A DNA stretch of 64,000 bases from an uncultured Roseobacter sp. (GTDB lineage Bacteria; Pseudomonadota; Alphaproteobacteria; Rhodobacterales; Rhodobacteraceae), in contig NZ_CANLYL010000002.1 in the NCBI RefSeq assembly GCF_947495275.1, positions 62,001 to 126,000 of the forward strand, in the 5' to 3' direction. The translations under genes and the position numbers were made by a program. The notes beneath the pieces are model-generated. The model saw only the letters and a list, made by a program, of their open reading frames with translations. It was not told the DNA's origin and ran no database searches. Shown piece after piece: positions 1-64,000 of the stretch. Positions within the stretch are counted from its first letter, which is position 1, and every line of letters begins with the position of its first letter.

Positions 1-1
1 T

Positions 2-103
2 TTGCTGCGCGAGGGCAAGCGGCGCGGGGCAAAGTTCGGCGTTGTCAGCATGTGCATTGGCGGCGGTATGGGCGCTGCCGGGTTATTCGAAATCTACGGA
101 TGA
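2..103 (+). CDS. Thiolase C-terminus (truncated by window start)
   Basis: Only the last 33 codons are present. They read in frame to a TGA stop and end in a thiolase-type C-terminal block, [15 protein letters not shown]. The Cys of CxGGGxG is the second catalytic cysteine of thiolases, which deprotonates or reprotonates acetyl-CoA. The stop lies 9 bp before the first acyl-CoA dehydrogenase, so this is probably the upstream member of the same operon and performs the thiolytic step for the CoA thioesters made there. The subclass (FadA, FadA6-like or acetoacetyl-CoA thiolase) cannot be judged from this fragment. Confidence 0.85.
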
Positions 104-112
104 GGAGCGATC

Positions 113-1312
113 ATGGACCTGAGCTACAGCGACACGGAACGGGCCTTCCGGACGGAAGTTGAGCAGTTTCTGACGCAGAACCTGCCTGCGGAATTATCGG
201 AGAAGGTGCGGTCCGGCAGGGCCTTGACGAAAGCCAATCACGAGCGCTGGCATGCGATCCTGAATGCGCAGGGCTGGCTGGCACCCAACTGGCCCAAGGA
301 ATTTGGCGGGGCGGAATGGAACGCAGTACAACGCCATCTCTTTGAAGAGGCCTGTGCGCGGGCGCATGCGCCGCGCATCGTGCCCTTTGGCCTGTCGATG
401 CTGGGGCCGGTCCTGCAGAAGTTCGGCTCCAAGGCCCAGCAGGAACACTGGCTGCCGCGCATTCTGTCCGGGCAGGACTGGTGGTGTCAGGGCTATTCGG
501 AACCGGGCGCTGGGTCTGATCTGGCCTCTCTCCAGACTTCTGCGGTGCGTGATGGCGCGCATTATGTGGTCAATGGTCAGAAAACCTGGACCACGCTCGG
601 TCAGCACGCCAACATGATTTTCTGTCTGGTGCGCACCGATAAATCGGTCAAGCAGCAGGAGGGGATTTCCTTTCTGCTGATCGACATGGCCACCCCCGGT
701 ATCGAGGTGCGCCCCATTGTGCTGCTGGATGGCGGTGCGGAGGTCAATGAGGTCTGGTTTACGGATGTGCGTGTGCCGGTCGAGAACCTCGTGGGCGAAG
801 AAAACAAGGGCTGGACCTATGCCAAGTACCTGCTCACCCATGAGCGCACGAATATCGCCGGTGTCGGTTTTTCACAGGCCGGTCTTGCGGCGGTCAAACG
901 CCTGGCCCGGTCGGAGATGGCCGGTGGCAGGCCGCTGATCGAAAACCCGCATTTCGCCGCCCGTCTGGCGCAGGTGGAGATTGATCTGATGGCCATGTCC
1001 ACCACCAACCTGCGGATCGTCTCTCGGGCGGCGGCGGGGCAGGCTCCGGGCGTCGAAAGCTCTATGCTCAAGGTCAAAGGGACAATCATCCGGCAGGAAA
1101 TCAACGATCTGGCACGGCGTGCGGCGGGGGTTTATGCGATGCCCTTTGCCTCTGAGGCCGTAGAGGGGACCAATGATCCCCTGCCCGATCCCAATGGTGC
1201 CGGTCCGGTTGCGGGGCAGTATTTCAACAACCGTAAACTGTCGATTTTTGGCGGGTCGAATGAAATCCAGCGCGAGATCATTGCCAAGACGACCTTGGGG
1301 GGCAGAGCATGA
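113..1312 (+). CDS. Acyl-CoA dehydrogenase, first of a pair
   Basis: A 399-residue FAD-dependent acyl-CoA dehydrogenase that introduces a C2-C3 double bond into an acyl-CoA. An N-terminal helical domain is followed by the middle beta domain with GYSEPGAGSDLASL (about residues 126-139) and GQKTWTT (about 154-160). The C-terminal helical domain ends in FGGSNEIQREIIA. The EGT motif that carries the catalytic Glu in MCAD-type enzymes is replaced by GGSNE. That is common in partners of two-subunit acyl-CoA dehydrogenases such as the steroid FadE pairs. The start is preceded by GAGGAG. The stop overlaps the next gene by ATGA, so translation is probably coupled. The true substrate is not evident. 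Confidence 0.9.
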   Translation: MDLSYSDTERAFRTEVEQFLTQNLPAELSEKVRSGRALTKANHERWHAILNAQGWLAPNWPKEFGGAEWNAVQRHLFEEACARAHAPRIVPFGLSMLGPVLQKFGSKAQQEHWLPRILSGQDWWCQGYSEPGAGSDLASLQTSAVRDGAHYVVNGQKTWTTLGQHANMIFCLVRTDKSVKQQEGISFLLIDMATPGIEVRPIVLLDGGAEVNEVWFTDVRVPVENLVGEENKGWTYAKYLLTHERTNIAGVGFSQAGLAAVKRLARSEMAGGRPLIENPHFAARLAQVEIDLMAMSTTNLRIVSRAAAGQAPGVESSMLKVKGTIIRQEINDLARRAAGVYAMPFASEAVEGTNDPLPDPNGAGPVAGQYFNNRKLSIFGGSNEIQREIIAKTTLGGRA

Positions 1313-2442
1313 ATTTCGATCTGACCGAAGAACGGCAGATGTTGCAGGACACGCTGCGCCGGTTTCTGAGGGACCGGTATACGCCGCAGATACGCCATGA
1401 TATTCTGCAAAGCGACAGGGGCCTGTCGCCGGAAATCTGGCGCGAGCTGGCGGAACTGGGCGTGATCGGGGCGCTTTTTGCCGAAGCGCAAGGCGGTTTT
1501 GGCGGGCGCGGCTTTGATCTGGCCGTGGTCTTTGAGGAACTGGGGCGCGCCGGGGTGGTTGAACCCTTTCTCGACAGTGCCGTGCTGGCCGGGGGGCTGA
1601 TCGCGGATCTGGGCAATGAAAGCCAGCGCGCCCATGTTGCGGCGATCATCGCGGGCGAGCTGCATCTGGCCTTTGCCCACGGTGAACCGGCCAGCCGCTA
1701 TGATCTGAGCCGGGTTGCCACAGGTGCCGTGCCGGAAAACGACCGCGTGGTGCTGAATGGGCGCAAGGCGGTTGTGCATAATGCCGAGGCTGCGGACCTG
1801 CTGGTGGTATCGGCGCGCGAAAGCGGCGGTGTCGATGATGCAGGGGGCCTTTCGCTGTTCTTGGTGCCGACAGAGACCGAAGGGGTCACGCGTCAGGGCT
1901 ATGCGCTGCTTGCCGGGGGGCGAGCGGCGGAGGTCATTCTGGAAGATGTGAGCCTGCCAGCCAGCGCGCGCCTTGGACCAGCGGGGCAGGCATTTGCCGC
2001 CATCGAGGCCCGTGTTGCCGCCGCGAATGTGGCGCTTTGTGCTGAGACGCTGGGGGGTATGGAAACAGCCAGCCGCCTCACGCAGGACTATCTGGTGACG
2101 CGCAAGCAGTTTGGCCGCCCCATTGGCAGTTTTCAGGCGTTGGCGCACCGCATGTCGGATATGCTGATCGAACTGGAACAGGCCCGATCCGCCGTCATCA
2201 ATGCAGCAGGGCATCTGGAACGCCCCCGGCCGGAGCGGGAACGCCATGTGTCGGCGGCCAAGAACCTGATGAGCCGTGCCGGGCGTCTGGTGGCCGAGGA
2301 CAGTATCCAGATGCACGGCGGCATCGCCATGACGCAGGAATACGAACTGGCCCATATCGCAAAACGCATCGTGATGGCCGAACACAGGTTCGGCGATTGC
2401 GACCATCATCTGGAGCGGTTCATTGCCCTCTCAGCAGCCTGA
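1309..2442 (+). CDS. Acyl-CoA dehydrogenase, second of a pair
   Basis: A 377-residue acyl-CoA dehydrogenase starting inside the stop of its neighbour (ATGA). It has the N-terminal helical domain, a degenerate middle domain, and a strong C-terminal domain with RKQFGRPIGSFQALAHRMSD and the QMHGGIAMTQEYELAH block. The Glu of TQEYE sits where heteromeric steroid-type enzymes (GGIGYTWEHD) carry the catalytic base. The middle domain lacks an obvious SEPGAGSD loop, so FAD and substrate binding may be shared with the partner. I infer an alpha2beta2-type complex, as known for ChsE and FadE pairs. The gene overlaps the following thioesterase by 20 bp. Confidence 0.88.
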   Translation: MNFDLTEERQMLQDTLRRFLRDRYTPQIRHDILQSDRGLSPEIWRELAELGVIGALFAEAQGGFGGRGFDLAVVFEELGRAGVVEPFLDSAVLAGGLIADLGNESQRAHVAAIIAGELHLAFAHGEPASRYDLSRVATGAVPENDRVVLNGRKAVVHNAEAADLLVVSARESGGVDDAGGLSLFLVPTETEGVTRQGYALLAGGRAAEVILEDVSLPASARLGPAGQAFAAIEARVAAANVALCAETLGGMETASRLTQDYLVTRKQFGRPIGSFQALAHRMSDMLIELEQARSAVINAAGHLERPRPERERHVSAAKNLMSRAGRLVAEDSIQMHGGIAMTQEYELAHIAKRIVMAEHRFGDCDHHLERFIALSAA

Positions 2443-2824
2443 ATTTCCCATCAGCGGCGCGCAGGAGCTGATTGGCTACGAGGTCGATCTCGACCGCGCT
2501 TCCGGACGCGCCGAGGTCAGCCTTGAGATCGCGCCGCAGCATCTGAACCGCAACGCCAGCCTGCACGGCGGTATTCTGGCGATGATGCTTGATAGCGCGG
2601 CGGGGTTTGCCGCCTCGCTGGGCTTTGGCGGTGACACACTGGCGCAGGTTGTCACCGTGTCGCTGAGCACGCAGTTCATTGCCCCTGTGCACGACGGCCG
2701 TGTGGTGGCGCGCGGCACGCTATCGGGAGGCGGGCGCAAAATTATTCATGCGGATGCGGTCCTGCATGATGCCGAAGGTCGCTTGATCGCCAAGGCCTCC
2801 GGCACGTTCAAGAGGGTTACGTAA
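2423..2824 (+). CDS. PaaI-family hotdog acyl-CoA thioesterase
   Basis: A 133-residue hotdog-fold thioesterase. It has the LHGGILAMMLDSAAGFA segment (about residues 46-62), in which HGG and the downstream Asp form the PaaI-type active site that hydrolyses acyl-CoA to acid plus CoA. The start is a TTG at 2423 with GGAG seven bases upstream, inside the end of the acyl-CoA dehydrogenase gene. No better in-frame start keeps the N-terminus. Its stop shares one base with the next ATG (TAATG). In this operon it may recover CoA from dead-end thioesters. Confidence 0.85.
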   Translation: MPSQQPEFPISGAQELIGYEVDLDRASGRAEVSLEIAPQHLNRNASLHGGILAMMLDSAAGFAASLGFGGDTLAQVVTVSLSTQFIAPVHDGRVVARGTLSGGGRKIIHADAVLHDAEGRLIAKASGTFKRVT

Positions 2825-3594
2825 TGGCGCGGGTCGAGGATAAGGGGGACCGTCTGATCATCTGGAACGGCAATGCGGCTCGGCGGGGGGCGCTTTCGCC
2901 CGAACTTTATGCCGCGCTGGCCGAAGCGATGCGCCGTGCTGAAGAGCCGCGCGTCCGGGCCGTTATCCTGACCTCGGAAGGGGATTTTTTCTGCGCGGGC
3001 GGGGACCTCAATGTGCTGATCGAGCGTCGCAAACTCTCCGAAACGGCGCGCCGCGCCAGGGTGGACGACCTGCATGATCTCATCCGCGCGCTGCGCGCCT
3101 GCCCGGTGCCGCTGATTGCTGCGATAGAAGGTGGGGCGGCGGGTGCCGGTTTGTCGCTGGCACTGGCCTGTGATCTCATCATCGCGGCAGCGGGAGCCAA
3201 ATTCACGGCGGCCTATGTCAAGGCCGGGCTGGTGCCGGATGCGGGGCTGACCGCCTCAATGGCGCGCTGCCTACCGCGCCCGCTGGCCATGGAGATGTGC
3301 CTGCTGGCACAAGCGGTGTCGGCGGAACGCATGGGCGCATTGGGCGTGGTCAATGAGGTGGCAGCACCGGGGGAGGCCTTTGCCCGCGCTATGGTGCTGG
3401 CGGACAGCCTGGCACAGGGGCCGCGTGACGCGCAGCGCGTCATTAGGGCGCTGGTCGCGGACAGCTATGAGACACCACAGGCGCAGCAGTTGGACGCGGA
3501 ACGCGACGCCATGGCGCGCGCCGCAGGCGGTGCGGAAGCGGCGGAGGGCATTGCCGCCTTTCTGGAAAAACGCGCGCCGGAGTTCGGGTCATGA
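2824..3594 (+). CDS. Enoyl-CoA hydratase/isomerase (crotonase family)
   Basis: A 256-residue crotonase-fold enzyme. The oxyanion hole is formed by FFCAGGDLN (about residues 57-65) and EGGAAGAGLSLALACDL (about 101-117). The active-site segment reads GLVPDAGLTASMARCL with Asp139, as in isomerases such as PaaG. Classical hydratases carry Glu in the equivalent PE/PG region. Double-bond isomerisation or ring hydrolysis is therefore as likely as simple hydration. It is translationally coupled at both ends (TAATG upstream, ATGA downstream) inside the acyl-CoA operon. Confidence 0.88.
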   Translation: MARVEDKGDRLIIWNGNAARRGALSPELYAALAEAMRRAEEPRVRAVILTSEGDFFCAGGDLNVLIERRKLSETARRARVDDLHDLIRALRACPVPLIAAIEGGAAGAGLSLALACDLIIAAAGAKFTAAYVKAGLVPDAGLTASMARCLPRPLAMEMCLLAQAVSAERMGALGVVNEVAAPGEAFARAMVLADSLAQGPRDAQRVIRALVADSYETPQAQQLDAERDAMARAAGGAEAAEGIAAFLEKRAPEFGS

Positions 3595-4592
3595 TCTGGG
3601 ACACCGAACTGACGCGCCGTCTGGGCATCCGCCGCCCGATCGTGGCGGGAGGTTTGCAATGGCTTGCAAATGCGCCTTACGTTTCCGCTGCTGCCCATGC
3701 CGGGATCATGGGATTCATCACGGCAGCCAGTTTTCCCGACCCTGCCGATTTACGGGCGGAAATCGCCAGAACGCGCGCGGCCTGTGGCACCCTTCCCTTC
3801 GGGGTCAACGTCTCCATGCTGCCGAAACTGGTGCCGGGTGATCAGACTGAGGATATTTTCCGGCTCATCGCGGATGAAGGTGTTAAAGTGATCGAGACAT
3901 CAGGGCGCAACCCGGAACCCTATATGCCCTTGCTGAAAGATCTGGGGCTGACCGTTCTGCACAAGGTTCCGGCGGTGCGCTATGCGCTGAAGGCACAAGC
4001 GGTGGGCGTTGATATGGTCTCTATCGTGGGTGCGGAATGTGGCGGGCACCCGGGTCTGGTTATGATCGGCTCTTTCGTGAATGGGGCCATGGCGGGCGAG
4101 GCGCTGGACATTCCGTTTCTGATCGGTGGCGGTGTCGGGCATGGCAGCCAGTTGATGGCAGCGCTTGGGATGGGGGCGGCTGGCGTTGTGATGGGTACAC
4201 GCCTGCTGGTCAGCACGGAACTGGTGGCGCATGAGGGCTATAAGCGGGCGCTGGTGGCAGCCACGGAACGCGACACGGCGCTGAGCATGCAGTCGGTGCG
4301 CAATACTGTGCGCACGCTGGCCAATGACACCACAGCCGAAGTACTCCGGATGGAGGCCGAGACGCCGGAGATCACCATTCAGGACCTGATGCCGCTGGTA
4401 GCTGGTAAGATCGGGCGCAAGGCCTATGAGAGCGGCGATGTGAGCCGGGGGTTACTTTCGGCAGGTCATGCTCTGGGGTTGACCGACAGGATCGAACCCA
4501 TGGCGGATATCATCGCGCGTATCGAGACACAGGCGCTGGCTGCCCAGGTGCGGTTGTCGGATGCGGTTCAGATGGCGGAGGCCGCACAATGA
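3591..4592 (+). CDS. Nitronate monooxygenase / NPD-type flavoprotein (IpdC-like?)
   Basis: A 333-residue FMN-dependent TIM-barrel protein of the 2-nitropropane dioxygenase family. It has GGLQWLANAPYVSAAAHAG at the N-terminus, VGAECGGHPG (about residues 145-154) around the FMN/active-site His, and IGGGVGHGSQL plus GAAGVVMGTRLL at the FMN phosphate site. In acyl-CoA clusters this family often acts as an enoyl-CoA or ring reductase and not as a nitronate oxidase; mycobacterial IpdC of steroid degradation is a known example. Here it sits between a crotonase and an acyl-CoA ligase with 4-bp overlaps on both sides, which favours a catabolic redox role. The reaction is inferred from context. Confidence 0.82.
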   Translation: MIWDTELTRRLGIRRPIVAGGLQWLANAPYVSAAAHAGIMGFITAASFPDPADLRAEIARTRAACGTLPFGVNVSMLPKLVPGDQTEDIFRLIADEGVKVIETSGRNPEPYMPLLKDLGLTVLHKVPAVRYALKAQAVGVDMVSIVGAECGGHPGLVMIGSFVNGAMAGEALDIPFLIGGGVGHGSQLMAALGMGAAGVVMGTRLLVSTELVAHEGYKRALVAATERDTALSMQSVRNTVRTLANDTTAEVLRMEAETPEITIQDLMPLVAGKIGRKAYESGDVSRGLLSAGHALGLTDRIEPMADIIARIETQALAAQVRLSDAVQMAEAAQ

Positions 4593-6097
4593 GCCCGCGT
4601 GTGGAGGATTTTCTGAGCGATCAGGTGGCCCGCCGCCCGGCGGCTTTTGCCATGTCCGATGGCACAGGCGCGCAGTGGCGCTGGCAGGATCTGAGCGTGG
4701 CCAGTGACGCCGCCGCTGCTTGTCTGGCCGAGCGGGGCGTCGTGGCCGGAGACCGGGTTGTGATCTTATGTGAAAATTCCGCAGCGGCGGTTGCGTTTCT
4801 TTTTGGCTGCTGGCGGACGGGCGCTGTTGCGGTGCCGGTGAATGCACGCCAGTCGGCGGCGGAACTTGCGCGCATCTTTGATCATGCGGCCCCTCGCGCG
4901 GTTGTATTCACGACCGCCGTGTCCCCGGATGCGACCGCCCATGCCGCGCGGCATGATACGGTGTCGCTGACCGGTGCCTTCGGCACGGTGCAGATTGCCA
5001 CGCCTCACGCTTCCAACCCCGAAGAGGACCCGTGCCTTGCGGTGTTGCTCTATACCACCGGCACGACGGGTATGCCAAAGGGTGTGATGCTGAGCCATGC
5101 CAACCTGCGGTTTGGTGGGATGGCGTCGGCGCGGTTGCGCGGCATGACGGCGCGCGACCTGATCTATGGCGTTTTGCCGATTTCCCATGTGTTCGGTCTG
5201 GCCTCGATTGTGACGGCGGCGGCCTACACAGGGGCGGCCATTCGATTTGAGGCACGGTTTTCAGCGTCCAAACTCCATGCGGCACTGGGTCAGGGCATCA
5301 CGCTTTTGTCGGCCGTGCCGCAGATGCACGCGCTTTTGATGCAGTATACAGCGGCGCAGGGGCATGAGCGGCTGGGGTCGGACAATCTGCGCTATGTATC
5401 TTCGGGGGCGGCCCCGCTTGATCCCACGTGGAAGCGCAAGGCGGAGGCGTTTTACGGCGTGGCGCTGCAAAACGGATATGGCATGACGGAGACGACAGCA
5501 GGGGTGACGATCACTGATAACCCGTTGGGATCAGAAGATATCTCCGCTGGGCCGCCCTTGCCGGGCGTGGAGCTGCGCATTGACCAAAGCGTGCCGGGCG
5601 GCGGCGATGGCTTGGGGGAGGTGCTGACGCGTGGAGGCCATGTCATGTTGGGGTACTTCCGCAATCTCGAAGAGACGGCGCGGGTGCTGGATGCGCAGGG
5701 CTGGATGCATACGGGCGATCTGGGCAAGATTGATGAGGCGGGAAACCTGCACATATTGGGACGCTCAAAAGAGCTGATCATCCACGGGGGGTTCAATGTC
5801 TATCCACCGGAGGTGGAGGCCGCGATCAACGATCATCCGCAGGTCATTCAGTCGGCCGTGATCGGGAAGATGACAGCAGGGGACGAGGAGGTTCTGGCCT
5901 TTGTGCAAGTGGCCCCGGCCTGTGATCTGAGCCCGGATAGCTTGCGCGATTTTCTGAAGGACCGGCTGGCGGGGTACAAACGCCCGAGTGCGATTGTGCT
6001 GGCCACGGAACTGCCGGCCGCCCCGACGGGCAAGATCCTAAAGCATCGGTTGCTGACGCATTTCGCGGATCAACTGCGCGAACGGGCGGGGTCTTAA
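4589..6097 (+). CDS. AMP-forming acyl-CoA ligase (FadD3-like size)
   Basis: A 502-residue adenylate-forming enzyme that activates a carboxylic acid to its CoA thioester. Motifs in order: phosphate-binding LLYTTGTTGMPKGVMLSH (about residues 151-168), NGYGMTETTAGVT (about 294-306), WMHTGDLGKIDEAG, the hinge HILGRSKELIIHGGFNVYP, and the C-terminal lysine motif PTGKILKHRL. It starts by ATGA overlap with the NPD flavoprotein and is the last gene of the operon, ending 53 bp before the convergent rpe. It probably makes the entry CoA ester for the upstream enzymes. Its substrate may be an aliphatic or alicyclic acid. Confidence 0.9.
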   Translation: MSPRVEDFLSDQVARRPAAFAMSDGTGAQWRWQDLSVASDAAAACLAERGVVAGDRVVILCENSAAAVAFLFGCWRTGAVAVPVNARQSAAELARIFDHAAPRAVVFTTAVSPDATAHAARHDTVSLTGAFGTVQIATPHASNPEEDPCLAVLLYTTGTTGMPKGVMLSHANLRFGGMASARLRGMTARDLIYGVLPISHVFGLASIVTAAAYTGAAIRFEARFSASKLHAALGQGITLLSAVPQMHALLMQYTAAQGHERLGSDNLRYVSSGAAPLDPTWKRKAEAFYGVALQNGYGMTETTAGVTITDNPLGSEDISAGPPLPGVELRIDQSVPGGGDGLGEVLTRGGHVMLGYFRNLEETARVLDAQGWMHTGDLGKIDEAGNLHILGRSKELIIHGGFNVYPPEVEAAINDHPQVIQSAVIGKMTAGDEEVLAFVQVAPACDLSPDSLRDFLKDRLAGYKRPSAIVLATELPAAPTGKILKHRLLTHFADQLRERAGS

Positions 6098-6150
6098 GTG
6101 GCGGTGGCCTGAAGCCCACCTTACCGGATGCGGCGCTGTTGCGCGTTCAG

Positions 6151-6840
6151 TCAGACATATGTGCCTTCTGCGGCCTGCCTTATGGCGCGGATGTTTGCGC
6201 CGTAAGGGGTCGGGTCCTGAACTGACCCACCCCGGAAGACCGCAGAGCCTGCCACCAGCACATCCGCGCCTGCCGAGGCCACGATCGGCGCGGTGCTCGG
6301 GTCGACCCCGCCGTCGATTTCGATATGCACGGGGCGCTCCCCGATCATTGCGCGCAGCTTTCTGATCTTGGCTGACATGTCGATGAATTTCTGCCCGCCA
6401 AAACCGGGGTTCACGGTCATCACGCAGATCAGATCGACGCTGTCGATCAGCTCCGAGACAGCCTCTGCCGGTGTGCCGGGGTTCAGCGCGACCCCCGCTT
6501 TGGCACCTGCGCCGCGAATGGCTTGTAAAGTGCGGTGGATATGCGGACCTGCCTCCACATGGGCGGTGATCACATCGGCACCGGCCCGCGCGAAAGCGTC
6601 GATATAGGAATCCACCGGCGCGATCATCAGGTGCACGTCCATCACGCCTTTGATATGCGGGCGAATGGCGGCACAGGTCGCAGGCCCAAAGGTGATGTTT
6701 GGCACAAAATGCCCGTCCATCACATCCACGTGGACCCAATCGGCTCCCTGCGCTTCTATGGCCTCACATTCAGCGCCGAAATTGGCAAAATCAGCGGCGA
6801 GGATGGAGGGGGCTATCTTGATGGAACGGTCGAAGGACAT
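6151..6840 (-). CDS. rpe: Ribulose-phosphate 3-epimerase
   Basis: A 229-residue TIM-barrel epimerase interconverting ribulose-5-phosphate and xylulose-5-phosphate in the cytosolic pentose phosphate pathway. Diagnostic segments are IAPSILAADFANFG, VDVMDGHFVPNITFG, MTVNPGFGGQKFI and IEIDGGVDPSTAP, with metal-ligand His and Asp residues in the second and fourth. I set the start at the ATG giving MSFDRSIKIAPS. The reading frame continues 62 codons upstream without family similarity. It is convergent with the acyl-CoA ligase and divergent from the ABC importer, and stands alone as a housekeeping gene. Confidence 0.95.
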   Translation of the reverse strand: MSFDRSIKIAPSILAADFANFGAECEAIEAQGADWVHVDVMDGHFVPNITFGPATCAAIRPHIKGVMDVHLMIAPVDSYIDAFARAGADVITAHVEAGPHIHRTLQAIRGAGAKAGVALNPGTPAEAVSELIDSVDLICVMTVNPGFGGQKFIDMSAKIRKLRAMIGERPVHIEIDGGVDPSTAPIVASAGADVLVAGSAVFRGGSVQDPTPYGANIRAIRQAAEGTYV

Positions 6841-6988
6841 GCGCGCGCCTTTAGTCAGAGAGGGGTCATCCGCGCTATAGCCTCCGGCACGGCCATGGCG
6901 CAAGGGCAGAGCCTGCTTGCACGGGGCAGGACCTGCGCTACACTGACTGCAACAGCGCATCTGCGCCCGATCTTTGAGGGAGACCATC

Positions 6989-8008
6989 ATGCCTAATTTC
7001 AACCGCCGCGACGCACTTGCAAGCATAGGAGCCGCAACGGCTCTGGGTCTCGCCGCACCCGCCTATGCGTCCGGCAAGAAGATCACCGTGGGTGCGCTGC
7101 GGTTCACCAGCCATTCAGGCTCCTTCATCGCTTTTGAGCGGAATTATTTTGCGGATGCCGGGCTGGACGTGGACCTGAAATTTTTCCAAGCGGCGCAACC
7201 GATGGCCGTGGCCATTGCCAGCGGCGATGTGGATTACGCGGTGACGGCCATTTCGGGCGGGTTGGTATCGCTGGCCGACAAGGGGGCGATCAAGGTCATT
7301 GGCGGGGCTCTTTCGGAAGAGCCGGGCATTGACGGTCAGAAAATCCTGGCATCGGATGCGGCGTTTCAGGCCGGTCTGACAACGCCGGCAGCATTGGATG
7401 GCAGGACATTCGGGATGTCCACGGCAGGATCATCCTTCCATTACATGGGCTCCAAAGTGGCTGTTGCCGAAGGGGCCACGCTGTCCTTCAAACCGTTGCA
7501 AAAGGTGGGCGCGATCATCGGCGCGCTGAAGTCGGGCCAGATTGATGCCTGGTCCATCGTGCCCCATATCGCCAAGCCGTTGGCCGGGTCCGGTGCTGTG
7601 CATATCATCGGCAGTATCGCCGACTATCTGCCCGACTATCAGGTCACAACCGTTTTCACATCCGCCGCCAATGCCAGCGATGAACCTGTGCTGACACAGG
7701 GTTTTCTGGGCGCCTATTCGAAAGGTGTGGCCGACTACAACGCCACGATGATTGCACAGGAAAGCGGACAGGAGGGCATCGATGCGATGGTCGATCTGAT
7801 CCACAAATATGTCTATACCGACAGGCCGCGCGAAAAGGCCGCCCCGTCGATCATCAACGGGACCATGCGGTTGAACGAGGGGGCGAAGCTGAACGTTGCC
7901 TCTGTGCGCGATCAGCTGGAATGGTTTCAGGCTGAGGGTCTGGTGGATGCGGGGATCACGCTGGACACGCTGCTGGATACCTCTTTTGTCGAGACCGTGG
8001 GCAGCTAG
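6989..8008 (+). CDS. ABC transporter substrate-binding protein, NMT1/SsuA type
   Basis: A 339-residue periplasmic solute receptor. The N-terminus FNRRDALASIGAATALG is a twin-arginine-like signal ending near AYASG. The mature part reads KITVGALRFTSHSGSFIAFE, as in NMT1/THI5 and SsuA/TauA proteins that bind aromatic sulfonates, pyrimidines, nitrate-like or heterocyclic ligands. I chose ATG 6989, with GAGGGA seven bases upstream, over the in-frame TTG five codons earlier. It is followed after 2 bp by its ATPase and then a permease. The ligand is unknown. Confidence 0.88.
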   Translation: MPNFNRRDALASIGAATALGLAAPAYASGKKITVGALRFTSHSGSFIAFERNYFADAGLDVDLKFFQAAQPMAVAIASGDVDYAVTAISGGLVSLADKGAIKVIGGALSEEPGIDGQKILASDAAFQAGLTTPAALDGRTFGMSTAGSSFHYMGSKVAVAEGATLSFKPLQKVGAIIGALKSGQIDAWSIVPHIAKPLAGSGAVHIIGSIADYLPDYQVTTVFTSAANASDEPVLTQGFLGAYSKGVADYNATMIAQESGQEGIDAMVDLIHKYVYTDRPREKAAPSIINGTMRLNEGAKLNVASVRDQLEWFQAEGLVDAGITLDTLLDTSFVETVGS

Positions 8009-8010
8009 GG

Positions 8011-8778
8011 GTGGAATTGCATCTGGCCGATGTGGGCCACCACTACGGCGCGCGCGAGGTTCTGCGCGACATCACTCTGGACATTCCCGAAGGCCAGATC
8101 GTCTGTGTCGTTGGCCCTTCTGGTTGTGGCAAATCGACGTTGCTGCGCCTCATGGGCGGGCTGGAACGGCCAGATGCAGGCGCGGTGATCCAGCGCGGCG
8201 AGACGCCCCCGGGGTGCCTCAATGCGCTCACCTATATCTTTCAGGATTTTGCGCTGCTGCCCTGGCGGACGGTCGCGGGAAATGTGTCGCTGGTACTGGA
8301 AGATCACGCGATGCCGTCACCGGAACGGCGCGCGCGGATCGCGGATGTGCTGGCCCGGACCCGGCTGTCGGATTTCGCGGATGCGCTGCCGCGCCAGCTT
8401 TCGGGCGGGATGAAACAGCGGGTGGCGATTGCGCGCGCACTGGTGGTCAATCCGGCGGTAATGCTGATGGACGAACCGCTCTCCGCGCTGGACAGCCAGA
8501 CCCGCGAACTCTTGATGGATGATCTGGTCGGGCTTTGGACGCGGACGCCTTTCACGGCCGTTTATGTGACGCATAATCTGGCCGAAGCGGTGCGTCTGGG
8601 GCACCGGATTGTGGTTCTGTCGCGCAGGCCGGGCGAGATCCGCGAGATTGTCGAACTGGCGATGCCACTGGAACGGCGCGGCTACGGCGACGCGACATTG
8701 GAGCGGGCGCAGCAACACCTGTGGGGTATGATGCGCGATGAGGCTGCGGCAGCGGATGCGGAGCTGATAGATGCCTGA
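8011..8778 (+). CDS. ABC transporter ATP-binding protein, SsuB/NrtD/TauB type
   Basis: A 255-residue ABC ATPase with a GTG start two bases after the receptor stop. It carries Walker A GPSGCGKSTLL (about residues 34-44), Q-loop FQDFALLPWRTVAGN, signature LSGGMKQRVAIARAL, Walker B VMLMDEPLSALD and switch-His YVTHNLAEAVRLG. The LLPWRT segment is typical of the nitrate/sulfonate/taurine importer branch. It overlaps the permease by 8 bp, indicating one three-gene operon. Confidence 0.92.
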   Translation: MELHLADVGHHYGAREVLRDITLDIPEGQIVCVVGPSGCGKSTLLRLMGGLERPDAGAVIQRGETPPGCLNALTYIFQDFALLPWRTVAGNVSLVLEDHAMPSPERRARIADVLARTRLSDFADALPRQLSGGMKQRVAIARALVVNPAVMLMDEPLSALDSQTRELLMDDLVGLWTRTPFTAVYVTHNLAEAVRLGHRIVVLSRRPGEIREIVELAMPLERRGYGDATLERAQQHLWGMMRDEAAAADAELIDA

Positions 8779-9565
8779 ACCGGGCAGGCAGGTGGCTTTT
8801 CGCGGCGGTGGCTTTGCCCCGACACCACGCCGTTGGGTCGGGTTTGCCGTTTTTGCCGCGCTGATCCTGCTGGCCGAATGGGGCACGCGGTCGGGTGTGA
8901 TTTCCGCCCTGACCCTGCCACGCCCCAGCGACGTGATTTTGACCTTTCAGGAGCTTTACGCCTCGGGCCTGCTGTTCAAACATCTTGGCCCGTCGTTGAG
9001 CCGGCTGGTGATTGGCGCAGTGCTGGGGGTGACGGTCGGCATCGGCATCGGGCTGATGATGGGGTTGTTTTCCTACATTCGCGCCGGTCTGGTGCCACTG
9101 GTAGCGGCGATTTTCCCGATCCCCAAGATTGCGCTGCTACCGCTCTTTGTCATCTGGTTCGGGATCGATGAAGGATCGAAATATGCGCTTATCGCCTTTG
9201 GCACCTTCACGCCGACGGTTGTTGCGACCTACGCAGCGGTGGACAATGTGGACCGCACGCTCATTCGCATGGGGCAAAGCTTCGGGCTGAGCTGGGTGAG
9301 CATTCTGCGCAAGATCGTGCTGCCGGGGGCGATGCCGGGCATTCTGGCGGGGCTGCGGATTTCGCTGGCCATCGCCATCATCCTGCTGGTCGCGGCGGAG
9401 ATGCTGGGTGCTGAATACGGGATCGGTGCCTATATTCTGGAGGCCGGCGCGCTCTACGATCTGGAACGGCTTTTTGCGGGCGTGGTCATCCTGTCTGTTC
9501 TTGGGGTTCTGGTGAGCGCTTTGATCGGAGTGATCGAAAAGCACCTGCTGGGCTGGCGCAGTTAG
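8771..9565 (+). CDS. ABC transporter permease, SsuC/TauC type
   Basis: A 264-residue inner-membrane permease with about six hydrophobic segments and the BPD-type coupling loop IRMGQSFGLSWVSILRKIVLPGAMPGIL (abbreviated here by its core GLSWVSILRKIVLP). A further match is the internal IPKIALLPLFVIWFG block of the SsuC/TauC family. It starts within the end of the ATPase gene. Its stop codon overlaps the stop of the convergent MmgE/PrpD gene by four bases (TTAG). It forms the membrane channel of the NMT1-type importer. Confidence 0.9.
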   Translation: MPEPGRQVAFRGGGFAPTPRRWVGFAVFAALILLAEWGTRSGVISALTLPRPSDVILTFQELYASGLLFKHLGPSLSRLVIGAVLGVTVGIGIGLMMGLFSYIRAGLVPLVAAIFPIPKIALLPLFVIWFGIDEGSKYALIAFGTFTPTVVATYAAVDNVDRTLIRMGQSFGLSWVSILRKIVLPGAMPGILAGLRISLAIAIILLVAAEMLGAEYGIGAYILEAGALYDLERLFAGVVILSVLGVLVSALIGVIEKHLLGWRS

Positions 9566-10899
9566 GGAGCGGGTGTCACCAGCGCGGTGAGTTCGCAAAA
9601 CCGCGCATCCGGTTCGAGCAGCCGGTCGCGCATGGACCAGATCCGCGCGCTGCGTTCGGCCCCCAGGGTCGGTGCGGCAAAATTGTGGAACTTCCGCTCG
9701 ATTTCAGCTTCTGTAAGGGGCGCATCAAGCCCGCCGCGCGCATGGGTATCTCCGGATTTGAGCACGCGCCCGTCGGTTGTTGTGAGGGTCACATCCGCCA
9801 TGCGGTATTGCGGGAAGGTGGCATTGTGGCGGTTCTCCACTCGCACGGAAATGCGCGGCATCAGGCGCGCAACCTCCGGATCAGTGAGACCGGCACCTGC
9901 GATGTGTTCAGGCCCCACGTGCCCGTAGCGCATCAGCGTGGCCAACGCGAAAGCCAGCGAATACTGCGCTTGTCCGGTGGTTTCCGGCATGCCCGGATAG
10001 AGGGCGGCGCTTTCGGCAAAGGTGCCGATGCGCAGGCTTTCTATGTGGTTGTGGGTCAGATCGTGCCGGCGCATGAGGCCGTCCAGCGCATCCAGAGGGG
10101 CATGCGTCCAGCGGCAGACAGGATAGGGTTTGATGTAGTTCTCAAGGATCGTCCAGCGGGTGCCGAGGTCCTGCCAGAAGTCGCACACTTCCGGGGCTTC
10201 GACGGTGATCGCGGGTGCTCCTTCAAAGCCGCGCAGCGCCAGCAGGGTGGCCATGGAACCGGTCAGAGCGCCCATGCCAGAGCCATCGTGCAGCATGGTC
10301 GGATGGGCAATCTCGCGCATCATCTGGCTGCGCGGCCCGTGGTATTCGGCAATGCCGAGGGCCTCCCGCAGCTGTTTCTGTGACGCGTTCCGAAGGCGGC
10401 ACCCAAGCGCCGCAACCGCCAGCGCATTCCATGCACCGGACGTATGATAATCGTGCACCGTTGCGTGCAGCGCCAGACCGGCTCGCGCGCCGATTTCGTA
10501 AGACATGGCCAGAGTGTCGAGCGCCGCTGTCGCCGTCAGATCGGGTAGGGCCGCCGAAAAGGCGATCAGCGCCGGGACAACCGCACAGCCAATGTGGCCT
10601 TTTACCGGGTTGAAACCATCATGTCCGTCCAGATTGTCGATCTGCGTGGCCGCGGCAAAGGCGGCCCCGGGAATCGAGGCCAGACGACCGTCAAAAAGAA
10701 GGGGGGCTGCATGTTCTGAGCTGCCCGCGCCATGAAAATCGACGACGAAATCCCGCGCAATCCTTGACGGATCGAGCCTGGTTGCACCGGCCGCGACACC
10801 CAAGGTATCAATCAGCAGGAGAGCTGCCATGCGCCGCGCGGGCGGCGGAACATCAGGGGTGTCGATGAAGCCTGAAACCATGTCAAAAGGTGATGCCAT
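9562..10899 (-). CDS. MmgE/PrpD family protein
   Basis: A 445-residue member of the 2-methylcitrate dehydratase / cis-aconitate decarboxylase family. Recognisable segments are LLIDTLGVAAGATRLD near the N-terminus, DNLDGHDGFNPVKGHIGCAV (about residues 95-114), EYHGPRSQMMREI, and KPYPVCRWTHAPLDAL in the C-terminal half. Family members dehydrate or decarboxylate tricarboxylates, but many paralogues act on unknown acids. The start MASPFDMVSGF was chosen. The frame is open for 101 more codons upstream, including MSQTDMPQ, so the N-terminus is less certain. It is convergent with the ABC importer, which may supply its substrate. Confidence 0.85.
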   Translation of the reverse strand: MASPFDMVSGFIDTPDVPPPARRMAALLLIDTLGVAAGATRLDPSRIARDFVVDFHGAGSSEHAAPLLFDGRLASIPGAAFAAATQIDNLDGHDGFNPVKGHIGCAVVPALIAFSAALPDLTATAALDTLAMSYEIGARAGLALHATVHDYHTSGAWNALAVAALGCRLRNASQKQLREALGIAEYHGPRSQMMREIAHPTMLHDGSGMGALTGSMATLLALRGFEGAPAITVEAPEVCDFWQDLGTRWTILENYIKPYPVCRWTHAPLDALDGLMRRHDLTHNHIESLRIGTFAESAALYPGMPETTGQAQYSLAFALATLMRYGHVGPEHIAGAGLTDPEVARLMPRISVRVENRHNATFPQYRMADVTLTTTDGRVLKSGDTHARGGLDAPLTEAEIERKFHNFAAPTLGAERSARIWSMRDRLLEPDARFCELTALVTPAP

Positions 10900-11079
10900 G
10901 TTGGGGGTGCTTTCCAATTGCTGCCCACTCAGCAAGCACCGGTTTTCACCCTGAGGCATGTCTGTCTGCGACATGGATGCTGCGGAAATCAAGCACAAGA
11001 TTATGTGAACATGGGTCACTGGTCTTGGTGCGACATCCATGAGAGATAACAACCGAAATTCAAATTCAGGAGATCTGCC

Positions 11080-11616
11080 ATGCTGATGCCACGCCAGAAA
11101 GTACCCAAACTCGTTTTGCCCTTGCTTGATGGGGGCACGTTCGATCTGTCGGGTGATGCGGCCGAAACCGGAACTGTTGTGTGCTTTTATCGCGGGTTGC
11201 ATTGCCCGATCTGTGCGACTTACCTCGCAGAGCTTGAAAAACGCACCGGCGATTTTGCCGAGCGGGGTGTGAAAACAATCGCGGTAAGCTCGGATGGTGA
11301 AGAACGGACCCGTGCGATGGCCGACAAGATCGAGGCGAAATCCTTGCGGTTTGGATATGACCTGAGCTTGTCGACAGCCAAGGAATGGGGGCTTTACATT
11401 TCAACCTCGCGTGGCAAGACGTCGATCGGGATCGAAGAACCCGCCCTGTTTTCCGAGCCAGGGTTGTTCATGATCACCCCGCAGCAAACCTTGTACTATG
11501 GTTCGGTGCAGACCATGCCGTTCGTGCGTCCACATTTTTCCGAACTTGTCGGCGCTTTGGATTTTGCCATCAAGAACGATTATCCGGCGCGCGGCGAATA
11601 TACCGGTGCCGTCTAA
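11080..11616 (+). CDS. Peroxiredoxin-like (AhpC/TSA) protein with CPIC motif
   Basis: A 178-residue thioredoxin-fold protein of the AhpC/TSA-like redoxin family. FYRGLHCPICATYLAELEKR places Cys42 and Cys45 in a CxxC arrangement at the start of the second helix. Typical 2-Cys peroxiredoxins have a T/SxxC peroxidatic site, so a thioredoxin-like or PrxQ-like reductase role is possible. AGGAG lies seven bases before the ATG. An alternative ATG is two codons in. No signal peptide is visible, so it is probably cytosolic. It stands alone, followed by a strong hairpin. Confidence 0.85.
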   Translation: MLMPRQKVPKLVLPLLDGGTFDLSGDAAETGTVVCFYRGLHCPICATYLAELEKRTGDFAERGVKTIAVSSDGEERTRAMADKIEAKSLRFGYDLSLSTAKEWGLYISTSRGKTSIGIEEPALFSEPGLFMITPQQTLYYGSVQTMPFVRPHFSELVGALDFAIKNDYPARGEYTGAV

Positions 11617-11623
11617 AAATTGA

Positions 11624-11636
11624 GCGGCTCCGCCGC
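11624..11636. terminator. Small GC hairpin after peroxiredoxin gene
   Basis: Five perfect base pairs (GCGGC/GCCGC) around a TCC loop, eight bases after the peroxiredoxin stop. There is no T-run, so its role as a terminator is weak. It is immediately followed by the larger hairpin at 11647-11675. Confidence 0.35.
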
Positions 11637-11646
11637 ATGACATGTC

Positions 11647-11675
11647 CCGGACAAATTCTTGCAGGATTTGTCCGG
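11647..11675. terminator. 13-bp-stem hairpin between convergent genes (REP-like)
   Basis: A 29-nt inverted repeat with arms 11647-11659 and 11663-11675 around a TGC loop. The outer ten pairs (CCGGACAAAT/ATTTGTCCGG) are perfect, and the inner three include one G-T wobble. It lies between the convergent peroxiredoxin and acyl-CoA synthetase genes and could end transcription from both sides. The lack of a T-tract and its symmetry also fit a dispersed REP-type palindrome. Confidence 0.6.
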
Positions 11676-11733
11676 TGCTGGCGCGCGGTGAGAGGGCGTG
11701 ACAGTTTACCTGCCGTGCCCGCTTGTTGCGTTT

Positions 11734-13419
11734 TCAGCCTGCCAGTTCCGCCATCATCTGATCACGCATGATGAATTTTTGGGGCTTGCCCGTGACGGTC
11801 ATCGGCAATTCATCCCTGATAGAGAAATGGGCCGGCACCTTGAAGTGGGCGATATTGTCTTTGCAGAATTGCCTGATGTCTTCTGGGGATATCTTGCTGC
11901 CTGCGTGAAGAACGATCCATGCGCAGACAATTTCGCCATAGGTATCATTGGGGATGCCAAACACCTGCGCCTGGGCGATGTCAGGATGCGTGTAGAGAAA
12001 TTCTTCGATTTCGCGCGGATAGATGTTTTCGCCGCCACGCAAGATCATGTCTTTGACGCGACCGGTGATGGTGCAATACCCCTGCGCATCCAGTGTGGCC
12101 AGATCGCCAGTGTGCATCCATCCATCCGGATCAATGCTGTCAGCTGTCTTGGCGTCCTCCCCCCAATAGCCGCGCATCACCGAATAACCGCGCGTGAGCA
12201 ATTCACCCTGGGCACCAATCGGCACGGTCTGTCCTTCTTCATCGACAACGCAGACCTCCACATGGGGATGGATGCGACCGACAGAGGAGACGCGTTGTTC
12301 AAGCGGATCATCCACGTTGCTCTGAAAGGAGACTGGGGAAGTTTCGGTCATCCCGTAGGCGATGGTCACATTGTGCATGTTCATTCTCGCCTGCACCTGC
12401 CGCATCACTTCGATGGGGCAGGGTGCACCGGCCATGATGCCGGTGCGCAGATGGGACAGATCGTGGTTTTCAAAATCCGGCAGGGCCAATTCATTCACGA
12501 ACATCGTCGGGACCCCAAAAAGAGCGGTGCATTTTTCTTCTGAAACGGCAGCGAGTGTTTCACGCGGGTCGAACCCTTCGCCCGGGACTACGATTGTTGC
12601 CCCTTTGGTCACGCAGCCCAACGTGCCCATAACCATGCCAAAGCAATGATAGAAGGGCACGGGGATGCAGAGCCGGTCGTTTTGCGTGAACTCCATCGCC
12701 TGAGTGACGAAGCGGGCGTTGTTGACGATGTTGTGGTGGGTCAGGCTGGCCCCTTTGGGGCTACCGGTGGTGCCGGAGGTAAACTGGATATTGATCACAT
12801 CCTGTGGGTCGAGGGTTTGCGCGATGGCTTCGAGATCGGCCTCGGGTCTGGCCTTACAGAGGTTTGCGAAGCTCAGTATGCCAGCGGGCACATCATCGCC
12901 CATCACGATGATGCTGCGCAGATGTGGCAGGCGTTCGGCGTGTAGATTTCCAGGCGTCGCCGCTGCCAGTTCCGGCGCCAGTTCGCTGAGCATTCCGGTG
13001 TAGTCCGATGATTTGAAACGGCGCGCGGTGATCAATGCCATGCAGCCAACCTTGTTAAGGGCGTATTCCAGTTCTGACCGTCTGTAGGCTGGATTGATGC
13101 AAACAAGGATTGCCCCGATACGTGCGGTGGCAAATTGGGCGAGCAGCCATTCGAACCGATTGGGCGACCAGATACCAACGCGGTCCCCCTTTTGCAGATT
13201 GAGGCCTAGCAATCCGTGGGCAAGGCGATCGACCTGATGATTGAGCTCAGCATATGTCCATCTGATACCCTGGGCCCGAAATACCGCCGCAGGATGGTCT
13301 GCAAGGCGCGCGGCTGTTTGCGACAGCAGATCCGAAATCGTCACATTCCAAAGCGGCTCTGCCCGATCGCCGATGACGTGAGAAACACCGTTCCTTGGAC
13401 ATCTGTCATGATCGGTCAT
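11734..13419 (-). CDS. Acyl-CoA synthetase, ACSF2-like
   Basis: A 561-residue AMP-forming acid:CoA ligase. Motifs: [20 protein letters not shown] (phosphate loop, about residues 199-218), [49 protein letters not shown] and TVTGKPQKF with the catalytic Lys. The overall pattern matches the ACSF2/medium-chain acyl-CoA synthetase branch. ATG 13419 is preceded by GAGGAG at seven-base spacing. The frame also opens at a TTG five codons upstream, but the Shine-Dalgarno falls inside that extension. It is monocistronic, 75 bp downstream of the RpiR gene on the same strand. The substrate is unknown. Confidence 0.9.
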
Positions 13420-13494
13420 CGCAAAGCTCCTCAATGGGTTGCCGCAAATTACCTGAAAGTCAGGGCAGCAGGCAATTGCGTCAGCGGCTGAATA

Positions 13495-14367
13495 TCAGGT
13501 GAATTTTCGGAAGAGTTTGGTTTGGTCGAACATTTCTTCAAGCGTGTGCATGCGGTTTTTTGTGGTTTCCCAGCTAAGATCCTGCACGGCTGCGATGACC
13601 GTTTCAACAAGCAACAGCGTGGTGGCAGCGGAATCCCAGGCAGAGGGCACGACAATGCGGCTGGAGAAGGAAACATGTGCCAGACGATGGATGGGCGAGC
13701 GCCATTGATCGGTAAACAGGATGATCTTTGCGCCGCGCTGATGGGCCATTTCCGCCAGCTTGAGCGTATTGCTTTCGTAGCGGCGGACATCGAATATCAC
13801 GAAAGTATCCCCCGGTCCCACGTCCAGCAAATAATGCGGCCACGCGTTTGAGGTGGATTGGATGTGGATGACGTCGGGCCGGATCATCTGCATGTGCAGG
13901 AAAAGATATTCCGCCATTGTATGTGTTATGCGGCCACCGACAATGTTCAACCGCGACCTGGTGTCGGCCAGCTGGGCACAGGCTTTGTCGAAATCGGCGG
14001 TGTCAATCTGTCCCAGCGAGTGGCGGATATTGTCGATGACAGCCTCGGTGAACCGATTGAGCACATGTCCTGAGGGCGCACCTTCGGCCCAGGTGTCGTG
14101 TTTTGCGATGGGGCTTTTGACCTTCGCGCGCAGTTCCTCGCGCAGTTCCGCCTGAAATTCAGGATAGCCTTTGAACCCCAGTTTCTGAACCATCCGCGCC
14201 ACTGTCGGCGTGGAGACATCGGCGTCATTGGCGAGGGTCGTGATGGGCCCCAGACCGGACGCGGGATAGTTTTCAAGGATCGAATGTGCAAGTTGCCGTT
14301 CGGCCCGGGTCAGGTTTTCCAGGCGGTCCTGAATGCGGTCAGCGATGGTCAGATTAGCGTCACCCAA
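13495..14367 (-). CDS. RpiR/MurR-family transcriptional regulator
   Basis: A 290-residue regulator with an N-terminal RpiR winged helix-turn-helix (ITTLANDADVSTPTVARMVQ, about residues 41-60) and a C-terminal SIS domain (about residues 115-265, with NIVGGRITHTMAEYLFLHMQ). SIS domains usually sense sugar phosphates or related ligands. The start is a TTG preceded by a G-rich stretch; no ATG fits the family N-terminus. It is transcribed divergently from the N-formylglutamate amidohydrolase/TRAP/glutamine-synthetase operon and is the obvious candidate regulator of it. The shared intergenic region contains an inverted repeat at 14402-14429. Confidence 0.88.
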   Translation of the reverse strand: MGDANLTIADRIQDRLENLTRAERQLAHSILENYPASGLGPITTLANDADVSTPTVARMVQKLGFKGYPEFQAELREELRAKVKSPIAKHDTWAEGAPSGHVLNRFTEAVIDNIRHSLGQIDTADFDKACAQLADTRSRLNIVGGRITHTMAEYLFLHMQMIRPDVIHIQSTSNAWPHYLLDVGPGDTFVIFDVRRYESNTLKLAEMAHQRGAKIILFTDQWRSPIHRLAHVSFSSRIVVPSAWDSAATTLLLVETVIAAVQDLSWETTKNRMHTLEEMFDQTKLFRKFT

Positions 14368-14401
14368 GTTGCCTGCCCCTATTTTGACGGATTTTATTAC
14401 A

Positions 14402-14429
14402 GAAAGATGAAATCTGAAGAGAATCTTTC
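14402..14429. promoter_or_regulatory. Inverted repeat, candidate RpiR operator
   Basis: Perfect 7-bp arms GAAAGAT (14402-14408) and ATCTTTC (14423-14429) separated by 14 bases lie in the divergent region between the RpiR gene and the amidohydrolase operon. A consensus -35 hexamer TTGACA follows at 14439-14444, but no convincing -10 is seen 17 bases later. GAAA/TTTC half-sites are compatible with some RpiR-family operators. The assignment is inferred from position and symmetry. Confidence 0.4.
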
Positions 14430-14486
14430 ATTATTGTGTTGACAGAATCCTGATCCGGCAAGAAGTTTGTGCGGACCGGGGGAAAT

Positions 14487-15260
14487 ATGACGCCTGAAAA
14501 CCAGATAAACGCTGTGGTTGAATCCGCAATCGTGACCCGTCCGGCGGGTGCCTCTGGTATCGTTCTGGTGTGCGAACATGCGTCGAACCATTTCCCGGAA
14601 ACCTTTGGCGGGTTGGGGTTGGATGAAACCGTGCGCGGCAGCCACGCGGCGTGGGATCCGGGGGCTCTGGCTGTGGCGGAATATCTGTCTGAAATGCTTG
14701 AAGCAACATTGGTGGCAGGGGGCGTATCGCGTCTGATCTACGACTGTAATCGTCCACCCGAAGCGGCAAGTGCGATTCCAGAGCGTAGCGAAGCCTTTGA
14801 TATCCCCGGAAACATCGGGCTGAGCGCGGAGAGAAAACAACGCCGCGCCCGGCAGATTTACGATCCCTTTCACGCGACCGTCTCGGAGCTGCTGGACGAG
14901 ACCCATGCGCAGGTTATGATCACCGTTCACAGCTTCACACGGGTCTATCTGGGCAAAGCGCGCGACGTTGAAGTTGGTGTTTTGCACGATGCGGACAGCC
15001 GTCTGGCGGATGCGATGCTGGAGATTGCAGGGGATCACACAAGCCTGTTGGTGGCACGGAACCAACCCTACGGGCCCGGTGACGGGGTGATGCACACGCT
15101 CAAAAGGCACGGTATTGGCCGCGGCATCCCACATGTGATGCTTGAGGTGCGCAACGACCTGATCGCCACGCCTAAGGATCAGCAAACCATCGCCGCGATG
15201 CTGGCGGGCTGGCTGAAGCAGGCGCTGGCCTCTGTCGCTCCGGATACTTCGCGCGCATGA
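14487..15260 (+). CDS. N-formylglutamate amidohydrolase-family hydrolase
   Basis: A 257-residue zinc amidohydrolase of the N-formylglutamate amidohydrolase (HutG-type) family. It has IVLVCEHASNHFPETFGGLG with the metal-binding Glu-His near the N-terminus, RGSHAAWDPGALAVAEYLS, and VMITVHSFTRVYLGK with the downstream metal-site His. Known members hydrolyse N-formyl-L-glutamate to formate and glutamate, but no other histidine-pathway gene is nearby. Next to a PuuA-like glutamine synthetase it could release glutamate from a gamma-glutamyl intermediate. ATG 14487 was chosen; an in-frame GTG at 14469 is the alternative. Its stop overlaps the TRAP small permease by ATGA. Confidence 0.82.
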   Translation: MTPENQINAVVESAIVTRPAGASGIVLVCEHASNHFPETFGGLGLDETVRGSHAAWDPGALAVAEYLSEMLEATLVAGGVSRLIYDCNRPPEAASAIPERSEAFDIPGNIGLSAERKQRRARQIYDPFHATVSELLDETHAQVMITVHSFTRVYLGKARDVEVGVLHDADSRLADAMLEIAGDHTSLLVARNQPYGPGDGVMHTLKRHGIGRGIPHVMLEVRNDLIATPKDQQTIAAMLAGWLKQALASVAPDTSRA

Positions 15261-15778
15261 CCGAACTGGCCAAAAGATACATCCGCATCGTGGATGCCAT
15301 GAACTACCGGATCGGTCGGGTCATGATGTACGGCATCTTCGTGATGATGGCGATCCTGCTGTGGTCCTCGGTTTCCAAAACGTTTTTTGTGCCATCACTC
15401 TGGACGCTTGAAGTGGCGCAGTTTGCAATGGTCGCCTACTATATGCTGGGGGGTCCGTACTCGATCCAGATGGGGTCAAATGTACGGATGGACCTGCTCT
15501 ATGGCGACTGGTCCCCTCACCGTAAAGCGCAGGTCGACGCGATGACCGTGTTGTTCCTGATCGTCTATCTGATCTTCCTGCTCTGGGGCGGTTGGGAAAG
15601 CCTGATGTATTCGTTCAGCTATGGCGGAGAGCGCAGCTCCTCGGTCTGGCGACCCTATCTGTGGCCGATCAAATCGATCATGGTTCTGGGCATCTTCCTG
15701 ATGTTGTTGCAGGCCATTTCCGAATTTTTCAAGGATGTTCTGCGCATCAAAGGCCACGACATGGGAGAGAAGGTCTGA
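15257..15778 (+). CDS. TRAP transporter small permease (DctQ)
   Basis: A 173-residue DctQ-family membrane protein with four hydrophobic segments (about residues 25-50, 54-72, 95-115 and 133-155). With DctM it forms the Na+-driven TRAP translocator. It starts by ATGA overlap with the amidohydrolase and its stop overlaps the large permease start by one base (TGATG). The whole set is therefore one translationally coupled operon. Confidence 0.9.
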   Translation: MTELAKRYIRIVDAMNYRIGRVMMYGIFVMMAILLWSSVSKTFFVPSLWTLEVAQFAMVAYYMLGGPYSIQMGSNVRMDLLYGDWSPHRKAQVDAMTVLFLIVYLIFLLWGGWESLMYSFSYGGERSSSVWRPYLWPIKSIMVLGIFLMLLQAISEFFKDVLRIKGHDMGEKV

Positions 15779-17103
15779 TGTCGTACGAGGCCATCGCCAT
15801 CCTCATGTTCTCCTCGATGATGCTGATGCTGCTGACGGGCCAGCGGGTTTTCGGCGCCATCGGTTTTGTCGCCGTTGTGGCCGCGTTTTTCCTTTGGGGC
15901 GACCGGGGCGGCTATGATCTGGGCTTTGCTGCTGCGATTAAACTGATGAAGTGGTATCCGCTGTTGACTCTGCCGATGTTCATTTTCATGGGGTACATCC
16001 TGTCGGAATCCAAAATTGCCGATGATCTATACAAGATGTTCCACGTCTGGATGGGCGGGCTTTCGGGAGGCCTTGCGGTAGGCACAATCGGATTGATGGT
16101 GCTGATCTCTGCCATGAACGGGTTGTCGGTGGCGGGCATGGCGATCGGGGCAACGATTGCGCTGCCGGAACTGCTCAAACGCAACTACGACAAGCGGATG
16201 GTCACGGGTGTCATCCAGGCGGGGTCGTCGCTGGGCATTCTGGTGCCGCCCTCCGTGGTTCTGGTGCTTTATGCGATGATTGCGCGGCAACCGGTGGGCC
16301 AGCTGTGGCTGGCGGGTGTCGTGCCGGGGCTGTTGATGGCGGCCATGTTCGTAATCTACATCGTGATCCGCTGCCGGTTGAACCCGGCGCTCGGGCCCAT
16401 CCTGCCGCCCGAAGAACGCGCCATGCCGATGGGCGAAAAGCTCAAACTGCTCGGGGCCGGGTTCCTGCCGCTCTTCATCTTCTTTGCAATGATGGTGCCT
16501 TTTGTGAACGGCTGGACGTCACTTGTCGAAAGCTCCGCCATTGGGGCCATCGCGGCCTTTGTCGCGGCTGTCGTGAAAGGGCGGATGACCCGCAGGGTAT
16601 TCGAGGTATCGGTGCGTAAAACCCTTGGCATCTCCTGCATGTTCATGTGGATCATCCTCGCGGCCCTTGCCTTTGGCGCTGTGTTTGACGGTCTGGGCGC
16701 CGTGAAGGCCATTGAAAGCCTCTTTACCGAGAAACTGGGCCTCAGCCCCTGGATGATCCTGATCCTGATGCAGCTCAGCTTTATCCTGATGGGCACATTT
16801 CTGGATGATACCGCCATGCTGGTGATTGTGGCCCCTTTGTACGTGCCACTGGTCGGTGCGCTGGGTTTTGATCTGATCTGGTACGGAGTGCTTTACACGA
16901 TCACCACGCAGATCGCCTATATGACGCCGCCCTTCGGCTACAATCTCTTCCTGATGCGCGCCATGGCCCCGCCGGAAATCACCCTGCGCGACATCTATGC
17001 CTCCATCCTGCCGTTTGTGCTGGTCATGGTGGTGGCTCTGGCAACCATCATGGCCTTCCCCGAAATTGCCCTGTGGCTGCCGGGATATGTGTATGGAAAT
17101 TAA
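15778..17103 (+). CDS. TRAP transporter large permease (DctM)
   Basis: A 441-residue DctM-family permease of usual length with about 12 membrane segments. Typical blocks are LPMFIFMGYILSESKIADDL, NGLSVAGMAIGATIALPELL, GSSLGILVPPSVVLVLY and MTPPFGYNLFLMRAMAPPE. The start MSYEAIAIL at 15778 overlaps the DctQ stop. It carries the substrate-translocating core of the TRAP system. The binding protein follows 58 bp later. Confidence 0.93.
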   Translation: MSYEAIAILMFSSMMLMLLTGQRVFGAIGFVAVVAAFFLWGDRGGYDLGFAAAIKLMKWYPLLTLPMFIFMGYILSESKIADDLYKMFHVWMGGLSGGLAVGTIGLMVLISAMNGLSVAGMAIGATIALPELLKRNYDKRMVTGVIQAGSSLGILVPPSVVLVLYAMIARQPVGQLWLAGVVPGLLMAAMFVIYIVIRCRLNPALGPILPPEERAMPMGEKLKLLGAGFLPLFIFFAMMVPFVNGWTSLVESSAIGAIAAFVAAVVKGRMTRRVFEVSVRKTLGISCMFMWIILAALAFGAVFDGLGAVKAIESLFTEKLGLSPWMILILMQLSFILMGTFLDDTAMLVIVAPLYVPLVGALGFDLIWYGVLYTITTQIAYMTPPFGYNLFLMRAMAPPEITLRDIYASILPFVLVMVVALATIMAFPEIALWLPGYVYGN

Positions 17104-17161
17104 CCAAGCGAGATCCCTAAAAGGGACAAATGAGACGAGCGACAACAGAGAGGAAATCAAC

Positions 17162-18199
17162 ATGACGACGAGACGTAAGTTCCTGACCACTGCCGGTGTC
17201 GGTGGTGCTGCGGCCCTGGCCAGCCCTTCCATCGTAAAGGCGCAAACCGCGATCAAGTGGCGCTTTCAGACCTATGCCGGTGGCGCATTGGGTGAGCATG
17301 TGACCAAACCGGTCATCGATTACATCAATGCCAATTCCAATGGCGAACTGGAGGTCGAACTGTTCTATGCGGATCAGATCGTGCCGACGGGCGAGCTTTT
17401 CCAGGCGCTGCAACGTGGCACCATTGACGGGGTCCATTCCGATGACGACTCGATGGCGTCCCCGACACCTCTGCGGATGTTTGGCGGGTATTTCCCCTTT
17501 GCGACCAAGCATATTCTCGATGTGCCGGTGCTCTTCAACCAGTATGGGCTGAAAGAGATCTGGGAAGAGGAGTACGCCAAGGTAGGGGTCAAGTGGCTGT
17601 CCGCTGCGGGGCAGGATCCTTGTAATTTCAACACCAAGAAAGAGATCACCTCGGTCGCTGATCTTGACGGTCTGAAGCTATATACTTTCCCAACGGCGGG
17701 CCGCTTCCTGTCCAAGTTCGGCGTGGTGCCGGTGAACATTCCCTATGAGGATGCGGAGGTTGCGGTGCAGACCGGTGAGCTTGACGGCATGGCCTGGTCG
17801 GGGATTACCGAAGATTACACCGTAGGCTGGGCAGACGTTACCGATTACTTCCTGACCAATAACATCTCGGGCGCGTGGATCGGGTCGTGGTTTGTCAACG
17901 AGGAGCGTTGGGCAGAACTGCCGGATCATCTGAAATCGGTCGTTATGGCGGCGACTGAGGCGGGACACACCTACCGCAACCAGTGGTACTGGGGCGGCGA
18001 AGCGGCCCTGCGGGCCAACGGCGACAAGCTGCAACTGCGGTCCGTGCCACCTTCAGAATGGGCCGAGGTCGAAAACGCCGCCAAGGAGTTCTGGGACGAG
18101 GTTGCCCAGGAAGGTGAAGTGCATCAGAAGATCGTCAACATCTTCAAGGAATACAACAGCGTCATCAACCAGGCGGGTGTGCCTTACAACTTCGAGTAA
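17162..18199 (+). CDS. TRAP transporter substrate-binding protein (DctP), Tat-type signal
   Basis: A 345-residue periplasmic binding protein with a twin-arginine leader (TTRRKFLTTAGVGGAAALA) cleaved near VKAQ. AGAGAGGAAATC-type Shine-Dalgarno sequence precedes ATG 17162. Most DctP proteins carry an Arg in the LKIR/LKMR strand that pairs with the substrate carboxylate. Here the equivalent stretch reads DLDGLKLYTFPTAGRF, with Tyr174 at that place. This suggests a ligand without a carboxylate, such as an amine or amino alcohol. It is followed by a GC hairpin and then the glutamine-synthetase-like gene. The ligand assignment is inference. Confidence 0.88.
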   Translation: MTTRRKFLTTAGVGGAAALASPSIVKAQTAIKWRFQTYAGGALGEHVTKPVIDYINANSNGELEVELFYADQIVPTGELFQALQRGTIDGVHSDDDSMASPTPLRMFGGYFPFATKHILDVPVLFNQYGLKEIWEEEYAKVGVKWLSAAGQDPCNFNTKKEITSVADLDGLKLYTFPTAGRFLSKFGVVPVNIPYEDAEVAVQTGELDGMAWSGITEDYTVGWADVTDYFLTNNISGAWIGSWFVNEERWAELPDHLKSVVMAATEAGHTYRNQWYWGGEAALRANGDKLQLRSVPPSEWAEVENAAKEFWDEVAQEGEVHQKIVNIFKEYNSVINQAGVPYNFE

Positions 18200-18217
18200 G
18201 CCGCCAAAGATGACCAA

Positions 18218-18244
18218 AAGCGTCCCCGTCCCGCGGGGGCGCTT
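18218..18244 (+). terminator. GC-rich hairpin between dctP and the glutamine-synthetase-like gene
   Basis: An 11-bp stem (AAGCGTCCCCG / CGGGGGCGCTT, one G-T wobble) around a 5-base loop, 18 bases after the binding-protein stop. It has no long T-tract. It probably acts as a partial terminator or 3'-end stabiliser that lets the binding protein be made in excess over the enzymes downstream. Confidence 0.6.
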
Positions 18245-18267
18245 CCCCATGAGAAAGGATCCTGAAC

Positions 18268-19632
18268 ATGGCCGGAACCCTGACGTTTGAGGCATTGAAA
18301 ACAGCCGCCAAATCCGGTGAGATTGATACCGTTCTTGCCTGCATCGTCGATATGCAGGGCCGCCTGATGGGCAAGCGTTTTCACGCGATGAACTTTGTCG
18401 AGCATTCTCATGCGGAAACCCATTGCTGCAATTATCTGCTGGCCACCGATCTTGAAATGGCGACGCCCGATGGCTACGCCAGCACCTCCTGGCAGTCGGG
18501 TTACGGCGACTACGTCATGAAACCGGATCTCGACACGCTGCGCCCGGTGCCGTGGCTGGAGGGCACCGCTTTGGTTCTGTGCGATGTGCTGGACCATCAT
18601 ACGCATCAACCGGTGCCGCATTCCCCCCGTGCGGTTCTGAAAAAGCAGATCGCGCGGCTCGATGCGCTGGGCTTCACCGCGATGATGGCCACGGAACTGG
18701 AGTTCTTTCTTTTCGAAAAGAGTTTTGACGACATCCGCAAAAGCGGGTTCCGCGATCTCGCGCCGATCAGCGGGTATAACGAGGATTACCATATTCTTCA
18801 GACCACGAAGGAAGAGGCGATCATGCGCCCGCTGCGCAACCACCTCTATGCTGCGGGTGTGCCGGTTGAGAATACCAAGGGCGAAGCTGAGGCGGGTCAG
18901 GAAGAACTGAACATCCGCTATGCTGAAGCGCTCGATTGTGCCGATCATCACAGCCTGGCCAAACACGCGGTCAAGGAGATCGCATGGCAGCAGGGGCATG
19001 CCGCGAGTTTCATGCCCAAGTGGAACGCGGGGAAGGTTGGCAGTTCGTCACATGTGCACCAATCCCTGTGGCAGGGCGGCAAACCGGTGTTCTATCAGGA
19101 GGGCGCCGATCTGGGCATGTCCGATCTGATGCAACATTATATGGCCGGGCTGATCGCCTATGCGCCTGATTATGTGTGTTTTCTGGCACCTTACGTGAAC
19201 AGCTACAAGCGCTTTGCCAAGGGCACCTTTGCGCCCACCAAGACGGTCTGGTCGGTCGATAACCGCACGGCGGGCTTTCGGTTGTGCGGCGATGGCACCA
19301 AAGGTGTCCGCGTCGAGTGCCGGATTGGCGGGTCAGACCTCAACCCCTATCTGGCGCAGGCAGCGATGCTGGCGGCAGGCATCAAGGGGATTGAGGACAA
19401 GCTGGCGCTTGCCCCTCCCACCACAGGTGATGTCTATGAGGACGACAAAGCCGCCGATATCCCCCAGACGCTGCGTGCGGCAACCGAGACCCTGCGCAAT
19501 TCGAAAATGCTGCGAGAAGCCATGGGCGATGATGTGGTCGACCACTACACCCGCGCTGCTGAATGGGAGCAGGAAGAATTTGACCGGGCGGTGACCGATT
19601 GGGAAATCGCGCGCAGTTTTGAAAGGGCCTGA
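18268..19632 (+). CDS. Glutamine synthetase-like gamma-glutamyl ligase (PuuA/IpuC type)
   Basis: A 454-residue member of the glutamine synthetase superfamily. It has a short N-terminal beta-grasp domain (CIVDMQGRLMGKRFHA) and a catalytic domain with MATELEFFLF (metal Glu), GEAEAGQEELNIRY, GSSSHVHQSLW (nucleotide/metal His), NSYKRF, and RVECRIGGSDLNPYL near the C-terminus. These are features of the PuuA/IpuC/FluG-like group that joins glutamate to an amine. The classical adenylylation Tyr loop of GlnA is not evident. Lying directly before aldehyde and alcohol dehydrogenases, it probably forms a gamma-glutamyl amide at the head of an amine or amino-alcohol pathway. AAGGAT precedes the ATG. Confidence 0.88.
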   Translation: MAGTLTFEALKTAAKSGEIDTVLACIVDMQGRLMGKRFHAMNFVEHSHAETHCCNYLLATDLEMATPDGYASTSWQSGYGDYVMKPDLDTLRPVPWLEGTALVLCDVLDHHTHQPVPHSPRAVLKKQIARLDALGFTAMMATELEFFLFEKSFDDIRKSGFRDLAPISGYNEDYHILQTTKEEAIMRPLRNHLYAAGVPVENTKGEAEAGQEELNIRYAEALDCADHHSLAKHAVKEIAWQQGHAASFMPKWNAGKVGSSSHVHQSLWQGGKPVFYQEGADLGMSDLMQHYMAGLIAYAPDYVCFLAPYVNSYKRFAKGTFAPTKTVWSVDNRTAGFRLCGDGTKGVRVECRIGGSDLNPYLAQAAMLAAGIKGIEDKLALAPPTTGDVYEDDKAADIPQTLRAATETLRNSKMLREAMGDDVVDHYTRAAEWEQEEFDRAVTDWEIARSFERA

Positions 19633-19635
19633 ACC

Positions 19636-21009
19636 ATGACCATCACCTGTATTTCGCCGGTCGACGGATCGATCTATGCGACGCGCCCGACATTGAATGA
19701 ATTCGAAGCTGCCGAAGCGGTCGCCAAGGCCAAAATAGCGCAAACTGCCTGGGCCGCGCGCCCGCTGATAGAACGGATCGAACTGGTGCGCGCCGGTGTC
19801 GCGAATGTGGGCGCGATGAATGACGAGATCGTGCCGGAACTGGCCTGGCAAATGGGGCGTCCCATCCGTTATGGCGGCGAGTTCGGCGGGTTTGAAGAGC
19901 GTAGCCAATATATGGCGGAGATTGCTGAGGATGCGCTGGCCCCGATTATGTTGGAGGACAGCGGCGCTTTCAAACGCATGATCAAACGTGTTCCGCACGG
20001 GCTGGTGCTTGTCGTGGCCCCCTGGAATTACCCCTATATGACAGCGATTAACACCGTGGCACCAGCGCTGATTGCCGGCAATGCCGTGATGCTGAAACAC
20101 GCGAGCCAGACGCCGCTGGTGGGTGAGCGCATGGCGCGGGCCTTTCAGAACGCTGGCGTACCGGCGGATGTTTTCCAGAATGTCTTTCTCGATCACAAAA
20201 CGACCTCTGCGCTGATCGCCGATCGGGCCTTTGGTTTTGTGAATTTCACCGGATCGGTCGCCGGTGGACGGGCGATGGAAGCCGCAGCGCAAGGCACCTT
20301 CACCGGTCTGGGGCTTGAGCTTGGCGGCAAGGACCCCGGCTATGTGATGGAGGACGCGGATCTGACGGCAGCAGCAGAGACACTGATCGACGGGGCGATG
20401 TTCAATTCCGGCCAGTGCTGCTGCGGGATCGAGCGGATTTACGTGACCGAGAGCCTTCTTGACGCCTTTGTCGAAAAGGCGGTCAAGATCGTGGAGGGCT
20501 ACAGGCTGGGCAACCCGCTTGACCCCGAAACGACGCTGGGCCCCATGGCGCAGGCGCGCTTTGCCGATCTTGTGCGCAGCCAGACGGCGGAGGCGGTGGC
20601 CTCCGGTGCCCACGCGCTGATTGATCCCGCACTTTTCCCGCAGGATGAGGGCGCCTATCTGATGCCGCAAATCCTCGTGGATGTGGATCACTCGATGCGG
20701 GTGATGCGCGAGGAAAGCTTTGGCCCGGTGGTCGGGATCATGCCGGTCAAGGATGATGCTGAGGCCATCCGGCTGATGAACGACAGCGACTATGGGCTGA
20801 CGGCTTCGCTCTGGACCGCGGATGCCGCCCGTGCCGAGGCCATTGGTGATGCCATCGAGACCGGCACCGTGTTTCTCAACCGCGCCGACTACCTCGATCC
20901 GGGCTTGTGCTGGACTGGTTGCAAGGATACCGGTCGCGGGGGCGGTCTGTCGGTCATTGGCTATCACAACCTGACCCACCCCAAATCATACCATCTCAAG
21001 AAGGCCTGA
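19636..21009 (+). CDS. Aldehyde dehydrogenase family protein
   Basis: A 457-residue NAD(P)-dependent aldehyde dehydrogenase. It shows VAPWNYPYMTAINT, FTGSVAGGRAM, LELGGKDPGYV with the general-base Glu228, and FNSGQCCCGIERIY, where Cys261-263 include the catalytic nucleophile (by family pattern Cys262). The C-terminus has EESFGPVVGIM and the NDSDYGLTASLW block. It starts three bases after the glutamine-synthetase-like stop. In this operon it would oxidise a gamma-glutamyl aldehyde to the acid, as PuuC does for putrescine. The actual aldehyde is inferred. Confidence 0.92.
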   Translation: MTITCISPVDGSIYATRPTLNEFEAAEAVAKAKIAQTAWAARPLIERIELVRAGVANVGAMNDEIVPELAWQMGRPIRYGGEFGGFEERSQYMAEIAEDALAPIMLEDSGAFKRMIKRVPHGLVLVVAPWNYPYMTAINTVAPALIAGNAVMLKHASQTPLVGERMARAFQNAGVPADVFQNVFLDHKTTSALIADRAFGFVNFTGSVAGGRAMEAAAQGTFTGLGLELGGKDPGYVMEDADLTAAAETLIDGAMFNSGQCCCGIERIYVTESLLDAFVEKAVKIVEGYRLGNPLDPETTLGPMAQARFADLVRSQTAEAVASGAHALIDPALFPQDEGAYLMPQILVDVDHSMRVMREESFGPVVGIMPVKDDAEAIRLMNDSDYGLTASLWTADAARAEAIGDAIETGTVFLNRADYLDPGLCWTGCKDTGRGGGLSVIGYHNLTHPKSYHLKKA

Positions 21010-21013
21010 ACTG

Positions 21014-22159
21014 ATGTCACTCGTTGCAAACTGGTCCTACCCGACTGCCATGCGTTTTGGCGCCGGGCGTATTTCGGAAATCGCGGATGCCTGCGTGACG
21101 GCGGGGATCACAAAACCCTTGCTGGTCACCGACAAGGGACTGGCCGAATTGCCGATCACGCAGAACACCCTCGATCTTCTGACAACGGCGGGCCTTGGCC
21201 GGGCGATGTTCTCTGACGTGGATCCGAATCCGACGGAAAAAAACGCCGAAGAAGGCGTGCGGGTTTTCCGCGAGGGCGGGCATGACGGGGTTGTGGCCTT
21301 TGGCGGTGGGTCCGGCCTCGATCTGGGCAAGGTGATTGCCTTCATGGCGGGGCAAACGCGCCCTTTGTGGGATTTCGAGGATATTGGCGATTGGTGGACG
21401 CGCGCGGATGCGGATGCGATTGCGCCTATCGTCGCGGTGCCGACAACGGCGGGCACCGGGTCCGAAGTCGGACGCGCCAGCGTCATCACCAATTCGCAAA
21501 CCCATGAGAAGAAGATCATTTTCCACCCGAAAATTCTGCCCGCCGTGGTGATCTGCGATCCTGAATTGACCGTGGGCATGCCCCCCGCAATCACCGCAGG
21601 CACCGGCATGGACGCCTTCGCCCATTGTCTGGAGGCCTATTGTTCCCCCCATTACCACCCGATGAGCCAGGGCATCGCGCTCGAAGGGATGCGCTTGGTC
21701 AAGGACAACCTGCTGCTGGCCTATGAGGATGGCACCAACCTGACGGCGCGCGCGCATATGATGTCGGCGGCGGCGATGGGGGCCACGGCCTTTCAGAAGG
21801 GCCTTGGAGCCATTCACGCGCTCAGCCACCCCATCGGGGCTGTGCATCATACGCATCATGGCACGACAAATGCGGTGGTGATGCAGCAGGTGTTGATGTT
21901 CAACCGGCCCAAGGTGCGCAAACATCTTGCGCGGGCGGCGAACTACCTCAGCATCTCGGGCGGTTTCGATGGGTTTTACGGGTTTGTGGGCGATTTGAAC
22001 GACAAACTGGGGATACCGAAAAACTTGACCGATTTGGGTGTGACGCGCCCGGATATCGACGCGCTGGTCGCTTCGGCCCTTCAGGACCCGAGCTGCGGTG
22101 GCAACCCGGTCAAGATGACGGTCAAGAACACAACCGAACTGTTGCAATCCTGTTTCTAA
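21014..22159 (+). CDS. Iron-containing alcohol dehydrogenase
   Basis: A 381-residue group III alcohol dehydrogenase. It has the NAD site GGGSGLDLGKVIAFMAG (about residues 97-113), VPTTAGTGSEV, and metal ligands in GMDAFAHCLEAYCSP and HALSHPIGAVHHTHHG. It probably oxidises an alcohol group to the aldehyde used by the preceding dehydrogenase. A glutamylated amino alcohol is the best guess from context. The gene starts four bases after the aldehyde dehydrogenase and ends the operon. Its stop overlaps the stop of the convergent TauE/SafE gene by four bases. Confidence 0.92.
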   Translation: MSLVANWSYPTAMRFGAGRISEIADACVTAGITKPLLVTDKGLAELPITQNTLDLLTTAGLGRAMFSDVDPNPTEKNAEEGVRVFREGGHDGVVAFGGGSGLDLGKVIAFMAGQTRPLWDFEDIGDWWTRADADAIAPIVAVPTTAGTGSEVGRASVITNSQTHEKKIIFHPKILPAVVICDPELTVGMPPAITAGTGMDAFAHCLEAYCSPHYHPMSQGIALEGMRLVKDNLLLAYEDGTNLTARAHMMSAAAMGATAFQKGLGAIHALSHPIGAVHHTHHGTTNAVVMQQVLMFNRPKVRKHLARAANYLSISGGFDGFYGFVGDLNDKLGIPKNLTDLGVTRPDIDALVASALQDPSCGGNPVKMTVKNTTELLQSCF

Positions 22160-22905
22160 GCGTACCATATTGCGCGACGTAGCAGGTTGAGGCCCAGGAA
22201 AACAAAGACGATCAGCAGCGCGTTGCGAAAGCCGGAGACGGAGAGCTTTTTGCGCAAAACCTCTCCCATGCTGAACCCTGCGATTGTGGGGATCAGCATG
22301 ATCGCTGATGCCCCGGCAAGGGGACCCGTCAGGAACCCCAATTGGGCATAGGCGATGCAAAGGGGCAGGCTGCCCACGAAGATGAGAAACCCGGTCGCGC
22401 GGACAAACTCATCCTTATCGACGCGTTTTGTGGCCAGATACATGGCCAGCGGTGCGCCCCATCCGGCGGTCATGCCACCGATGATGCCGGCCATGAGACC
22501 GAAGCCAAACTGCGCCTTGCGATCGTGGCGTTCCGGCAATGGCGGCACCATACCCTTCCAACTGACGGCGACAAAAATCAGGATGACCACGCCCAGAACA
22601 GCGAGCAAAGCGCGATCCGATGTGTCTTTTGTGAAAAAGGTCGTGGCGGCGACGCCCACAAGCAGAACAACAGCAAACACGGCATAGAGACGGACAGTTC
22701 GCCAAAGATGACCCGCACGAAACACCTGCCATGCATTTGATCCGATCATCGGGAACATCACGAGGGCAATTGCGGTGCGGGGGTCAAGGAAGAGCGTCAT
22801 CAGCGCGATGGCAGCTGTTGGCAGACCAATGCCCGTCAGCCCCTTGATTGCACCCGAAAAAAGAAACGCCCCGGCGGCGATCAACAGGAGTACCGAATAG
22901 TCCAA
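22156..22905 (-). CDS. TauE/SafE-family sulfite/organosulfonate permease
   Basis: A 249-residue membrane protein with about eight hydrophobic segments. The repeated family pattern is GAIKGLTGIGLPTAAIALM at the N-terminus and GIIGGMTAGWGAPLAMYL in the second half. TauE/SafE proteins export sulfite, sulfoacetate or other small anions. I placed the start at TTG 22905, which has AGGAAG seven bases upstream and gives the family length. An in-frame ATG at 22974 would add 23 residues without similarity. No sulfur-oxidation gene is adjacent, although a rhodanese starts divergently at 23088. Confidence 0.85.
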   Translation of the reverse strand: MDYSVLLLIAAGAFLFSGAIKGLTGIGLPTAAIALMTLFLDPRTAIALVMFPMIGSNAWQVFRAGHLWRTVRLYAVFAVVLLVGVAATTFFTKDTSDRALLAVLGVVILIFVAVSWKGMVPPLPERHDRKAQFGFGLMAGIIGGMTAGWGAPLAMYLATKRVDKDEFVRATGFLIFVGSLPLCIAYAQLGFLTGPLAGASAIMLIPTIAGFSMGEVLRKKLSVSGFRNALLIVFVFLGLNLLRRAIWYA

Positions 22906-23087
22906 AGTGCTGCTTCCTGTCTTGATGGGCCTTGCGGGTAATCCGCGCAGGAGGATCGTTCTGACGTCCCGCATGTGTCAATTGAAGAGGTTCGCGCCAT
23001 TGCTCTTGTGGCAGCAGTTGTTGCCCCCTGCAAGCTGTGCAAGAGTTCGCATCATACCCGATCCCCTCAAGAACCGGAGAGCGAAAC

Positions 23088-23489
23088 ATGGCTGCATTAA
23101 AAACGACTTCCGCACAGATGGTTGCGGAGGCCCGTGCGCGGATTGAAGAGATTGAAACAAGCGATCTGATCGCGATGGTGGATGATCCGGATGTGGTAAT
23201 CGTGGATATTCGTGATGTGCGCGAACGGCAGCGCAGCGGGTATATTCCGGGCAGTTTTCACGCGCCGCGCGGGATGATCGAGTTCTGGGTCGACCCCGAC
23301 AGCCCTTATTTCAAGGACATTTTTGGGCAGGACAAGAAATTTGTTTTTCACTGCGCCTCTGGGTGGCGCTCTGCGATTACCACCGCGACCCTGCAGGATA
23401 TGGGGTTCGACGCCGCCCATCTGAAAGAAGGGTTTTCGACATGGGAAAAACAAGGTGGACCGGTCGAATACCCAGAAGCGAAAGACTGA
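23088..23489 (+). CDS. Rhodanese-domain sulfurtransferase
   Basis: A 133-residue single-domain rhodanese. It contains VVIVDIRDVRERQRSGYIPG and the active-site loop FHCASGWRSA with Cys89, which accepts a sulfane sulfur. The ATG at 23088 follows GGAGAGCG; the longer frame from 23037 lacks support. No signal peptide is visible, so it is likely cytosolic. It is divergent from a TauE/SafE permease and upstream of cydAB, from which a hairpin and about 150 bases separate it. Thiosulfate or persulfide handling is plausible, but the substrate is unknown. Confidence 0.88.
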   Translation: MAALKTTSAQMVAEARARIEEIETSDLIAMVDDPDVVIVDIRDVRERQRSGYIPGSFHAPRGMIEFWVDPDSPYFKDIFGQDKKFVFHCASGWRSAITTATLQDMGFDAAHLKEGFSTWEKQGGPVEYPEAKD

Positions 23490-23490
23490 A

Positions 23491-23510
23491 AACCGCGCCG
23501 TCTGGCGGTT
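23491..23510 (+). terminator. Hairpin after rhodanese gene
   Basis: Arms AACCGC and GCGGTT begin one base after the rhodanese stop codon and enclose an 8-base loop that can add one further pair. The T-tract is poor. It probably ends or weakens transcription before cydA. Confidence 0.45.
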
Positions 23511-23658
23511 GGGGCCGCTCGCAAGAGGGTGAAGCCTCACAACGCACACCCATCTAAAGATGCGCAAATCGTCGCATCGCAATGGGCATTGAGACATCCG
23601 CAACTACTTCTGGGTTAAGCGCCATCGAGGCGGTTGTTGATGATTTGAGGTACGCACC

Positions 23659-25047
23659 ATGGACACATTGCTTTTGTCGCGCATTCAGTTCGGCGCGAAT
23701 ATATCGTTCCATATCCTGTTCCCGACAATCACCATCGCTCTGGGCTGGGTGCTGCTGTTCTTCAAGCTGCGTTTCAACGCAACGGGAGAGCAGAAGTGGA
23801 TGGACGCCTATATGTTTTGGGTGAAAATCTTTGCCCTTTCCTTTGCCATGGGTGTGGTGTCGGGCATCACCATGTCTTTCCAGTTTGGCACCAACTGGCC
23901 GGGGTTCATGGAAACCGTCGGGAATGTGGCGGGGCCGCTGCTGGCCTATGAGGTGATGACTGCCTTTTTCCTCGAAGCGGTCTTTCTGGGGATCATGCTC
24001 TTTGGCGCATCGCGAGTGAAGCCCTGGGTGCACACGTTGGCGACATTCCTCGTGGCTTTCGGCACCACCATGTCCGCCTTTTGGATCATCGTGCTGAATT
24101 CCTGGATGCACACACCACAGGGGCATGAACTGCGCGACGGGATCGTTTTTGCCACCAACTGGTGGGAGATTATTTTCAACCCCTCGATGCCCTACCGGTT
24201 GATCCACATGCTGCTGGCCTCGGGACTGACCGTGGCCTTCCTGATCGCGGGTATCTCTGCTCTGCGCCTGCTGTGGGGGGACCGGGCAGAGAATGTGAAA
24301 TCCACTTTTCGTTTTGGCATCATCACCGGGGCGGTGCTGATCCCCTTGCAAATTCTGGCGGGCGATCATCATGGTCTGAATACGTTGGAATACCAGCCTG
24401 CCAAGGTCGCGGCCATGGAAGGCAATTGGGAGACCGGACCGAACGTGCCGCTGTTGCTCTTTGCGATCCCGGATGACGCGGAGCGCACCAACCATTTTGA
24501 GCTGCGCATACCCAATGGTGCCTCTCTGATCCTGACCCATAAACTGGATGGCGTGGTGCCGGGGCTGAACGATTTTGTGGCCGAAGATGGCACGCCCCTG
24601 CACCCGCGTGTGGCCCCGGTGTTTTTTAGTTTCCGCGTGATGGTTGGCACTGGCATGGCCATGCTGATCTTGTCCTGGGCCGGTCTGTACTATCTGCGCA
24701 GATACGGGGCGGAAAACATGCCCAGATTGCCGCTATACGCCTTTACGGCGATGAGTTTCAGTGGCTGGATCGCGACGCTGGCCGGTTGGTACACCACTGA
24801 AATCGGGCGACAGCCGTGGCTGGTGCAGGGCATTCTGACAACCAAGGAGGCGGTCAGTGATGTGCCGTCGGGCATGGTTCTGGGCACGTTGATCGGATAC
24901 TTGCTGGTCTATGCCGCGCTGATCATCGCCTATATCGCTGTCATCACCTATCTGGCACGCAAGGCCTCCCGGGGCGAGCCCATGTCGACGCGCCGATATC
25001 CGCGCAGCGGTGAAGCCGAAGTCGCCGCCCTGCAACCGGGAGAATGA
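23659..25047 (+). CDS. cydA: Cytochrome bd-type quinol oxidase subunit I
   Basis: A 462-residue multi-span membrane protein. It has the N-terminal LLSRIQFGANISFHILFP block with the heme-ligand His near the membrane surface, HMLLASGLTVAFLIAG with the heme b558 His, and GWYTTEIGRQPWLVQG, the conserved GRQPW loop. It is shorter than E. coli CydA and its Q-loop region is brief, so it belongs to the short-Q-loop branch that includes cyanide-insensitive CioA. It reduces O2 with quinol electrons and builds proton motive force without pumping. It overlaps cydB by ATGA. Confidence 0.93.
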   Translation: MDTLLLSRIQFGANISFHILFPTITIALGWVLLFFKLRFNATGEQKWMDAYMFWVKIFALSFAMGVVSGITMSFQFGTNWPGFMETVGNVAGPLLAYEVMTAFFLEAVFLGIMLFGASRVKPWVHTLATFLVAFGTTMSAFWIIVLNSWMHTPQGHELRDGIVFATNWWEIIFNPSMPYRLIHMLLASGLTVAFLIAGISALRLLWGDRAENVKSTFRFGIITGAVLIPLQILAGDHHGLNTLEYQPAKVAAMEGNWETGPNVPLLLFAIPDDAERTNHFELRIPNGASLILTHKLDGVVPGLNDFVAEDGTPLHPRVAPVFFSFRVMVGTGMAMLILSWAGLYYLRRYGAENMPRLPLYAFTAMSFSGWIATLAGWYTTEIGRQPWLVQGILTTKEAVSDVPSGMVLGTLIGYLLVYAALIIAYIAVITYLARKASRGEPMSTRRYPRSGEAEVAALQPGE

Positions 25048-26060
25048 GCATGGAGATGTTTGGAGACCCCGCCGTCTGGCTGCCCTGGACTTTCGCCTTC
25101 CTGATGGGCCTGTCGATCCTGATCTATGTGATCCTTGACGGGTTTGATCTGGGCGTGGGCCTGTTGATGCCGCTGGCGGAACCAGTCGAAAAGGATCGTC
25201 TGGTCGCCTCCATCGGCCCTTTCTGGGACGCCAATGAAACATGGCTGGTGCTGGCCATCGGCCTGTTGCTTGTCGCCTTTCCAACCGCCCATGGGGTCAT
25301 CCTGACCTCGCTTTATTTTCCGGTCTTTGTGATGCTGATCGGGCTGATCCTGCGGGGTGTTTCCTTTGAGTTTCGCGCCAAGGCACCCATCGCGCAGAAA
25401 CCGCGGTGGAATGCCGCGTTTTTCGCCGGGTCCCTGATGGCGTCGATGAGCCAGGGGTTCATGCTTGGGATGTATGTCATGGGGCTGACCTGGACATGGA
25501 GCCACATCGGCTTTGCGCTGCTGACAGCGGTTTTTCTGACCGTGGGATACAGTTTCATCGGCGCGGCGTGGCTGATTGCCAAGACCGATGGTGCGCTGCA
25601 ACGACGCGCCGTTGGCTGGGCCAAGGGGGGCATCTGGGGGCTGATCCTGGGGATCGTGGCGATATCGCTGGCCACGCCCTTTGTCAGTTCGCGCATTTTT
25701 GAGAAATGGTTCAGCCTGCCAGAGTTTCTTTACCTGTCGCCGCTGCCCGTTCTGTCGGCTGTGCTGGTCATCTACTTGTGGTGGCAACTGCGCAACCTTC
25801 CAAAGAGCACGGGCAAACGGGTCTGGGCCCCCTTTGCCGCCGCCATGGCGTTGTTTGCGCTGGCTTTCTGCGGTATGGCCTATTCGTTTTACCCCTATGT
25901 GGTGCCCGAGCAGATCACCATTTACGAAGCGGCGTCTGCGCCCGAAAGCCTCTTTATCATCCTGATCGGCACAGTATTCGTTTTGCCCGCCATCCTCGGC
26001 TACACGGTGCTGTCCTATTATATCTTCCGGGGCAAGGCGACCGAACTGCGCTACGACTGA
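25044..26060 (+). CDS. cydB: Cytochrome bd-type quinol oxidase subunit II
   Basis: A 338-residue membrane subunit with about eight or nine hydrophobic segments. It has the family N-terminus LMGLSILIYVILDGFDLGVG and the GPFWDANETWLVLA block that contacts heme d. It pairs with CydA in the quinol oxidase. The start is at the ATGA overlap with cydA; a second ATG lies two codons later. No cydX-like small ORF and no cydDC exporter genes follow; the next gene is convergent, 14 bases away. That fits the CIO-type arrangement. Confidence 0.93.
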   Translation: MSMEMFGDPAVWLPWTFAFLMGLSILIYVILDGFDLGVGLLMPLAEPVEKDRLVASIGPFWDANETWLVLAIGLLLVAFPTAHGVILTSLYFPVFVMLIGLILRGVSFEFRAKAPIAQKPRWNAAFFAGSLMASMSQGFMLGMYVMGLTWTWSHIGFALLTAVFLTVGYSFIGAAWLIAKTDGALQRRAVGWAKGGIWGLILGIVAISLATPFVSSRIFEKWFSLPEFLYLSPLPVLSAVLVIYLWWQLRNLPKSTGKRVWAPFAAAMALFALAFCGMAYSFYPYVVPEQITIYEAASAPESLFIILIGTVFVLPAILGYTVLSYYIFRGKATELRYD

Positions 26061-26074
26061 GGGGCTGCAACAGC

Positions 26075-27700
26075 CTACATCAAACTGTTTCTGAGCCTGT
26101 CTTCGCCGAAGAATGCAGACAGGCGCGCCCACTGTTGGGTTCCCGGCATGAGGCCGAGAAAACCCACGGCATTGTCATGAAATACCCGGCGGGCATCAAG
26201 CCCAACGGTCTGCACCACGCCTTCGATTTGTCCAATATAGTCAGGATGCGTGGGCTCTCTGGCAAGTATCGACCAATCGGTGCCAAACATCAGGCGATCT
26301 TCGAGCGTAGGGTAGTCGCGGACCAATTGGCGCAAGCGGTTCCTGATCCTCGATCTATTGGAAAACGGTCCGTCATAGGCTTCGACCCAATAGCCAAGAT
26401 CGGTATGGAGACCTTTATCGCTATCCAGCATTTGCGCGGTCAGCTCTTCCCAATCGGTGGGGCCGCCGCTGCATTTGCCTGTTTCAACCGATTCATCAAA
26501 CCGACCAAAATGCGCGAGGTTCAACCGGAGCTCGGGCCGGGCCTTGAGGACCGGTGCCCAAAGTGCCGGAGAGGCATTCTGGGCAGTGCAAACGCCGGCA
26601 TCATTCGAATTGGTGGCATGGGATTTGATCGGGACATCGTTTCTGACGCACCAATCAAAAAGGGCATTCAATTCGCGATCTATCTGGGCGCCGCGTACCT
26701 TCTTCCCAGGCTTCTCTCCAAAGCTTGCGTCTGCGGCATTGCCGATTGGCTTATAGCCGAGCGGTGGATACAGCTTGACGCCTGCAAAACCGCGCCGCTT
26801 CACCGCGTGTTCCAGCAACTGCAGTGGGTTTCGTCCCTGCCTGCGCTGCAAGGCGGCCCGAAGCGGGCAGAATTGCAGGAAGTTCAGAACAAGCAACTCA
26901 TTGTTCCGCCTGGCGATTTCGGACATGACCTCAACCTGATCACTCATTGGCGACACCTTGTCATCGGCGCGGAACCACAGCTCAAAATCCAATATGGAAG
27001 GCGACAACACGCTGACCTGACCGGTTTCTTTGTAGAGCGAGACATATTCATCAAGAATGCGACTGCGTGGTCGGGTCAGAAGCCCTGCCCAACGGATCGT
27101 CTGAAAGATGCGCGAATTGCGGACATAGGTTTTCTGACCCGGTTCACGTTCATAAATGCGTTGAGCGGTGGGAAAATCCGCGGGGGCACCGATGCTTGGG
27201 GCGAAGTCAGAGATCTCGTCAGAAGGGCCCGCGAGCAGATCCAGAAGCTCCTGATCGGGATTGCTGCCATCGAGTGAGGGTGCCGCATCCCGATTGGCAA
27301 GGCTGGCGCGAAAATTGGCCAGCGCGCGTGCCACGGCGGCGCTGTCACTGGCGTCTGATCGTCCCGCCACGGCCGGTGCAAAATCACCCTGCGCCGGGGC
27401 CCTCAGGGCATTCAACTCCTGTTTCGCGTCCGGCGTGGCTTCCCTAAAAATGAAGACCAGCAGGCGCAGCAGCGACCCGACGAGGCCGGGCGGCTCAATC
27501 TCCGAATGGGGATCGCGCAAGAAGACCTGCTCCAAATAGCCCTGAACGGGAATGTCCGTACCGTTGAAGATATGGCCGTGGATATCAATTACCGGAAAAT
27601 CAAAATCTGTGGGTGTCAGGCTTCGGAGGACAGAACATCCACCCAATGCTGCAGCGGCTCCAAAGGCGGAAAAGTGTAATAACTTTCGGCGATTTATCAT
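26075..27700 (-). CDS. Exported lipoprotein amidohydrolase (metal-dependent TIM barrel)
   Basis: A 541-residue protein with a combined twin-arginine and lipoprotein leader. NRRKLLHFSAFG is followed by AAAALGGCS, with Cys22 as the likely lipidated residue. The mature enzyme begins FPVIDIHGHIF, where His41 and His43 form the HxH metal site of amidohydrolases. A later VPIKSHATNSNDAG gives another His, and RLMFGTDWSILARE near the C-terminus gives the catalytic Asp. This is the amidohydrolase-2 (ACMSD-like) pattern, with about 100 extra residues between strands 1 and 2. AGGAA precedes the ATG. An envelope-anchored enzyme of this family is unusual, and the substrate is unknown. Confidence 0.82.
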   Translation of the reverse strand: MINRRKLLHFSAFGAAAALGGCSVLRSLTPTDFDFPVIDIHGHIFNGTDIPVQGYLEQVFLRDPHSEIEPPGLVGSLLRLLVFIFREATPDAKQELNALRAPAQGDFAPAVAGRSDASDSAAVARALANFRASLANRDAAPSLDGSNPDQELLDLLAGPSDEISDFAPSIGAPADFPTAQRIYEREPGQKTYVRNSRIFQTIRWAGLLTRPRSRILDEYVSLYKETGQVSVLSPSILDFELWFRADDKVSPMSDQVEVMSEIARRNNELLVLNFLQFCPLRAALQRRQGRNPLQLLEHAVKRRGFAGVKLYPPLGYKPIGNAADASFGEKPGKKVRGAQIDRELNALFDWCVRNDVPIKSHATNSNDAGVCTAQNASPALWAPVLKARPELRLNLAHFGRFDESVETGKCSGGPTDWEELTAQMLDSDKGLHTDLGYWVEAYDGPFSNRSRIRNRLRQLVRDYPTLEDRLMFGTDWSILAREPTHPDYIGQIEGVVQTVGLDARRVFHDNAVGFLGLMPGTQQWARLSAFFGEDRLRNSLM

Positions 27701-27737
27701 GGTTAATTCCTTAAATATCCCGCAGATTCCCTAGCCG

Positions 27738-27796
27738 ACCTGTTCAAAATCAAACAGGTATAGCGGTCAAAACTGACCACTCAGGATCCACCTGAG
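27738..27796. promoter_or_regulatory. Three consecutive inverted repeats in a divergent promoter region
   Basis: Within 59 bases between the lipoprotein amidohydrolase and the GNAT gene lie three perfect inverted repeats. They are ACCTGTT/AACAGGT (27738-27759, 8-base spacer), GGTCA/TGACC (27765-27778, 4-base spacer) and CTCAGG/CCTGAG (27780-27796, 5-base spacer). They could be regulator sites, an untranslated-leader structure, or a terminator cluster. No known regulator motif was recognised. Confidence 0.4.
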
Positions 27797-27939
27797 CTAA
27801 GGGTGGCATTTTTTGGGAAGTTTCGTAAAGAAATTGAGTAGTGTGCTGCGGAAACTTGCCAACCTGGAAAAGATATCAGGAGTCTCATAGCTTGATGACG
27901 ATGCCTTGCGATCTCCGAACCGCACAATAGTATTTGCCT

Positions 27940-28389
27940 ATGGGACCCATTGATATTCGACGCGCCACGCCCGTTGATGCCGACCGCCTCGCTGCTTGCA
28001 TTCAAGATGCATACGCCAGTTACACAGAAACGATACCGGATTTGCCGGATGTTGCCGCAGATGTAGAGCAGGACATAGCCAATCACTTTACCTGGGTTGC
28101 GGTGCTGGAGGGTGAGATCGTCGGCGGGGCCATTGTTGTCTTGGATATTCCCGATGCTCAACTGGCCAACATCGCCGTGGCCGGTTCTGCAAAAGGGCGC
28201 GGGGTGGGGCGCATGCTGTTGAGACATATTGAACAGGCATGCCAAACGCTGGAGGTGCAGGTTCTGAAACTGAGTACCCACGTCAACATGCCTGACAATG
28301 TGGCGATGTATGAACACCTGGGATGGCGGGAAACCGGGAGAGCCGGCAGTAAGGTCCATATGGAAAAGCGCCTGAGCGAAGAACCATAA
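27940..28389 (+). CDS. GNAT-family N-acetyltransferase
   Basis: A 149-residue acetyltransferase. It starts IDIRRATPVDADRLAACIQ and carries the acetyl-CoA pyrophosphate loop KGRGVGRMLLRHIEQAC (about residues 86-102). The C-terminal segment MYEHLGWRETGR is the usual GNAT strand 5/helix 4. ATG 27940 was preferred over the TTG two codons upstream; neither has a strong Shine-Dalgarno. It is monocistronic, between a divergent amidohydrolase and the HyuAB operon. The acceptor substrate cannot be predicted. Confidence 0.85.
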   Translation: MGPIDIRRATPVDADRLAACIQDAYASYTETIPDLPDVAADVEQDIANHFTWVAVLEGEIVGGAIVVLDIPDAQLANIAVAGSAKGRGVGRMLLRHIEQACQTLEVQVLKLSTHVNMPDNVAMYEHLGWRETGRAGSKVHMEKRLSEEP

Positions 28390-28521
28390 AGGGCGCGCTG
28401 CCGACCGGCATCTGAAATCAGAAGATCATGTTTACTTATCAAGTGTATCGAAAATAAGAATTTGAAGCTATCATGTGCGCCTGATTAAGTGTCGGTGAGC
28501 TTTGATCAGAGTAGGCCTGTT

Positions 28522-30597
28522 ATGCAGTCTTCAATTCGCCTTGGTGTAGATATTGGCGGCACGTTTACGGATGTGGTGCTGGAAAAGGCGGGGGAGCCAT
28601 TCTCCACCAAGGTGCTGACCACCTATGCCGCGCCGGAAAACGCGATCATTGATGGTATGCATCAGGTTTGTGCCAAGGCGGGTGTCAGCCCATCAGACAT
28701 TGATCAGATCATTCATGGGACAACGCTGGCCACCAATGCGTTGATCGAACGTCGCGGGGCCAAAACGGCATTGATCACTACGCGCGGATTTCGCGACGTG
28801 ATCGAAATGCGCACCGAAAGCCGGTTTGAGCAATATGATCTGAACCTCAACCTGCCCGAACCGCTGTTGCCGCGCCAAAGGCGCTATACCGTGACCGAAC
28901 GCATTGACGCGCGGGGTGAGGTGCTGATCGCGATGGACCGCAGGGAGGTCGAAACGCTTGTCGACGAGATCGCGCAGGCCGGTTACGAGAGTGTCGCCAT
29001 TGGCCTGATCCATTCCTATCTGAATGACGCGCATGAAAGGCTGGTGGCCGAGGTCGTCGCCGAGAAAATGCCCGACGCGATGATCTCAATATCCGCCGAA
29101 GTCTCCCCGCAGATGCGCGAATACGAGCGTTTCAATACGGTGGTTGCGAATGCCTATATCAAGCCGCTGATGAAATCCTACCTTGGTCGGCTTGAGGGGC
29201 GTTTGAGCGACGAGGGCGTGCGCTGCAATACCTTTCTGATGCATTCGGGCGGCGGGATCATCTCGCTGGAAAGCGCTGCGGAATTTCCTGTGCGTCTGGT
29301 GGAATCCGGCCCGGCGGGTGGTGCGGTTTTTGCCGCCCATATTGCGGCGCGCTACGGGTTGAACAAGGTGCTGTCCTTCGACATGGGGGGCACCACGGCG
29401 AAAATCTGCCTTATCAAGAACCAGACGCCAAAAACCAGCCGGGTTTTTGAAGTGGCGCGCACCTACCGGTTCAAGAAGGGCTCCGGCATGCCGATTTCGA
29501 TCCCGGTTATCGACATGGTGGAAATTGGCGCGGGCGGCGGGTCACTGGCCCATGTGGATGCGCTGCGGCAAATCCGGGTGGGGCCCGAAAGTGCAGGTTC
29601 TGAGCCGGGGCCTGCCTGCTACGGTCGGGGCGGAGACAGACCTGCTGTGACGGATGCTGATCTGGTGCTGGGCAAGCTCGATCCGGAGAATTTCGCGGGC
29701 GGGTCCATTCCACTGCATACGGAAAATTCCAAAAACGCCCTGATGTCAGAACTGGGCGAGACACTGGACATGGATGCCGCAACATCGGCCTTTGGATTGG
29801 CCGAAGTGGTGGATGAAAACATGGCCAATGCCGCGCGGGTGCATGCTGTCGAGAATGGCGAGGACCTCAGCGAATACACCATGATCGCCTTTGGTGGCGC
29901 CGCCCCGCTGCATGCCGGGCGTCTGTGTGAAAAACTCGGGGTAGACAGGCTGCTGGTGCCGCCGGGTGCCGGGGTGGGATCGGCCATCGGCTTTTTGCGC
30001 GCTCCTTTCAGTTTTGAGGCGAACCGCTCCGTCTACATGAAGCTGTCGGATTTTGATGCGGTCAGAATTCAGGCGCTGCTGTCGGAACTGCAATCCGAAG
30101 CCACGGGGTTTGTGCGCAACTGCGATGCCACGGCCGACATCCTGTCGGAATTCAAAGTCTATATGCGCTATACCGGGCAGGGGTGGGAAATCCCGATTGG
30201 GCTGACCCAGGCGCAGGCCATGGCCCCTGACGCCGCCACTTTTGAGCGCCTTTTCGAAGAAGATTATGCCAAGCTTTTTGGCCGCACGGTGCAGGGATTG
30301 GACGTTGAAATCACCGTCTGGTCGGTCAATGCGACAACCCCGCAGGATGTGGTCACCCCGGTCACCTTGGCGGGGGCGCGCAGTGTGGCAACCATTGCTG
30401 GCCACAGGCAGATGTTTGACCCGGCGACATCCGGTTTCGAAAAAGCAGCGGTGGTGCTGCGGGACGGCATGACTGAGGGGGCGGAGGTCAGTGGCCCTGC
30501 GGCCATCACAGAGGATGAAACCACCATCATCGTGCTGTCCTCGCGCCGGGCCATAGGCCAGCCGGACGGTTGCATCGATGTGATAGCGAAGGGCTGA
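28522..30597 (+). CDS. Hydantoinase/oxoprolinase subunit A (HyuA)
   Basis: A 691-residue ATP-grasp-like kinase-fold subunit of the N-methylhydantoinase / 5-oxoprolinase / acetone-carboxylase family. RLGVDIGGTFTDVVLEKAG forms the phosphate-1 loop, HGTTLATNALIERRGAKTAL follows, and SFDMGGTTAKICLI is the phosphate-2 loop. Family members couple ATP hydrolysis to opening of a cyclic amide or to carboxylation of a ketone. It is paired with HyuB four bases downstream and an SDR. No third (AcxC-like) subunit is present, favouring a hydantoinase or oxoprolinase reaction. The start at ATG 28522 is uncertain; GTG 28489 would add 11 residues. Confidence 0.9.
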   Translation: MQSSIRLGVDIGGTFTDVVLEKAGEPFSTKVLTTYAAPENAIIDGMHQVCAKAGVSPSDIDQIIHGTTLATNALIERRGAKTALITTRGFRDVIEMRTESRFEQYDLNLNLPEPLLPRQRRYTVTERIDARGEVLIAMDRREVETLVDEIAQAGYESVAIGLIHSYLNDAHERLVAEVVAEKMPDAMISISAEVSPQMREYERFNTVVANAYIKPLMKSYLGRLEGRLSDEGVRCNTFLMHSGGGIISLESAAEFPVRLVESGPAGGAVFAAHIAARYGLNKVLSFDMGGTTAKICLIKNQTPKTSRVFEVARTYRFKKGSGMPISIPVIDMVEIGAGGGSLAHVDALRQIRVGPESAGSEPGPACYGRGGDRPAVTDADLVLGKLDPENFAGGSIPLHTENSKNALMSELGETLDMDAATSAFGLAEVVDENMANAARVHAVENGEDLSEYTMIAFGGAAPLHAGRLCEKLGVDRLLVPPGAGVGSAIGFLRAPFSFEANRSVYMKLSDFDAVRIQALLSELQSEATGFVRNCDATADILSEFKVYMRYTGQGWEIPIGLTQAQAMAPDAATFERLFEEDYAKLFGRTVQGLDVEITVWSVNATTPQDVVTPVTLAGARSVATIAGHRQMFDPATSGFEKAAVVLRDGMTEGAEVSGPAAITEDETTIIVLSSRRAIGQPDGCIDVIAKG

Positions 30598-30601
30598 AAC
30601 C

Positions 30602-32311
30602 ATGGCAGAGACACATTCCAACGTCGCCTATCAGGTCATGTGGAACCGACTCATTTCGGTGGTTGAGGAACAGGCCCAGGCGCTTGTGCGGACGGCTTTT
30701 TCGACGTCGGTGCGCGAAGCGGGCGATCTTTCGGCGGGCGTTTATGACACCCACGGGCGGATGCTGGCGCAGGCAGTCACAGGGACACCGGGGCACGTCA
30801 ATGCCATGGCCGACGCCGTGGCGCATTTTATCCGCCGGATCGGGCGGCAGAACATTATCGACGGGGACGTCTACATCACCAATGATCCCTGGGAAGGCAC
30901 CGGCCATTTGCACGACATCACCATGGTGACGCCTTCGTTCCACGACGGGCGGCTGGTGGGATTTTTCGCCTGCACGGCGCATATCGTGGATATCGGCGGG
31001 CGCGGTTTCGGTGCGGATGCGGCCAGCGTCTATGAAGAAGGGCTCTATATTCCGATCATGAAATTCGCCGACGCTGGGGCGGTGGACGACACATTGGTGC
31101 GGATCATCCGTGGCAATGTGCGCGAGCCCGACCAGCTTATTGGCGATATCCATGCGCTGGCCACCTGTAACGAGATCGGACATCGCCGCCTGACGGCAAT
31201 GATGACGGAATTTGGCCTTTCCGACCTCGATGGCATTGCCGCGTTCATTCTGGAGAATTCGCGGCGCGCCACGCTGGAGCGCATTGCCGCCTTGCCGCGT
31301 GGGCAGGCCAGTGGCGACATGACAGTGGATGGGTTCGACACCCCGATCACGCTCAAAGTGACGCTGACCATCGAGGCGGACCGCATCCTGTCGGATTTCG
31401 CAGGCACTTCGGGGCTCGACAAGAAAGGCATCAACTGCCCGCTGGTCTACACCAAAGCCTATGCCTGCTATGCGCTCAAATGTGCGATTGCGCCGGAAAT
31501 TCCTAACAATGCCGCCTCTCTGGCCCCGTTCGAGATTGCAGCCCCTGAGAACTCCATCGTGCATGCGCTGCATCCGGCCCCGGTGGCTCTGCGTCACATC
31601 GTGGGCCATTTTGTGCCCGACACGGTCTATGCGGCGCTTGACAAGATTCTGCCGGGGGTTGTGCCTGCCGAAGGAGCGGGATGTCTGTGCAATTTTCAGG
31701 TCAGCCTGCGACCGCGCACCGATGCACCAGCGCCGCCGGGTGCGATGCGCTCCGAAGTGCTGACCTTCAACTCCGGCGGCTCTGGCGCGCGCCCGGCCCA
31801 TGACGGGCTGAATGCCACCGCCTTTCCATCCGGGGTGATGACCATGCCCATTGAGGCGACGGAACATGCGGGCCCGGTGATCATCTGGCGCAAGGAGTTG
31901 CGCCCCGATTCAGGCGGTGCAGGCAAACAACGCGGCGGGCTGGGTCAGCACATGGAAGTGGGCGCGCGCGAAGGTCATGAGTTCGATTTTCAGGCGATGT
32001 TTGACCGCGTGGCGCATCCCGCGCGCGGACGGCGCGGCGGGGCGTCCGGTGCACCCACAACCATCGCGCGCGACGACGGTGCGGCGATGCGCGGCAAGGG
32101 CAAGCAGTTCGTGGCACACGGGCGCAGGGTTGTTTTAGCCTTCCCGGGCGGGGCCGGTTACGGCGTCGCGGCAGAACGTGACAAGGCCCGCGTCAAACGT
32201 GACCTGGCACGCGGCTATATTTCGCCGGATGTGGCGGCGGTCGATTACGGACTAACGGAGGATGAGATCGCTGCCGTCGAGAAGGCCCGGCGGTTGGGTG
32301 AAGACATTTAA
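30602..32311 (+). CDS. Hydantoinase/oxoprolinase subunit B (HyuB)
   Basis: A 569-residue HyuB-family protein. Typical blocks are RTAFSTSVREAGDLSAGVYD at the N-terminus, NDPWEGTGHLHDITMVTP (about residues 98-115), the GRGFGADAASVYEEGLYIP segment, and PDSGGAGKQRGGLGQHMEV toward the C-terminus. It works with HyuA as the hydrolytic partner subunit. It starts four bases after hyuA, with a GAAGGG Shine-Dalgarno in the preceding coding end, and is followed 35 bp later by an SDR. No signal peptide is present, so the complex is cytosolic. Confidence 0.92.
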   Translation: MAETHSNVAYQVMWNRLISVVEEQAQALVRTAFSTSVREAGDLSAGVYDTHGRMLAQAVTGTPGHVNAMADAVAHFIRRIGRQNIIDGDVYITNDPWEGTGHLHDITMVTPSFHDGRLVGFFACTAHIVDIGGRGFGADAASVYEEGLYIPIMKFADAGAVDDTLVRIIRGNVREPDQLIGDIHALATCNEIGHRRLTAMMTEFGLSDLDGIAAFILENSRRATLERIAALPRGQASGDMTVDGFDTPITLKVTLTIEADRILSDFAGTSGLDKKGINCPLVYTKAYACYALKCAIAPEIPNNAASLAPFEIAAPENSIVHALHPAPVALRHIVGHFVPDTVYAALDKILPGVVPAEGAGCLCNFQVSLRPRTDAPAPPGAMRSEVLTFNSGGSGARPAHDGLNATAFPSGVMTMPIEATEHAGPVIIWRKELRPDSGGAGKQRGGLGQHMEVGAREGHEFDFQAMFDRVAHPARGRRGGASGAPTTIARDDGAAMRGKGKQFVAHGRRVVLAFPGGAGYGVAAERDKARVKRDLARGYISPDVAAVDYGLTEDEIAAVEKARRLGEDI

Positions 32312-32346
32312 CGCAGCTTTGGCTGCCTGCATCAAAAGGACAGAAA

Positions 32347-33054
32347 ATGACAGATGTCAAAGTAGCGCTGGTGACGGCGGGTGGTAGCGGCATGGGGGCG
32401 GACAGTGCCCGCGCGCTGGCAGCCGATGGGTTCAAATTGGGCATCCTGTCGTCTTCCGGCAAGGGCGAAGCGCTGGCAAAGGAACTGGGCGGTGTCGGTA
32501 TCACGGGCACCAACCAGTCCGAAGAAGATTTGCAAAGGCTTGTGGATGCGGCGATGACCCATTGGGGCCGGATTGATGTGCTCGTTAACTCGGCCGGTCA
32601 CGGCCCGCGCGCGCCGGTGCTGGAGTTGACGGATGAAGATTGGCATTCGGGCATGGATGTCTATTTCCTGAATGCGGTGCGCCCGACGCGGCTGGTGACC
32701 CCGATCATGCAGAAACAGGGCGGCGGCGCGATCATCAATATCTCAACCTTTGCCGCGTTCGAGCCGAACCCGGTCTTTCCCACATCGGGTGTCATGCGCG
32801 CGGGGCTGGCAGCATTCAGCAAACTCTTCGCCGATAAATATGCCGCCGAAAACATTCGGATGAACAACGTCCTGCCCGGTTTCATTGACAGCCTGCCCGA
32901 AAAGGACGAATTCCGCGCGATGATCCCGATGGGCCGCTACGGCAGTTCGCTGAACGAGATTGCCAGTGTCGTGGCCTTTCTCGCCTCTCCGGGAGGTGCC
33001 TATATCACCGGGCAGAACATCCGTGTGGACGGCGGGATCACACGATCTGTTTGA
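32347..33054 (+). CDS. SDR-fold protein lacking the canonical Tyr/Lys catalytic pair
   Basis: A 235-residue short-chain dehydrogenase/reductase-fold protein. The cofactor loop TAGGSGMGADSARALAADGF, the VLVNSAGHG motif and the C-terminal YITGQNIRVDGGIT are intact, so NAD(P) binding is expected. The active-site region reads NISTFAAF, then FPTSGVMRAGLAAFSKLFAD. Ser133 is present, but the positions normally holding YxxxK are Ser147 and Arg151. The classical proton-transfer pair is therefore missing. It ends the HyuAB operon. It may be an atypical reductase or a binding protein. Confidence 0.85.
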   Translation: MTDVKVALVTAGGSGMGADSARALAADGFKLGILSSSGKGEALAKELGGVGITGTNQSEEDLQRLVDAAMTHWGRIDVLVNSAGHGPRAPVLELTDEDWHSGMDVYFLNAVRPTRLVTPIMQKQGGGAIINISTFAAFEPNPVFPTSGVMRAGLAAFSKLFADKYAAENIRMNNVLPGFIDSLPEKDEFRAMIPMGRYGSSLNEIASVVAFLASPGGAYITGQNIRVDGGITRSV

Positions 33055-33076
33055 TCCGGCGCCTTGTCAGCCTGGT

Positions 33077-33101
33077 CGCCTCGCTCGTGTCAAGCGGGGC
33101 G
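33077..33101 (+). terminator. Hairpin after the HyuAB-SDR operon
   Basis: A 9-bp stem CGCCTCGCT/AGCGGGGCG with one G-T wobble and a 7-base loop, 22 bases after the SDR stop, followed by AATTCTT. A separate run of eight T lies about 40 bases further on. It probably ends the operon. Confidence 0.55.
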
Positions 33102-33222
33102 AATTCTTGATGTTATGCAATGCGCCTCATGGCGATGAATTTTTTTTGTATAGATTTCCGGCGCCACGCGTTTTCTTTATGTGGACCCTTTGAGTTCACA
33201 GGAAACTCGGAGGAAATGTTTC

Positions 33223-33807
33223 ATGAAGTTTTTTGCCAATGTCGCCTGCGCCACTGCCCTGATGGCTTCCACAGCCTTCGCCGGAGGGCACGCAAATTGG
33301 GCGTCTGTCGAAGCTGAATCCAGCGTAGCATTCGGATCGATCAAGAAAGACACGGTCGGCGAGGTACATCATTTTAGTGGCGTAAGCGGCACCGTGAGCG
33401 AAGCGGGCGATCTGGTGGTCACCATTGATTTGTCTTCGGTCGAGACAAACATCGATATTCGCAACGAACGGATGATGGAGCATGTGTTTCAGTCTGGCAA
33501 AGCCACAGCCGTACTTAGCGGTGAGTTGGACATGGCCGAGGTCGACGCATTGGCGGTAGGTGCGACCACGCTCGTAGATGTCGAAGGCACATTGGCTTTC
33601 GCCGGACTTGAAACCGATGTCGAAGCGGAGATGCTCGTCGCCCGTCTGAGCGAAGACCGCGTGTTGGTGACAACGGCTGATTTCATCATGCTTTCAACAG
33701 AAGATCTCGGGATCAATGCTGGCGTCGATAAACTTATGGAACTTGCCAGCCTGCCAGGGATTACCCGGGTGACGCCCGTTTCAGTTCGTATGGTTTTTGA
33801 AAAGTAG
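33223..33807 (+). CDS. YceI-family periplasmic protein
   Basis: A 194-residue exported lipocalin-like protein. It has a classic Sec signal (FANVACATALMASTAFA, cleavage before GGHA) and YceI features: SSVAFGSIKKDTVGEVHHF, VTIDLSSVETNIDIRNERM and the C-terminal VSVRMVFEK. YceI proteins bind isoprenoid chains or related lipids. They are often paired with cytochrome b561, but here the partner is a c-type cytochrome. The start is fixed by GGAGGA eight bases upstream. It is the first gene of a YceI / cytochrome c / ECF sigma / anti-sigma group. Confidence 0.88.
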   Translation: MKFFANVACATALMASTAFAGGHANWASVEAESSVAFGSIKKDTVGEVHHFSGVSGTVSEAGDLVVTIDLSSVETNIDIRNERMMEHVFQSGKATAVLSGELDMAEVDALAVGATTLVDVEGTLAFAGLETDVEAEMLVARLSEDRVLVTTADFIMLSTEDLGINAGVDKLMELASLPGITRVTPVSVRMVFEK

Positions 33808-33826
33808 GTTGTTAACGAGTGACGCG

Positions 33827-33856
33827 ACCGCGTTGCGCCGACTGGTGCAACGCGGT
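33827..33856 (+). repeat. Strong 13-bp-stem hairpin between yceI and cytochrome c genes
   Basis: Arms 33827-33839 and 33844-33856 pair over 13 positions (12 Watson-Crick, one G-T) around a GACT tetraloop. It lies between the YceI stop and the cytochrome c Shine-Dalgarno. There is no T-tract. It may protect the yceI transcript or reduce expression of the downstream genes. Confidence 0.65.
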
Positions 33857-33886
33857 GGTGATCTGTTCGAACACAGGAGTGAAGCA

Positions 33887-34258
33887 GTGAAAATGCTATT
33901 GATTGGTCTTTCGACCGTGTGTTGCTTGGCGACCCAGAGTTTTGCTGAAGGTGATGCAAAAGCCGGCAAGAAGGTCTTCAAGAAGTGCAAAGCTTGCCAC
34001 GAAGTGAAAGCCGATAAGAACAAATCCGGCCCATCGCTTTACAAGATCGTAGGCGCCTCTTCGGGGGCCGTGGAAGGGTTTTCATATTCGGGCGCGATGG
34101 CCGAGGCTAATCTGGTTTGGGACGAAGAAACGCTCGCAGCGTTCCTTGCCAAGCCGAAAGATGTGGTTCCCGGCAACAAGATGGCCTTTCCTGGCCTGAA
34201 AAAACCGGAGCAGATTCAGGACGTCATTGCATATCTCATCGCTGCGGGTGAAAAATGA
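33887..34258 (+). CDS. Exported class I cytochrome c
   Basis: A 123-residue small c-type cytochrome. A short signal peptide (LLIGLSTVCCLATQSFA) is followed by the heme site CKACH (Cys34, Cys37, His38) and the distal ligand region NKMAFPGL with Met99. It resembles cytochromes c2/c550 and would shuttle single electrons in the periplasm. I chose GTG 33887 because AGGAG lies seven bases upstream. The ATG two codons later gives nearly the same protein. It follows yceI across a strong hairpin and precedes the ECF sigma factor by 35 bp. Confidence 0.9.
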   Translation: MKMLLIGLSTVCCLATQSFAEGDAKAGKKVFKKCKACHEVKADKNKSGPSLYKIVGASSGAVEGFSYSGAMAEANLVWDEETLAAFLAKPKDVVPGNKMAFPGLKKPEQIQDVIAYLIAAGEK

Positions 34259-34293
34259 ATGCGGTAATCGGTACCCTCGGCTAAGGATATCAG

Positions 34294-34827
34294 GTGAAAC
34301 TCTGGCGTAACAACAATGCACAGCAGGTTGTACGGGAAGGTATTCCCGTGATTTTCCCGCGCATTTGGCGTTATAGTTTGACGTTGACCGGCACGCCAGA
34401 ACGTGCGGACGACCTGGCGCAGGCTGCAGTGTTGCGCGCCCTGGAAAAAGCCGGGAAATTCGAGATCGGCACGAGGTTGGACCGGTGGATGTTTCGCATC
34501 GCTCATAACCTCTGGGTCAGCGAAATCCGCAAGAATACTGTGCGGGCAGGGGGCGGTTTGGTCGCCATCGAAGAAGCTGATATCATCAGCCCTGAACCGG
34601 GTCCCGAGGCTGTTGCGATAAACCGCGAGGTGATGATGGCCGTTCTGCATTTACCGGAGGCGCAGCGCTCGACAGTCGTATTGGTTTATGTTGAAGGGTA
34701 CTCTTACAGGGATGCGGCCATGATACTGGACATCCCCCTGGGCACCGTCATGAGCCGACTGGCGACAGCCCGCGCGACATTGGGTCAGAAATTCAGAGAA
34801 GAAGGGCAGGCGCGTGATGCAAGATAG
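34294..34827 (+). CDS. ECF-family RNA polymerase sigma factor
   Basis: A 177-residue sigma-70 region 2/4 protein. Region 2 shows WRYSLTLTGTPERADDLAQ and LDRWMFRIAHNLWVSEIRK (about residues 25-85). Region 4 shows LPEAQRSTVVLVYVEGYSYR and the helix-turn-helix DIPLGTVMSRLATARATL. The start is GTG 34294 with AAGGAT upstream. It overlaps its anti-sigma gene by 14 bases, the usual arrangement for a sigma factor held inactive until a signal is sensed. The regulon probably includes yceI and the cytochrome gene, but I found no clear ECF promoter. Confidence 0.9.
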   Translation: MKLWRNNNAQQVVREGIPVIFPRIWRYSLTLTGTPERADDLAQAAVLRALEKAGKFEIGTRLDRWMFRIAHNLWVSEIRKNTVRAGGGLVAIEEADIISPEPGPEAVAINREVMMAVLHLPEAQRSTVVLVYVEGYSYRDAAMILDIPLGTVMSRLATARATLGQKFREEGQARDAR

Positions 34828-35560
34828 ATACTTCACCGATGAAGAACTTGTCGCCTATCTGGACGGCGAGGATGATTTGGCCCCGGTGGCAGATATCGCG
34901 CAGGCGGCTGAAACCGATGCGGCGCTTGGCGCGCGCATTGCGGCGTTGACCGTGGACACGGCGCGTATTGCGGCCAGTTTTGATCTGCTGAAAGCGGATG
35001 AACGACCGATGCCGAAATTACCTGAGCCCGCGTTACGTGCACCGAAATTCCAGATCGCTGGAATGGCACTGGCAGCCAGTGTGGCGCTGGCAATAGGGAT
35101 CGGCATCGGGGCCTACTCTTCAGGTCAAAGAACCCAGGGTTGGGTTGATTATGTCGCCGCTTATCAGGCGCTCTACTCAAACAGCACCCTGGCGCACATC
35201 GACCAGGCCGAGACCGCCAAGCAAGCCGAACTCGACAGGGTCACCGCGGCCATAGGCAAATCGGTTGGTGTTGGGACCCTTCAGACACTGCCCGAGGTGG
35301 AATACAAGCGTGCGCAGGTGCTGAGTTTCAATGGGCGTGCCCTTATACAATTGGCGTTTCTGACCAGCACCGGGGAACCGGTGGCCCTCTGTATCATTCG
35401 GTCAAACGTGGCTGACACGCCAGATCCGGCATTGAGCGAAATGGAAGGTCTCAGCGCCGCCCGATGGGCGCGTGACGGGTATGATTACCTGCTTATCGGT
35501 GGCAATGATGCTGCGCTCATTGACCGGATTGCAACGGAGTTTTCGACGGCTCAGATTTGA
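34814..35560 (+). CDS. Membrane anti-sigma factor
   Basis: A 248-residue protein. A cytoplasmic N-terminal anti-sigma segment (FTDEELVAYLDGEDDLAPV) is followed by one membrane helix (IAGMALAASVALAIGIGIGA, about residues 80-99) and a periplasmic domain of about 145 residues. No HxxxCxxC zinc motif is visible, so it is not a ZAS/ChrR-type protein. It starts at GTG 34814, or ATG one codon later, inside the sigma gene, which fixes its role as the cognate anti-sigma factor. The signal it senses is unknown. An envelope or quinone-redox cue would fit the neighbours. Confidence 0.82.
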   Translation: MMQDRYFTDEELVAYLDGEDDLAPVADIAQAAETDAALGARIAALTVDTARIAASFDLLKADERPMPKLPEPALRAPKFQIAGMALAASVALAIGIGIGAYSSGQRTQGWVDYVAAYQALYSNSTLAHIDQAETAKQAELDRVTAAIGKSVGVGTLQTLPEVEYKRAQVLSFNGRALIQLAFLTSTGEPVALCIIRSNVADTPDPALSEMEGLSAARWARDGYDYLLIGGNDAALIDRIATEFSTAQI

Positions 35561-35592
35561 CGTTCTCTGCGGGCGTTTCGTTTTATTGCTGA

Positions 35593-36615
35593 TCATTTGC
35601 CCCCTTGTTGCCGCGTGGTTTGACCGGCGACAAACTCAATCGGGAGTACCGTTTTGACATCAGTTCTGGCCCCGTTTATCCGAGCCAGCAAATTGCGTGC
35701 ACCGACAATGCCCATCAGTTTTCGCAACGTCCGCACCGTGGTAAGCTGCATCGGCAAAACGCTGGCCAGATCAAGCTCGTTGAACCCGACAATGCCAATA
35801 TCCCCCGGAACAGACAGCCCCCGCGACTGGCAGCACATCATGCCGCCAAACGCCATGTGGTCGTTCAGATAGCAGATGATATCCGGTGGATCGTCCGAAA
35901 GAAGCGCGGCTGTTCCTTCAAAACCGGTCGCGAAGGTGTTCCCTGCCTCTGGCCTGGAAGACGCGACAGCGACAGATTTCAGCCTGCCAAAGACCTCCCG
36001 AACACCGTCAAGACGCGCATCGGCGCGCGTATCATGGCCCCGCGCGGTGCTGACAAAGGCGGGCCTTTCATACCCCAGGGCGACGGCGTGTTCCCCAATC
36101 ATCTGTCCGGCTTTGAAGTGATCAATGCCGACGCAGATATCTATGGGGTTTTCGGCCTCATCCCAGATTTCCAGAACCGGAATGGGTGCTGCGCGCAGCA
36201 GCTCAACGGTTTCCGGCCGGTGATCGGTGCCTGTCAGGATAATCCCGGCGGGTTGCCATGATAACAGGCGCCGCACCCAGTTGAGTTCGGCATCCGGGCT
36301 GTATTCCGTTGTGTCGATCACGCTCGCATAACCGGCGGATTCAAACGTTTTACGCATGCCGTTGAGGATGTCGGCAAAGACCTCGCCCGCAAATGTCGGT
36401 AGTGAAATTCCGATCAGGTTTGAGTTCGCCACCGCCAAGGATCGGGCATTGCTGTTGGGCACATATTTCAGTTCCCGGGCAATCTTCAGAATCTCGGCGC
36501 GTTTCTTTTCAGAAACCCCTTCAACACCTCGAATGGCCCGTGACACGCTCATGATGCTGACATTCGCCTTGGCCGCAACGTGCTCAATCTTCGTGAGTTT
36601 ACCACGTCTGGCCAT
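35593..36615 (-). CDS. LacI/GntR-family transcriptional regulator
   Basis: A 340-residue regulator. The N-terminal LacI helix-turn-helix (IEHVAAKANVSIMSVSRAI, about residues 9-27) and hinge (YVPNSNARSLA) are followed by a periplasmic-binding-protein-like effector domain (GISLPTFAGEVFADILNGM and VGFNELDLASVLPMQLTTV). It most likely binds a sugar or sugar acid. It is transcribed divergently from a carbohydrate ABC operon and convergently to the anti-sigma gene. The inverted repeat at 36667-36682 in the shared promoter region is its probable operator. Confidence 0.92.
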   Translation of the reverse strand: MARRGKLTKIEHVAAKANVSIMSVSRAIRGVEGVSEKKRAEILKIARELKYVPNSNARSLAVANSNLIGISLPTFAGEVFADILNGMRKTFESAGYASVIDTTEYSPDAELNWVRRLLSWQPAGIILTGTDHRPETVELLRAAPIPVLEIWDEAENPIDICVGIDHFKAGQMIGEHAVALGYERPAFVSTARGHDTRADARLDGVREVFGRLKSVAVASSRPEAGNTFATGFEGTAALLSDDPPDIICYLNDHMAFGGMMCCQSRGLSVPGDIGIVGFNELDLASVLPMQLTTVRTLRKLMGIVGARNLLARINGARTDVKTVLPIEFVAGQTTRQQGGK

Positions 36616-36666
36616 TTACCCGTCCACCTATATACCTATTATTATCAATGGCTTGTCAGTTGCAAT

Positions 36667-36682
36667 ACGTTAACGCTAACGT
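36667..36682. promoter_or_regulatory. Candidate LacI-family operator
   Basis: A 16-bp inverted repeat with perfect 6-bp arms ACGTTA and TAACGT around ACGC. The centre of symmetry falls on the CG step typical of LacI-family operators. It lies 52 bases upstream of the regulator start and about 95 bases upstream of the ABC ATPase start, so one site could control both. Confidence 0.6.
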
Positions 36683-36777
36683 TGTTTATCGCTTTTTCCC
36701 TTCGGGATTGCCAGCCCTTTGTGCACTCTAGAGGCGCGATCAGTCACATCGCTGCCGCGGTGTTGGTGGGGGAACAC

Positions 36778-37860
36778 GTGCCAAAAATTATCTTTGATCA
36801 AGTGTCAAAAAGCTACGGATCGGTAGAGGTGCTACCGCCATTCGATCTGACGTTGGATGACGGTGAATTCACCGTGCTGGTTGGCCCCTCAGGGTGCGGC
36901 AAATCCACGACACTCAGAATGCTCGCCGGTCTTGAAACGCTCAGCGGCGGCGAGATCTATTTCGATGAAAAACCTATCAGCAGGCTCGATCCGAAAGAGC
37001 GTGATCTTGCGATGGTGTTTCAGGACTACGCGCTTTACCCGCATATGAACATCGCCAAAAACATGTCCTTTGCGCTGCGTCTGGCGCGGGTGCCGAAATC
37101 CGAAATCGAAGAAAAAGTGCAACGCGTCGCGAAGATGCTGAACATCGCGCATCTGCTGGATCGCAAACCAGCGGAGCTTAGCGGCGGGCAACGTCAGCGC
37201 GTGGCGATGGGGCGTGCTTTGGTGCGCGATGCGGGGACCTTCCTTTTTGATGAACCGCTCTCGAACCTTGACGCCAAGCTACGCGGCAAGATGCGTGCCG
37301 AGCTTGCCGAGATGCGCGACACCATCGACAAGAACATGGTCTATGTGACCCATGATCAGGTCGAGGCGATGACCCTTGGCGACCGGATCGTCGTGATGAG
37401 CGATGGGTTCATCCAGCAGCAGGGCACGCCCGAAGAACTGTTCAAACGCCCGGTCAACAAGTTCGTGGCGGGGTTCATCGGATCGCCCACAATGAATTTT
37501 CTGGATGGCGAGTTGACGCAGGAAGGCGACGCCATGTGGGTGCGTGGCGCGGGCTATGCGCTGCCGCTGAGCCCTGAAACTGCGGCCGACGTCAAAAATG
37601 CCAACGCTAAGGATGTGACATTGGGGCTCAGACCATCGAGCTTTGTCTCTGAAGGCACCGAAGGGGCGGCGATTGAGTTGCGCGTGATCGTATCTGAATA
37701 CCTGGGCGCGCAATCCGTGCTGGTGACGCGCTGCGGCGAGGCGGATGTTCTGGTGGAAACACAAAGCGCCACCCCGATCAAATCCGGCGCTGTCCGGACG
37801 TTTGGCGTGCTTACTGACGAAATCATGATTTTCGACAAATCAACAGGGCTCAGGCTCTGA
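36778..37860 (+). CDS. Carbohydrate ABC transporter ATPase (MalK/UgpC type)
   Basis: A 360-residue ABC ATPase with the C-terminal MalK/UgpC regulatory (TOBE/OB) extension of about 120 residues. Walker A GPSGCGKSTTLRML, Q-loop VFQDYALYPHMNIAKNMSF, signature LSGGQRQRVAMGRALVRDAG, Walker B FLFDEPLSNLDAKLR and YVTHDQVEAMTLGDRI are all intact. The start is GTG 36778 with GGGGGA upstream; the 66-codon upstream extension has no similarity. It is the first gene of the operon, before the binding protein and two permeases. That order is common for polyol/sugar importers under LacI control. Confidence 0.92.
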   Translation: MPKIIFDQVSKSYGSVEVLPPFDLTLDDGEFTVLVGPSGCGKSTTLRMLAGLETLSGGEIYFDEKPISRLDPKERDLAMVFQDYALYPHMNIAKNMSFALRLARVPKSEIEEKVQRVAKMLNIAHLLDRKPAELSGGQRQRVAMGRALVRDAGTFLFDEPLSNLDAKLRGKMRAELAEMRDTIDKNMVYVTHDQVEAMTLGDRIVVMSDGFIQQQGTPEELFKRPVNKFVAGFIGSPTMNFLDGELTQEGDAMWVRGAGYALPLSPETAADVKNANAKDVTLGLRPSSFVSEGTEGAAIELRVIVSEYLGAQSVLVTRCGEADVLVETQSATPIKSGAVRTFGVLTDEIMIFDKSTGLRL

Positions 37861-37895
37861 CATAGGCCGAAATTGGCATTAGGGAGGAACCAAGA

Positions 37896-39233
37896 ATGCT
37901 ATCACTGAAATCAGTTCTGACGGGGACGGCGGTGTCCGTCTCCATGGCGGGGGTCGCACTTGCGGACGGCCACGGCGGGCCATATGCGCCCTATGCCGGC
38001 ACCACGCTGGTGATCAACGTACCGGCGCACCCGCACTACAATGCGATGATGAAAGTCCTGCCGGAGTTCACCAAAGAGACCGGCATTGAGGTTGAGGTCG
38101 ACCAACTCCAGTACCTCAAGATGCGCGAGAAACAGACGCTGGAACTGACCAAATCCGAAGGCGATTATGACATGATCGCCTATGTGGTTTTCTCCAAGGC
38201 GGACTATGTTTTTGCGGACCAGCTTGAAAACCTTGCGCGGTTCTTCATGAATCCCAAGCTGGCGGATCCGGCTTATGACGCCGAAGACCTGATTGACGGT
38301 TATGTCGCCAACATCGGTGTTGCAGGCGGGTTCAAAGGGTATCTGCCGGGGGCCACCGGATCGCTTTTCGGCATCCCCTACGGGTCGGAGACATCCGTTT
38401 TGGCCTATCGCAAGGACATCTTTGAAAAGCACGGCATTGACGTGCCGCAACACTACGATCAACTGTTGGATGCGGCCTGCAAGGTGCCCGAAGTGGAACC
38501 GGGCATGGGCGGCATGGCGTCGCGCGCAGCCTCCGGCCACCAGGCATCTCATGCATTCCTGTTGCATCTCGCCCCTCTGGGGGGTCGTGTTTTCGACGAC
38601 AAATGGGAACCGATCATCAACAATGAGGCCGGTGTTGCCGCCGCCAACGCACTGAAAACCATCGTGGATTGCGGCCCGGAAGGCAGCCAGACATTCGGCC
38701 CCGCCGAAGCCGCTGCCGCTTTCAGTCAGGGGCAAGCTGCGATGTTCATGGACAGCATCGCCTTCGCCGCCGGGTTTGAAGATCCCAGCAAATCGAAGGT
38801 GGCGGGCAAGGTCGGCTACGCGCTGCACCCCGAGGGCGTGCGCAGAGGCTCGCAAACCGGTGGTTTCGGCATCGCAATCCCAAAAAATGCGCAGAACAAG
38901 GAAGCCGCCTTTTTGCTGATGCAGTGGCTGACGTCGAAAAAAGGCGATCTTCTTGTCGCCATGGCCGGGGGCAATCCGTCGCGTTTCTCCACCTATCAGG
39001 ATGCAGGGTTGAATGAGAAATATCCCTACTCCGCGACCTTTGGCGAAGCGCTGAAATATGCCGATCCCGACTGGCGTCCGATCATCCCGACATGGGGCAA
39101 GATCAACGCCGATATCGGCACCACCATGAGCCAGGTTCTCACCGAGGGGCTCGACCCGCAGGAAGCCCTGAATGGTGTTGCCGAACGGGCGCGGGCCATC
39201 ATGGATGAGGCAGGGTACTACACCTGGCAGTAA
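37896..39233 (+). CDS. Carbohydrate ABC transporter substrate-binding protein
   Basis: A 445-residue extracellular solute-binding protein family 1 member. It has a Sec signal (VLTGTAVSVSMAGVALA, cleavage before DGHG). The mature protein shows TTLVINVPAHPHYNAMMKVL, the ligand-cleft segment GSLFGIPYGSETSVLAYRKD and TGGFGIAIPKNAQNKEAAF. These are typical of sugar or polyol receptors. A strong AGGGAGGAACC precedes the ATG. Two hairpins follow, probably letting the receptor be made in excess over the permeases. The sugar cannot be told from sequence. Confidence 0.9.
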   Translation: MLSLKSVLTGTAVSVSMAGVALADGHGGPYAPYAGTTLVINVPAHPHYNAMMKVLPEFTKETGIEVEVDQLQYLKMREKQTLELTKSEGDYDMIAYVVFSKADYVFADQLENLARFFMNPKLADPAYDAEDLIDGYVANIGVAGGFKGYLPGATGSLFGIPYGSETSVLAYRKDIFEKHGIDVPQHYDQLLDAACKVPEVEPGMGGMASRAASGHQASHAFLLHLAPLGGRVFDDKWEPIINNEAGVAAANALKTIVDCGPEGSQTFGPAEAAAAFSQGQAAMFMDSIAFAAGFEDPSKSKVAGKVGYALHPEGVRRGSQTGGFGIAIPKNAQNKEAAFLLMQWLTSKKGDLLVAMAGGNPSRFSTYQDAGLNEKYPYSATFGEALKYADPDWRPIIPTWGKINADIGTTMSQVLTEGLDPQEALNGVAERARAIMDEAGYYTWQ

Positions 39234-39274
39234 CCCTCTCCCAGAGGGGTCGGGCGGCACAAGATCGTCGCCCG
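39234..39274 (+). repeat. Two tandem hairpins between binding protein and permease genes
   Basis: First stem CCCTCT/AGAGGG (39234-39248, CCC loop) directly after the stop codon. The second is an 8-bp stem (39251-39258 with 39267-39274, one G-T pair) around an 8-base loop. Such structures usually stabilise the upstream receptor mRNA or attenuate readthrough, as in the malE-malF region. Confidence 0.6.
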
Positions 39275-39305
39275 GCCAAACCACGGCTTTCCCGGAAATG
39301 AGATC

Positions 39306-40223
39306 ATGCAAAGCGCAAATGTAAACAGGGTGACGCCTTATCTGTTCCTCGCCCCGGCGGCGCTGGTCATGGCGGTGGCACTGCTCTACCCGATCGGGTA
39401 CATGATCTACGCCAGTTTTCTGGACTGGAACCCCAGCCAGCGCATTGGTGAGGCCGAATTTGTCGGATTGCGGAACTATATCAACCTGCTGGGCGACGCC
39501 GCCTTTCGCGAGAGCTTTTTTGTAACGCTGAAATTCGCCGCCGTGGTGGTCAGTCTGGAGATGGTCATTGGCGTTGGGCTGGCGCTCCTGCTCGACAGGA
39601 ACATCCGTGGCATGTCGGTGCTGCGCACACTCTTTATCCTGCCCATGATGATTGCGCCCATCGTTGTCGGCCTGATGTGGCGTTACATGTATCACCCGTC
39701 TGTCGGTGTCTTTAACCGCACGCTGAAATCACTTGGGCTCGATCCGATCCCGTGGTTGTCCGATGGGTCCTGGGCTTTTGCCTCCGTGGTGATTGCCGAC
39801 ATCTGGCAATGGACCCCTTTCATTTTCATTCTGTCGCTGGCCGCGCTGCAATCGCTGCCGCAATCTGCCATGGAAGCGGCCCGGATTGATGGTGCCATGG
39901 GCTGGCAGCAGGTGCTCTATATCAAGCTGCCGCTGATGATGCCGGTCTTGATTGTCACCTTGCTGCTGCGGCTGATTGATGCCTTCAAGGTGCTCGAAGT
40001 CATTCTTGTGCTCACCAACGGCGGGCCGGGTCTGTCGACTGAAATCCTGTCCTTGCGCATTTCCCGAACCGCATCAGAGTTCCGCGAGTTGGGGGAGGCG
40101 GCGGCCATGTCGAACTACCTTCTGATCCTGCTGGTGATCCTGACCTTCGCGATGTTCGCCTACAACAAGGCGGTCGAAGCGCGCACCGCCCGCCTGCGCA
40201 AAGCCGCGGAGGAGGACATCTGA
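39306..40223 (+). CDS. Carbohydrate ABC transporter permease 1 (MalF/UgpA type)
   Basis: A 305-residue six-span permease. It shows YLFLAPAALVMAVALLYPIG at the first helix and the coupling loop AMEAARIDGAMGWQQVLYIK, followed by LPLMMPVLIVTLLLRLID. It forms the channel together with the next gene, whose start overlaps this stop by one base (TGATG). Substrate class follows from the family-1 receptor and MalK-type ATPase upstream. Confidence 0.93.
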   Translation: MQSANVNRVTPYLFLAPAALVMAVALLYPIGYMIYASFLDWNPSQRIGEAEFVGLRNYINLLGDAAFRESFFVTLKFAAVVVSLEMVIGVGLALLLDRNIRGMSVLRTLFILPMMIAPIVVGLMWRYMYHPSVGVFNRTLKSLGLDPIPWLSDGSWAFASVVIADIWQWTPFIFILSLAALQSLPQSAMEAARIDGAMGWQQVLYIKLPLMMPVLIVTLLLRLIDAFKVLEVILVLTNGGPGLSTEILSLRISRTASEFRELGEAAAMSNYLLILLVILTFAMFAYNKAVEARTARLRKAAEEDI

Positions 40224-41095
40224 TGGCCGACAGGACCTACGAAAAACAGAACCCGGCCTTTTATGCGCTGCTTGTGGCGCTCGTCGTCATGGCCATTGGC
40301 CCCATCCTGATGATGCTGACGACCTCGCTGAAGCTGAATGTGGACATCATGTCCGACAGTTCGTCGCTTCTGTTCATGCCGACCCTGCGCAACTACGAAA
40401 CCGCGCTCTGCGACTTTCTCTGGTACGAAGCGCCCCATATCGACTATTGCGACAAGACCTTCGGGCGCGCGCTGGTCAATTCCCTGATCATATCGCTGGT
40501 CTCGACCGTGCTGACACTGGTGATCGGCTGCATGGCGGCCTATGCGCTGGTCCGGTTCAGGTTTATGGGACGCGATGCGGTGTCCCTGTCGACGCTGGCC
40601 ATGCGCATGGTGCCGCCGGCGGTGCTGCTGGTGCCGGTCTTTGGCATCTGGACCTTCCAGTTTCAGATCGACGGGACGCGCGCAGGGATCATTCTGGTCT
40701 ATGTGGCGATGAACCTGCCCTTCGTCATCTGGATCTTGCAAAGCTTCATCGTTCAGGTGCCCATCCAGCTTGAAGAAGCCGCGCGTATGGACGGGGCGGG
40801 GCCGTTTCAGGTCTTTTTCCTGGTCGTCCTGCCGCTGATCAAACCGGGCCTCGCGGCAGCGGCGATTTTCACCTTCCGGGTCGCGTGGAACGAATTCCTG
40901 CTGGCCAATGCGCTGGCGGATCGCAATTCGCGCACTGTGCCGGTCACCATCGTGAATTCCATCACTGAATTTGACATCGACTGGGGGGTGATCATGGCAA
41001 CGGGCATGTTGCTGGCAATCCCGCCTATCATCTTCACCTTCGTGGCGTCGCGACAGATCATCACCGGCATGACCGCAGGCGCGGTCAAAGGCTGA
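40223..41095 (+). CDS. Carbohydrate ABC transporter permease 2 (MalG/UgpE type)
   Basis: A 290-residue permease of the MalG branch. It has the coupling loop LEEAARMDGAGPFQVFFLVV, LPLIKPGLAAAAIFTFRVAWNEF in two parts, and a C-terminal RQIITGMTAGAVKG that contacts the ATPase. An insertion with two cysteines (CDFLWYEAPHIDYCDKTFG) lies in the first periplasmic loop and might be disulfide-bonded. Its stop overlaps the next gene, a cytochrome b561, by one base. Confidence 0.93.
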   Translation: MADRTYEKQNPAFYALLVALVVMAIGPILMMLTTSLKLNVDIMSDSSSLLFMPTLRNYETALCDFLWYEAPHIDYCDKTFGRALVNSLIISLVSTVLTLVIGCMAAYALVRFRFMGRDAVSLSTLAMRMVPPAVLLVPVFGIWTFQFQIDGTRAGIILVYVAMNLPFVIWILQSFIVQVPIQLEEAARMDGAGPFQVFFLVVLPLIKPGLAAAAIFTFRVAWNEFLLANALADRNSRTVPVTIVNSITEFDIDWGVIMATGMLLAIPPIIFTFVASRQIITGMTAGAVKG

Positions 41096-41808
41096 TGATG
41101 GAGTGGCTGCTGGCTCCCATGGATGTGACCCGCGCGCATGACGTGGGCTGGCATTTGAGCTGGCACGCACGGTTCATGGTGATCGCCTGGGGCGTGCTGG
41201 TGCCAATAGGCATTTTCATTGCGCGCTACTTCAAAGTATTCCCGGGGCAGAACTGGCCCGCTCATCTGGACAGCCATTTCTGGTGGAACACGCACCGGCT
41301 TTGTCAATATTCGGCCTGCGTCCTGATGTGCGTCGGGCTCATTCTGATCCTAATCGCTCCCCCTTTTGCGGCACTTGCTGGCCCGCATATGTGGCTGGGC
41401 TGGACCGTGTTGGTGCTGGCGCTGGTGCAGATTCTGGGCGGTATTCTGCGCGGCACCAAGGGCGGCCCGACGGAACCTGCCGCCGATGGCTCACTGCATG
41501 GGGACCACTTCGACATGACCCCGCGCCGTCTTGCCTTTGAATATGTCCATAAATTGGCCGGATACACCGCCCTGATCCTGTCGGTCGCAACCATTCTGGC
41601 CGGGTTGCGGCAGGCCAATGCGCCCAACTGGATGTGGCTGTGCCTGTCGCTCTGGTGGCTTGGCCTGTTGGTACTTTCAATCCTTTTTCAACGGCGCGGC
41701 ATGGCCGTGGACACCTATCAGGCGATCTGGGGGCCAGACCCGGCCTTGCCCGGCAACAGACGCAAACCCATCGGTTTCGGCGTCACGCGTCACACGCCAA
41801 AAAATTAG
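41095..41808 (+). CDS. Cytochrome b561-domain membrane protein
   Basis: A 237-residue membrane protein with about five or six hydrophobic helices. It carries several His suitable for two b-type hemes: VGWHLSWHARF (helix 1), WWNTHRLCQYSACVLM (helix 2), LAGPHMWLGW (helix 3) and FEYVHKLAGYTALIL (helix 4). This matches the cytochrome b561 / DOMON-associated electron-transfer family. It is joined to a sugar ABC operon by a one-base overlap, an unexpected place for a redox protein. Its stop overlaps the stop of the convergent GGT-like gene by four bases. Confidence 0.82.
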   Translation: MMEWLLAPMDVTRAHDVGWHLSWHARFMVIAWGVLVPIGIFIARYFKVFPGQNWPAHLDSHFWWNTHRLCQYSACVLMCVGLILILIAPPFAALAGPHMWLGWTVLVLALVQILGGILRGTKGGPTEPAADGSLHGDHFDMTPRRLAFEYVHKLAGYTALILSVATILAGLRQANAPNWMWLCLSLWWLGLLVLSILFQRRGMAVDTYQAIWGPDPALPGNRRKPIGFGVTRHTPKN

Positions 41809-43400
41809 AAACCAACCGCCATGCCGTCTTTTCGCGGATCGGACCCGGCCACATAACCTTTGCCCGGCAATCGGTGGATCAGTTGCGCACCGCCAAACCC
41901 AAAGGCGTTGTCCGGTGTTTCCAGCGATATGTCGTGACCCATGGCGCGCAGCCTTTCCAGAACCTCCGCGGGCATGGTGGTCTCGCAGGCCACGCCCAGC
42001 CCATCTGTTACGCGCCACCGTGGGGCATCGACGGCCATCTGGGGGTCCTGAGCAAATAGCTGCGTTCTCAGCACCATCTGCACATGGCCTTGGGCCTGCA
42101 TCGGCCCGCCCATGACACCAAAGCTCATCACCGGCCCCGCGCGATCCATCAGGAAGCCGGGGATAATGGTGTGAAACGGCCTTTTGCGCGGGCCAACGGC
42201 GTTTTGATTGCTTGGATCAAGCGAGAAACCGGCTCCGCGATTTTGCAAGGCGATACCGGTGCCGGGCACCACAACACCCGAGCCGAAGCCTGCGTAATTC
42301 GACTGGATAAAGGAGACCATCATGCCACTGGCGTCAGCGGCGGTCAGATAGACGGTGCCGCCGTGTCTGGGTGCGCCAACGCCAAAATCACAGGCGCGGT
42401 TGGGGTCAATTTCGCGCGCACGTGCGGCCAGATACCCGTCATCAAGCATGTCAGACACGGTGATATTGCACATGTGATCCAGATCGGCCACGTAGTGTTC
42501 CGCGTCGCGCAGCGCCAGTTTCATGGCCTCGATCTGCAAATGATGTGCTTGCGGGTCGTCGGCATCCAGATCGCGGATGTTGGTGCCCGACAGAATGCCC
42601 AACCCCATAAGCGCCGCAATGCCCTGACCATTTGGCGGTATTTCATGCAGGATACTGTCGTCAAACCCTTTGCTGATCGTGCCGCACCAGTCCGCGCGGT
42701 GCGTGGCCAGATCATCCAGGGTCAGGGCCGCATCATGCTCAGCGGCAAAGGCTGCGATCTCTTCAGCAATATCCCCTTCGTAAAAGGCTTTGCCTTTTGT
42801 CTCGGCAATGCGTTTCAAAGTTCGCGCGTGCCCGGGACTTTTGAAGTACTCACCTGCTTTGGGGGCCCGCCCGTCGGGCATGAACGTTTCAGCAAAACCC
42901 GGCTGATGCGAGAGCTGTCCAGCGCCACGTTGCCAACGGGCGGCGATGACGGGAGACACCGGAAACCCGTTCTCCGCATAGCCGATTGCTGGCTCGAACA
43001 GTTTTTCGAAAGGCAGTTTGCCAAATCTCTCTGACAGATTGACCCAGGCCGATACGGCCCCGGGGACGGTCACGCTTTCCCATCCGTGAAAAGGCATCTT
43101 CGCGTGACCGGAAAAACGCTCAGCGGTCCAGTTGGCGGGAGATCGCCCGGACGCGTTCAGACCGTGCAATTCTGCGCCATCCCAAAGAATCGCAAAGGCG
43201 TCTGAACCAATACCATTGCCTGTTGGTTCTACGACCGTGAGCGCTATGGCAGCGGCCAGAGCCGCATCTACTGCATTTCCGCCCTGATAGAGCATGGACA
43301 AACCGGCCTGGGCGGCCAGCGGATGTGATGTTGCGACGAGGTTGTCCGCAGCAACAGCAGATCGGCGAGAAGGGTAGGTATGGTGGGACTGGAGGTGCAT
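41805..43400 (-). CDS. Gamma-glutamyltransferase-family N-terminal nucleophile hydrolase
   Basis: A 531-residue Ntn-hydrolase proenzyme of the GGT family. The conserved GGNAVDAALAAAIALTVVEP near the N-terminus is followed by autoprocessing and nucleophile Thr in HGGTVYLTAADASG. The small subunit has FIQSNYAGFGSGVV and FGVMGGPMQAQGHVQ. No signal peptide precedes TYPSRRSAVAADNLVATSHP, so it is probably cytosolic, unlike periplasmic GGT. Cytosolic relatives include cephalosporin acylases and HpxW-type oxamate amidohydrolases, so glutathione need not be the substrate. It is monocistronic. Confidence 0.88.
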   Translation of the reverse strand: MHLQSHHTYPSRRSAVAADNLVATSHPLAAQAGLSMLYQGGNAVDAALAAAIALTVVEPTGNGIGSDAFAILWDGAELHGLNASGRSPANWTAERFSGHAKMPFHGWESVTVPGAVSAWVNLSERFGKLPFEKLFEPAIGYAENGFPVSPVIAARWQRGAGQLSHQPGFAETFMPDGRAPKAGEYFKSPGHARTLKRIAETKGKAFYEGDIAEEIAAFAAEHDAALTLDDLATHRADWCGTISKGFDDSILHEIPPNGQGIAALMGLGILSGTNIRDLDADDPQAHHLQIEAMKLALRDAEHYVADLDHMCNITVSDMLDDGYLAARAREIDPNRACDFGVGAPRHGGTVYLTAADASGMMVSFIQSNYAGFGSGVVVPGTGIALQNRGAGFSLDPSNQNAVGPRKRPFHTIIPGFLMDRAGPVMSFGVMGGPMQAQGHVQMVLRTQLFAQDPQMAVDAPRWRVTDGLGVACETTMPAEVLERLRAMGHDISLETPDNAFGFGGAQLIHRLPGKGYVAGSDPRKDGMAVGF

Positions 43401-43562
43401 GGGCCTTGCTCTTTAGGGGGCTGCCGCGGGTTCCGCAAGAAGCTGGGCGTCATCCTAGAGCAATGGCAAAGACAGTAAAATGGGCATTCAGGTCAACAAG
43501 CTGCGATCCGTTCTGTGAACCACGGTCAAGAGCGCAGAAACCAGGTTCACGATGTTGAAACA

Positions 43563-43584
43563 GCCACTACCGTGAGGCAGTGGC
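43563..43584 (-). terminator. Hairpin downstream of the DUF2793 gene
   Basis: Six perfect pairs GCCACT/AGTGGC plus an inner CC/GG after one mismatch, with a GTGA loop. It lies 66 bases beyond the DUF2793 stop and is followed on the minus strand by TGTTTC. It is the likely transcript end of that gene. Confidence 0.5.
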
Positions 43585-43649
43585 CATTGTCTTCAGCGGG
43601 ACCGGACAGGGTTACAGTGTGCAAGTAGCCCTCTCGTGATCTGGCTGCA

Positions 43650-44726
43650 TTATCCGACCTTATACCCCCAGAAACTGGTTTGATCAGCCAGGAAATATCC
43701 ATCAAATCCGCGCAGGTGTCCCTGCAATTCGACCGTATCCCCGGCATTCAACAGCACCATGCATTGAATGTTCAGGCACGTCTGCTCCGAGATGTGCGGC
43801 CCGGTGTTTTCACCCACCGACCCACTGATCACTTCTGCGCCGTTTCGGAGCAGGCGCGCGCCAATTCGGGCCTGGTTTGATGCGTTTTGCTTGAATGTCA
43901 GCGCGGCAGCAAAAACGTAGCTGCCAGCCGCCGGGGCAACAAAGTGATTGTTTGCTGAATCAAACGCATTCTGATCGTTGAACTCGGTCAGGTTGATGGC
44001 GATTTTGGTCCATGCATCCGCAGACAGATAGTTGTCGAAATTCGTCACACCCTTGAAGCGCGGCAAGTTGGGCTGATCGACCACGCCGGAACCTGCATCC
44101 ACGATCAATCCGTCATGAAAACTGGTGCCATCCGCAGATGTCGCCAGCCGAATATTATCGCTGCCGAAAAGCCCAAAGAGACCGCGCGTTTCAAAATCCT
44201 GTTGCAGGATGAATCCGGCATCATCCCCACTGGCTTCCTTGTTCAGGGTGGAAATCATGCTGCCATTGCCACCATCATCCCGATAGAGCGCGGTCCAGAG
44301 TGCTGCGTTCAGCTTGGCGGAAAAAGGGGATGAGGGCAGGGAGATCATGCCAAGCCCGAAGGCTTCGATCTCCTGCAGCTCGGCGCTGTCCAGATCGATC
44401 CAATCCGTGCCATCATGCACAATCAGGGAATCCCGCCCGATCACATAGGCGCGCCAGCCGGGTTTCGGGGTGAAAAACTGCCAGACGCTGTTCTCAAAAA
44501 GCGCGATATCCCCGTCGTGCCCGGCCCAGTCGCCTGTCCCGCTATCCCCGACGATATAGCGGTCTCCTTCAACGGGTGTTGCAGGTGGCACGGGCTGGTC
44601 ATCGGCCTGCACGCCCAATTGGGTCAGGATATCGAGGATCCGCAAGGCTTCATTGTGCGTGACGTGTTTCTGGGCCTGGTTCGGTTGAATGAACGGCAAA
44701 GACAGGCAGCTTGAGGTATCGGCCAT
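43650..44726 (-). CDS. DUF2793 protein with C1q/TNF-like C-terminal domain
   Basis: A 358-residue protein. The N-terminal half has the DUF2793 pattern (LPFIQPNQAQKHVTHNEALR, then DRYIVGDSGTGDWAGHDGDI and WRAYVIGRDSLIVHDGTDW). This domain is found in Rhodobacterales phage-tail or gene-transfer-agent-associated proteins. The last ~130 residues (FVAPAAGSYVFAAALTFKQN, ARLLRNGAEVISGSV, VLLNAGDTVELQGHLRG, TSFWGYKVG) look like a C1q/TNF jelly-roll. A trimeric carbohydrate- or surface-binding tip is plausible. The start at MADTSS was chosen over upstream ATGs. No phage genes flank it. Confidence 0.78.
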   Translation of the reverse strand: MADTSSCLSLPFIQPNQAQKHVTHNEALRILDILTQLGVQADDQPVPPATPVEGDRYIVGDSGTGDWAGHDGDIALFENSVWQFFTPKPGWRAYVIGRDSLIVHDGTDWIDLDSAELQEIEAFGLGMISLPSSPFSAKLNAALWTALYRDDGGNGSMISTLNKEASGDDAGFILQQDFETRGLFGLFGSDNIRLATSADGTSFHDGLIVDAGSGVVDQPNLPRFKGVTNFDNYLSADAWTKIAINLTEFNDQNAFDSANNHFVAPAAGSYVFAAALTFKQNASNQARIGARLLRNGAEVISGSVGENTGPHISEQTCLNIQCMVLLNAGDTVELQGHLRGFDGYFLADQTSFWGYKVG

Positions 44727-44962
44727 TGGTTTTCCCATGAGACAGTTGTGATCTGCCCCAACGTGCGTCAATCGCATTGCCGCGCGCTTAAACGGGCGTA
44801 CGCAGCGGTAACCTTCAGAAAACCGAAGAATTCATCGGCTTTGCCATTATCCGCCTTGCACGCGCGAGTGTCTTTAGCGCAGGCAAAAATAATGTTAATC
44901 ATTTGGCTGGTGGATCGCATCCTTGCCGGAACTGCGCACCCTATTGTTTTGAAAGAGTACAT

Positions 44963-45472
44963 ATGATGATTTTTGCCAGATTTGTTGTTGCGCTGTTTCT
45001 GATTGGTATCGTTTTGCCACCAGGCTTTGCGATCGCTCAGGTGCCTCCGAACTGTGAGATCACCAAGGCAGGCGATCCCGAGCGTGATGTCCTGCGGTGT
45101 GCATTTGGCATCATCCTCGAGATCGAGGCTGTCGCCGAGATGGCGTTTACTGACGGTGACGAGGCTGAATTCGACCTGAAAAACGGCGCAGTTTTACTTG
45201 AGGTGACGCCCGGAGAGGCGCGCCCTCAAATCCGAACGCCACATGCGATCGCGGCGGTACGCGGCACAGTTTTCGTGGTCGATGTTTCGGAGACGTCGAC
45301 GGCGGTGTTTGTCGTGCTGGGCGAAGTTTCTGTGTCACCGCTTGGGGCCGATGCGCCAGTGGCCTTGGTGCGCGCAGGCGAGGGCATTGATGTATCTTCG
45401 CAAGGCGCGTCCGAGGTTGGGGTTTGGGGGGAGGAACGTGCCGCGGCATTGATGGCACGCTTCGGGAGATGA
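44963..45472 (+). CDS. Exported FecR-domain protein
   Basis: A 169-residue periplasmic protein. It has a Sec signal (FARFVVALFLIGIVLPPGFA, cleavage before IAQV) and a FecR-like beta domain (FDLKNGAVLLEVTPGEARPQ, IRTPHAIAAVRGTVFVVDV, VLGEVSVSPLGADAPV). It lacks the cytoplasmic anti-sigma segment of true FecR, so it probably acts as a ligand- or cell-wall-sensing module. Its stop overlaps the CHASE2-cyclase start by ATGA. That coupling argues for a two-component sensor in which this protein modulates the CHASE2 domain. Confidence 0.85.
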   Translation: MMIFARFVVALFLIGIVLPPGFAIAQVPPNCEITKAGDPERDVLRCAFGIILEIEAVAEMAFTDGDEAEFDLKNGAVLLEVTPGEARPQIRTPHAIAAVRGTVFVVDVSETSTAVFVVLGEVSVSPLGADAPVALVRAGEGIDVSSQGASEVGVWGEERAAALMARFGR

Positions 45473-47307
45473 AAACCGCATCTGCGTCGCCACTCTGGAC
45501 CGGCGTCATCGCGTTGGGCATGGCCGCTTTGTGGGTTTACTGGATTTCTCTTCCCCATATCTCCGGGACCAGCAGTCGATTGGATGGGTTGGAAGCAGTG
45601 CTTCTGGACTACCGGTTCGCCTTGACGGGCCCGGTCGACCCTGCCGGGGAGGTTATCATTGTCGCGATCGACAACGCGACCATCGAAGGCACGCGCGATA
45701 CGGCTGCCGAAGGCCGGTTGCTCTTGGCCAAAGTGATCGAGAGCGTAAGTGCCGCAGAACCCAAGGTTGTGGGGCTCGACGTGATCCTGGCCGATGCCGG
45801 TGCTCCGGAAACCCATAACAAGCTGGCGGCGGCACTGGCCAGTGTCCCCACGGTGATAGCCTCCGCAGGAAGTTTCTCGCAAGCCAATGCACCTTGGGAA
45901 ATTGTGACACCTGACACGGTGCTCAGGCCGCAATCAATTTTTGCCAGTGCTGCTATGACCGGATTGGTGAATGTCTCGACTGACGCCAGCGGGACGCCGC
46001 GCCATATGCCTGTTGTTTTCCTGACGGACCAAGGCATTGAACCCTCTTTGCCGCTGCGTGTCGCTGCCTTGTTCGCTGGTGCAGAACCGAGGGTCTCCGA
46101 AGATGCCGTGACCCTGGCGGGCGCGGTCATTCCATTGGATCTGGGCATGCAGATGCCGCTTCGGCTGGTTGGTCCGGAGAGAACCTTGCCGACCCTCTCT
46201 GCCCTGGATGTTCTGGCGGGAAGTCAGGATGCGCGCCTTCGCGGTAAAGCCGTCATCATTGGCTACACCGCAACGGCCTTCGGGGATCGGTTTCCCACCG
46301 CTTTCGGGGACGACACACCCGGTGTTGAGGTCATTGCCACGGCGGTCTCTCAATTGCTGGGTGGTGAGACCCTGCTGCGTGATATGACTACCCGATGGGC
46401 AGATGTGGCAGCCTCGATCGGGCTTGCTCTGATTTGCACGGTTCTGGTACTCAGCCTGCCTTTGTCTACGGGCATACCGCTGGCGCTTGGGGTGCTCGGG
46501 GCCTATATGGCGGTCGTTTGGTTTGCTTTTTCGAATGGCATCTGGCTCAGTGCCGCTGTGCCGCTGGCCAGCGCCGGCCTGCCTATCATCGCCGGATCGG
46601 CGCTGCGTTACTTCCGCGAGAAGCGCAAAGCCAGTCACGGCGCGCGCGCCCTTGCCGCGCTCAAGCAGTTTCAGTCACCTGCTCTGGCCGAGATGATTTC
46701 AGAGAACCCGGCATTCCTGAAAGAGCCAACCCCGATGATCCTTTCCGTATTTTTCGTGGACCTCAGCGGGTTCACCCAATTGTCCGAAGCGCTTGGCCCG
46801 GCTAATACGCAAGATTTCCTGAAACGGTTCCATCAGGTGATTGCCAATCGAGTCGAAGAACACGATGGCATCGTTCTGAATTACATGGGTGATGGTGCAT
46901 TGGCCGTTTTCGGGATGACGGATGCCGTCAAACCCAGCGCGGATAATGCATTGCAGGCTGGTTTTGAGCTGGTTGATGATGTGCGGGGTCTGGGTCGGGC
47001 GGTCGTTGGGACGCCCGTACTCGGGTGCCGCGTCGGCATTCATCGTGGTGAGGTGGTGCTCTCGCGGCTGGGGGGTGAGCGGCATCAACAGGTCTCGGTT
47101 GCCGGTGATACCGTCAATCTGGCCAGCCGTTTGATGGAAGTAGCCAAATCGGAAAGCGCGGTCATTGCAGCCACCGAGGAATTGATGCAAGGGCTTGGTA
47201 CCCCTGCCTCGCAGCCTTCGAGCGATGTGAAACCGGTGAAGGTACGTGGACGGCAGGAGGAGGCACAGGTCCACCTTTGGCACAACGTTCAGAACCTCAG
47301 CTGTTGA
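45469..47307 (+). CDS. CHASE2-domain class III nucleotide cyclase
   Basis: A 612-residue membrane receptor cyclase. After an N-terminal helix comes a periplasmic CHASE2 domain (about residues 30-300, with DYRFALTGPVDPAGEVIIVA and VEVIATAVSQLLGGETLLRD). Three membrane helices follow (about 315-390), then a class III cyclase domain (about 425-585). Metal ligands Asp431 (FVDLSGFTQL) and Asp475 (NYMGDGALAVFG) are present, as is VAGDTVNLASRLMEVAK. The Lys that normally selects adenine (DKxxGD) is Asn471, so nucleotide specificity is uncertain. The start overlaps the FecR-domain gene. The end overlaps the convergent IclR gene by 11 bp. Confidence 0.88.
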   Translation: MKTASASPLWTGVIALGMAALWVYWISLPHISGTSSRLDGLEAVLLDYRFALTGPVDPAGEVIIVAIDNATIEGTRDTAAEGRLLLAKVIESVSAAEPKVVGLDVILADAGAPETHNKLAAALASVPTVIASAGSFSQANAPWEIVTPDTVLRPQSIFASAAMTGLVNVSTDASGTPRHMPVVFLTDQGIEPSLPLRVAALFAGAEPRVSEDAVTLAGAVIPLDLGMQMPLRLVGPERTLPTLSALDVLAGSQDARLRGKAVIIGYTATAFGDRFPTAFGDDTPGVEVIATAVSQLLGGETLLRDMTTRWADVAASIGLALICTVLVLSLPLSTGIPLALGVLGAYMAVVWFAFSNGIWLSAAVPLASAGLPIIAGSALRYFREKRKASHGARALAALKQFQSPALAEMISENPAFLKEPTPMILSVFFVDLSGFTQLSEALGPANTQDFLKRFHQVIANRVEEHDGIVLNYMGDGALAVFGMTDAVKPSADNALQAGFELVDDVRGLGRAVVGTPVLGCRVGIHRGEVVLSRLGGERHQQVSVAGDTVNLASRLMEVAKSESAVIAATEELMQGLGTPASQPSSDVKPVKVRGRQEEAQVHLWHNVQNLSC

Positions 47308-48076
47308 TCAGCGCTGTAAGCTCCTGCGCTGCGGTCTTTAACGCATCAATGTTCTTGGCCAAACCGGCCAAATCCTGACGCTGCAACGGCGCATGGACTG
47401 ACAAGGTCGACACTAGACGTTTGCGATCGTCCAGGATGGGGACGGCAATGGCGGCCATACCCTCCATGAACTCCTGATCATCGGTCGAGTATCCGCGCTT
47501 GCGCGTTGCCTCGATTTCCTCTTTGAGCTTGGCCTTGCTGGTGATCGTTCCGGGTGCACGTCTTTCCAGTCGCGCATTGGAGAGAAACCGGTCCAGATAA
47601 GCGGGTCTCAGGGAGGACAGGAACATCTTGCCACTGGCGGTGCAGTAAAACGGTACCTGCGTTCCCACAGGCAGTTGAATACGCAAGGGCCAATGTGTCT
47701 CTACGCGGTCAAGATAGGTCATCCCATCCCGGTCGGGGACCGCGATATTGCAGGTTTCACCGATCTTCTCAGCGACACTGCGCAGAATTGCCAGACGCAC
47801 GGTTCTGAGGCGCTGCGAAGAGACCGTATTGATGGAAAGTTGCCGCAGCCTGGGGCCGGGGCCATAGGACTTGCCATCAATATCTCGCTGTAGGAAACCG
47901 GATGCTTCGGCCGTGTGAAACAGCCGATGCAGGGTTGGTTTGGGTAATTGCAGACTTTCCTTCAGAGCCGACGGTGTGACAGGGACACCCGCCTTTGCAA
48001 CTTCTTCCAACAGGACCAGCAACCGCAGGTTGGTTGGTATCTGGCCCTGTCCTTCATTTGCAAAATCGTCCGGCAT
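47297..48076 (-). CDS. IclR-family transcriptional regulator
   Basis: A 259-residue regulator. It has an N-terminal winged helix (VTPSALKESLQLPKPTLHRL, about residues 36-55) and a C-terminal effector domain (ETCNIAVPDRDGMTYLDRVE, YCTASGKMFLSSL, YSTDDQEFMEGMAAIAVPIL). IclR proteins of this type often bind aromatic acids or small carboxylates. It lies nine bases after the TRAP large permease on the same strand, so it is probably co-transcribed with dctP-dctQ-dctM and controls it and the divergent GMC oxidoreductase. Confidence 0.92.
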   Translation of the reverse strand: MPDDFANEGQGQIPTNLRLLVLLEEVAKAGVPVTPSALKESLQLPKPTLHRLFHTAEASGFLQRDIDGKSYGPGPRLRQLSINTVSSQRLRTVRLAILRSVAEKIGETCNIAVPDRDGMTYLDRVETHWPLRIQLPVGTQVPFYCTASGKMFLSSLRPAYLDRFLSNARLERRAPGTITSKAKLKEEIEATRKRGYSTDDQEFMEGMAAIAVPILDDRKRLVSTLSVHAPLQRQDLAGLAKNIDALKTAAQELTALINS

Positions 48077-48085
48077 TTGTCTTCT

Positions 48086-49441
48086 TTAGTTTGGTAGCAA
48101 AAAGAGTGCCAGTTGAGGTGTCAGGGCGACCAGTATCCAAACCGCCAGGAGCGAGAACAGATACATTGTCGAATATCTCAGCAGGCGGAAATAGGGAACG
48201 CCTGTGACACCCGACGCCACGTAAAGGTTCAAGCCATATGGTGGCGTGATGAAGCCGATGGATGCGCCAACCAGGAAAATGACCGCGAAGTGGATCGGAT
48301 CCACACCAACGGAGGCTGCAATAGGCGCAAGGATCGGGGCCATGATGATCGTTACAGGAAGGCTTTCCAGGATCATTCCGGCGACAAAGACCATCGCCAT
48401 CGCCGTAAAGAGCACCGGATAGTATCCACCCATGCTGGTCACGAACCCACCAATGGTCTCCTGTGCGCCCAGGAGCGACAGGATTTGCTGCATCACCACT
48501 GATACCGCGATCAGCGGAGCGAGAATGCCGGTGATCTGTGCGGAGCGCACGACAATTGACGGGATTTCCGGCAGGGTGAACCCTTCGACGACAACCATTG
48601 AGCCGAAGGTTCTTTCATCCACGGGAATGCTGGAATCGTTGCCCATCAGCTTGTTCAGCGGGTAGCTGACCAAACCAACGATGATCCCGAACCCAACGGT
48701 GACCCCCGCCGCTTCGGTGGGGGAGAACTTACCGGTGTAAATGCCCCACAGCACCAGACCGATGGCAAAGAAACCCAACCAAGCGCCAAGCGCCGTTTTG
48801 GTCATACGGGTGATGCTGAGGTTTGTCAGAATGCCCCACTTGTTGATCGTGCAGACCACAAAGCAGACCGACATCATGGCGAGGACCATCAGAATACCCG
48901 GAATGATACCTGCCAGGAACAGCTGTCCCACTTCGAGATTCATCAGGAAGCCGTAGACGATGAAGATGATCGACGGCGGAATGATGATTCCGACTGTACC
49001 ACCAGCAGCAGCCGTGGCCGCGGAGAAGCGTTCGTCGTAGCCGCCCTTGACCATCTCGGGGTGTAGCATCGAGCCGATGGTTGCGGTAGTCGCCGAGTTC
49101 GATCCTGAGATCGCAGCGAAAAGGCCGCAGGCCCCGATGGAAGCCATCGCAAGGCCGCCGCGCAACCAACCGAGACAGGCGTAAGCATAATCCGACAGGC
49201 GTTTGGCGATCCCTGATTTGTTGATCAGGTCCCCGGTCAGGATGAAAAGCGGCATCGCCAGCAGCGCAAACCCGTCCTTGAAGACGTTGAGCATCTCCGA
49301 GCCGGTATTGTCGAGCGTCAGATCGAGGACGAAGCTACAGCCCACAACCCAGTAGAAGATGATGAGCAAGACAGGGGTGCCAAGCATGAAGAGAAAGGTC
49401 ACCCCGAGCGAGATAATTGTGATCCATGATCCGTCAGACAT
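48086..49441 (-). CDS. TRAP transporter large permease (DctM)
   Basis: A 451-residue DctM permease with about 12 membrane segments. It shows FALLAMPLFILTGDLINKSG, AAISGSNSATTATIGSMLHP, GGTVGIIIPPSIIFIVYGF and GFITPPYGLNLYVASGVTG. The gating-helix loop is enlarged by roughly 30 residues relative to the first DctM in the window. It overlaps the DctQ gene by one base (TGATG) and is followed by the iclR gene. It translocates the ligand of the receptor encoded at 50315-51547. Confidence 0.92.
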   Translation of the reverse strand: MSDGSWITIISLGVTFLFMLGTPVLLIIFYWVVGCSFVLDLTLDNTGSEMLNVFKDGFALLAMPLFILTGDLINKSGIAKRLSDYAYACLGWLRGGLAMASIGACGLFAAISGSNSATTATIGSMLHPEMVKGGYDERFSAATAAAGGTVGIIIPPSIIFIVYGFLMNLEVGQLFLAGIIPGILMVLAMMSVCFVVCTINKWGILTNLSITRMTKTALGAWLGFFAIGLVLWGIYTGKFSPTEAAGVTVGFGIIVGLVSYPLNKLMGNDSSIPVDERTFGSMVVVEGFTLPEIPSIVVRSAQITGILAPLIAVSVVMQQILSLLGAQETIGGFVTSMGGYYPVLFTAMAMVFVAGMILESLPVTIIMAPILAPIAASVGVDPIHFAVIFLVGASIGFITPPYGLNLYVASGVTGVPYFRLLRYSTMYLFSLLAVWILVALTPQLALFLLPN

Positions 49442-50112
49442 CAGACATCTCCCCCGATAACGGCTTGTTCAATCAACGGCTCGCCGTTGCGGTATTTCTC
49501 AAGGTCTTCGAAAAGGTTCTCCAGAACCCGCCCGGCCATCATCACGAAACAAATCGGCATGGTGACGATGAACCACCAACGCATGACGTTGTCGGTGCCC
49601 AGCACGATGGCGAAATTGTCATAGGTGTTGACGGTCACCCGCGCGGTAGTGGTGACAACGATGATGCAGAAGATAAACCACAGCAAGTTGTCGAGCAGCA
49701 GGCAGGTCAATTGCCCTTTGGGTCCCATCTTGGTGCGGAACTCGTTGAAACTGAGGTGCGTGCGCAGTTTGACATTATAGGAACATCCGTACCACGCCAT
49801 GATCATGAACAGGAGCGGGGGGATCGTCGTCGACCAGGGCACCTGCGCCGAAAAGACGAAACGCTGGATCACGCCGACAAAGATGATCAGGGCGATGATG
49901 ATGTAGGTGTAGACGATGATCGTGCGTTCCAGATGCCGGTCAAGCCACGGAATCTTCTTGTACAACCAAAGCACCAGAAAGCCGCCGATCACGGTCAGTG
50001 GTCCAAACACGAACCAAGCCCCCGGGGACCGGTAGGCCTGGACCACTTTGAAATTAATATCGCCACTCAGCGTCGCCGTGACGATGGTGCCCATATCCGC
50101 CAAGATTGACAT
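49441..50112 (-). CDS. TRAP transporter small permease (DctQ)
   Basis: A 223-residue DctQ-family membrane protein with four main hydrophobic segments (GPLTVIGGFLVLWLYKKIPW, IVYTYIIIALIIFVGVIQRF, LLDNLLWFIFCIIVVTTTAR and WWFIVTMPICFVMMAGRVL). At 223 residues it is longer than usual, with an N-terminal extension. GGGAGGG lies six bases before the ATG. It is separated from the receptor gene by 202 bases containing a hairpin. Confidence 0.85.
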   Translation of the reverse strand: MSILADMGTIVTATLSGDINFKVVQAYRSPGAWFVFGPLTVIGGFLVLWLYKKIPWLDRHLERTIIVYTYIIIALIIFVGVIQRFVFSAQVPWSTTIPPLLFMIMAWYGCSYNVKLRTHLSFNEFRTKMGPKGQLTCLLLDNLLWFIFCIIVVTTTARVTVNTYDNFAIVLGTDNVMRWWFIVTMPICFVMMAGRVLENLFEDLEKYRNGEPLIEQAVIGGDV

Positions 50113-50263
50113 CTGGCGCCCTCCCTATGTTGTTCTCATGCAATGCTGCCCGAAAAGCACCATTGGATCAAAGCACTATAACCATCGGCCCGAACATTTT
50201 TTGGACTTTTTCAAACGGATGAACCGTTCAAGGGCCATTTGCGAGATACTGAAAAGTACTGGA

Positions 50264-50293
50264 AAGCCGGCCCGCCTGTTGACGGACCGGCTT
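50264..50293 (-). terminator. Hairpin between dctP and dctQ (attenuator)
   Basis: Arms AAGCCGG/CCGGCTT, extended by CCG/CGG after a mismatch, around about 8 loop bases, some 20 bases beyond the receptor stop codon on the minus strand. The T-tract is weak. It probably causes partial termination so that the binding protein is made in excess of the permeases. The remaining roughly 150 bases to dctQ show no other feature. Confidence 0.55.
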
Positions 50294-50314
50294 CTTATTT
50301 GGGTTAGGCCGGAA

Positions 50315-51547
50315 TTAGGCTTTCCACCAGCGGCGTGGTTCGACGTTTTCTGGCAGTGTATCTTCGTCGATCTCGCGCGCGATGTTGTAGATCTCCTGAT
50401 ACGTGTCGAGACCACCCGACCATCCGTTGAGACGCTCGCGCCAGTCTTCCCACAATTGTGGCTGGAACTCTGGCGAGCACATTTCTTCGGCCTTGCGACG
50501 CTCTTCTTTCGACAGGAAGGCGTTACGCACGTTGTTTTGAGCGAAGATTGTGTTTGGCAGAATCGGATCGGAAAGACCAACCGTTTTGACCAGAGCCGCC
50601 TCGTTTGCAGCCTGTACATGGACCTGGCTCCAATAGGAACTTTCCATCACGGCGTCCTGCAATTCGCCGCCAAGGCTGTCGAAGACACCTGCGTTCATCG
50701 CCGTGTGCTCTGTGCCGCAGAAGAAGTCGAGGTGTACGGACTGGGACACAACCGGCGACATGTTGGCGTAGGCCACGGCGGATGCCCATGTTTCCGCACC
50801 ATCAATCAGACCCTGCTTGAGACCGTCGAGGGTTTCTTCCCAGGCGACGGGCACCGGGTTCAGGTTCAGCGCTGTCATGGCGATTCGGCCCAACTGGGTG
50901 CCCGTGACGCGGTTTTTCGTGCCAAAGAGTTCTTCGATGCTGGTCACCGTTGGCTTGTCTTCCCAGGACAGGCCCAACTGGATGCCGCGAAGCTCCGCGT
51001 GGGAGAACAGGAATTTCAGACCGTGGCGGCGCTCATAGGGTTCGCGCAGCAGTTCCTGAGATTTGGGGTGATAGAGGAAGTGATACTGGTCGGCCCGGCT
51101 GCGGAACATGAAGGCGTAGTCCAGAACGTTCAGATAAGGGGCGCCCCCGGCGGAGTTCTGAGTGGAGGCCGCATAGATATCAACGATTCCCTGTTGGGCT
51201 TTTTCGACGCAGGAAACCTGACCACAAATCTGATTATCGCCGATAAACTCGACGCGAATCTCTCCGTCGGTGCGACTTTCAAGGTCACGAGCGAATTCCA
51301 GCGCACCGGCGCGTTCGATCAAAAGGTTGCGTGCATTGAAGCCCGCGGCACCGAATTTCAACGTAAATTTGGGCTCTTTTGCGAAACGTTTTTCGTAGGT
51401 CGATTCGGCCGCATTAGCCAAGTTTGCAAGGCTCATCGCCCCACCAAAGCCACCCGCAGCGAGCAAAGTGGAGCTCATGCCGTAGCGCCCCGCGACCCGG
51501 AACAGATCCCGGCGCGAAATGTGGTTTAGTTTGTCGTAAATTCCCAT
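50315..51547 (-). CDS. TRAP transporter substrate-binding protein (DctP), Tat-type signal
   Basis: A 410-residue receptor, larger than typical DctP. A twin-arginine leader SRRDLFRVAGRYGMSSTLLA ends near NLANA. GGAGG lies five bases before ATG 51547; a further in-frame ATG seven codons upstream is rejected because the Shine-Dalgarno would fall inside the gene. The equivalent of the family's carboxylate-binding strand reads FGTKNRVTGTQLGRIA and keeps the Arg, so an organic acid is the likely ligand. It is divergent from a GMC oxidoreductase that may act on the imported compound. Confidence 0.88.
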   Translation of the reverse strand: MGIYDKLNHISRRDLFRVAGRYGMSSTLLAAGGFGGAMSLANLANAAESTYEKRFAKEPKFTLKFGAAGFNARNLLIERAGALEFARDLESRTDGEIRVEFIGDNQICGQVSCVEKAQQGIVDIYAASTQNSAGGAPYLNVLDYAFMFRSRADQYHFLYHPKSQELLREPYERRHGLKFLFSHAELRGIQLGLSWEDKPTVTSIEELFGTKNRVTGTQLGRIAMTALNLNPVPVAWEETLDGLKQGLIDGAETWASAVAYANMSPVVSQSVHLDFFCGTEHTAMNAGVFDSLGGELQDAVMESSYWSQVHVQAANEAALVKTVGLSDPILPNTIFAQNNVRNAFLSKEERRKAEEMCSPEFQPQLWEDWRERLNGWSGGLDTYQEIYNIAREIDEDTLPENVEPRRWWKA

Positions 51548-51575
51548 GACTTCCTCCCTGAATGTCATTTATTGA

Positions 51576-51606
51576 GACTATTAGTCCCAAAAAACACTAG
51601 TATAGT
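51576..51606. promoter_or_regulatory. Paired inverted repeats in the dctP/GMC divergent promoter
   Basis: Two related palindromes, GACTA-T-TAGTC (51576-51586) and ACTA-GTA-TAGT (51596-51606), share the half-site ACTA/TAGT and are spaced about two helical turns apart, centre to centre. They sit in an AT-rich divergent promoter region. They are candidate binding sites for the IclR protein encoded in the same operon. No established IclR consensus is matched. Confidence 0.45.
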
Positions 51607-51654
51607 ATTCTCTTTTTGCATAGAGTTTTTTTCACACTGGTTTGGGAGGTCGAT

Positions 51655-53250
51655 ATGGAAGCTGATTTTGTTGTCGTCGGAGCAGGGTCCGCAGGATGTG
51701 TGTTGGCCAATCGGTTGAGCGCCGACCCCAAAAACAAGGTGATCTTGCTGGAGGCAGGTGGGCGGGATTTGAACCCCTGGATCCACATTCCAGTTGGATA
51801 CTTCAAAACCATCCACAACCCTTCCGTGGACTGGTGCTACAAGACCGAGCCTGATCCCGGGCTGAATGGCCGGTCGATCGAATGGCCCCGTGGCAAGGTG
51901 CTTGGGGGGTCTTCTTCACTGAACGGTCTGCTTTATGTACGCGGGCAACCACAGGATTATGACCGCTGGCGTCAGATGGGGAATACCGGGTGGGGATGGG
52001 ATGATGTGCTGCCCCTGTTCAAACGTGCCGAGAGCAATGAACGCGGCGCAGACGCGTATCATGGCGATCAGGGCCCGCTGTCGGTTTCCAACATGCGCAT
52101 TCAGCGCCCCATTACAGATGCATGGGTCGCGGCGGCCCAGGCGGCAGGGTACAAATTTAATCCCGACTACAACGGCGCTGATCAGGAGGGGGTAGGGTTT
52201 TTCCAACTTACTGCCCGCAACGGCCGTCGGTGCAGCTCCGCCGTCGCCTATCTGAACCCGGTCAAGAAGCGGCCGAACCTGCAGATTGTTACACATGCGC
52301 AGGTGGACAAGGTTGAAATTGAAGATGGCCGTGCCACGGGGGTCAGTTACAAGGACCGATCAGGACGGGTCCAGACCATCAAGGCAAATCGCGACATTAT
52401 CCTCTGCGGAGGGGCCATAAATTCTCCACAGCTCTTGATGCTGTCAGGTATTGGCGAAGCTGAGCAACTTTCCGAACACGGCATTGAGGTCAAAAAAGAA
52501 CTCAAAGGGGTCGGCAAGAACATGCAGGACCATTTGCAGGCGCGCCTGGTATACAAATGCAATGAGCCGACCTTGAACGATGAGGTCAGCAGTTTGTTTG
52601 GTCAGGCAAAAATCGGCCTGAAATACGCGCTTTTCCGGGCGGGTCCCATGACCATGGCGGCAAGCCTCGCAACCGGTTTTCTCAAAACCCGCGAAGATAT
52701 GGAAACGCCGGACATTCAGTTCCATGTCCAACCCTTGTCAGCCGAGAATCCGGGCAAGGGAGCGGATAAGTTCTCGGCCTTCACCATGTCGGTTTGCCAG
52801 TTACGACCCGAGAGCAAGGGCGAAATTCGTCTGAGTTCTGCTCAGCCGCGCGCCTATCCGAAAATTATTCCAAATTACCTGTCCACCGAAACCGATTGCC
52901 GGACGATTGTGGCAGGCGTGAACATCGCGCGCAAAATCGCGCGCCATGCGCCCCTGACCTCCAAGATCTCGGAGGAATTCAGGCCGCATTCAACCCTGGA
53001 CATTGACGACTATGATGCAACGCTCGATTGGGCGCGGAACAATACGGCCTCGATCTATCACCCGACAGGGACCTGCAAGATGGGATCAGGCGAGGACGCG
53101 GTGGTTGACGCTGAGCTGAAGGTCCATGGCATCAAGGGCCTGCGCGTGGCGGATTGTTCGATCATGCCCGAGATCGTTTCAGGAAATACAAACGCGCCTG
53201 CGATCATGATCGGGGAAAAGGCCTCTGATCTGATACTTGGAACAACCTGA
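51655..53250 (+). CDS. GMC-family FAD oxidoreductase (choline dehydrogenase-like)
   Basis: A 531-residue FAD-dependent alcohol oxidase or dehydrogenase. It has the N-terminal dinucleotide fold DFVVVGAGSAGCVLANRLS, the GMC signature WPRGKVLGGSSSLNGLLYVR (about residues 81-100), INSPQLLMLSGIG (second signature) and the active-site pair in SIYHPTGTCKMGSG and GNTNAPAIMIGEKASD. GGGAGG precedes the ATG by five bases. No betaine operon genes surround it, so choline is not assumed. It probably oxidises a primary or secondary alcohol linked to the divergent TRAP system. A GC hairpin follows. Confidence 0.92.
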   Translation: MEADFVVVGAGSAGCVLANRLSADPKNKVILLEAGGRDLNPWIHIPVGYFKTIHNPSVDWCYKTEPDPGLNGRSIEWPRGKVLGGSSSLNGLLYVRGQPQDYDRWRQMGNTGWGWDDVLPLFKRAESNERGADAYHGDQGPLSVSNMRIQRPITDAWVAAAQAAGYKFNPDYNGADQEGVGFFQLTARNGRRCSSAVAYLNPVKKRPNLQIVTHAQVDKVEIEDGRATGVSYKDRSGRVQTIKANRDIILCGGAINSPQLLMLSGIGEAEQLSEHGIEVKKELKGVGKNMQDHLQARLVYKCNEPTLNDEVSSLFGQAKIGLKYALFRAGPMTMAASLATGFLKTREDMETPDIQFHVQPLSAENPGKGADKFSAFTMSVCQLRPESKGEIRLSSAQPRAYPKIIPNYLSTETDCRTIVAGVNIARKIARHAPLTSKISEEFRPHSTLDIDDYDATLDWARNNTASIYHPTGTCKMGSGEDAVVDAELKVHGIKGLRVADCSIMPEIVSGNTNAPAIMIGEKASDLILGTT

Positions 53251-53254
53251 GGCT

Positions 53255-53278
53255 GCGGGGGGCTTCGCAGACCCCCGC
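53255..53278 (+). terminator. GC-rich terminator hairpin after the GMC gene
   Basis: A perfect 7-bp stem GCGGGGG/CCCCCGC with a 10-base loop, five bases after the GMC stop. No T-tract follows. It probably separates the GMC transcript from the reductive dehalogenase gene. Confidence 0.6.
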
Positions 53279-53378
53279 GCAAGTCGTTCACAATTCGGAG
53301 AAATCGGCACATTGCGCCTGTTGACGGGGCGCAATGCATTGTCATCGGGTGCTGATTAAACGTACCTTGCCTAAAATT

Positions 53379-53408
53379 TGTGCGGTGATCTGCACAGTGA
53401 TCTGCACA
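53379..53408. promoter_or_regulatory. Tandem 12-bp repeat with overlapping inverted repeat upstream of the dehalogenase
   Basis: GTGATCTGCACA occurs twice in tandem without spacing (53385-53396 and 53397-53408), ending 29 bases before the dehalogenase ATG. The first copy is overlapped by an inverted repeat TGTGC-N8-GCACA (53379-53396). The arrangement suggests an operator, and its closeness to the start would favour repression or leader control. No regulator gene is adjacent on this side. Confidence 0.5.
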
Positions 53409-53437
53409 GGCCAAAAAGACCTTCGAGGAGGCGCAAA

Positions 53438-56400
53438 ATGAGCTTCCGGTTTTTCTCCACCCGGAATAGGGCGCCACATCTGGGGCCCTACCCGCTGGAG
53501 CGACTTGTGCGTGGCGAGATGCCGGATTTGGCGTCACTCCCGCCATTCCAACCTCCGGATTTCCAACGACCGCATACCCCTGCCTCGATCGTGAATGCGA
53601 TGGCGGACTATCAGGCGACAATGGACGCCATCCGTGACGGGCTGGTCAACAAAACGCGGTCCCAATGTCCGGATGACTTGCACGAAAGGGCCAATCATCT
53701 GAAGTCGTTCGGGTACTTCAGTGATGCCTCGATGGTGGGGGTTGGCCCGCTGGTTGCGTCTGCAATTCTGAACCAGCCCATTCGAAACCCTGACATTGAC
53801 AGGCTGGCAGAGGATTTGCGCACCAAGCAAACCAAAACCCTCGCGTCGGGCATAGATGTGATCATGGCGGATCTGCGCGATTCCATGACCGCGCCACCGA
53901 CCACGATTGTCGATCACGCCCATTGCGTGGTTTTCCTGTATGAAATGCCGCGTGACCCGCGTGACGGGGAGGCTGGTACAGACTGGCTGGAGGACGCGCA
54001 GGCCCATCGCGCCTGTCTGCGCGCCGCAGAGACAGCGGTCGTTCTGGCCAACTACATCCGACTGTTGGGTTGGGATGCCAAGGCCCATACCGGCACCAGC
54101 ACCGATGTTGACCTCGACCGGTTGACGGTGGCCGCCGGTCTCGCCTCGATCGAAGAGGGGACCCTTGTGAATCCCTATCTCGGAACCCGATTTGGCGTGG
54201 CCGTTTTGACAACGACCATGCCGCTTGCCCATGACGCCCCGCTGGCACCGATGCGCGCTCAGACCTGGTTGCGCACCAATGCCCCGGCCTGGTGGCTGGG
54301 CAAAGGCAGTCAGAAATCGGCTTTCACCAAGGACCCGTTCGCCAGCCGGGATTTTGCCCTTGGGCCGCATCCATTTGAGACGCTCACACGCGTAGATCAG
54401 CCCACAACCTATATTGACGAGCCCAATGTGGCGCGTGTGCCCAAACGCACCGACATGTTCGCACGGGCGCAGTTTGGCGATATGGGCAAGGCCAATCAGG
54501 AAGGATCAGCAGGGGGGCACTATGCCCGCAAAGCAGCGCCATCCATGGCACAGCGCCGCATGTTGGGGGCGTTTGTCCTGTTGCAGGATGGCCCGCGCAA
54601 TGAAGGACCCCGCCCCGATGATGCAGAGCGCAATGCCGCGAATGTCAAAGCGGCCTGTTATTTCCTGGGCGTGGACGCTGTTGGGCTGAGCCGGTGTCCG
54701 GACTGGACCTGGTACAGCCACGACGCCACGGGCGCGCCGCTCAAACCGCCACATGATCAGGCGATCAGCATGATCATTGATCAGGGGTTTGACACCATGG
54801 AAGGGGCCTCTGGCGACGACTGGATATCCGTGGCCCAGTCCATGCGGGCCTATCTTCGGTTTTCTCTGCTGGGCGGCGTGATCGCTCGTCAAATCCGAAA
54901 TCTCGGCTATAAAGCCAAGGCGCATACGGTTCTGGATGGCGAAGTATTGCAGCCGCCGCTGTTGTTGTTGTCCGGGTTAGGGGAGGTCAGCCGCATTGGC
55001 GAAGTCATTCTGAACCCCTTTCTGGGGCCGCGGCTGAAGTCGGGCGTTGTGACCACGGATATGCCTCTGGCGCATGACAAGCCGATTGACTTCGGCCTGC
55101 AGAAGTTCTGCGAAAGCTGCAACAAATGCGCGCGCGAATGCCCCTCGGGGGCAATTACCGCAGGCCCCAAGCTGATGTTCAACGGCTACGAGATCTGGAA
55201 GTCGGACAGCCAGAAATGTGCGACATATCGGATCACCACACCGGGCGGGGCCATGTGTGGCCGGTGCATGAAAACATGCCCCTGGAACCTCGAAGGGCTC
55301 TTTGCAGAACGTCCCTTCAGGTGGGCGGCGATGAATGTACCGAAGTTGGCACCGGTCCTCGCAAAACTGGACGATGCGGTGGGCAACGGCCGTTTGAACC
55401 CGATCAAGAAGTGGTGGTGGGACATCGAATTGGCCGAAGACGGCGGATACCATCCAACCCGCAAACCGGTGAATGCGCGTGATCTGCAAAAGGATCTGGC
55501 GCTGAAATACGAGGACCAGACGCTGGCGGTCTATCCGGCCAGTCTCGCCCCGCACCCCTGGCCCTACCCGTTCCCGATGGATCGCGAGGCGGGGATCGAG
55601 GCCTATCAGGCGATGATCACGGCGGAGGAATACAAATCCCGCAAGGCGGCGGGTGAGACGGGCGCGTGGGATCACCGCTACCTCAATGGCAGTGACAGCC
55701 CGGTGGTTCGGGTTGAGATCGCGCAATCAGAAAAGCTGACAAGCGAGGTCAGCCGCTACGTCTTTCGTGCATTGGACGGCGGGGAATTGCCGGAATGGAC
55801 CGCGGGCGCCCATCTCGACATCGTCGTGACGCCGGACAAGCTGCGGCAATATTCGATGTGTGGGGACCCAGGCGACCGCTCACGCTATGAAATTGCAGTC
55901 TTGCGGGAAGCGGACGGGCGCGGTGGTTCAGAACTGCTGCACCGTATTTTCAACGAGGGTCGCAAGGTTTTTGTGTCCCGTCCGATCAATCACTTCCCGG
56001 TCGAAAAATCGGCTTCGCACAGCTTTCTGATGGGCGGCGGGATTGGGATCACGCCGATGATCGCCATGGCGCATGAGCTGCATCGCTTGGGCAAACCCTT
56101 CGATCTGCATTATTCTGTGCCCACCCGGCAGGCAGGTGCGTTCATCCATGATCTGGCTGAAATGCCCTGGGCGGATCGGGTCCACATCCATATTTCAGAT
56201 GAAGATACGCGCGCTGATCTGGATAAGGTACTGGAAGGGTACCAGCCGGGCTGGCATGTTTATACCTGTGGACCCGAAAGCTACATGAACGCGGTTGTTG
56301 CGGCAGCCGAGCGTGGGGGTTTCCCGGAAGAGGCGCGGCGATTGGAGTATTTTTCAGTCCCTGAACTGCCGGAATATGAAAACCACCCCTTCACATTGGC

Positions 56401-56647
56401 CTTGAAAGACGGTCGAAAAATCGCCGTCCCGGCGGACCGTTCGGCGGCGGATGTACTGGTCGAGCATGGCCTGAAGGTGGATATCAAATGCTCGGATGGC
56501 ATTTGCGGTGTGTGCAAATGTGGGGTGATTGCCGGCGAGGTCGAGCATCGCGATTTTGTTCTGTCCAAGGCGCAGCGCGAGAACAACATCATCCTGTGCC
56601 AATCCCGGGCGGCGGACGAAAACGGCGAAATCGCAATCGATCTTTAA
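53438..56647 (+). CDS. Self-sufficient cytosolic reductive dehalogenase fused to a flavin/[2Fe-2S] reductase
   Basis: A 1069-residue fusion. An N-terminal corrinoid-type reductive dehalogenase part (to about residue 620) ends in two [4Fe-4S] sites: FCESCNKCARECP (Cys558, 561, 564, 568), and Cys594 with GAMCGRCMKTCPWN (Cys607, 610, 614). A phthalate-dioxygenase-reductase-like part follows, with flavin motif RQYS (803-806), NAD site LMGGGIGITPMIAM (from about 864), YTCGPESYMNAV, and a plant-type [2Fe-2S] CSDGICGVC (Cys1018, 1023, 1026) plus Cys1054. There is no Tat leader and no RdhB anchor gene. This is the NpRdhA/BhbA architecture: NAD(P)H-driven removal of halogen from aromatic compounds in the cytosol. 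Residues ~204-269 repeat ~486-551. GAGGAGG fixes the start. Confidence 0.93.
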   Translation: MSFRFFSTRNRAPHLGPYPLERLVRGEMPDLASLPPFQPPDFQRPHTPASIVNAMADYQATMDAIRDGLVNKTRSQCPDDLHERANHLKSFGYFSDASMVGVGPLVASAILNQPIRNPDIDRLAEDLRTKQTKTLASGIDVIMADLRDSMTAPPTTIVDHAHCVVFLYEMPRDPRDGEAGTDWLEDAQAHRACLRAAETAVVLANYIRLLGWDAKAHTGTSTDVDLDRLTVAAGLASIEEGTLVNPYLGTRFGVAVLTTTMPLAHDAPLAPMRAQTWLRTNAPAWWLGKGSQKSAFTKDPFASRDFALGPHPFETLTRVDQPTTYIDEPNVARVPKRTDMFARAQFGDMGKANQEGSAGGHYARKAAPSMAQRRMLGAFVLLQDGPRNEGPRPDDAERNAANVKAACYFLGVDAVGLSRCPDWTWYSHDATGAPLKPPHDQAISMIIDQGFDTMEGASGDDWISVAQSMRAYLRFSLLGGVIARQIRNLGYKAKAHTVLDGEVLQPPLLLLSGLGEVSRIGEVILNPFLGPRLKSGVVTTDMPLAHDKPIDFGLQKFCESCNKCARECPSGAITAGPKLMFNGYEIWKSDSQKCATYRITTPGGAMCGRCMKTCPWNLEGLFAERPFRWAAMNVPKLAPVLAKLDDAVGNGRLNPIKKWWWDIELAEDGGYHPTRKPVNARDLQKDLALKYEDQTLAVYPASLAPHPWPYPFPMDREAGIEAYQAMITAEEYKSRKAAGETGAWDHRYLNGSDSPVVRVEIAQSEKLTSEVSRYVFRALDGGELPEWTAGAHLDIVVTPDKLRQYSMCGDPGDRSRYEIAVLREADGRGGSELLHRIFNEGRKVFVSRPINHFPVEKSASHSFLMGGGIGITPMIAMAHELHRLGKPFDLHYSVPTRQAGAFIHDLAEMPWADRVHIHISDEDTRADLDKVLEGYQPGWHVYTCGPESYMNAVVAAAERGGFPEEARRLEYFSVPELPEYENHPFTLALKDGRKIAVPADRSAADVLVEHGLKVDIKCSDGICGVCKCGVIAGEVEHRDFVLSKAQRENNIILCQSRAADENGEIAIDL

Positions 56648-56739
56648 AACCTGCTTTCACAAAACTGATACCGGACTGTCATGTCCATGTGTCCTGAATC
56701 TGCGCCTTTGCGCGCATGTCGAGACATATGGAGAAATCA

Positions 56740-58914
56740 ATGACCAAGACCCTGCTGCTGACCAGCACCTTGCTTGCCGGAATTGCCTTGTCGCCTGCCC
56801 ATGCGGAGATGAACTTCAACCGCATCGCCTCTTTTCCCGTGACCGCCAACTTTGAGGGCGACGTCCCCGAAGAGACATCCGCGGAGATCATTGATGTCTC
56901 CGGTGACGGGCTGACGCTGATATATACCGATAGCCCCGCAGGGGTGATTGGGGCCATTGATATCACGAATGCCCATGCGCCTTTGCCCAAGGGAACCTTG
57001 CCAATGCAGGGCGAGCCGACAGCCGTCTCCGTGATCGGCAACACAGCCTTCGTCGCCGTGAACACATCCGAAAGCTACACAGCGCCCTCTGGTATGATCA
57101 AAGCTGTTGATCTTGTGGACATGCAGGTCGTGCAATCCTGCAATTTGGGGGGGCAGCCCGATAGCACAGCGCGGGCAAAGGATGGATCCTTCCTCGCTAT
57201 TGCCATCGAAAACGAACGTGACGAAGATTTAGGAGAAGGGCGGGTGCCGCAAATGCCTGCGGGTGATCTGGTCCTTGTGGATGTCGCTGACGGCAGAATG
57301 GATTGCGGCTCCCTGCGCCGGTCCGGTCTGGCTGGATTGGCCGATATCGCAGGCGAAGATCCCGAGCCGGAATTTGTCGACATCAATAGCCTCGGTGAGG
57401 TCGTCGTGACGCTTCAGGAAAATAACCACATCGCCATTGTCGCCAGGGACGGATTGGTCTTGTCGCATTTCTCCGCCGGAGCGGTTGATCTGGAAGGGAT
57501 TGATGCCACCGATGAACGGGCGGCATTGATCTTTGATGAACGCCAGCCGGGCCGCCTTCGTGAGCCCGATGGTGTGCAGTGGATCGACGATGACCACTTC
57601 ACCATCGCCAATGAGGGCGACATGGACGGCGGTGCGCGTGGGATGACCATCTTTCGCAAGGACGGCACGTTGATCTGGGAAAGCGGTGCCACGCTGGAAC
57701 AGGCGATTGTGCAGATCGGGCATTATCCCGACAAGCGCTCCGATAGCAAAGGCGTTGAACCGGAAGGTATGGAGTTCGCCGTCTATGACGGCACGCCTTT
57801 CGTATTTGTCATGGCGGAACGCGCCTCTATCGTTGCCGTATACGATGTCACTGACCCTACGGCACCGGTTCTGCATCAGCTGCTGCCGTCTGGCATCTCC
57901 CCCGAGGGCGCCGTGGCCATTCCTGAAAGAGGGTTGTTGGTCACCGCCAATGAATTTGATGGGCGCCAGGACGGGGCCGCGCCCGCACATGTCATGCTCT
58001 ATGAATACACGGACAGGGCGGCGAGCTATCCGCACCTTACATCGAAGGGAATGGAAACGCTGACCGGGTGGGGGGCGATCTCGGGCCTGGTGTCGGATCA
58101 GAACGGCATGATCTACGCGGTTTCTGACAGTTTCTATGGCCACCAGCCCCGGATTTTCAAGATCGATCCCAGAACTTCGCCCGCCCGCATCGTCGAGGCG
58201 ATTGATGTAACGCGTAATGGCTTGCCAGCGCAAAAGCTGGACATGGAAGGGATCGCGCTGGACGGCAAAGGCGGCTTCTGGATTGCGTCTGAAGGGCGCA
58301 CGGATCGTCTGCGGCCCCATGCCATTCTGAACGTAAGCGCAACCGGCGAAATCATCGCGGAAATCGGTTTGCCCCCCTACCTCATGGCCTTTGAACGGCG
58401 CTTTGGCTTTGAGGGTATTGCGAAGGTGGGGGAGATGCTCTGGATGCCGGTTCAGCGTCAATGGGCGGATGACCCCAAAGATCACGTGAAACTTGTCGCC
58501 TACAATCTTGAGACCGAAGAGTGGGGCGCTGTGCTCTATCCAAAAGCGGCCGCAGAAAAAGGCTGGGTTGGCCTGAGCGAGTTGAGCCTCTATGGGGACA
58601 GCGTCTACATCATTGAGCGCGACAATCAGCACGCAAGCGACGCCGTGACCAAGAAAATCTATGCGGTGCCGCTTGATGATTTGGCACCCGCAGCACTCGG
58701 ATCGGATTTGCCGGTGGTTTCCAAAACGTTGGTGCGCGACATGATCCCGGACCTCAAAGCGACGGGCGGATATGTTCTCGACAAGATCGAGGGTCTGGCC
58801 ATCTCGCCGGAGGGCCAGGCATGGATTGCAACCGATAACGACGGGGTTGATGATCATTCCGGCGAGACCATGTTCTTTGACATCGGGAACATCTCGCGCA
58901 AGGCGTTGAACTGA
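56740..58914 (+). CDS. Exported esterase-like/phytase-like beta-propeller protein
   Basis: A 724-residue secreted or periplasmic protein. A Sec signal (TLLLTSTLLAGIALSPAHA, cleavage before EMNF) is followed by propeller-type repeats (LEGIDATDERAALIFDERQ, GVQWIDDDHFTIANEGDMD). The C-terminal half matches the esterase-like activity of phytase family (AISGLVSDQNGMIYAVSDSF, KLDMEGIALDGKGGFWIASE, KIEGLAISPEGQAWIATDND). Acid pairs near DNDGVDDHSGE suggest Ca2+ binding. The start at MTKTLLL follows GGAGAAATC. It follows the dehalogenase by 92 bases and may be a separate transcript. A phosphate-ester or lactone substrate is possible. Confidence 0.8.
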   Translation: MTKTLLLTSTLLAGIALSPAHAEMNFNRIASFPVTANFEGDVPEETSAEIIDVSGDGLTLIYTDSPAGVIGAIDITNAHAPLPKGTLPMQGEPTAVSVIGNTAFVAVNTSESYTAPSGMIKAVDLVDMQVVQSCNLGGQPDSTARAKDGSFLAIAIENERDEDLGEGRVPQMPAGDLVLVDVADGRMDCGSLRRSGLAGLADIAGEDPEPEFVDINSLGEVVVTLQENNHIAIVARDGLVLSHFSAGAVDLEGIDATDERAALIFDERQPGRLREPDGVQWIDDDHFTIANEGDMDGGARGMTIFRKDGTLIWESGATLEQAIVQIGHYPDKRSDSKGVEPEGMEFAVYDGTPFVFVMAERASIVAVYDVTDPTAPVLHQLLPSGISPEGAVAIPERGLLVTANEFDGRQDGAAPAHVMLYEYTDRAASYPHLTSKGMETLTGWGAISGLVSDQNGMIYAVSDSFYGHQPRIFKIDPRTSPARIVEAIDVTRNGLPAQKLDMEGIALDGKGGFWIASEGRTDRLRPHAILNVSATGEIIAEIGLPPYLMAFERRFGFEGIAKVGEMLWMPVQRQWADDPKDHVKLVAYNLETEEWGAVLYPKAAAEKGWVGLSELSLYGDSVYIIERDNQHASDAVTKKIYAVPLDDLAPAALGSDLPVVSKTLVRDMIPDLKATGGYVLDKIEGLAISPEGQAWIATDNDGVDDHSGETMFFDIGNISRKALN

Positions 58915-58927
58915 CAACATCAAAATC

Positions 58928-58956
58928 CCTGCTTCGCCGTTTTCTGGCGGAGCAGG
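58928..58956. terminator. Bidirectional terminator between convergent genes
   Basis: An 11-bp stem CCTGCTTCGCC/GGCGGAGCAGG with one T-G wobble and a GTTTTCT loop, 13 bases after the phytase-like stop and 21 bases from the DUF1045 stop. AAAA precedes it, giving a short U-run for minus-strand transcripts. It is a convincing shared terminator. Confidence 0.75.
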
Positions 58957-58977
58957 CCCCTTGAGCGGGGCAAGCTT

Positions 58978-59646
58978 TTACAGGCCGGCGCGCAGCTTAA
59001 AGCGCCTGATTTCGCGGAACCGGCTATCCGCGCCTTCCCCCACCAGCGTCAGGCTGTCGATGACAAAGGGGCGCGGCGGGAGATCGCCAAAATGTGTATT
59101 GGCCCGCGCCAGAACAGCATCACGCTGTGCTTGCGGGAGCGGGCCGGTCAGGGTCATGTGAAACTTGAAAGCCTCCATCACGTAAGGATAGCCCCAGTCT
59201 TTGAGGTTTTGTTCCTGCAAGGCCGTCAGGTTGGATTGCCGCCGGCGGGCAAGCTCTGCCTCATCGGGGCGCGCGCGGTAGCCATCCAATCCGCGCACAA
59301 CCTGACCTGCCATCTGCGCCAGTTCCCGGACGTCTCCCACAGCCGTCAGCGCGAGGAACGGGCCAATCCTGCTCAGCGTCAGTCCTTCCAGTACCACCGG
59401 TTCAAGAGCATCACAGAGCCTTTCCAGATCGCTCTCAAGCGCCTGTGCGGTCTTGCCGGGCACCAGATGAAACGGTGGCTTGATGGTGCCGTGAAACCCG
59501 TAGCGGCGCGGGCGCTTGGTGACATCATCATCGGGGGCACCCACGCGGCACCCGTTCGCCACGTCCCACCCGAGCCATGTCGCGCCTGCTTCGGCGAAGG
59601 GGCCCGGAGCGGGTGTGAAATAAATGCCGTATCTGGAGAAGGTCAT
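58978..59646 (-). CDS. DUF1045 2H-phosphoesterase-like protein
   Basis: A 222-residue protein of the DUF1045 family within the 2H phosphoesterase superfamily. Both HxT signatures are present: His52-Gly-Thr54 in GFHGTIKPPFHL and His163-Met-Thr165 in FKFHMTLTGPL. Family members are often encoded in phosphonate (phn) operons of alphaproteobacteria and are thought to act on cyclic phosphate intermediates. No phn gene lies nearby. It is transcribed convergently to the phytase-like gene and divergently from the quinone oxidoreductase. Confidence 0.88.
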   Translation of the reverse strand: MTFSRYGIYFTPAPGPFAEAGATWLGWDVANGCRVGAPDDDVTKRPRRYGFHGTIKPPFHLVPGKTAQALESDLERLCDALEPVVLEGLTLSRIGPFLALTAVGDVRELAQMAGQVVRGLDGYRARPDEAELARRRQSNLTALQEQNLKDWGYPYVMEAFKFHMTLTGPLPQAQRDAVLARANTHFGDLPPRPFVIDSLTLVGEGADSRFREIRRFKLRAGL

Positions 59647-59800
59647 GGGCTGCTTTTCGTCGTTGCCAGTCGCTTGGATCAGTGAAAGATAACACTGTCA
59701 TGACAGGAAGGTCACTGGATTTGATGCCTTGGTCATTTACGGTCATTCACGAATAGCGCTGGCTTGATCCGGTCAGCCGCGACCCAGAAAGGAAACGTCG

Positions 59801-60763
59801 ATGCGCGCCATGCAGGTCACCGAACTCGGTCAACCTCTCGTACTGCGGGATATCCCGACACCAAAGCCCGCGCCAGGGCAGGTACAGGTCAAGGTGCACA
59901 CATGTGGCCTGAATTTTGGCGATCTGCTGATCATCAAGGGAACCTATCAGGAAAAGCCCGCACTCCCCTTCACGCTGGGTATGGAACTTTGCGGCACGGT
60001 GACCGACATCGGTGAAGGTGTCACGACTTTGCGGGTCGGCCAGCGGGTGGCGGCCTACTGCGGGTTTGACGCCTTGGCAGATTACGCCGCCATTTCCGCC
60101 GATATCTGTGTGCCGATCCCGGACCAGATGACAGATGAAGACGCCGCCGCATTTTTGATCGCTTATGGCACCAGCCACGTGGCGCTTGACTACAAGGCGC
60201 ATTTGAAACCGGGCGAAAGGTTGCTGGTGTTGGGCGCTTCCGGCGGGGTTGGGCTGACGGCGGTGGAACTGGGCAAGCTCATGGGGGCCGAGGTCATCGC
60301 TGTTGCCAGAGGTGACGACAAACTACAGGTCGCCAAGGCCGCTGGTGCGGATCATCTGATCAATTCCGAGACTGATGACATCCGCGATACTGTCAAATCA
60401 CTGGGGGGTGCGGACGTGGTTTATGATCCCATCGGAGGGGATCAGTTCAAATCCGCTCTGCGGGCGTGCAGACCCGAGGCGCGGCTTATCCCGCTGGGCT
60501 TTGCCTCGGGAGAGGTGCCGCAAATCCCCGCCAATCATCTGCTGGTCAAGAACCTCACCGTCATCGGGTTCTATTGGGGGGGGTATACACGTGTGAATCC
60601 GAAAGTTCTGACCGACAGTTTCGAGGTCCTGACGCAATGGTACGTGGACGGCAGGATCAAACCGCATGTCAGTAACATCCTACCTCTGGCGCAGGCCAAC
60701 GAAGCGCTCGATCTGCTGAAAACACGCAAAGCCACGGGCAAGGTCGTTGTGCGGATCGACTGA
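59801..60763 (+). CDS. NADPH:quinone oxidoreductase (zinc-less MDR family)
   Basis: A 320-residue medium-chain reductase. It shows the GroES-like N-terminal domain (CGLNFGDLLIIKGTYQEKP, LGMELCGTVTDIGEGVTTLR) and the Rossmann motif LLVLGASGGVGLTAVELGKL (about residues 143-162). The structural and catalytic zinc ligands of alcohol dehydrogenases are absent. Family members reduce quinones or enones with NADPH in the cytosol. AAGGAAAC lies before the ATG. It is monocistronic and the physiological substrate is unknown. Confidence 0.9.
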   Translation: MRAMQVTELGQPLVLRDIPTPKPAPGQVQVKVHTCGLNFGDLLIIKGTYQEKPALPFTLGMELCGTVTDIGEGVTTLRVGQRVAAYCGFDALADYAAISADICVPIPDQMTDEDAAAFLIAYGTSHVALDYKAHLKPGERLLVLGASGGVGLTAVELGKLMGAEVIAVARGDDKLQVAKAAGADHLINSETDDIRDTVKSLGGADVVYDPIGGDQFKSALRACRPEARLIPLGFASGEVPQIPANHLLVKNLTVIGFYWGGYTRVNPKVLTDSFEVLTQWYVDGRIKPHVSNILPLAQANEALDLLKTRKATGKVVVRID

Positions 60764-60822
60764 GCCCGCATGACTTTGGCGCTATGATATAACCCTCATT
60801 TGTTGGCGGTTCCGGGGCTGTG

Positions 60823-61665
60823 TTACTGCGCGATGAACTGGCGAATGGCGTTGGTATATTCACCGGGGGCCTGGAACGATGCGAAATGGCTCACGTTTTC
60901 CAGAACGCGCAACTCAGCCGCAGGCATGATGCCCGCGATCATTTTCGAATGATCCATCAGGATGGCTTCGTCGAATTCGCTCTGCACCACCAGGGTCGGC
61001 ACCGTCACGCTTTTGAGCGCCTCGGCCCCGCCGGGTTTTGAGGTACTCCACATCTCCACCACGCCCGCCAGAAAATCATCGAACCCCTCTGGGACCGGCG
61101 ACATCTGCGCGTAGTCAGACGCCATCATCCCGACGTAGGTGCGAAAGACCGCGTTGTTTTCAACGGAAGGGTCGATGCCATCGAGCGTGATATTGCCTGC
61201 ATGGGCAAAATGGCTGGCCAACCGTTCAGGGTGTGACTGGGAGATGGCATAGCCAATATTGGCCCCGTCGGACCAGCCGACAAGATGCACTTTGTCCACG
61301 CCGATCTGATCCAGCAGCGCGAGGTAATCGGAGGCCAGCAGGTCGTAGGAATAGGCGCTGCCATCGTTCGAGCTTCGCCCGTGCCCGCGCGTATCGGCAA
61401 CAATGACCTTGAAATCTGTCATCAGATCCTTGACCTGCTCCGCCCAGATGTCCGCATGGGCCAAACCCCCATGGATAAGCAGAATAGGGGTTTCCGAAGC
61501 ATCGCCGTAGGTGGCGTGATACATTTCGATCCCATTGACCGGGATCGTGCCGCTCGTCGCTGCTTTCGGCATCGCGGGTGTTTCCGGGATCGACAGCCAT
61601 CGGTCTTCCGCCGCTGCAATCGTTGCGGTGAATACCAGGGTGGCGGCTATCAGATGTTTGAACAT
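60823..61665 (-). CDS. Exported alpha/beta hydrolase
   Basis: A 280-residue alpha/beta-hydrolase with a Sec signal (HLIAATLVFTATIAAA, cleavage before EDRW). The fold begins GIEMYHATYGDASETPILLI, the oxyanion-hole region is HGGLAHADIW, the nucleophile elbow is LVGWSDGANIGYAI, and the catalytic His lies in ENVSHFASFQAPGEY near the C-terminus. The acid is probably in QSEFDEAIL. It would act in the periplasm on esters or lactones. AAGGGAGAG precedes the ATG. The 174 bases up to the DMT gene hold nothing recognisable. Confidence 0.9.
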   Translation of the reverse strand: MFKHLIAATLVFTATIAAAEDRWLSIPETPAMPKAATSGTIPVNGIEMYHATYGDASETPILLIHGGLAHADIWAEQVKDLMTDFKVIVADTRGHGRSSNDGSAYSYDLLASDYLALLDQIGVDKVHLVGWSDGANIGYAISQSHPERLASHFAHAGNITLDGIDPSVENNAVFRTYVGMMASDYAQMSPVPEGFDDFLAGVVEMWSTSKPGGAEALKSVTVPTLVVQSEFDEAILMDHSKMIAGIMPAAELRVLENVSHFASFQAPGEYTNAIRQFIAQ

Positions 61666-61839
61666 TTCACTCTCCCTTATTGATCCGATCGTTGGTCTGG
61701 GATCATCCTAGCGCGTCCTGCGCCTGTGTCGTCAGGTTTTTGACGGGGGAGTTTAGCGCACCAACCATCCGCGAAGGATGTCGCGAGACGGGTCAGGAAA
61801 CAATGGGCTGGTGCAGGCGCGGATAAGGCAGGCGCACGC

Positions 61840-62817
61840 CTAGCGCCGCCGGACCGGGGCACGGGCAACAATGCGGGCCTTTTGGCGTTCGCGCAGAAAG
61901 ACAAAGAGACCAGAGCCCAGGATCAGGGCGATCCCCGCCCAGACCTCCCAGACGGGCAATTCGGCAAAAACCGCCCAGCCCCAGAACACGGCAAGAGGCA
62001 GGCCCACATATTCGAACGGAGCAACCGTTGCGGCATCTGCCAATCGATACGCCTGGCTGAGGCAATAGCCGATGATTGCGGAATTTGCGCCCAACCCGAT
62101 GATGACCCACCAGTCCGCCGCCGCAGGCCAGACCCAGGCGCGCAGCAAAAATTGCATCGAAGGATTGTCGATGCCTGTCACAAAGCGGCCATCTCCGGCG
62201 ACGACATAGAACAGCAGGGAGACGACGACGAACGTCGCCTGAATATAGACCGCAAGGGCAGAGGCCTTGCTTTCGACACCCAGCTTGCGGGTCATCAATT
62301 GATTGAGCGCATAGGTCAGGGCCGCGACGATGGGGAGCAGCAGGACAAGGCGGGACGCTTGCAGGCTGTCTGCGTCCGCCCAGGGCCGTTGCATGATGAT
62401 GACGCCTGCAAAGCCCACAAGAACCGCGCTCATGCGCATCAGGCCGACTTTTTCGCCGAGGATCGGAATGGAAAGGACAGTGATGAAGAGGGGGGCTGCG
62501 AAGAACAGCGCTGTCGCATCCGCCAGAGGAATTGCCGCCAGAGCCACGAAATAGCTCATGTTTGCGATGACAATCAGAAGGCCTCTTGTTGCATGCAGGA
62601 GTGGGCGGCGTGTCCTGAGAATGCCAAAGCCGCCTTCCATCTGTACCATGATCAGCGAAAACAACATGCCGATCCCGGACCGCAGAAAAACGATCTCATG
62701 CAGGGGATAGCCACCCGACAACTGCTTGATCAGCATATCGTTGATGGATATTGCAAAAACGCCTGCCAGCACGAAGAGAATTCCAAGCCCGGCGCGGTTC
62801 TGAGGGAGGGCAGTCAT
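61840..62817 (-). CDS. DMT-superfamily transporter (two EamA domains)
   Basis: A 325-residue membrane protein with about ten hydrophobic helices arranged as two EamA repeats. The first begins LGILFVLAGVFAISINDMLIKQL, read here by its core GVFAISINDMLIKQL. The second includes GLGANSAIIGYCLSQAYRLA and PFEYVGLPLAVFWGWAVFAE. This S-adenosylmethionine/threonine/cysteine-exporter-like branch moves small metabolites, and the cargo is not predictable. A basic C-terminal tail (RERQKARIVARAPVRRR) faces the cytosol. It is monocistronic. Confidence 0.88.
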   Translation of the reverse strand: MTALPQNRAGLGILFVLAGVFAISINDMLIKQLSGGYPLHEIVFLRSGIGMLFSLIMVQMEGGFGILRTRRPLLHATRGLLIVIANMSYFVALAAIPLADATALFFAAPLFITVLSIPILGEKVGLMRMSAVLVGFAGVIIMQRPWADADSLQASRLVLLLPIVAALTYALNQLMTRKLGVESKASALAVYIQATFVVVSLLFYVVAGDGRFVTGIDNPSMQFLLRAWVWPAAADWWVIIGLGANSAIIGYCLSQAYRLADAATVAPFEYVGLPLAVFWGWAVFAELPVWEVWAGIALILGSGLFVFLRERQKARIVARAPVRRR

Positions 62818-62940
62818 GGCCCACTCCTATCAGGCAGGCAGGGGCTGTCCAGCACAGAAACGACATAGACCAAATGCCGATTGGTGCTTTGCGATTCTCT
62901 GAGGTAGAACGGCCAAAGGTCAGTAAGAAGGAGCCTTCCG

Positions 62941-63465
62941 ATGCAGATGTCCGATACCCGCCAGATAGCAGCTTCCCCGGCGCAGGTTTACGCAGCCTTG
63001 CTGAGCCCGGAAGTGTTGGAGGCCTGTGTGCCAGGCGCGCAGGGAGTGACCGGATCGGCAGAGGACGGTTTCGAGGCGACAGTTGTGCAGAAGGTGGGGC
63101 CGGTCAAAGCGACCTTCAAAGGGGCCGTGACCCTGTCTGATCTTGTGCCGGACCAGTCCCTGACAATTTCCGGTGAGGGCAAGGGCGGTGCGGCAGGCTT
63201 TGCAAAGGGTGGCGCAGAGGTGCGCATGACCGCCAAGGATGGTGGCACCGAATTGTCCTATGACGTTGAAGCAAAGGTGGGCGGTAAGCTCGCGCAGCTG
63301 GGCAGCCGGATCATTGATGGGTTTGCTAAGAAAATGGCGGACCAGTTCTTTACCAACCTGCAGGAAACGCTCGAAGGCCCGGCAACTGACGAGGAGGCAC
63401 CCGCCGATGATGCGCCTGAGGCGGAAAAGAAAAGCTGGTTGAAGCGTCTGACCGGCAAATCCTGA
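62941..63465 (+). CDS. CoxG-family SRPBCC protein
   Basis: A 174-residue START/SRPBCC-fold protein of the CO dehydrogenase subunit G (CoxG) family. It shows TRQIAASPAQVYAALLSPEV, LEACVPGAQGV and EAKVGGKLAQLGSRIIDGF, followed by a charged, low-complexity tail (EEAPADDAPEAEKKSW) and a terminal amphipathic segment. CoxG helps recruit or mature molybdenum hydroxylases at the membrane. No coxMSL genes are in the window, though they could lie beyond it. It is followed 113 bp later by an ABC ATPase on the same strand. Confidence 0.88.
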   Translation: MQMSDTRQIAASPAQVYAALLSPEVLEACVPGAQGVTGSAEDGFEATVVQKVGPVKATFKGAVTLSDLVPDQSLTISGEGKGGAAGFAKGGAEVRMTAKDGGTELSYDVEAKVGGKLAQLGSRIIDGFAKKMADQFFTNLQETLEGPATDEEAPADDAPEAEKKSWLKRLTGKS

Positions 63466-63578
63466 TATCCCCTTTGCGGACTGGCGCACATTTCAGCGAA
63501 AAGCTGTGCGTATCTGCGCTGTTGTTTACGGCGCGCGCCGCCTAGTTTGCGCAGGATAGCAAGTGGGACAGAGCGACA

Positions 63579-64000
63579 ATGCCACCAATTCTCAACATTT
63601 CAGAGTTGCGGAAATCCTATTCTGACGGATTTGAAGCGCTCAAAGGGGTCAGCCTGCAAATAGATGCGGGTGAAATCATCGCATTGCTGGGGCCAAACGG
63701 GGCTGGCAAGACAACACTGATTTCAACCGTTTGCGGCATTACCACGGCAACGTCCGGGACCGTCGAGGTTGGCGGCCATGACATCATCCGCGATTTTCGC
63801 GCCGCGCGATCCATGATCGGTCTGGTGCCCCAGGAGATCAATCTTGAGCCTTTTGAGAAGGTCATCAACACGGTGCGGTTCTCCCGGGGGCTTTTTGGCA
63901 AAGCCCCCGATGACGCAGCGCTGGAACGGATCTTGCGGCAATTGTCGCTGTGGGACAAACGCAATAGCCAGATCCGTGAACTGTCCGGCGGGATGAAACG
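63579..64000 (+). CDS. ABC-2-type exporter ATPase (truncated by window end)
   Basis: The first 140 codons of an ABC ATPase run off the window. From ATG 63579 the translation begins [20 protein letters not shown]. It carries Walker [19 protein letters not shown] (about residues 34-51), the Q-loop [14 protein letters not shown] and the start of the signature ELSGGMKR at the window edge. The pattern matches multidrug or polysaccharide ABC-2 exporters (CcmA/DrrA-like). No strong Shine-Dalgarno precedes the ATG. A membrane partner would be expected downstream. Confidence 0.88.

Follow-up and report, generated by a model that had tools for sequence, protein, structure and literature searches.

A putative self-sufficient reductive dehalogenase of the RdhA-PDOR fusion kind encoded by an uncultured Roseobacter

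Introduction

BhbA of Comamonas was the first reductive dehalogenase of the fusion kind to be described, and phthalate dioxygenase reductase is known as a separate protein that serves an oxygenase. JtRdhA of Jhaorihella thermophila (WP_104007082), a self-sufficient fusion-type enzyme characterized in 2023, comes from a marine host and is described as NADPH-driven, active in air and acting on bromo- and iodophenols (PMC10463259). BhbA is described there as part of a bromoxynil-degradation cluster (PMC10463259) and has been reported elsewhere to be membrane-associated (PMC5316534), so it is no plain cytosolic case, which is how an earlier interpretation of the present DNA (the sequence-only reading) had used it. 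That reading had also called NpRdhA of Nitratireductor pacificus (4ras, 6zxu) self-sufficient; NpRdhA is instead assigned to a clade without a reductase domain, with its electrons supplied by other proteins (PMC10463259). As stated in a 2017 review, after Chen et al. 2013, almost all BhbA homologues occur in marine aerobic proteobacteria.

Here, we analyzed a stretch of 64,000 nucleotides from an uncultured Roseobacter (the window), which carries a gene for a putative self-sufficient enzyme of this kind. The kind is already known from its relatives, and the assignment is a sound annotation, not a discovery.

The window encodes a single-chain RdhA-PDOR fusion

The rdhA-PDOR fusion gene (53438..56647, + strand), assigned by profile, structure-sequence matches and motifs, is an uninterrupted frame of 1069 aa in the ORF list. 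The mechanical ORF begins 60 bases upstream of the ATG at 53438, at a TTG, and GAGGAGG precedes that ATG; among the fusion homologues (the best 120 of 2951 found), 118 of 120 are 1040-1080 aa long. The parts follow one another in the order dehalogenase, flavin/NAD reductase and plant-type ferredoxin. Specifically, the 1069-aa protein scored 202.7 bits against the reductive dehalogenase (RDH) profile TIGR02486 (cut-off 160.35), a profile that matched in 11 of 14 well-known control genomes and exceeded its cut-off in none; the Pfam Dehalogenase model PF13486 did not reach the fusion protein. The match to NpRdhA had an E-value of 1e-161, and the C-terminal third (residues 756-1068) matched phthalate dioxygenase reductase (2pia) with an E-value of 3.4e-56. 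With the RDH and 2pia matches in one frame, the single-chain RdhA-reductase fusion proposed by the sequence-only reading is borne out.

Within the reductase module, the 2pia match delimits a flavin- and NAD(P)H-binding part (residues ~756-983; 55703..56386, +), on which PF22290 and PF00175 matched below their cut-offs, and a plant-type [2Fe-2S] ferredoxin domain follows (residues ~984-1069; 56387..56644, +; PF00111, E-value 3.4e-8), with its CX4CX2C...C motif at 1018 (C1018-SDGICGVC...C). Two [4Fe-4S] motifs, found by motif and Pfam search, lie upstream (55109..55279, +) at residues 558-568 (C558-ESCNKCAREC) and 594-614 (C594...CGRCMKTC). Alignment with NpRdhA revealed an insert at residues 104-158 (53747..53911, +), i.e., 55 residues versus 13 in NpRdhA, or ~42 extra, which is also found in BhbA and the other fusions aligned. 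An insert specific to RdhA-PDOR fusions has been described (PMC10463259), and the ~42-residue insert is probably the same as that of JtRdhA. Residues ~159-275 (53912..54262, +) resemble a vestigial duplicate of the cobalamin-binding core, with 38% identity to the catalytic copy over 112 residues (E-value 1e-20).

By its published description (PMC10463259), JtRdhA shares with the window protein the RdhA-PDOR fusion, the lack of a Tat leader, the duplicated cobalamin core, the fusion-specific insert and the Y/K/R residues; the activity of JtRdhA has been measured, and that of the window protein is predicted. BhbA (Comamonas sp. 7D-2, pBHB, WP_015585978) is likewise a full-length fusion, 50.7% identical over the whole length and with the same six pocket residues. 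NpRdhA is 45.1% identical to the dehalogenase part over 677 aligned residues and has the same pocket residues and duplicated core, but lacks both the reductase module and the insert; the reductase sets the window protein apart from this truncated class, which has none fused.

Catalytic residues, cellular location and cobalamin supply

In the alignment, F291, S422, M423, Y426, K488 and R552 of NpRdhA correspond to F341, S468, M469, Y472, K534 and R598 of the fusion. All six pocket residues are conserved in BhbA and in the sequences of Nitratireductor OM-1, Aminobacter, Jannaschia, TM1040 and MED193, and they are intact in 120/120 fusion homologues (best 120 of 2951). The predicted catalytic residues are Y472 (codon 54851..54853, +; the catalytic Tyr Y426 of NpRdhA) with K534 (55037..55039, +; NpRdhA K488) and R598 (55229..55231, +; NpRdhA R552). 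This alignment corrects the residue assignment: the pair suggested by the sequence-only reading, Tyr426 (TWYSHD) and Lys492/494 (YKAKAHT), is present at those positions but does not align with catalytic residues, while the comparison with NpRdhA and BhbA that it proposed found the Tyr, Lys and Arg conserved as Y472, K534 and R598.

The protein is predicted to be Tat-less, with no RR pair within its first 40 residues, and no membrane segment is expected because its best 19-residue hydropathy mean is 1.33. The gene is flanked by gaps of 187 and 68 bases, its hydrophobic neighbors are TRAP permeases, and no RdhB-like ORF was seen among surrounding ORFs of at least 90 aa, which rules out a membrane-anchored arrangement through such a neighbor. 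As had been noticed before, neither the Tat leader nor the RdhB anchor gene that mark respiratory RdhAs was seen here. Cobalamin genes, which the sequence-only reading proposed to look for, were also detected, with a CobN match above the cut-off and three cobalamin riboswitches in the genome, which points to a capacity for cobalamin synthesis as far as CobN goes.

We consider it highly probable that the fusion belongs with BhbA and JtRdhA among the RdhA-PDOR fusions, as a self-sufficient reductive dehalogenase with a catabolic function that works in the cytosol and depends on cobalamin. Most likely, it draws on NAD(P)H there to debrominate phenolics at the ortho position. Architecture, pocket residues, duplicated core, fusion-type insert and cobalamin synthesis up to CobN are read from the sequence; NADPH use, oxygen tolerance and the preference for bromine and iodine are carried over by analogy with the characterized relative. 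In the proposed mechanism, NAD(P)H would donate a hydride to the flavin in the C-terminal reductase part, and single electrons would then move via the [2Fe-2S] ferredoxin domain and both [4Fe-4S] clusters to reach cobalamin, which would take off a bromine (or iodine) ortho to the phenolic OH, with Y472 supplying the proton aided by K534/R598.

Catabolism or detoxification

The natural substrates may be marine bromophenols or brominated hydroxybenzoates, which would be taken up and either used as a carbon source or detoxified; growth on a halogenated aromatic compound, as proposed earlier, would be the catabolic outcome. A purely detoxifying role, in which bromophenol toxicity is relieved and the phenol goes unused, is compatible with the reading as a debrominase and has a substantial chance of being correct, somewhat short of even. 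It is favored by the surroundings of the gene, since no clear ring-cleavage gene adjoins it in the window. The nine neighbors scanned (IclR, three TRAP genes, GMC, phytase-like, DUF1045, quinone oxidoreductase and alpha/beta hydrolase) include no clear aromatic-degradation enzyme by Pfam and NCBIfam, with the alpha/beta hydrolase at 60823 PcaD-like below the cut-off only; adjacent aromatic genes are seen for BhbA and are no strict requirement. Relatives of ligA, ligB and pobA were likewise absent from the scanned loci (0/530 near and 0/464 farther genes at 78 loci). However, degradation genes may sit elsewhere in the genome, and relatives on pBHB and pOM-1 are located in or near aromatic-degradation genes: unlike the window gene, bhbA lies on a conjugative plasmid beside genes for a TTT binding protein and a protocatechuate dioxygenase, in one gene run with protocatechuate 4,5-dioxygenase, and the 49.5% relative on pOM-1 has pobA and genes for ring cleavage within ~5 kb.

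The neighboring TRAP and GMC genes

Next to the fusion gene lies a GMC oxidoreductase of choline-dehydrogenase type (51616..53250, +), a possible but unproven partner, followed on the opposite strand by the TRAP solute-binding protein DctP (50315..51568, −), the TRAP permeases DctQ (49441-50112) and DctM (48086-49441; together 48086..50112, −) and an IclR-type regulator (47297..48076, −), whose best NCBIfam match was PcaR/PcaU/PobR at 150 bits, below the cut-off of 285. The assignments come from Pfam/NCBIfam scans and, for GMC and DctP, locus comparison. A refinement of the main reading would make these genes a dedicated unit, in which TRAP imports a brominated acid or alcohol, GMC oxidizes the side chain and the RDH debrominates. 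IclR, TRAP, GMC and RDH are co-located in the window and at loci L002, L032 and L156. Among 294 other genomes (own genome excluded from 295), 30 contain both DctP and a near-full-length fusion RDH, 17 DctP only, 78 RDH only and 169 neither (odds 3.8, p 5e-5, kinship ignored), and the two genes lie within 15 kb of each other in 3 of the 30 with both (rough chance p 0.0015). TRAP or TTT genes account for 14/530 near versus 1/464 farther genes, a count that leaves out L024, L036 and L043 (no fusion ORF found by motif) and the window's own TRAP genes, where the ORF picker took the frame opposite the true DctP; of six plasmids examined, three have other TRAP or TTT genes next to their RDH match.

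We nevertheless regard a dedicated unit as unlikely. DctP and GMC are adjacent in 45/48 genomes, mostly distant from any RDH, and a near-full-length RDH is absent from 17/48 DctP genomes, two of which (G102 and G269) have a cut or split one. Among the three further genomes with linkage, G038 has no GMC gene beside DctP; at L002, L032 and L156, GMC and DctP are 83-98% conserved versus 72-85% for the RDH; and the TRAP genes are oriented opposite to the RDH. In other genomes, the TRAP-GMC pair is mostly found at a distance from RDH, which weakens the case for a dedicated operon. Of 421 loci found, 80 were kept in the conserved-neighborhood survey, which revealed no conserved context beyond groups of close relatives.

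Substrate scope and enzyme identity

According to PMC10463259, detailed studies by 2023 covered a single fusion enzyme, so the substrate scope of the window enzyme is extrapolated. Activity also or chiefly on chlorinated or non-phenolic organohalides is quite improbable. NpRdhA is described as reducing chlorinated compounds and JtRdhA as not doing so, with most pocket residues common to both (PMC10463259); pocket residues therefore do not settle the halogen preference. However, the fusion-type JtRdhA acted on bromo and iodo compounds only, and the catabolic RdhAs characterized so far have ortho-halogenated phenols as substrates (PMC10463259).

It is extremely improbable that the fusion joins its reductase to epoxyqueuosine reductase (QueG) or to some other class III cobalamin enzyme that is not a dehalogenase, and QueG itself is ruled out: its weak similarity (TIGR00276, 25.1 bits, cut-off 200) compares with an above-cut-off RDH score eight times as high (202.7 bits), the NpRdhA-type pocket is intact, the likely QueG of this genome is a separate 361-aa frame (C3:449491) below the RDH cut-off, and neither of the features that would have undone the sequence-only reading, a QueG-like N-terminal half or a lost corrinoid pocket, was found.

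Distribution of the fusion

Near-full-length relatives of the reductive dehalogenase fusion were present in 108/294 other family genomes sampled, which supports the published view of marine Roseobacters as a reservoir of BhbA-type reductive debrominases. In a tree of 33 chosen rows, NpRdhA and BhbA joined on long branches (program warning), which leaves the deep branching order uncertain. A Rhizobiaceae sequence (L029) falls within the Roseobacters, which suggests transfer; the two MED193 entries are identical (100% over 1069 residues) and count as a single sequence.

A second, short dehalogenase in the same genome

A short Tat-less dehalogenase of the Ros_A3X954 type is encoded elsewhere in the genome (contig C12). 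Ros_A3X954 is a Tat-less RDase of the marine Roseobacter sp. MED193 that debrominates 2,6-dibromophenol and is reported to be oxygen-sensitive (PMC13101508). Its printed [4Fe-4S] motifs (283, 337) match those of the C12 short RDH family, with exact positions in 73/120 homologues; neither is present in any of the 120 fusion homologues (best 120 of 2951). These motifs rule out Ros_A3X954 as a fusion protein and point to membership of this Roseobacter debrominase, published in 2026, in the other, short class. No clear pathway emerged among 18 short-RDH loci, 4 of which gave no short-RDH ORF by motif; a TetR-type gene and a homoserine-dehydrogenase-like gene (names read from sequence) each occurred in 7.

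Two mechanistically different Tat-less debrominases might divide the work by oxygen level, the fusion being NAD(P)H-driven and presumably oxygen-tolerant and the PceA-like C12 enzyme of the oxygen-sensitive type with separate electron carriers. We offer this idea tentatively, as on the unlikely side; if true, bromophenols would be removed not only in oxic water but also, beyond it, in particles low in oxygen. With both classes in one genome, a direct side-by-side comparison is possible. Across 148 other family genomes, the fusion was found in 15/24 with the short gene versus 37/124 without it, i.e., the two co-occur above expectation (odds 3.9, p 0.004, kinship ignored).

Domain architecture and catalytic pocket of the fused dehalogenase

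The open frame at 53438-56647 on the (+) strand encodes 1069 residues, and its ATG is preceded by the ribosome-binding-like sequence GAGGAGG. The N-terminal two thirds of the protein scored 202.7 bits with TIGR02486 (cut-off, 160.35), which assigns them to the reductive dehalogenases (RDHs), and matched the solved NpRdhA of Nitratireductor pacificus (4ras, 6zxu) at an E-value of about 1e-161; the QueG score was 25.1 bits. As a control, TIGR02486 gave hits in 11 of 14 well-known genomes, none of them over the cut-off. The last third aligned with phthalate dioxygenase reductase over residues 756-1068 (2pia, E = 3.4e-56), and a [2Fe-2S] ferredoxin domain forms its C-terminal end. No RR pair was found in the first 40 residues and no membrane segment in the protein, nor an RdhB-like gene among the ORFs of ≥90 aa around its gene. 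In a Pfam scan, the Dehalogenase model PF13486 did not reach the protein, so that annotation by Pfam only would lose the family name.

The pocket residues reported for NpRdhA, namely F291, S422, M423, Y426, K488 and R552 (PMC10463259), align to F341, S468, M469, Y472, K534 and R598. The sequence-only reading had proposed Tyr426 and Lys492/494 as the catalytic pair; these residues are present but differ from the aligned Y472 and K534, 426 being the number of NpRdhA's own tyrosine. The same six residues occur in BhbA, Nitratireductor OM-1, Aminobacter, Jannaschia, TM1040 and MED193, and in 120/120 listed homologues (the best 120 of 2951). A second copy of the cobalamin core, a duplication reported for catabolic RdhAs (PMC10463259), spans residues from about 160 to 270 (E = 1e-20; 38% identity over 112 residues). 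The stretch from residue 104 to 158 is 55 residues long, against 13 at the corresponding place in NpRdhA; it is common to BhbA and the other fusions aligned, and RdhA-PDOR fusions are reported to carry a specific insert (PMC10463259).

BhbA homologues have been described before: a 2017 review citing Chen et al. 2013 places almost all of them in marine aerobic proteobacteria (PMC5316534), one enzyme of this type, from Jhaorihella, was characterised in 2023 in a paper whose tree legend names a Ruegeria pomeroyi RdhA (PMC10463259), and a 2026 paper reports putative bhbA homologues as widely distributed in the Roseobacter clade (PMC13101508). The fusion thus adds a member to an already described enzyme type. 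By transfer from the Jhaorihella enzyme, JtRdhA (PMC10463259), electrons would pass from NADPH through flavin, the [2Fe-2S] cluster and two [4Fe-4S] clusters to cobalamin, and the protein would be expected to debrominate phenols at the ortho position, with tight coupling in air and with chloro analogues as inhibitors. We infer a marine bromophenol or a brominated hydroxybenzoate as the natural substrate. Cobalamin is probably made by this organism itself, since its genome encodes CobN (contig C2) over the cut-off and three cobalamin riboswitches. A second CobN-like gene (C16:10860-13733) falls below the family cut-off.

Distribution and possible transfer

Of 7998 candidates scored in the protein search, 2951 were relatives with an E-value of at most 1e-3; identities in the best 120 run from 72% to 99%, and those named are mostly Roseobacters or allied alphaproteobacteria. 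Some match was present in 247 of 295 family genomes, many to the reductase part only, and a near-full-length fusion match in 108 of the 294 others, a count that leaves out two-piece genes (G099, G269), cut ones (G102 and shorter) and genome G033. The G033 match (C1:3834-5591; 42%) covers residues 159-740 only; the frame of 734 aa that contains it may be an NpRdhA-like form lacking the reductase. Transfer between lineages is suggested by sequence comparison, as G266, from the same genus, is only 72% identical, with other genera reaching 77%, and, in a 33-row tree, one Rhizobiaceae sequence is placed among the Roseobacters.

Eight of the 1,097 plasmid records with a match, including that of BhbA, covered at least 80% of the query, and six of the eight were looked at. 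Two-piece or stop-codon matches were seen at G269:C1:2006484-2009686, G099:C4:333239-336432, G193:C12:38798-40105, G096:C17 and on a Yoonia plasmid (L108), one of these six, where the match is split in two with neither an annotated gene nor a frame open over the stretch; these seem to reflect gene decay in some lineages or assembly errors. On Nitratireductor sp. OM-1 plasmid pOM-1 (L104), the fusion gene adjoins an aldehyde dehydrogenase gene and has pobA and ring-cleavage genes nearby, which may together form a pathway for a brominated hydroxybenzoate or hydroxybenzaldehyde.

A second, short dehalogenase

The same genome carries a short, Tat-less RDH without a fused reductase on the (−) strand (C12:95091-96341; locus L092:9089-10342), 417 residues as called (163.2 bits), most listed homologues having 387-396 aa; its nearest PDB entry by sequence is a PceA (8q4h, E = 1.2e-45). 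The short protein carries the motifs CDICTKCA and CAICMRVCP, as printed for Ros_A3X954, the Roseobacter sp. MED193 debrominase reported as oxygen-sensitive (PMC13101508), with one residue differing in the longer first motif. Among 120 listed homologues of the short protein, the full printed first motif occurred in 104, the second in 105 and both at the exact printed positions in 73; neither was found in the 120 listed fusion homologues. Judged by these motifs, the published MED193 enzyme is of the short type. MED193 (P0023/P0024, L009) also has a fusion-type RDH, 74.8% identical to ours, for which the available text of PMC13101508 presents no test.

In the alignment of the short protein, its Tyr and, at the K488 position, an Arg were invariant in 121/121 rows, as was a Trp near the R552 position, where another alignment placed a different residue. 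Relatives (60-77% identity) occurred in 24 of 148 other family genomes, three as partial matches, and the fusion was present in 15 of these 24 versus 37 of the 124 without the short gene. A third RDH-like class, sharing 31-37% identity with the short protein, has open frames of about 330-350 aa at G005:C3:287795, G031:C22:178670 and G082:C22:30446, among other places.

Gene neighborhood

Genes for IclR, TRAP DctM/Q/P and a GMC oxidoreductase lie 5′ of the fusion gene, a set that recurs in loci L002, L032 and L156; L063 has the same TRAP type (DctM and DctP, 82-85%) and a GMC gene (58%) near its RDH. The divergent DctP-GMC pair (50315-53250) is a unit of its own in the wider family, adjacent in 45 of the 48 genomes having the DctP. 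DctP and RDH occur together in 31 genomes, above chance (odds, 3.8; p = 5e-5, uncorrected for kinship), and lie ≤15 kb apart in four: this one, G123, G266 and G038, the last without GMC beside DctP. As the pair is mostly apart from the RDH yet DctP co-occurs with it above chance, we regard substrate uptake through the TRAP system as possible. A phytase-like/choice-of-anchor protein gene (56716-58914) starts 68 bases downstream of the RDH in the same direction and is kept in L002 at 79% identity.
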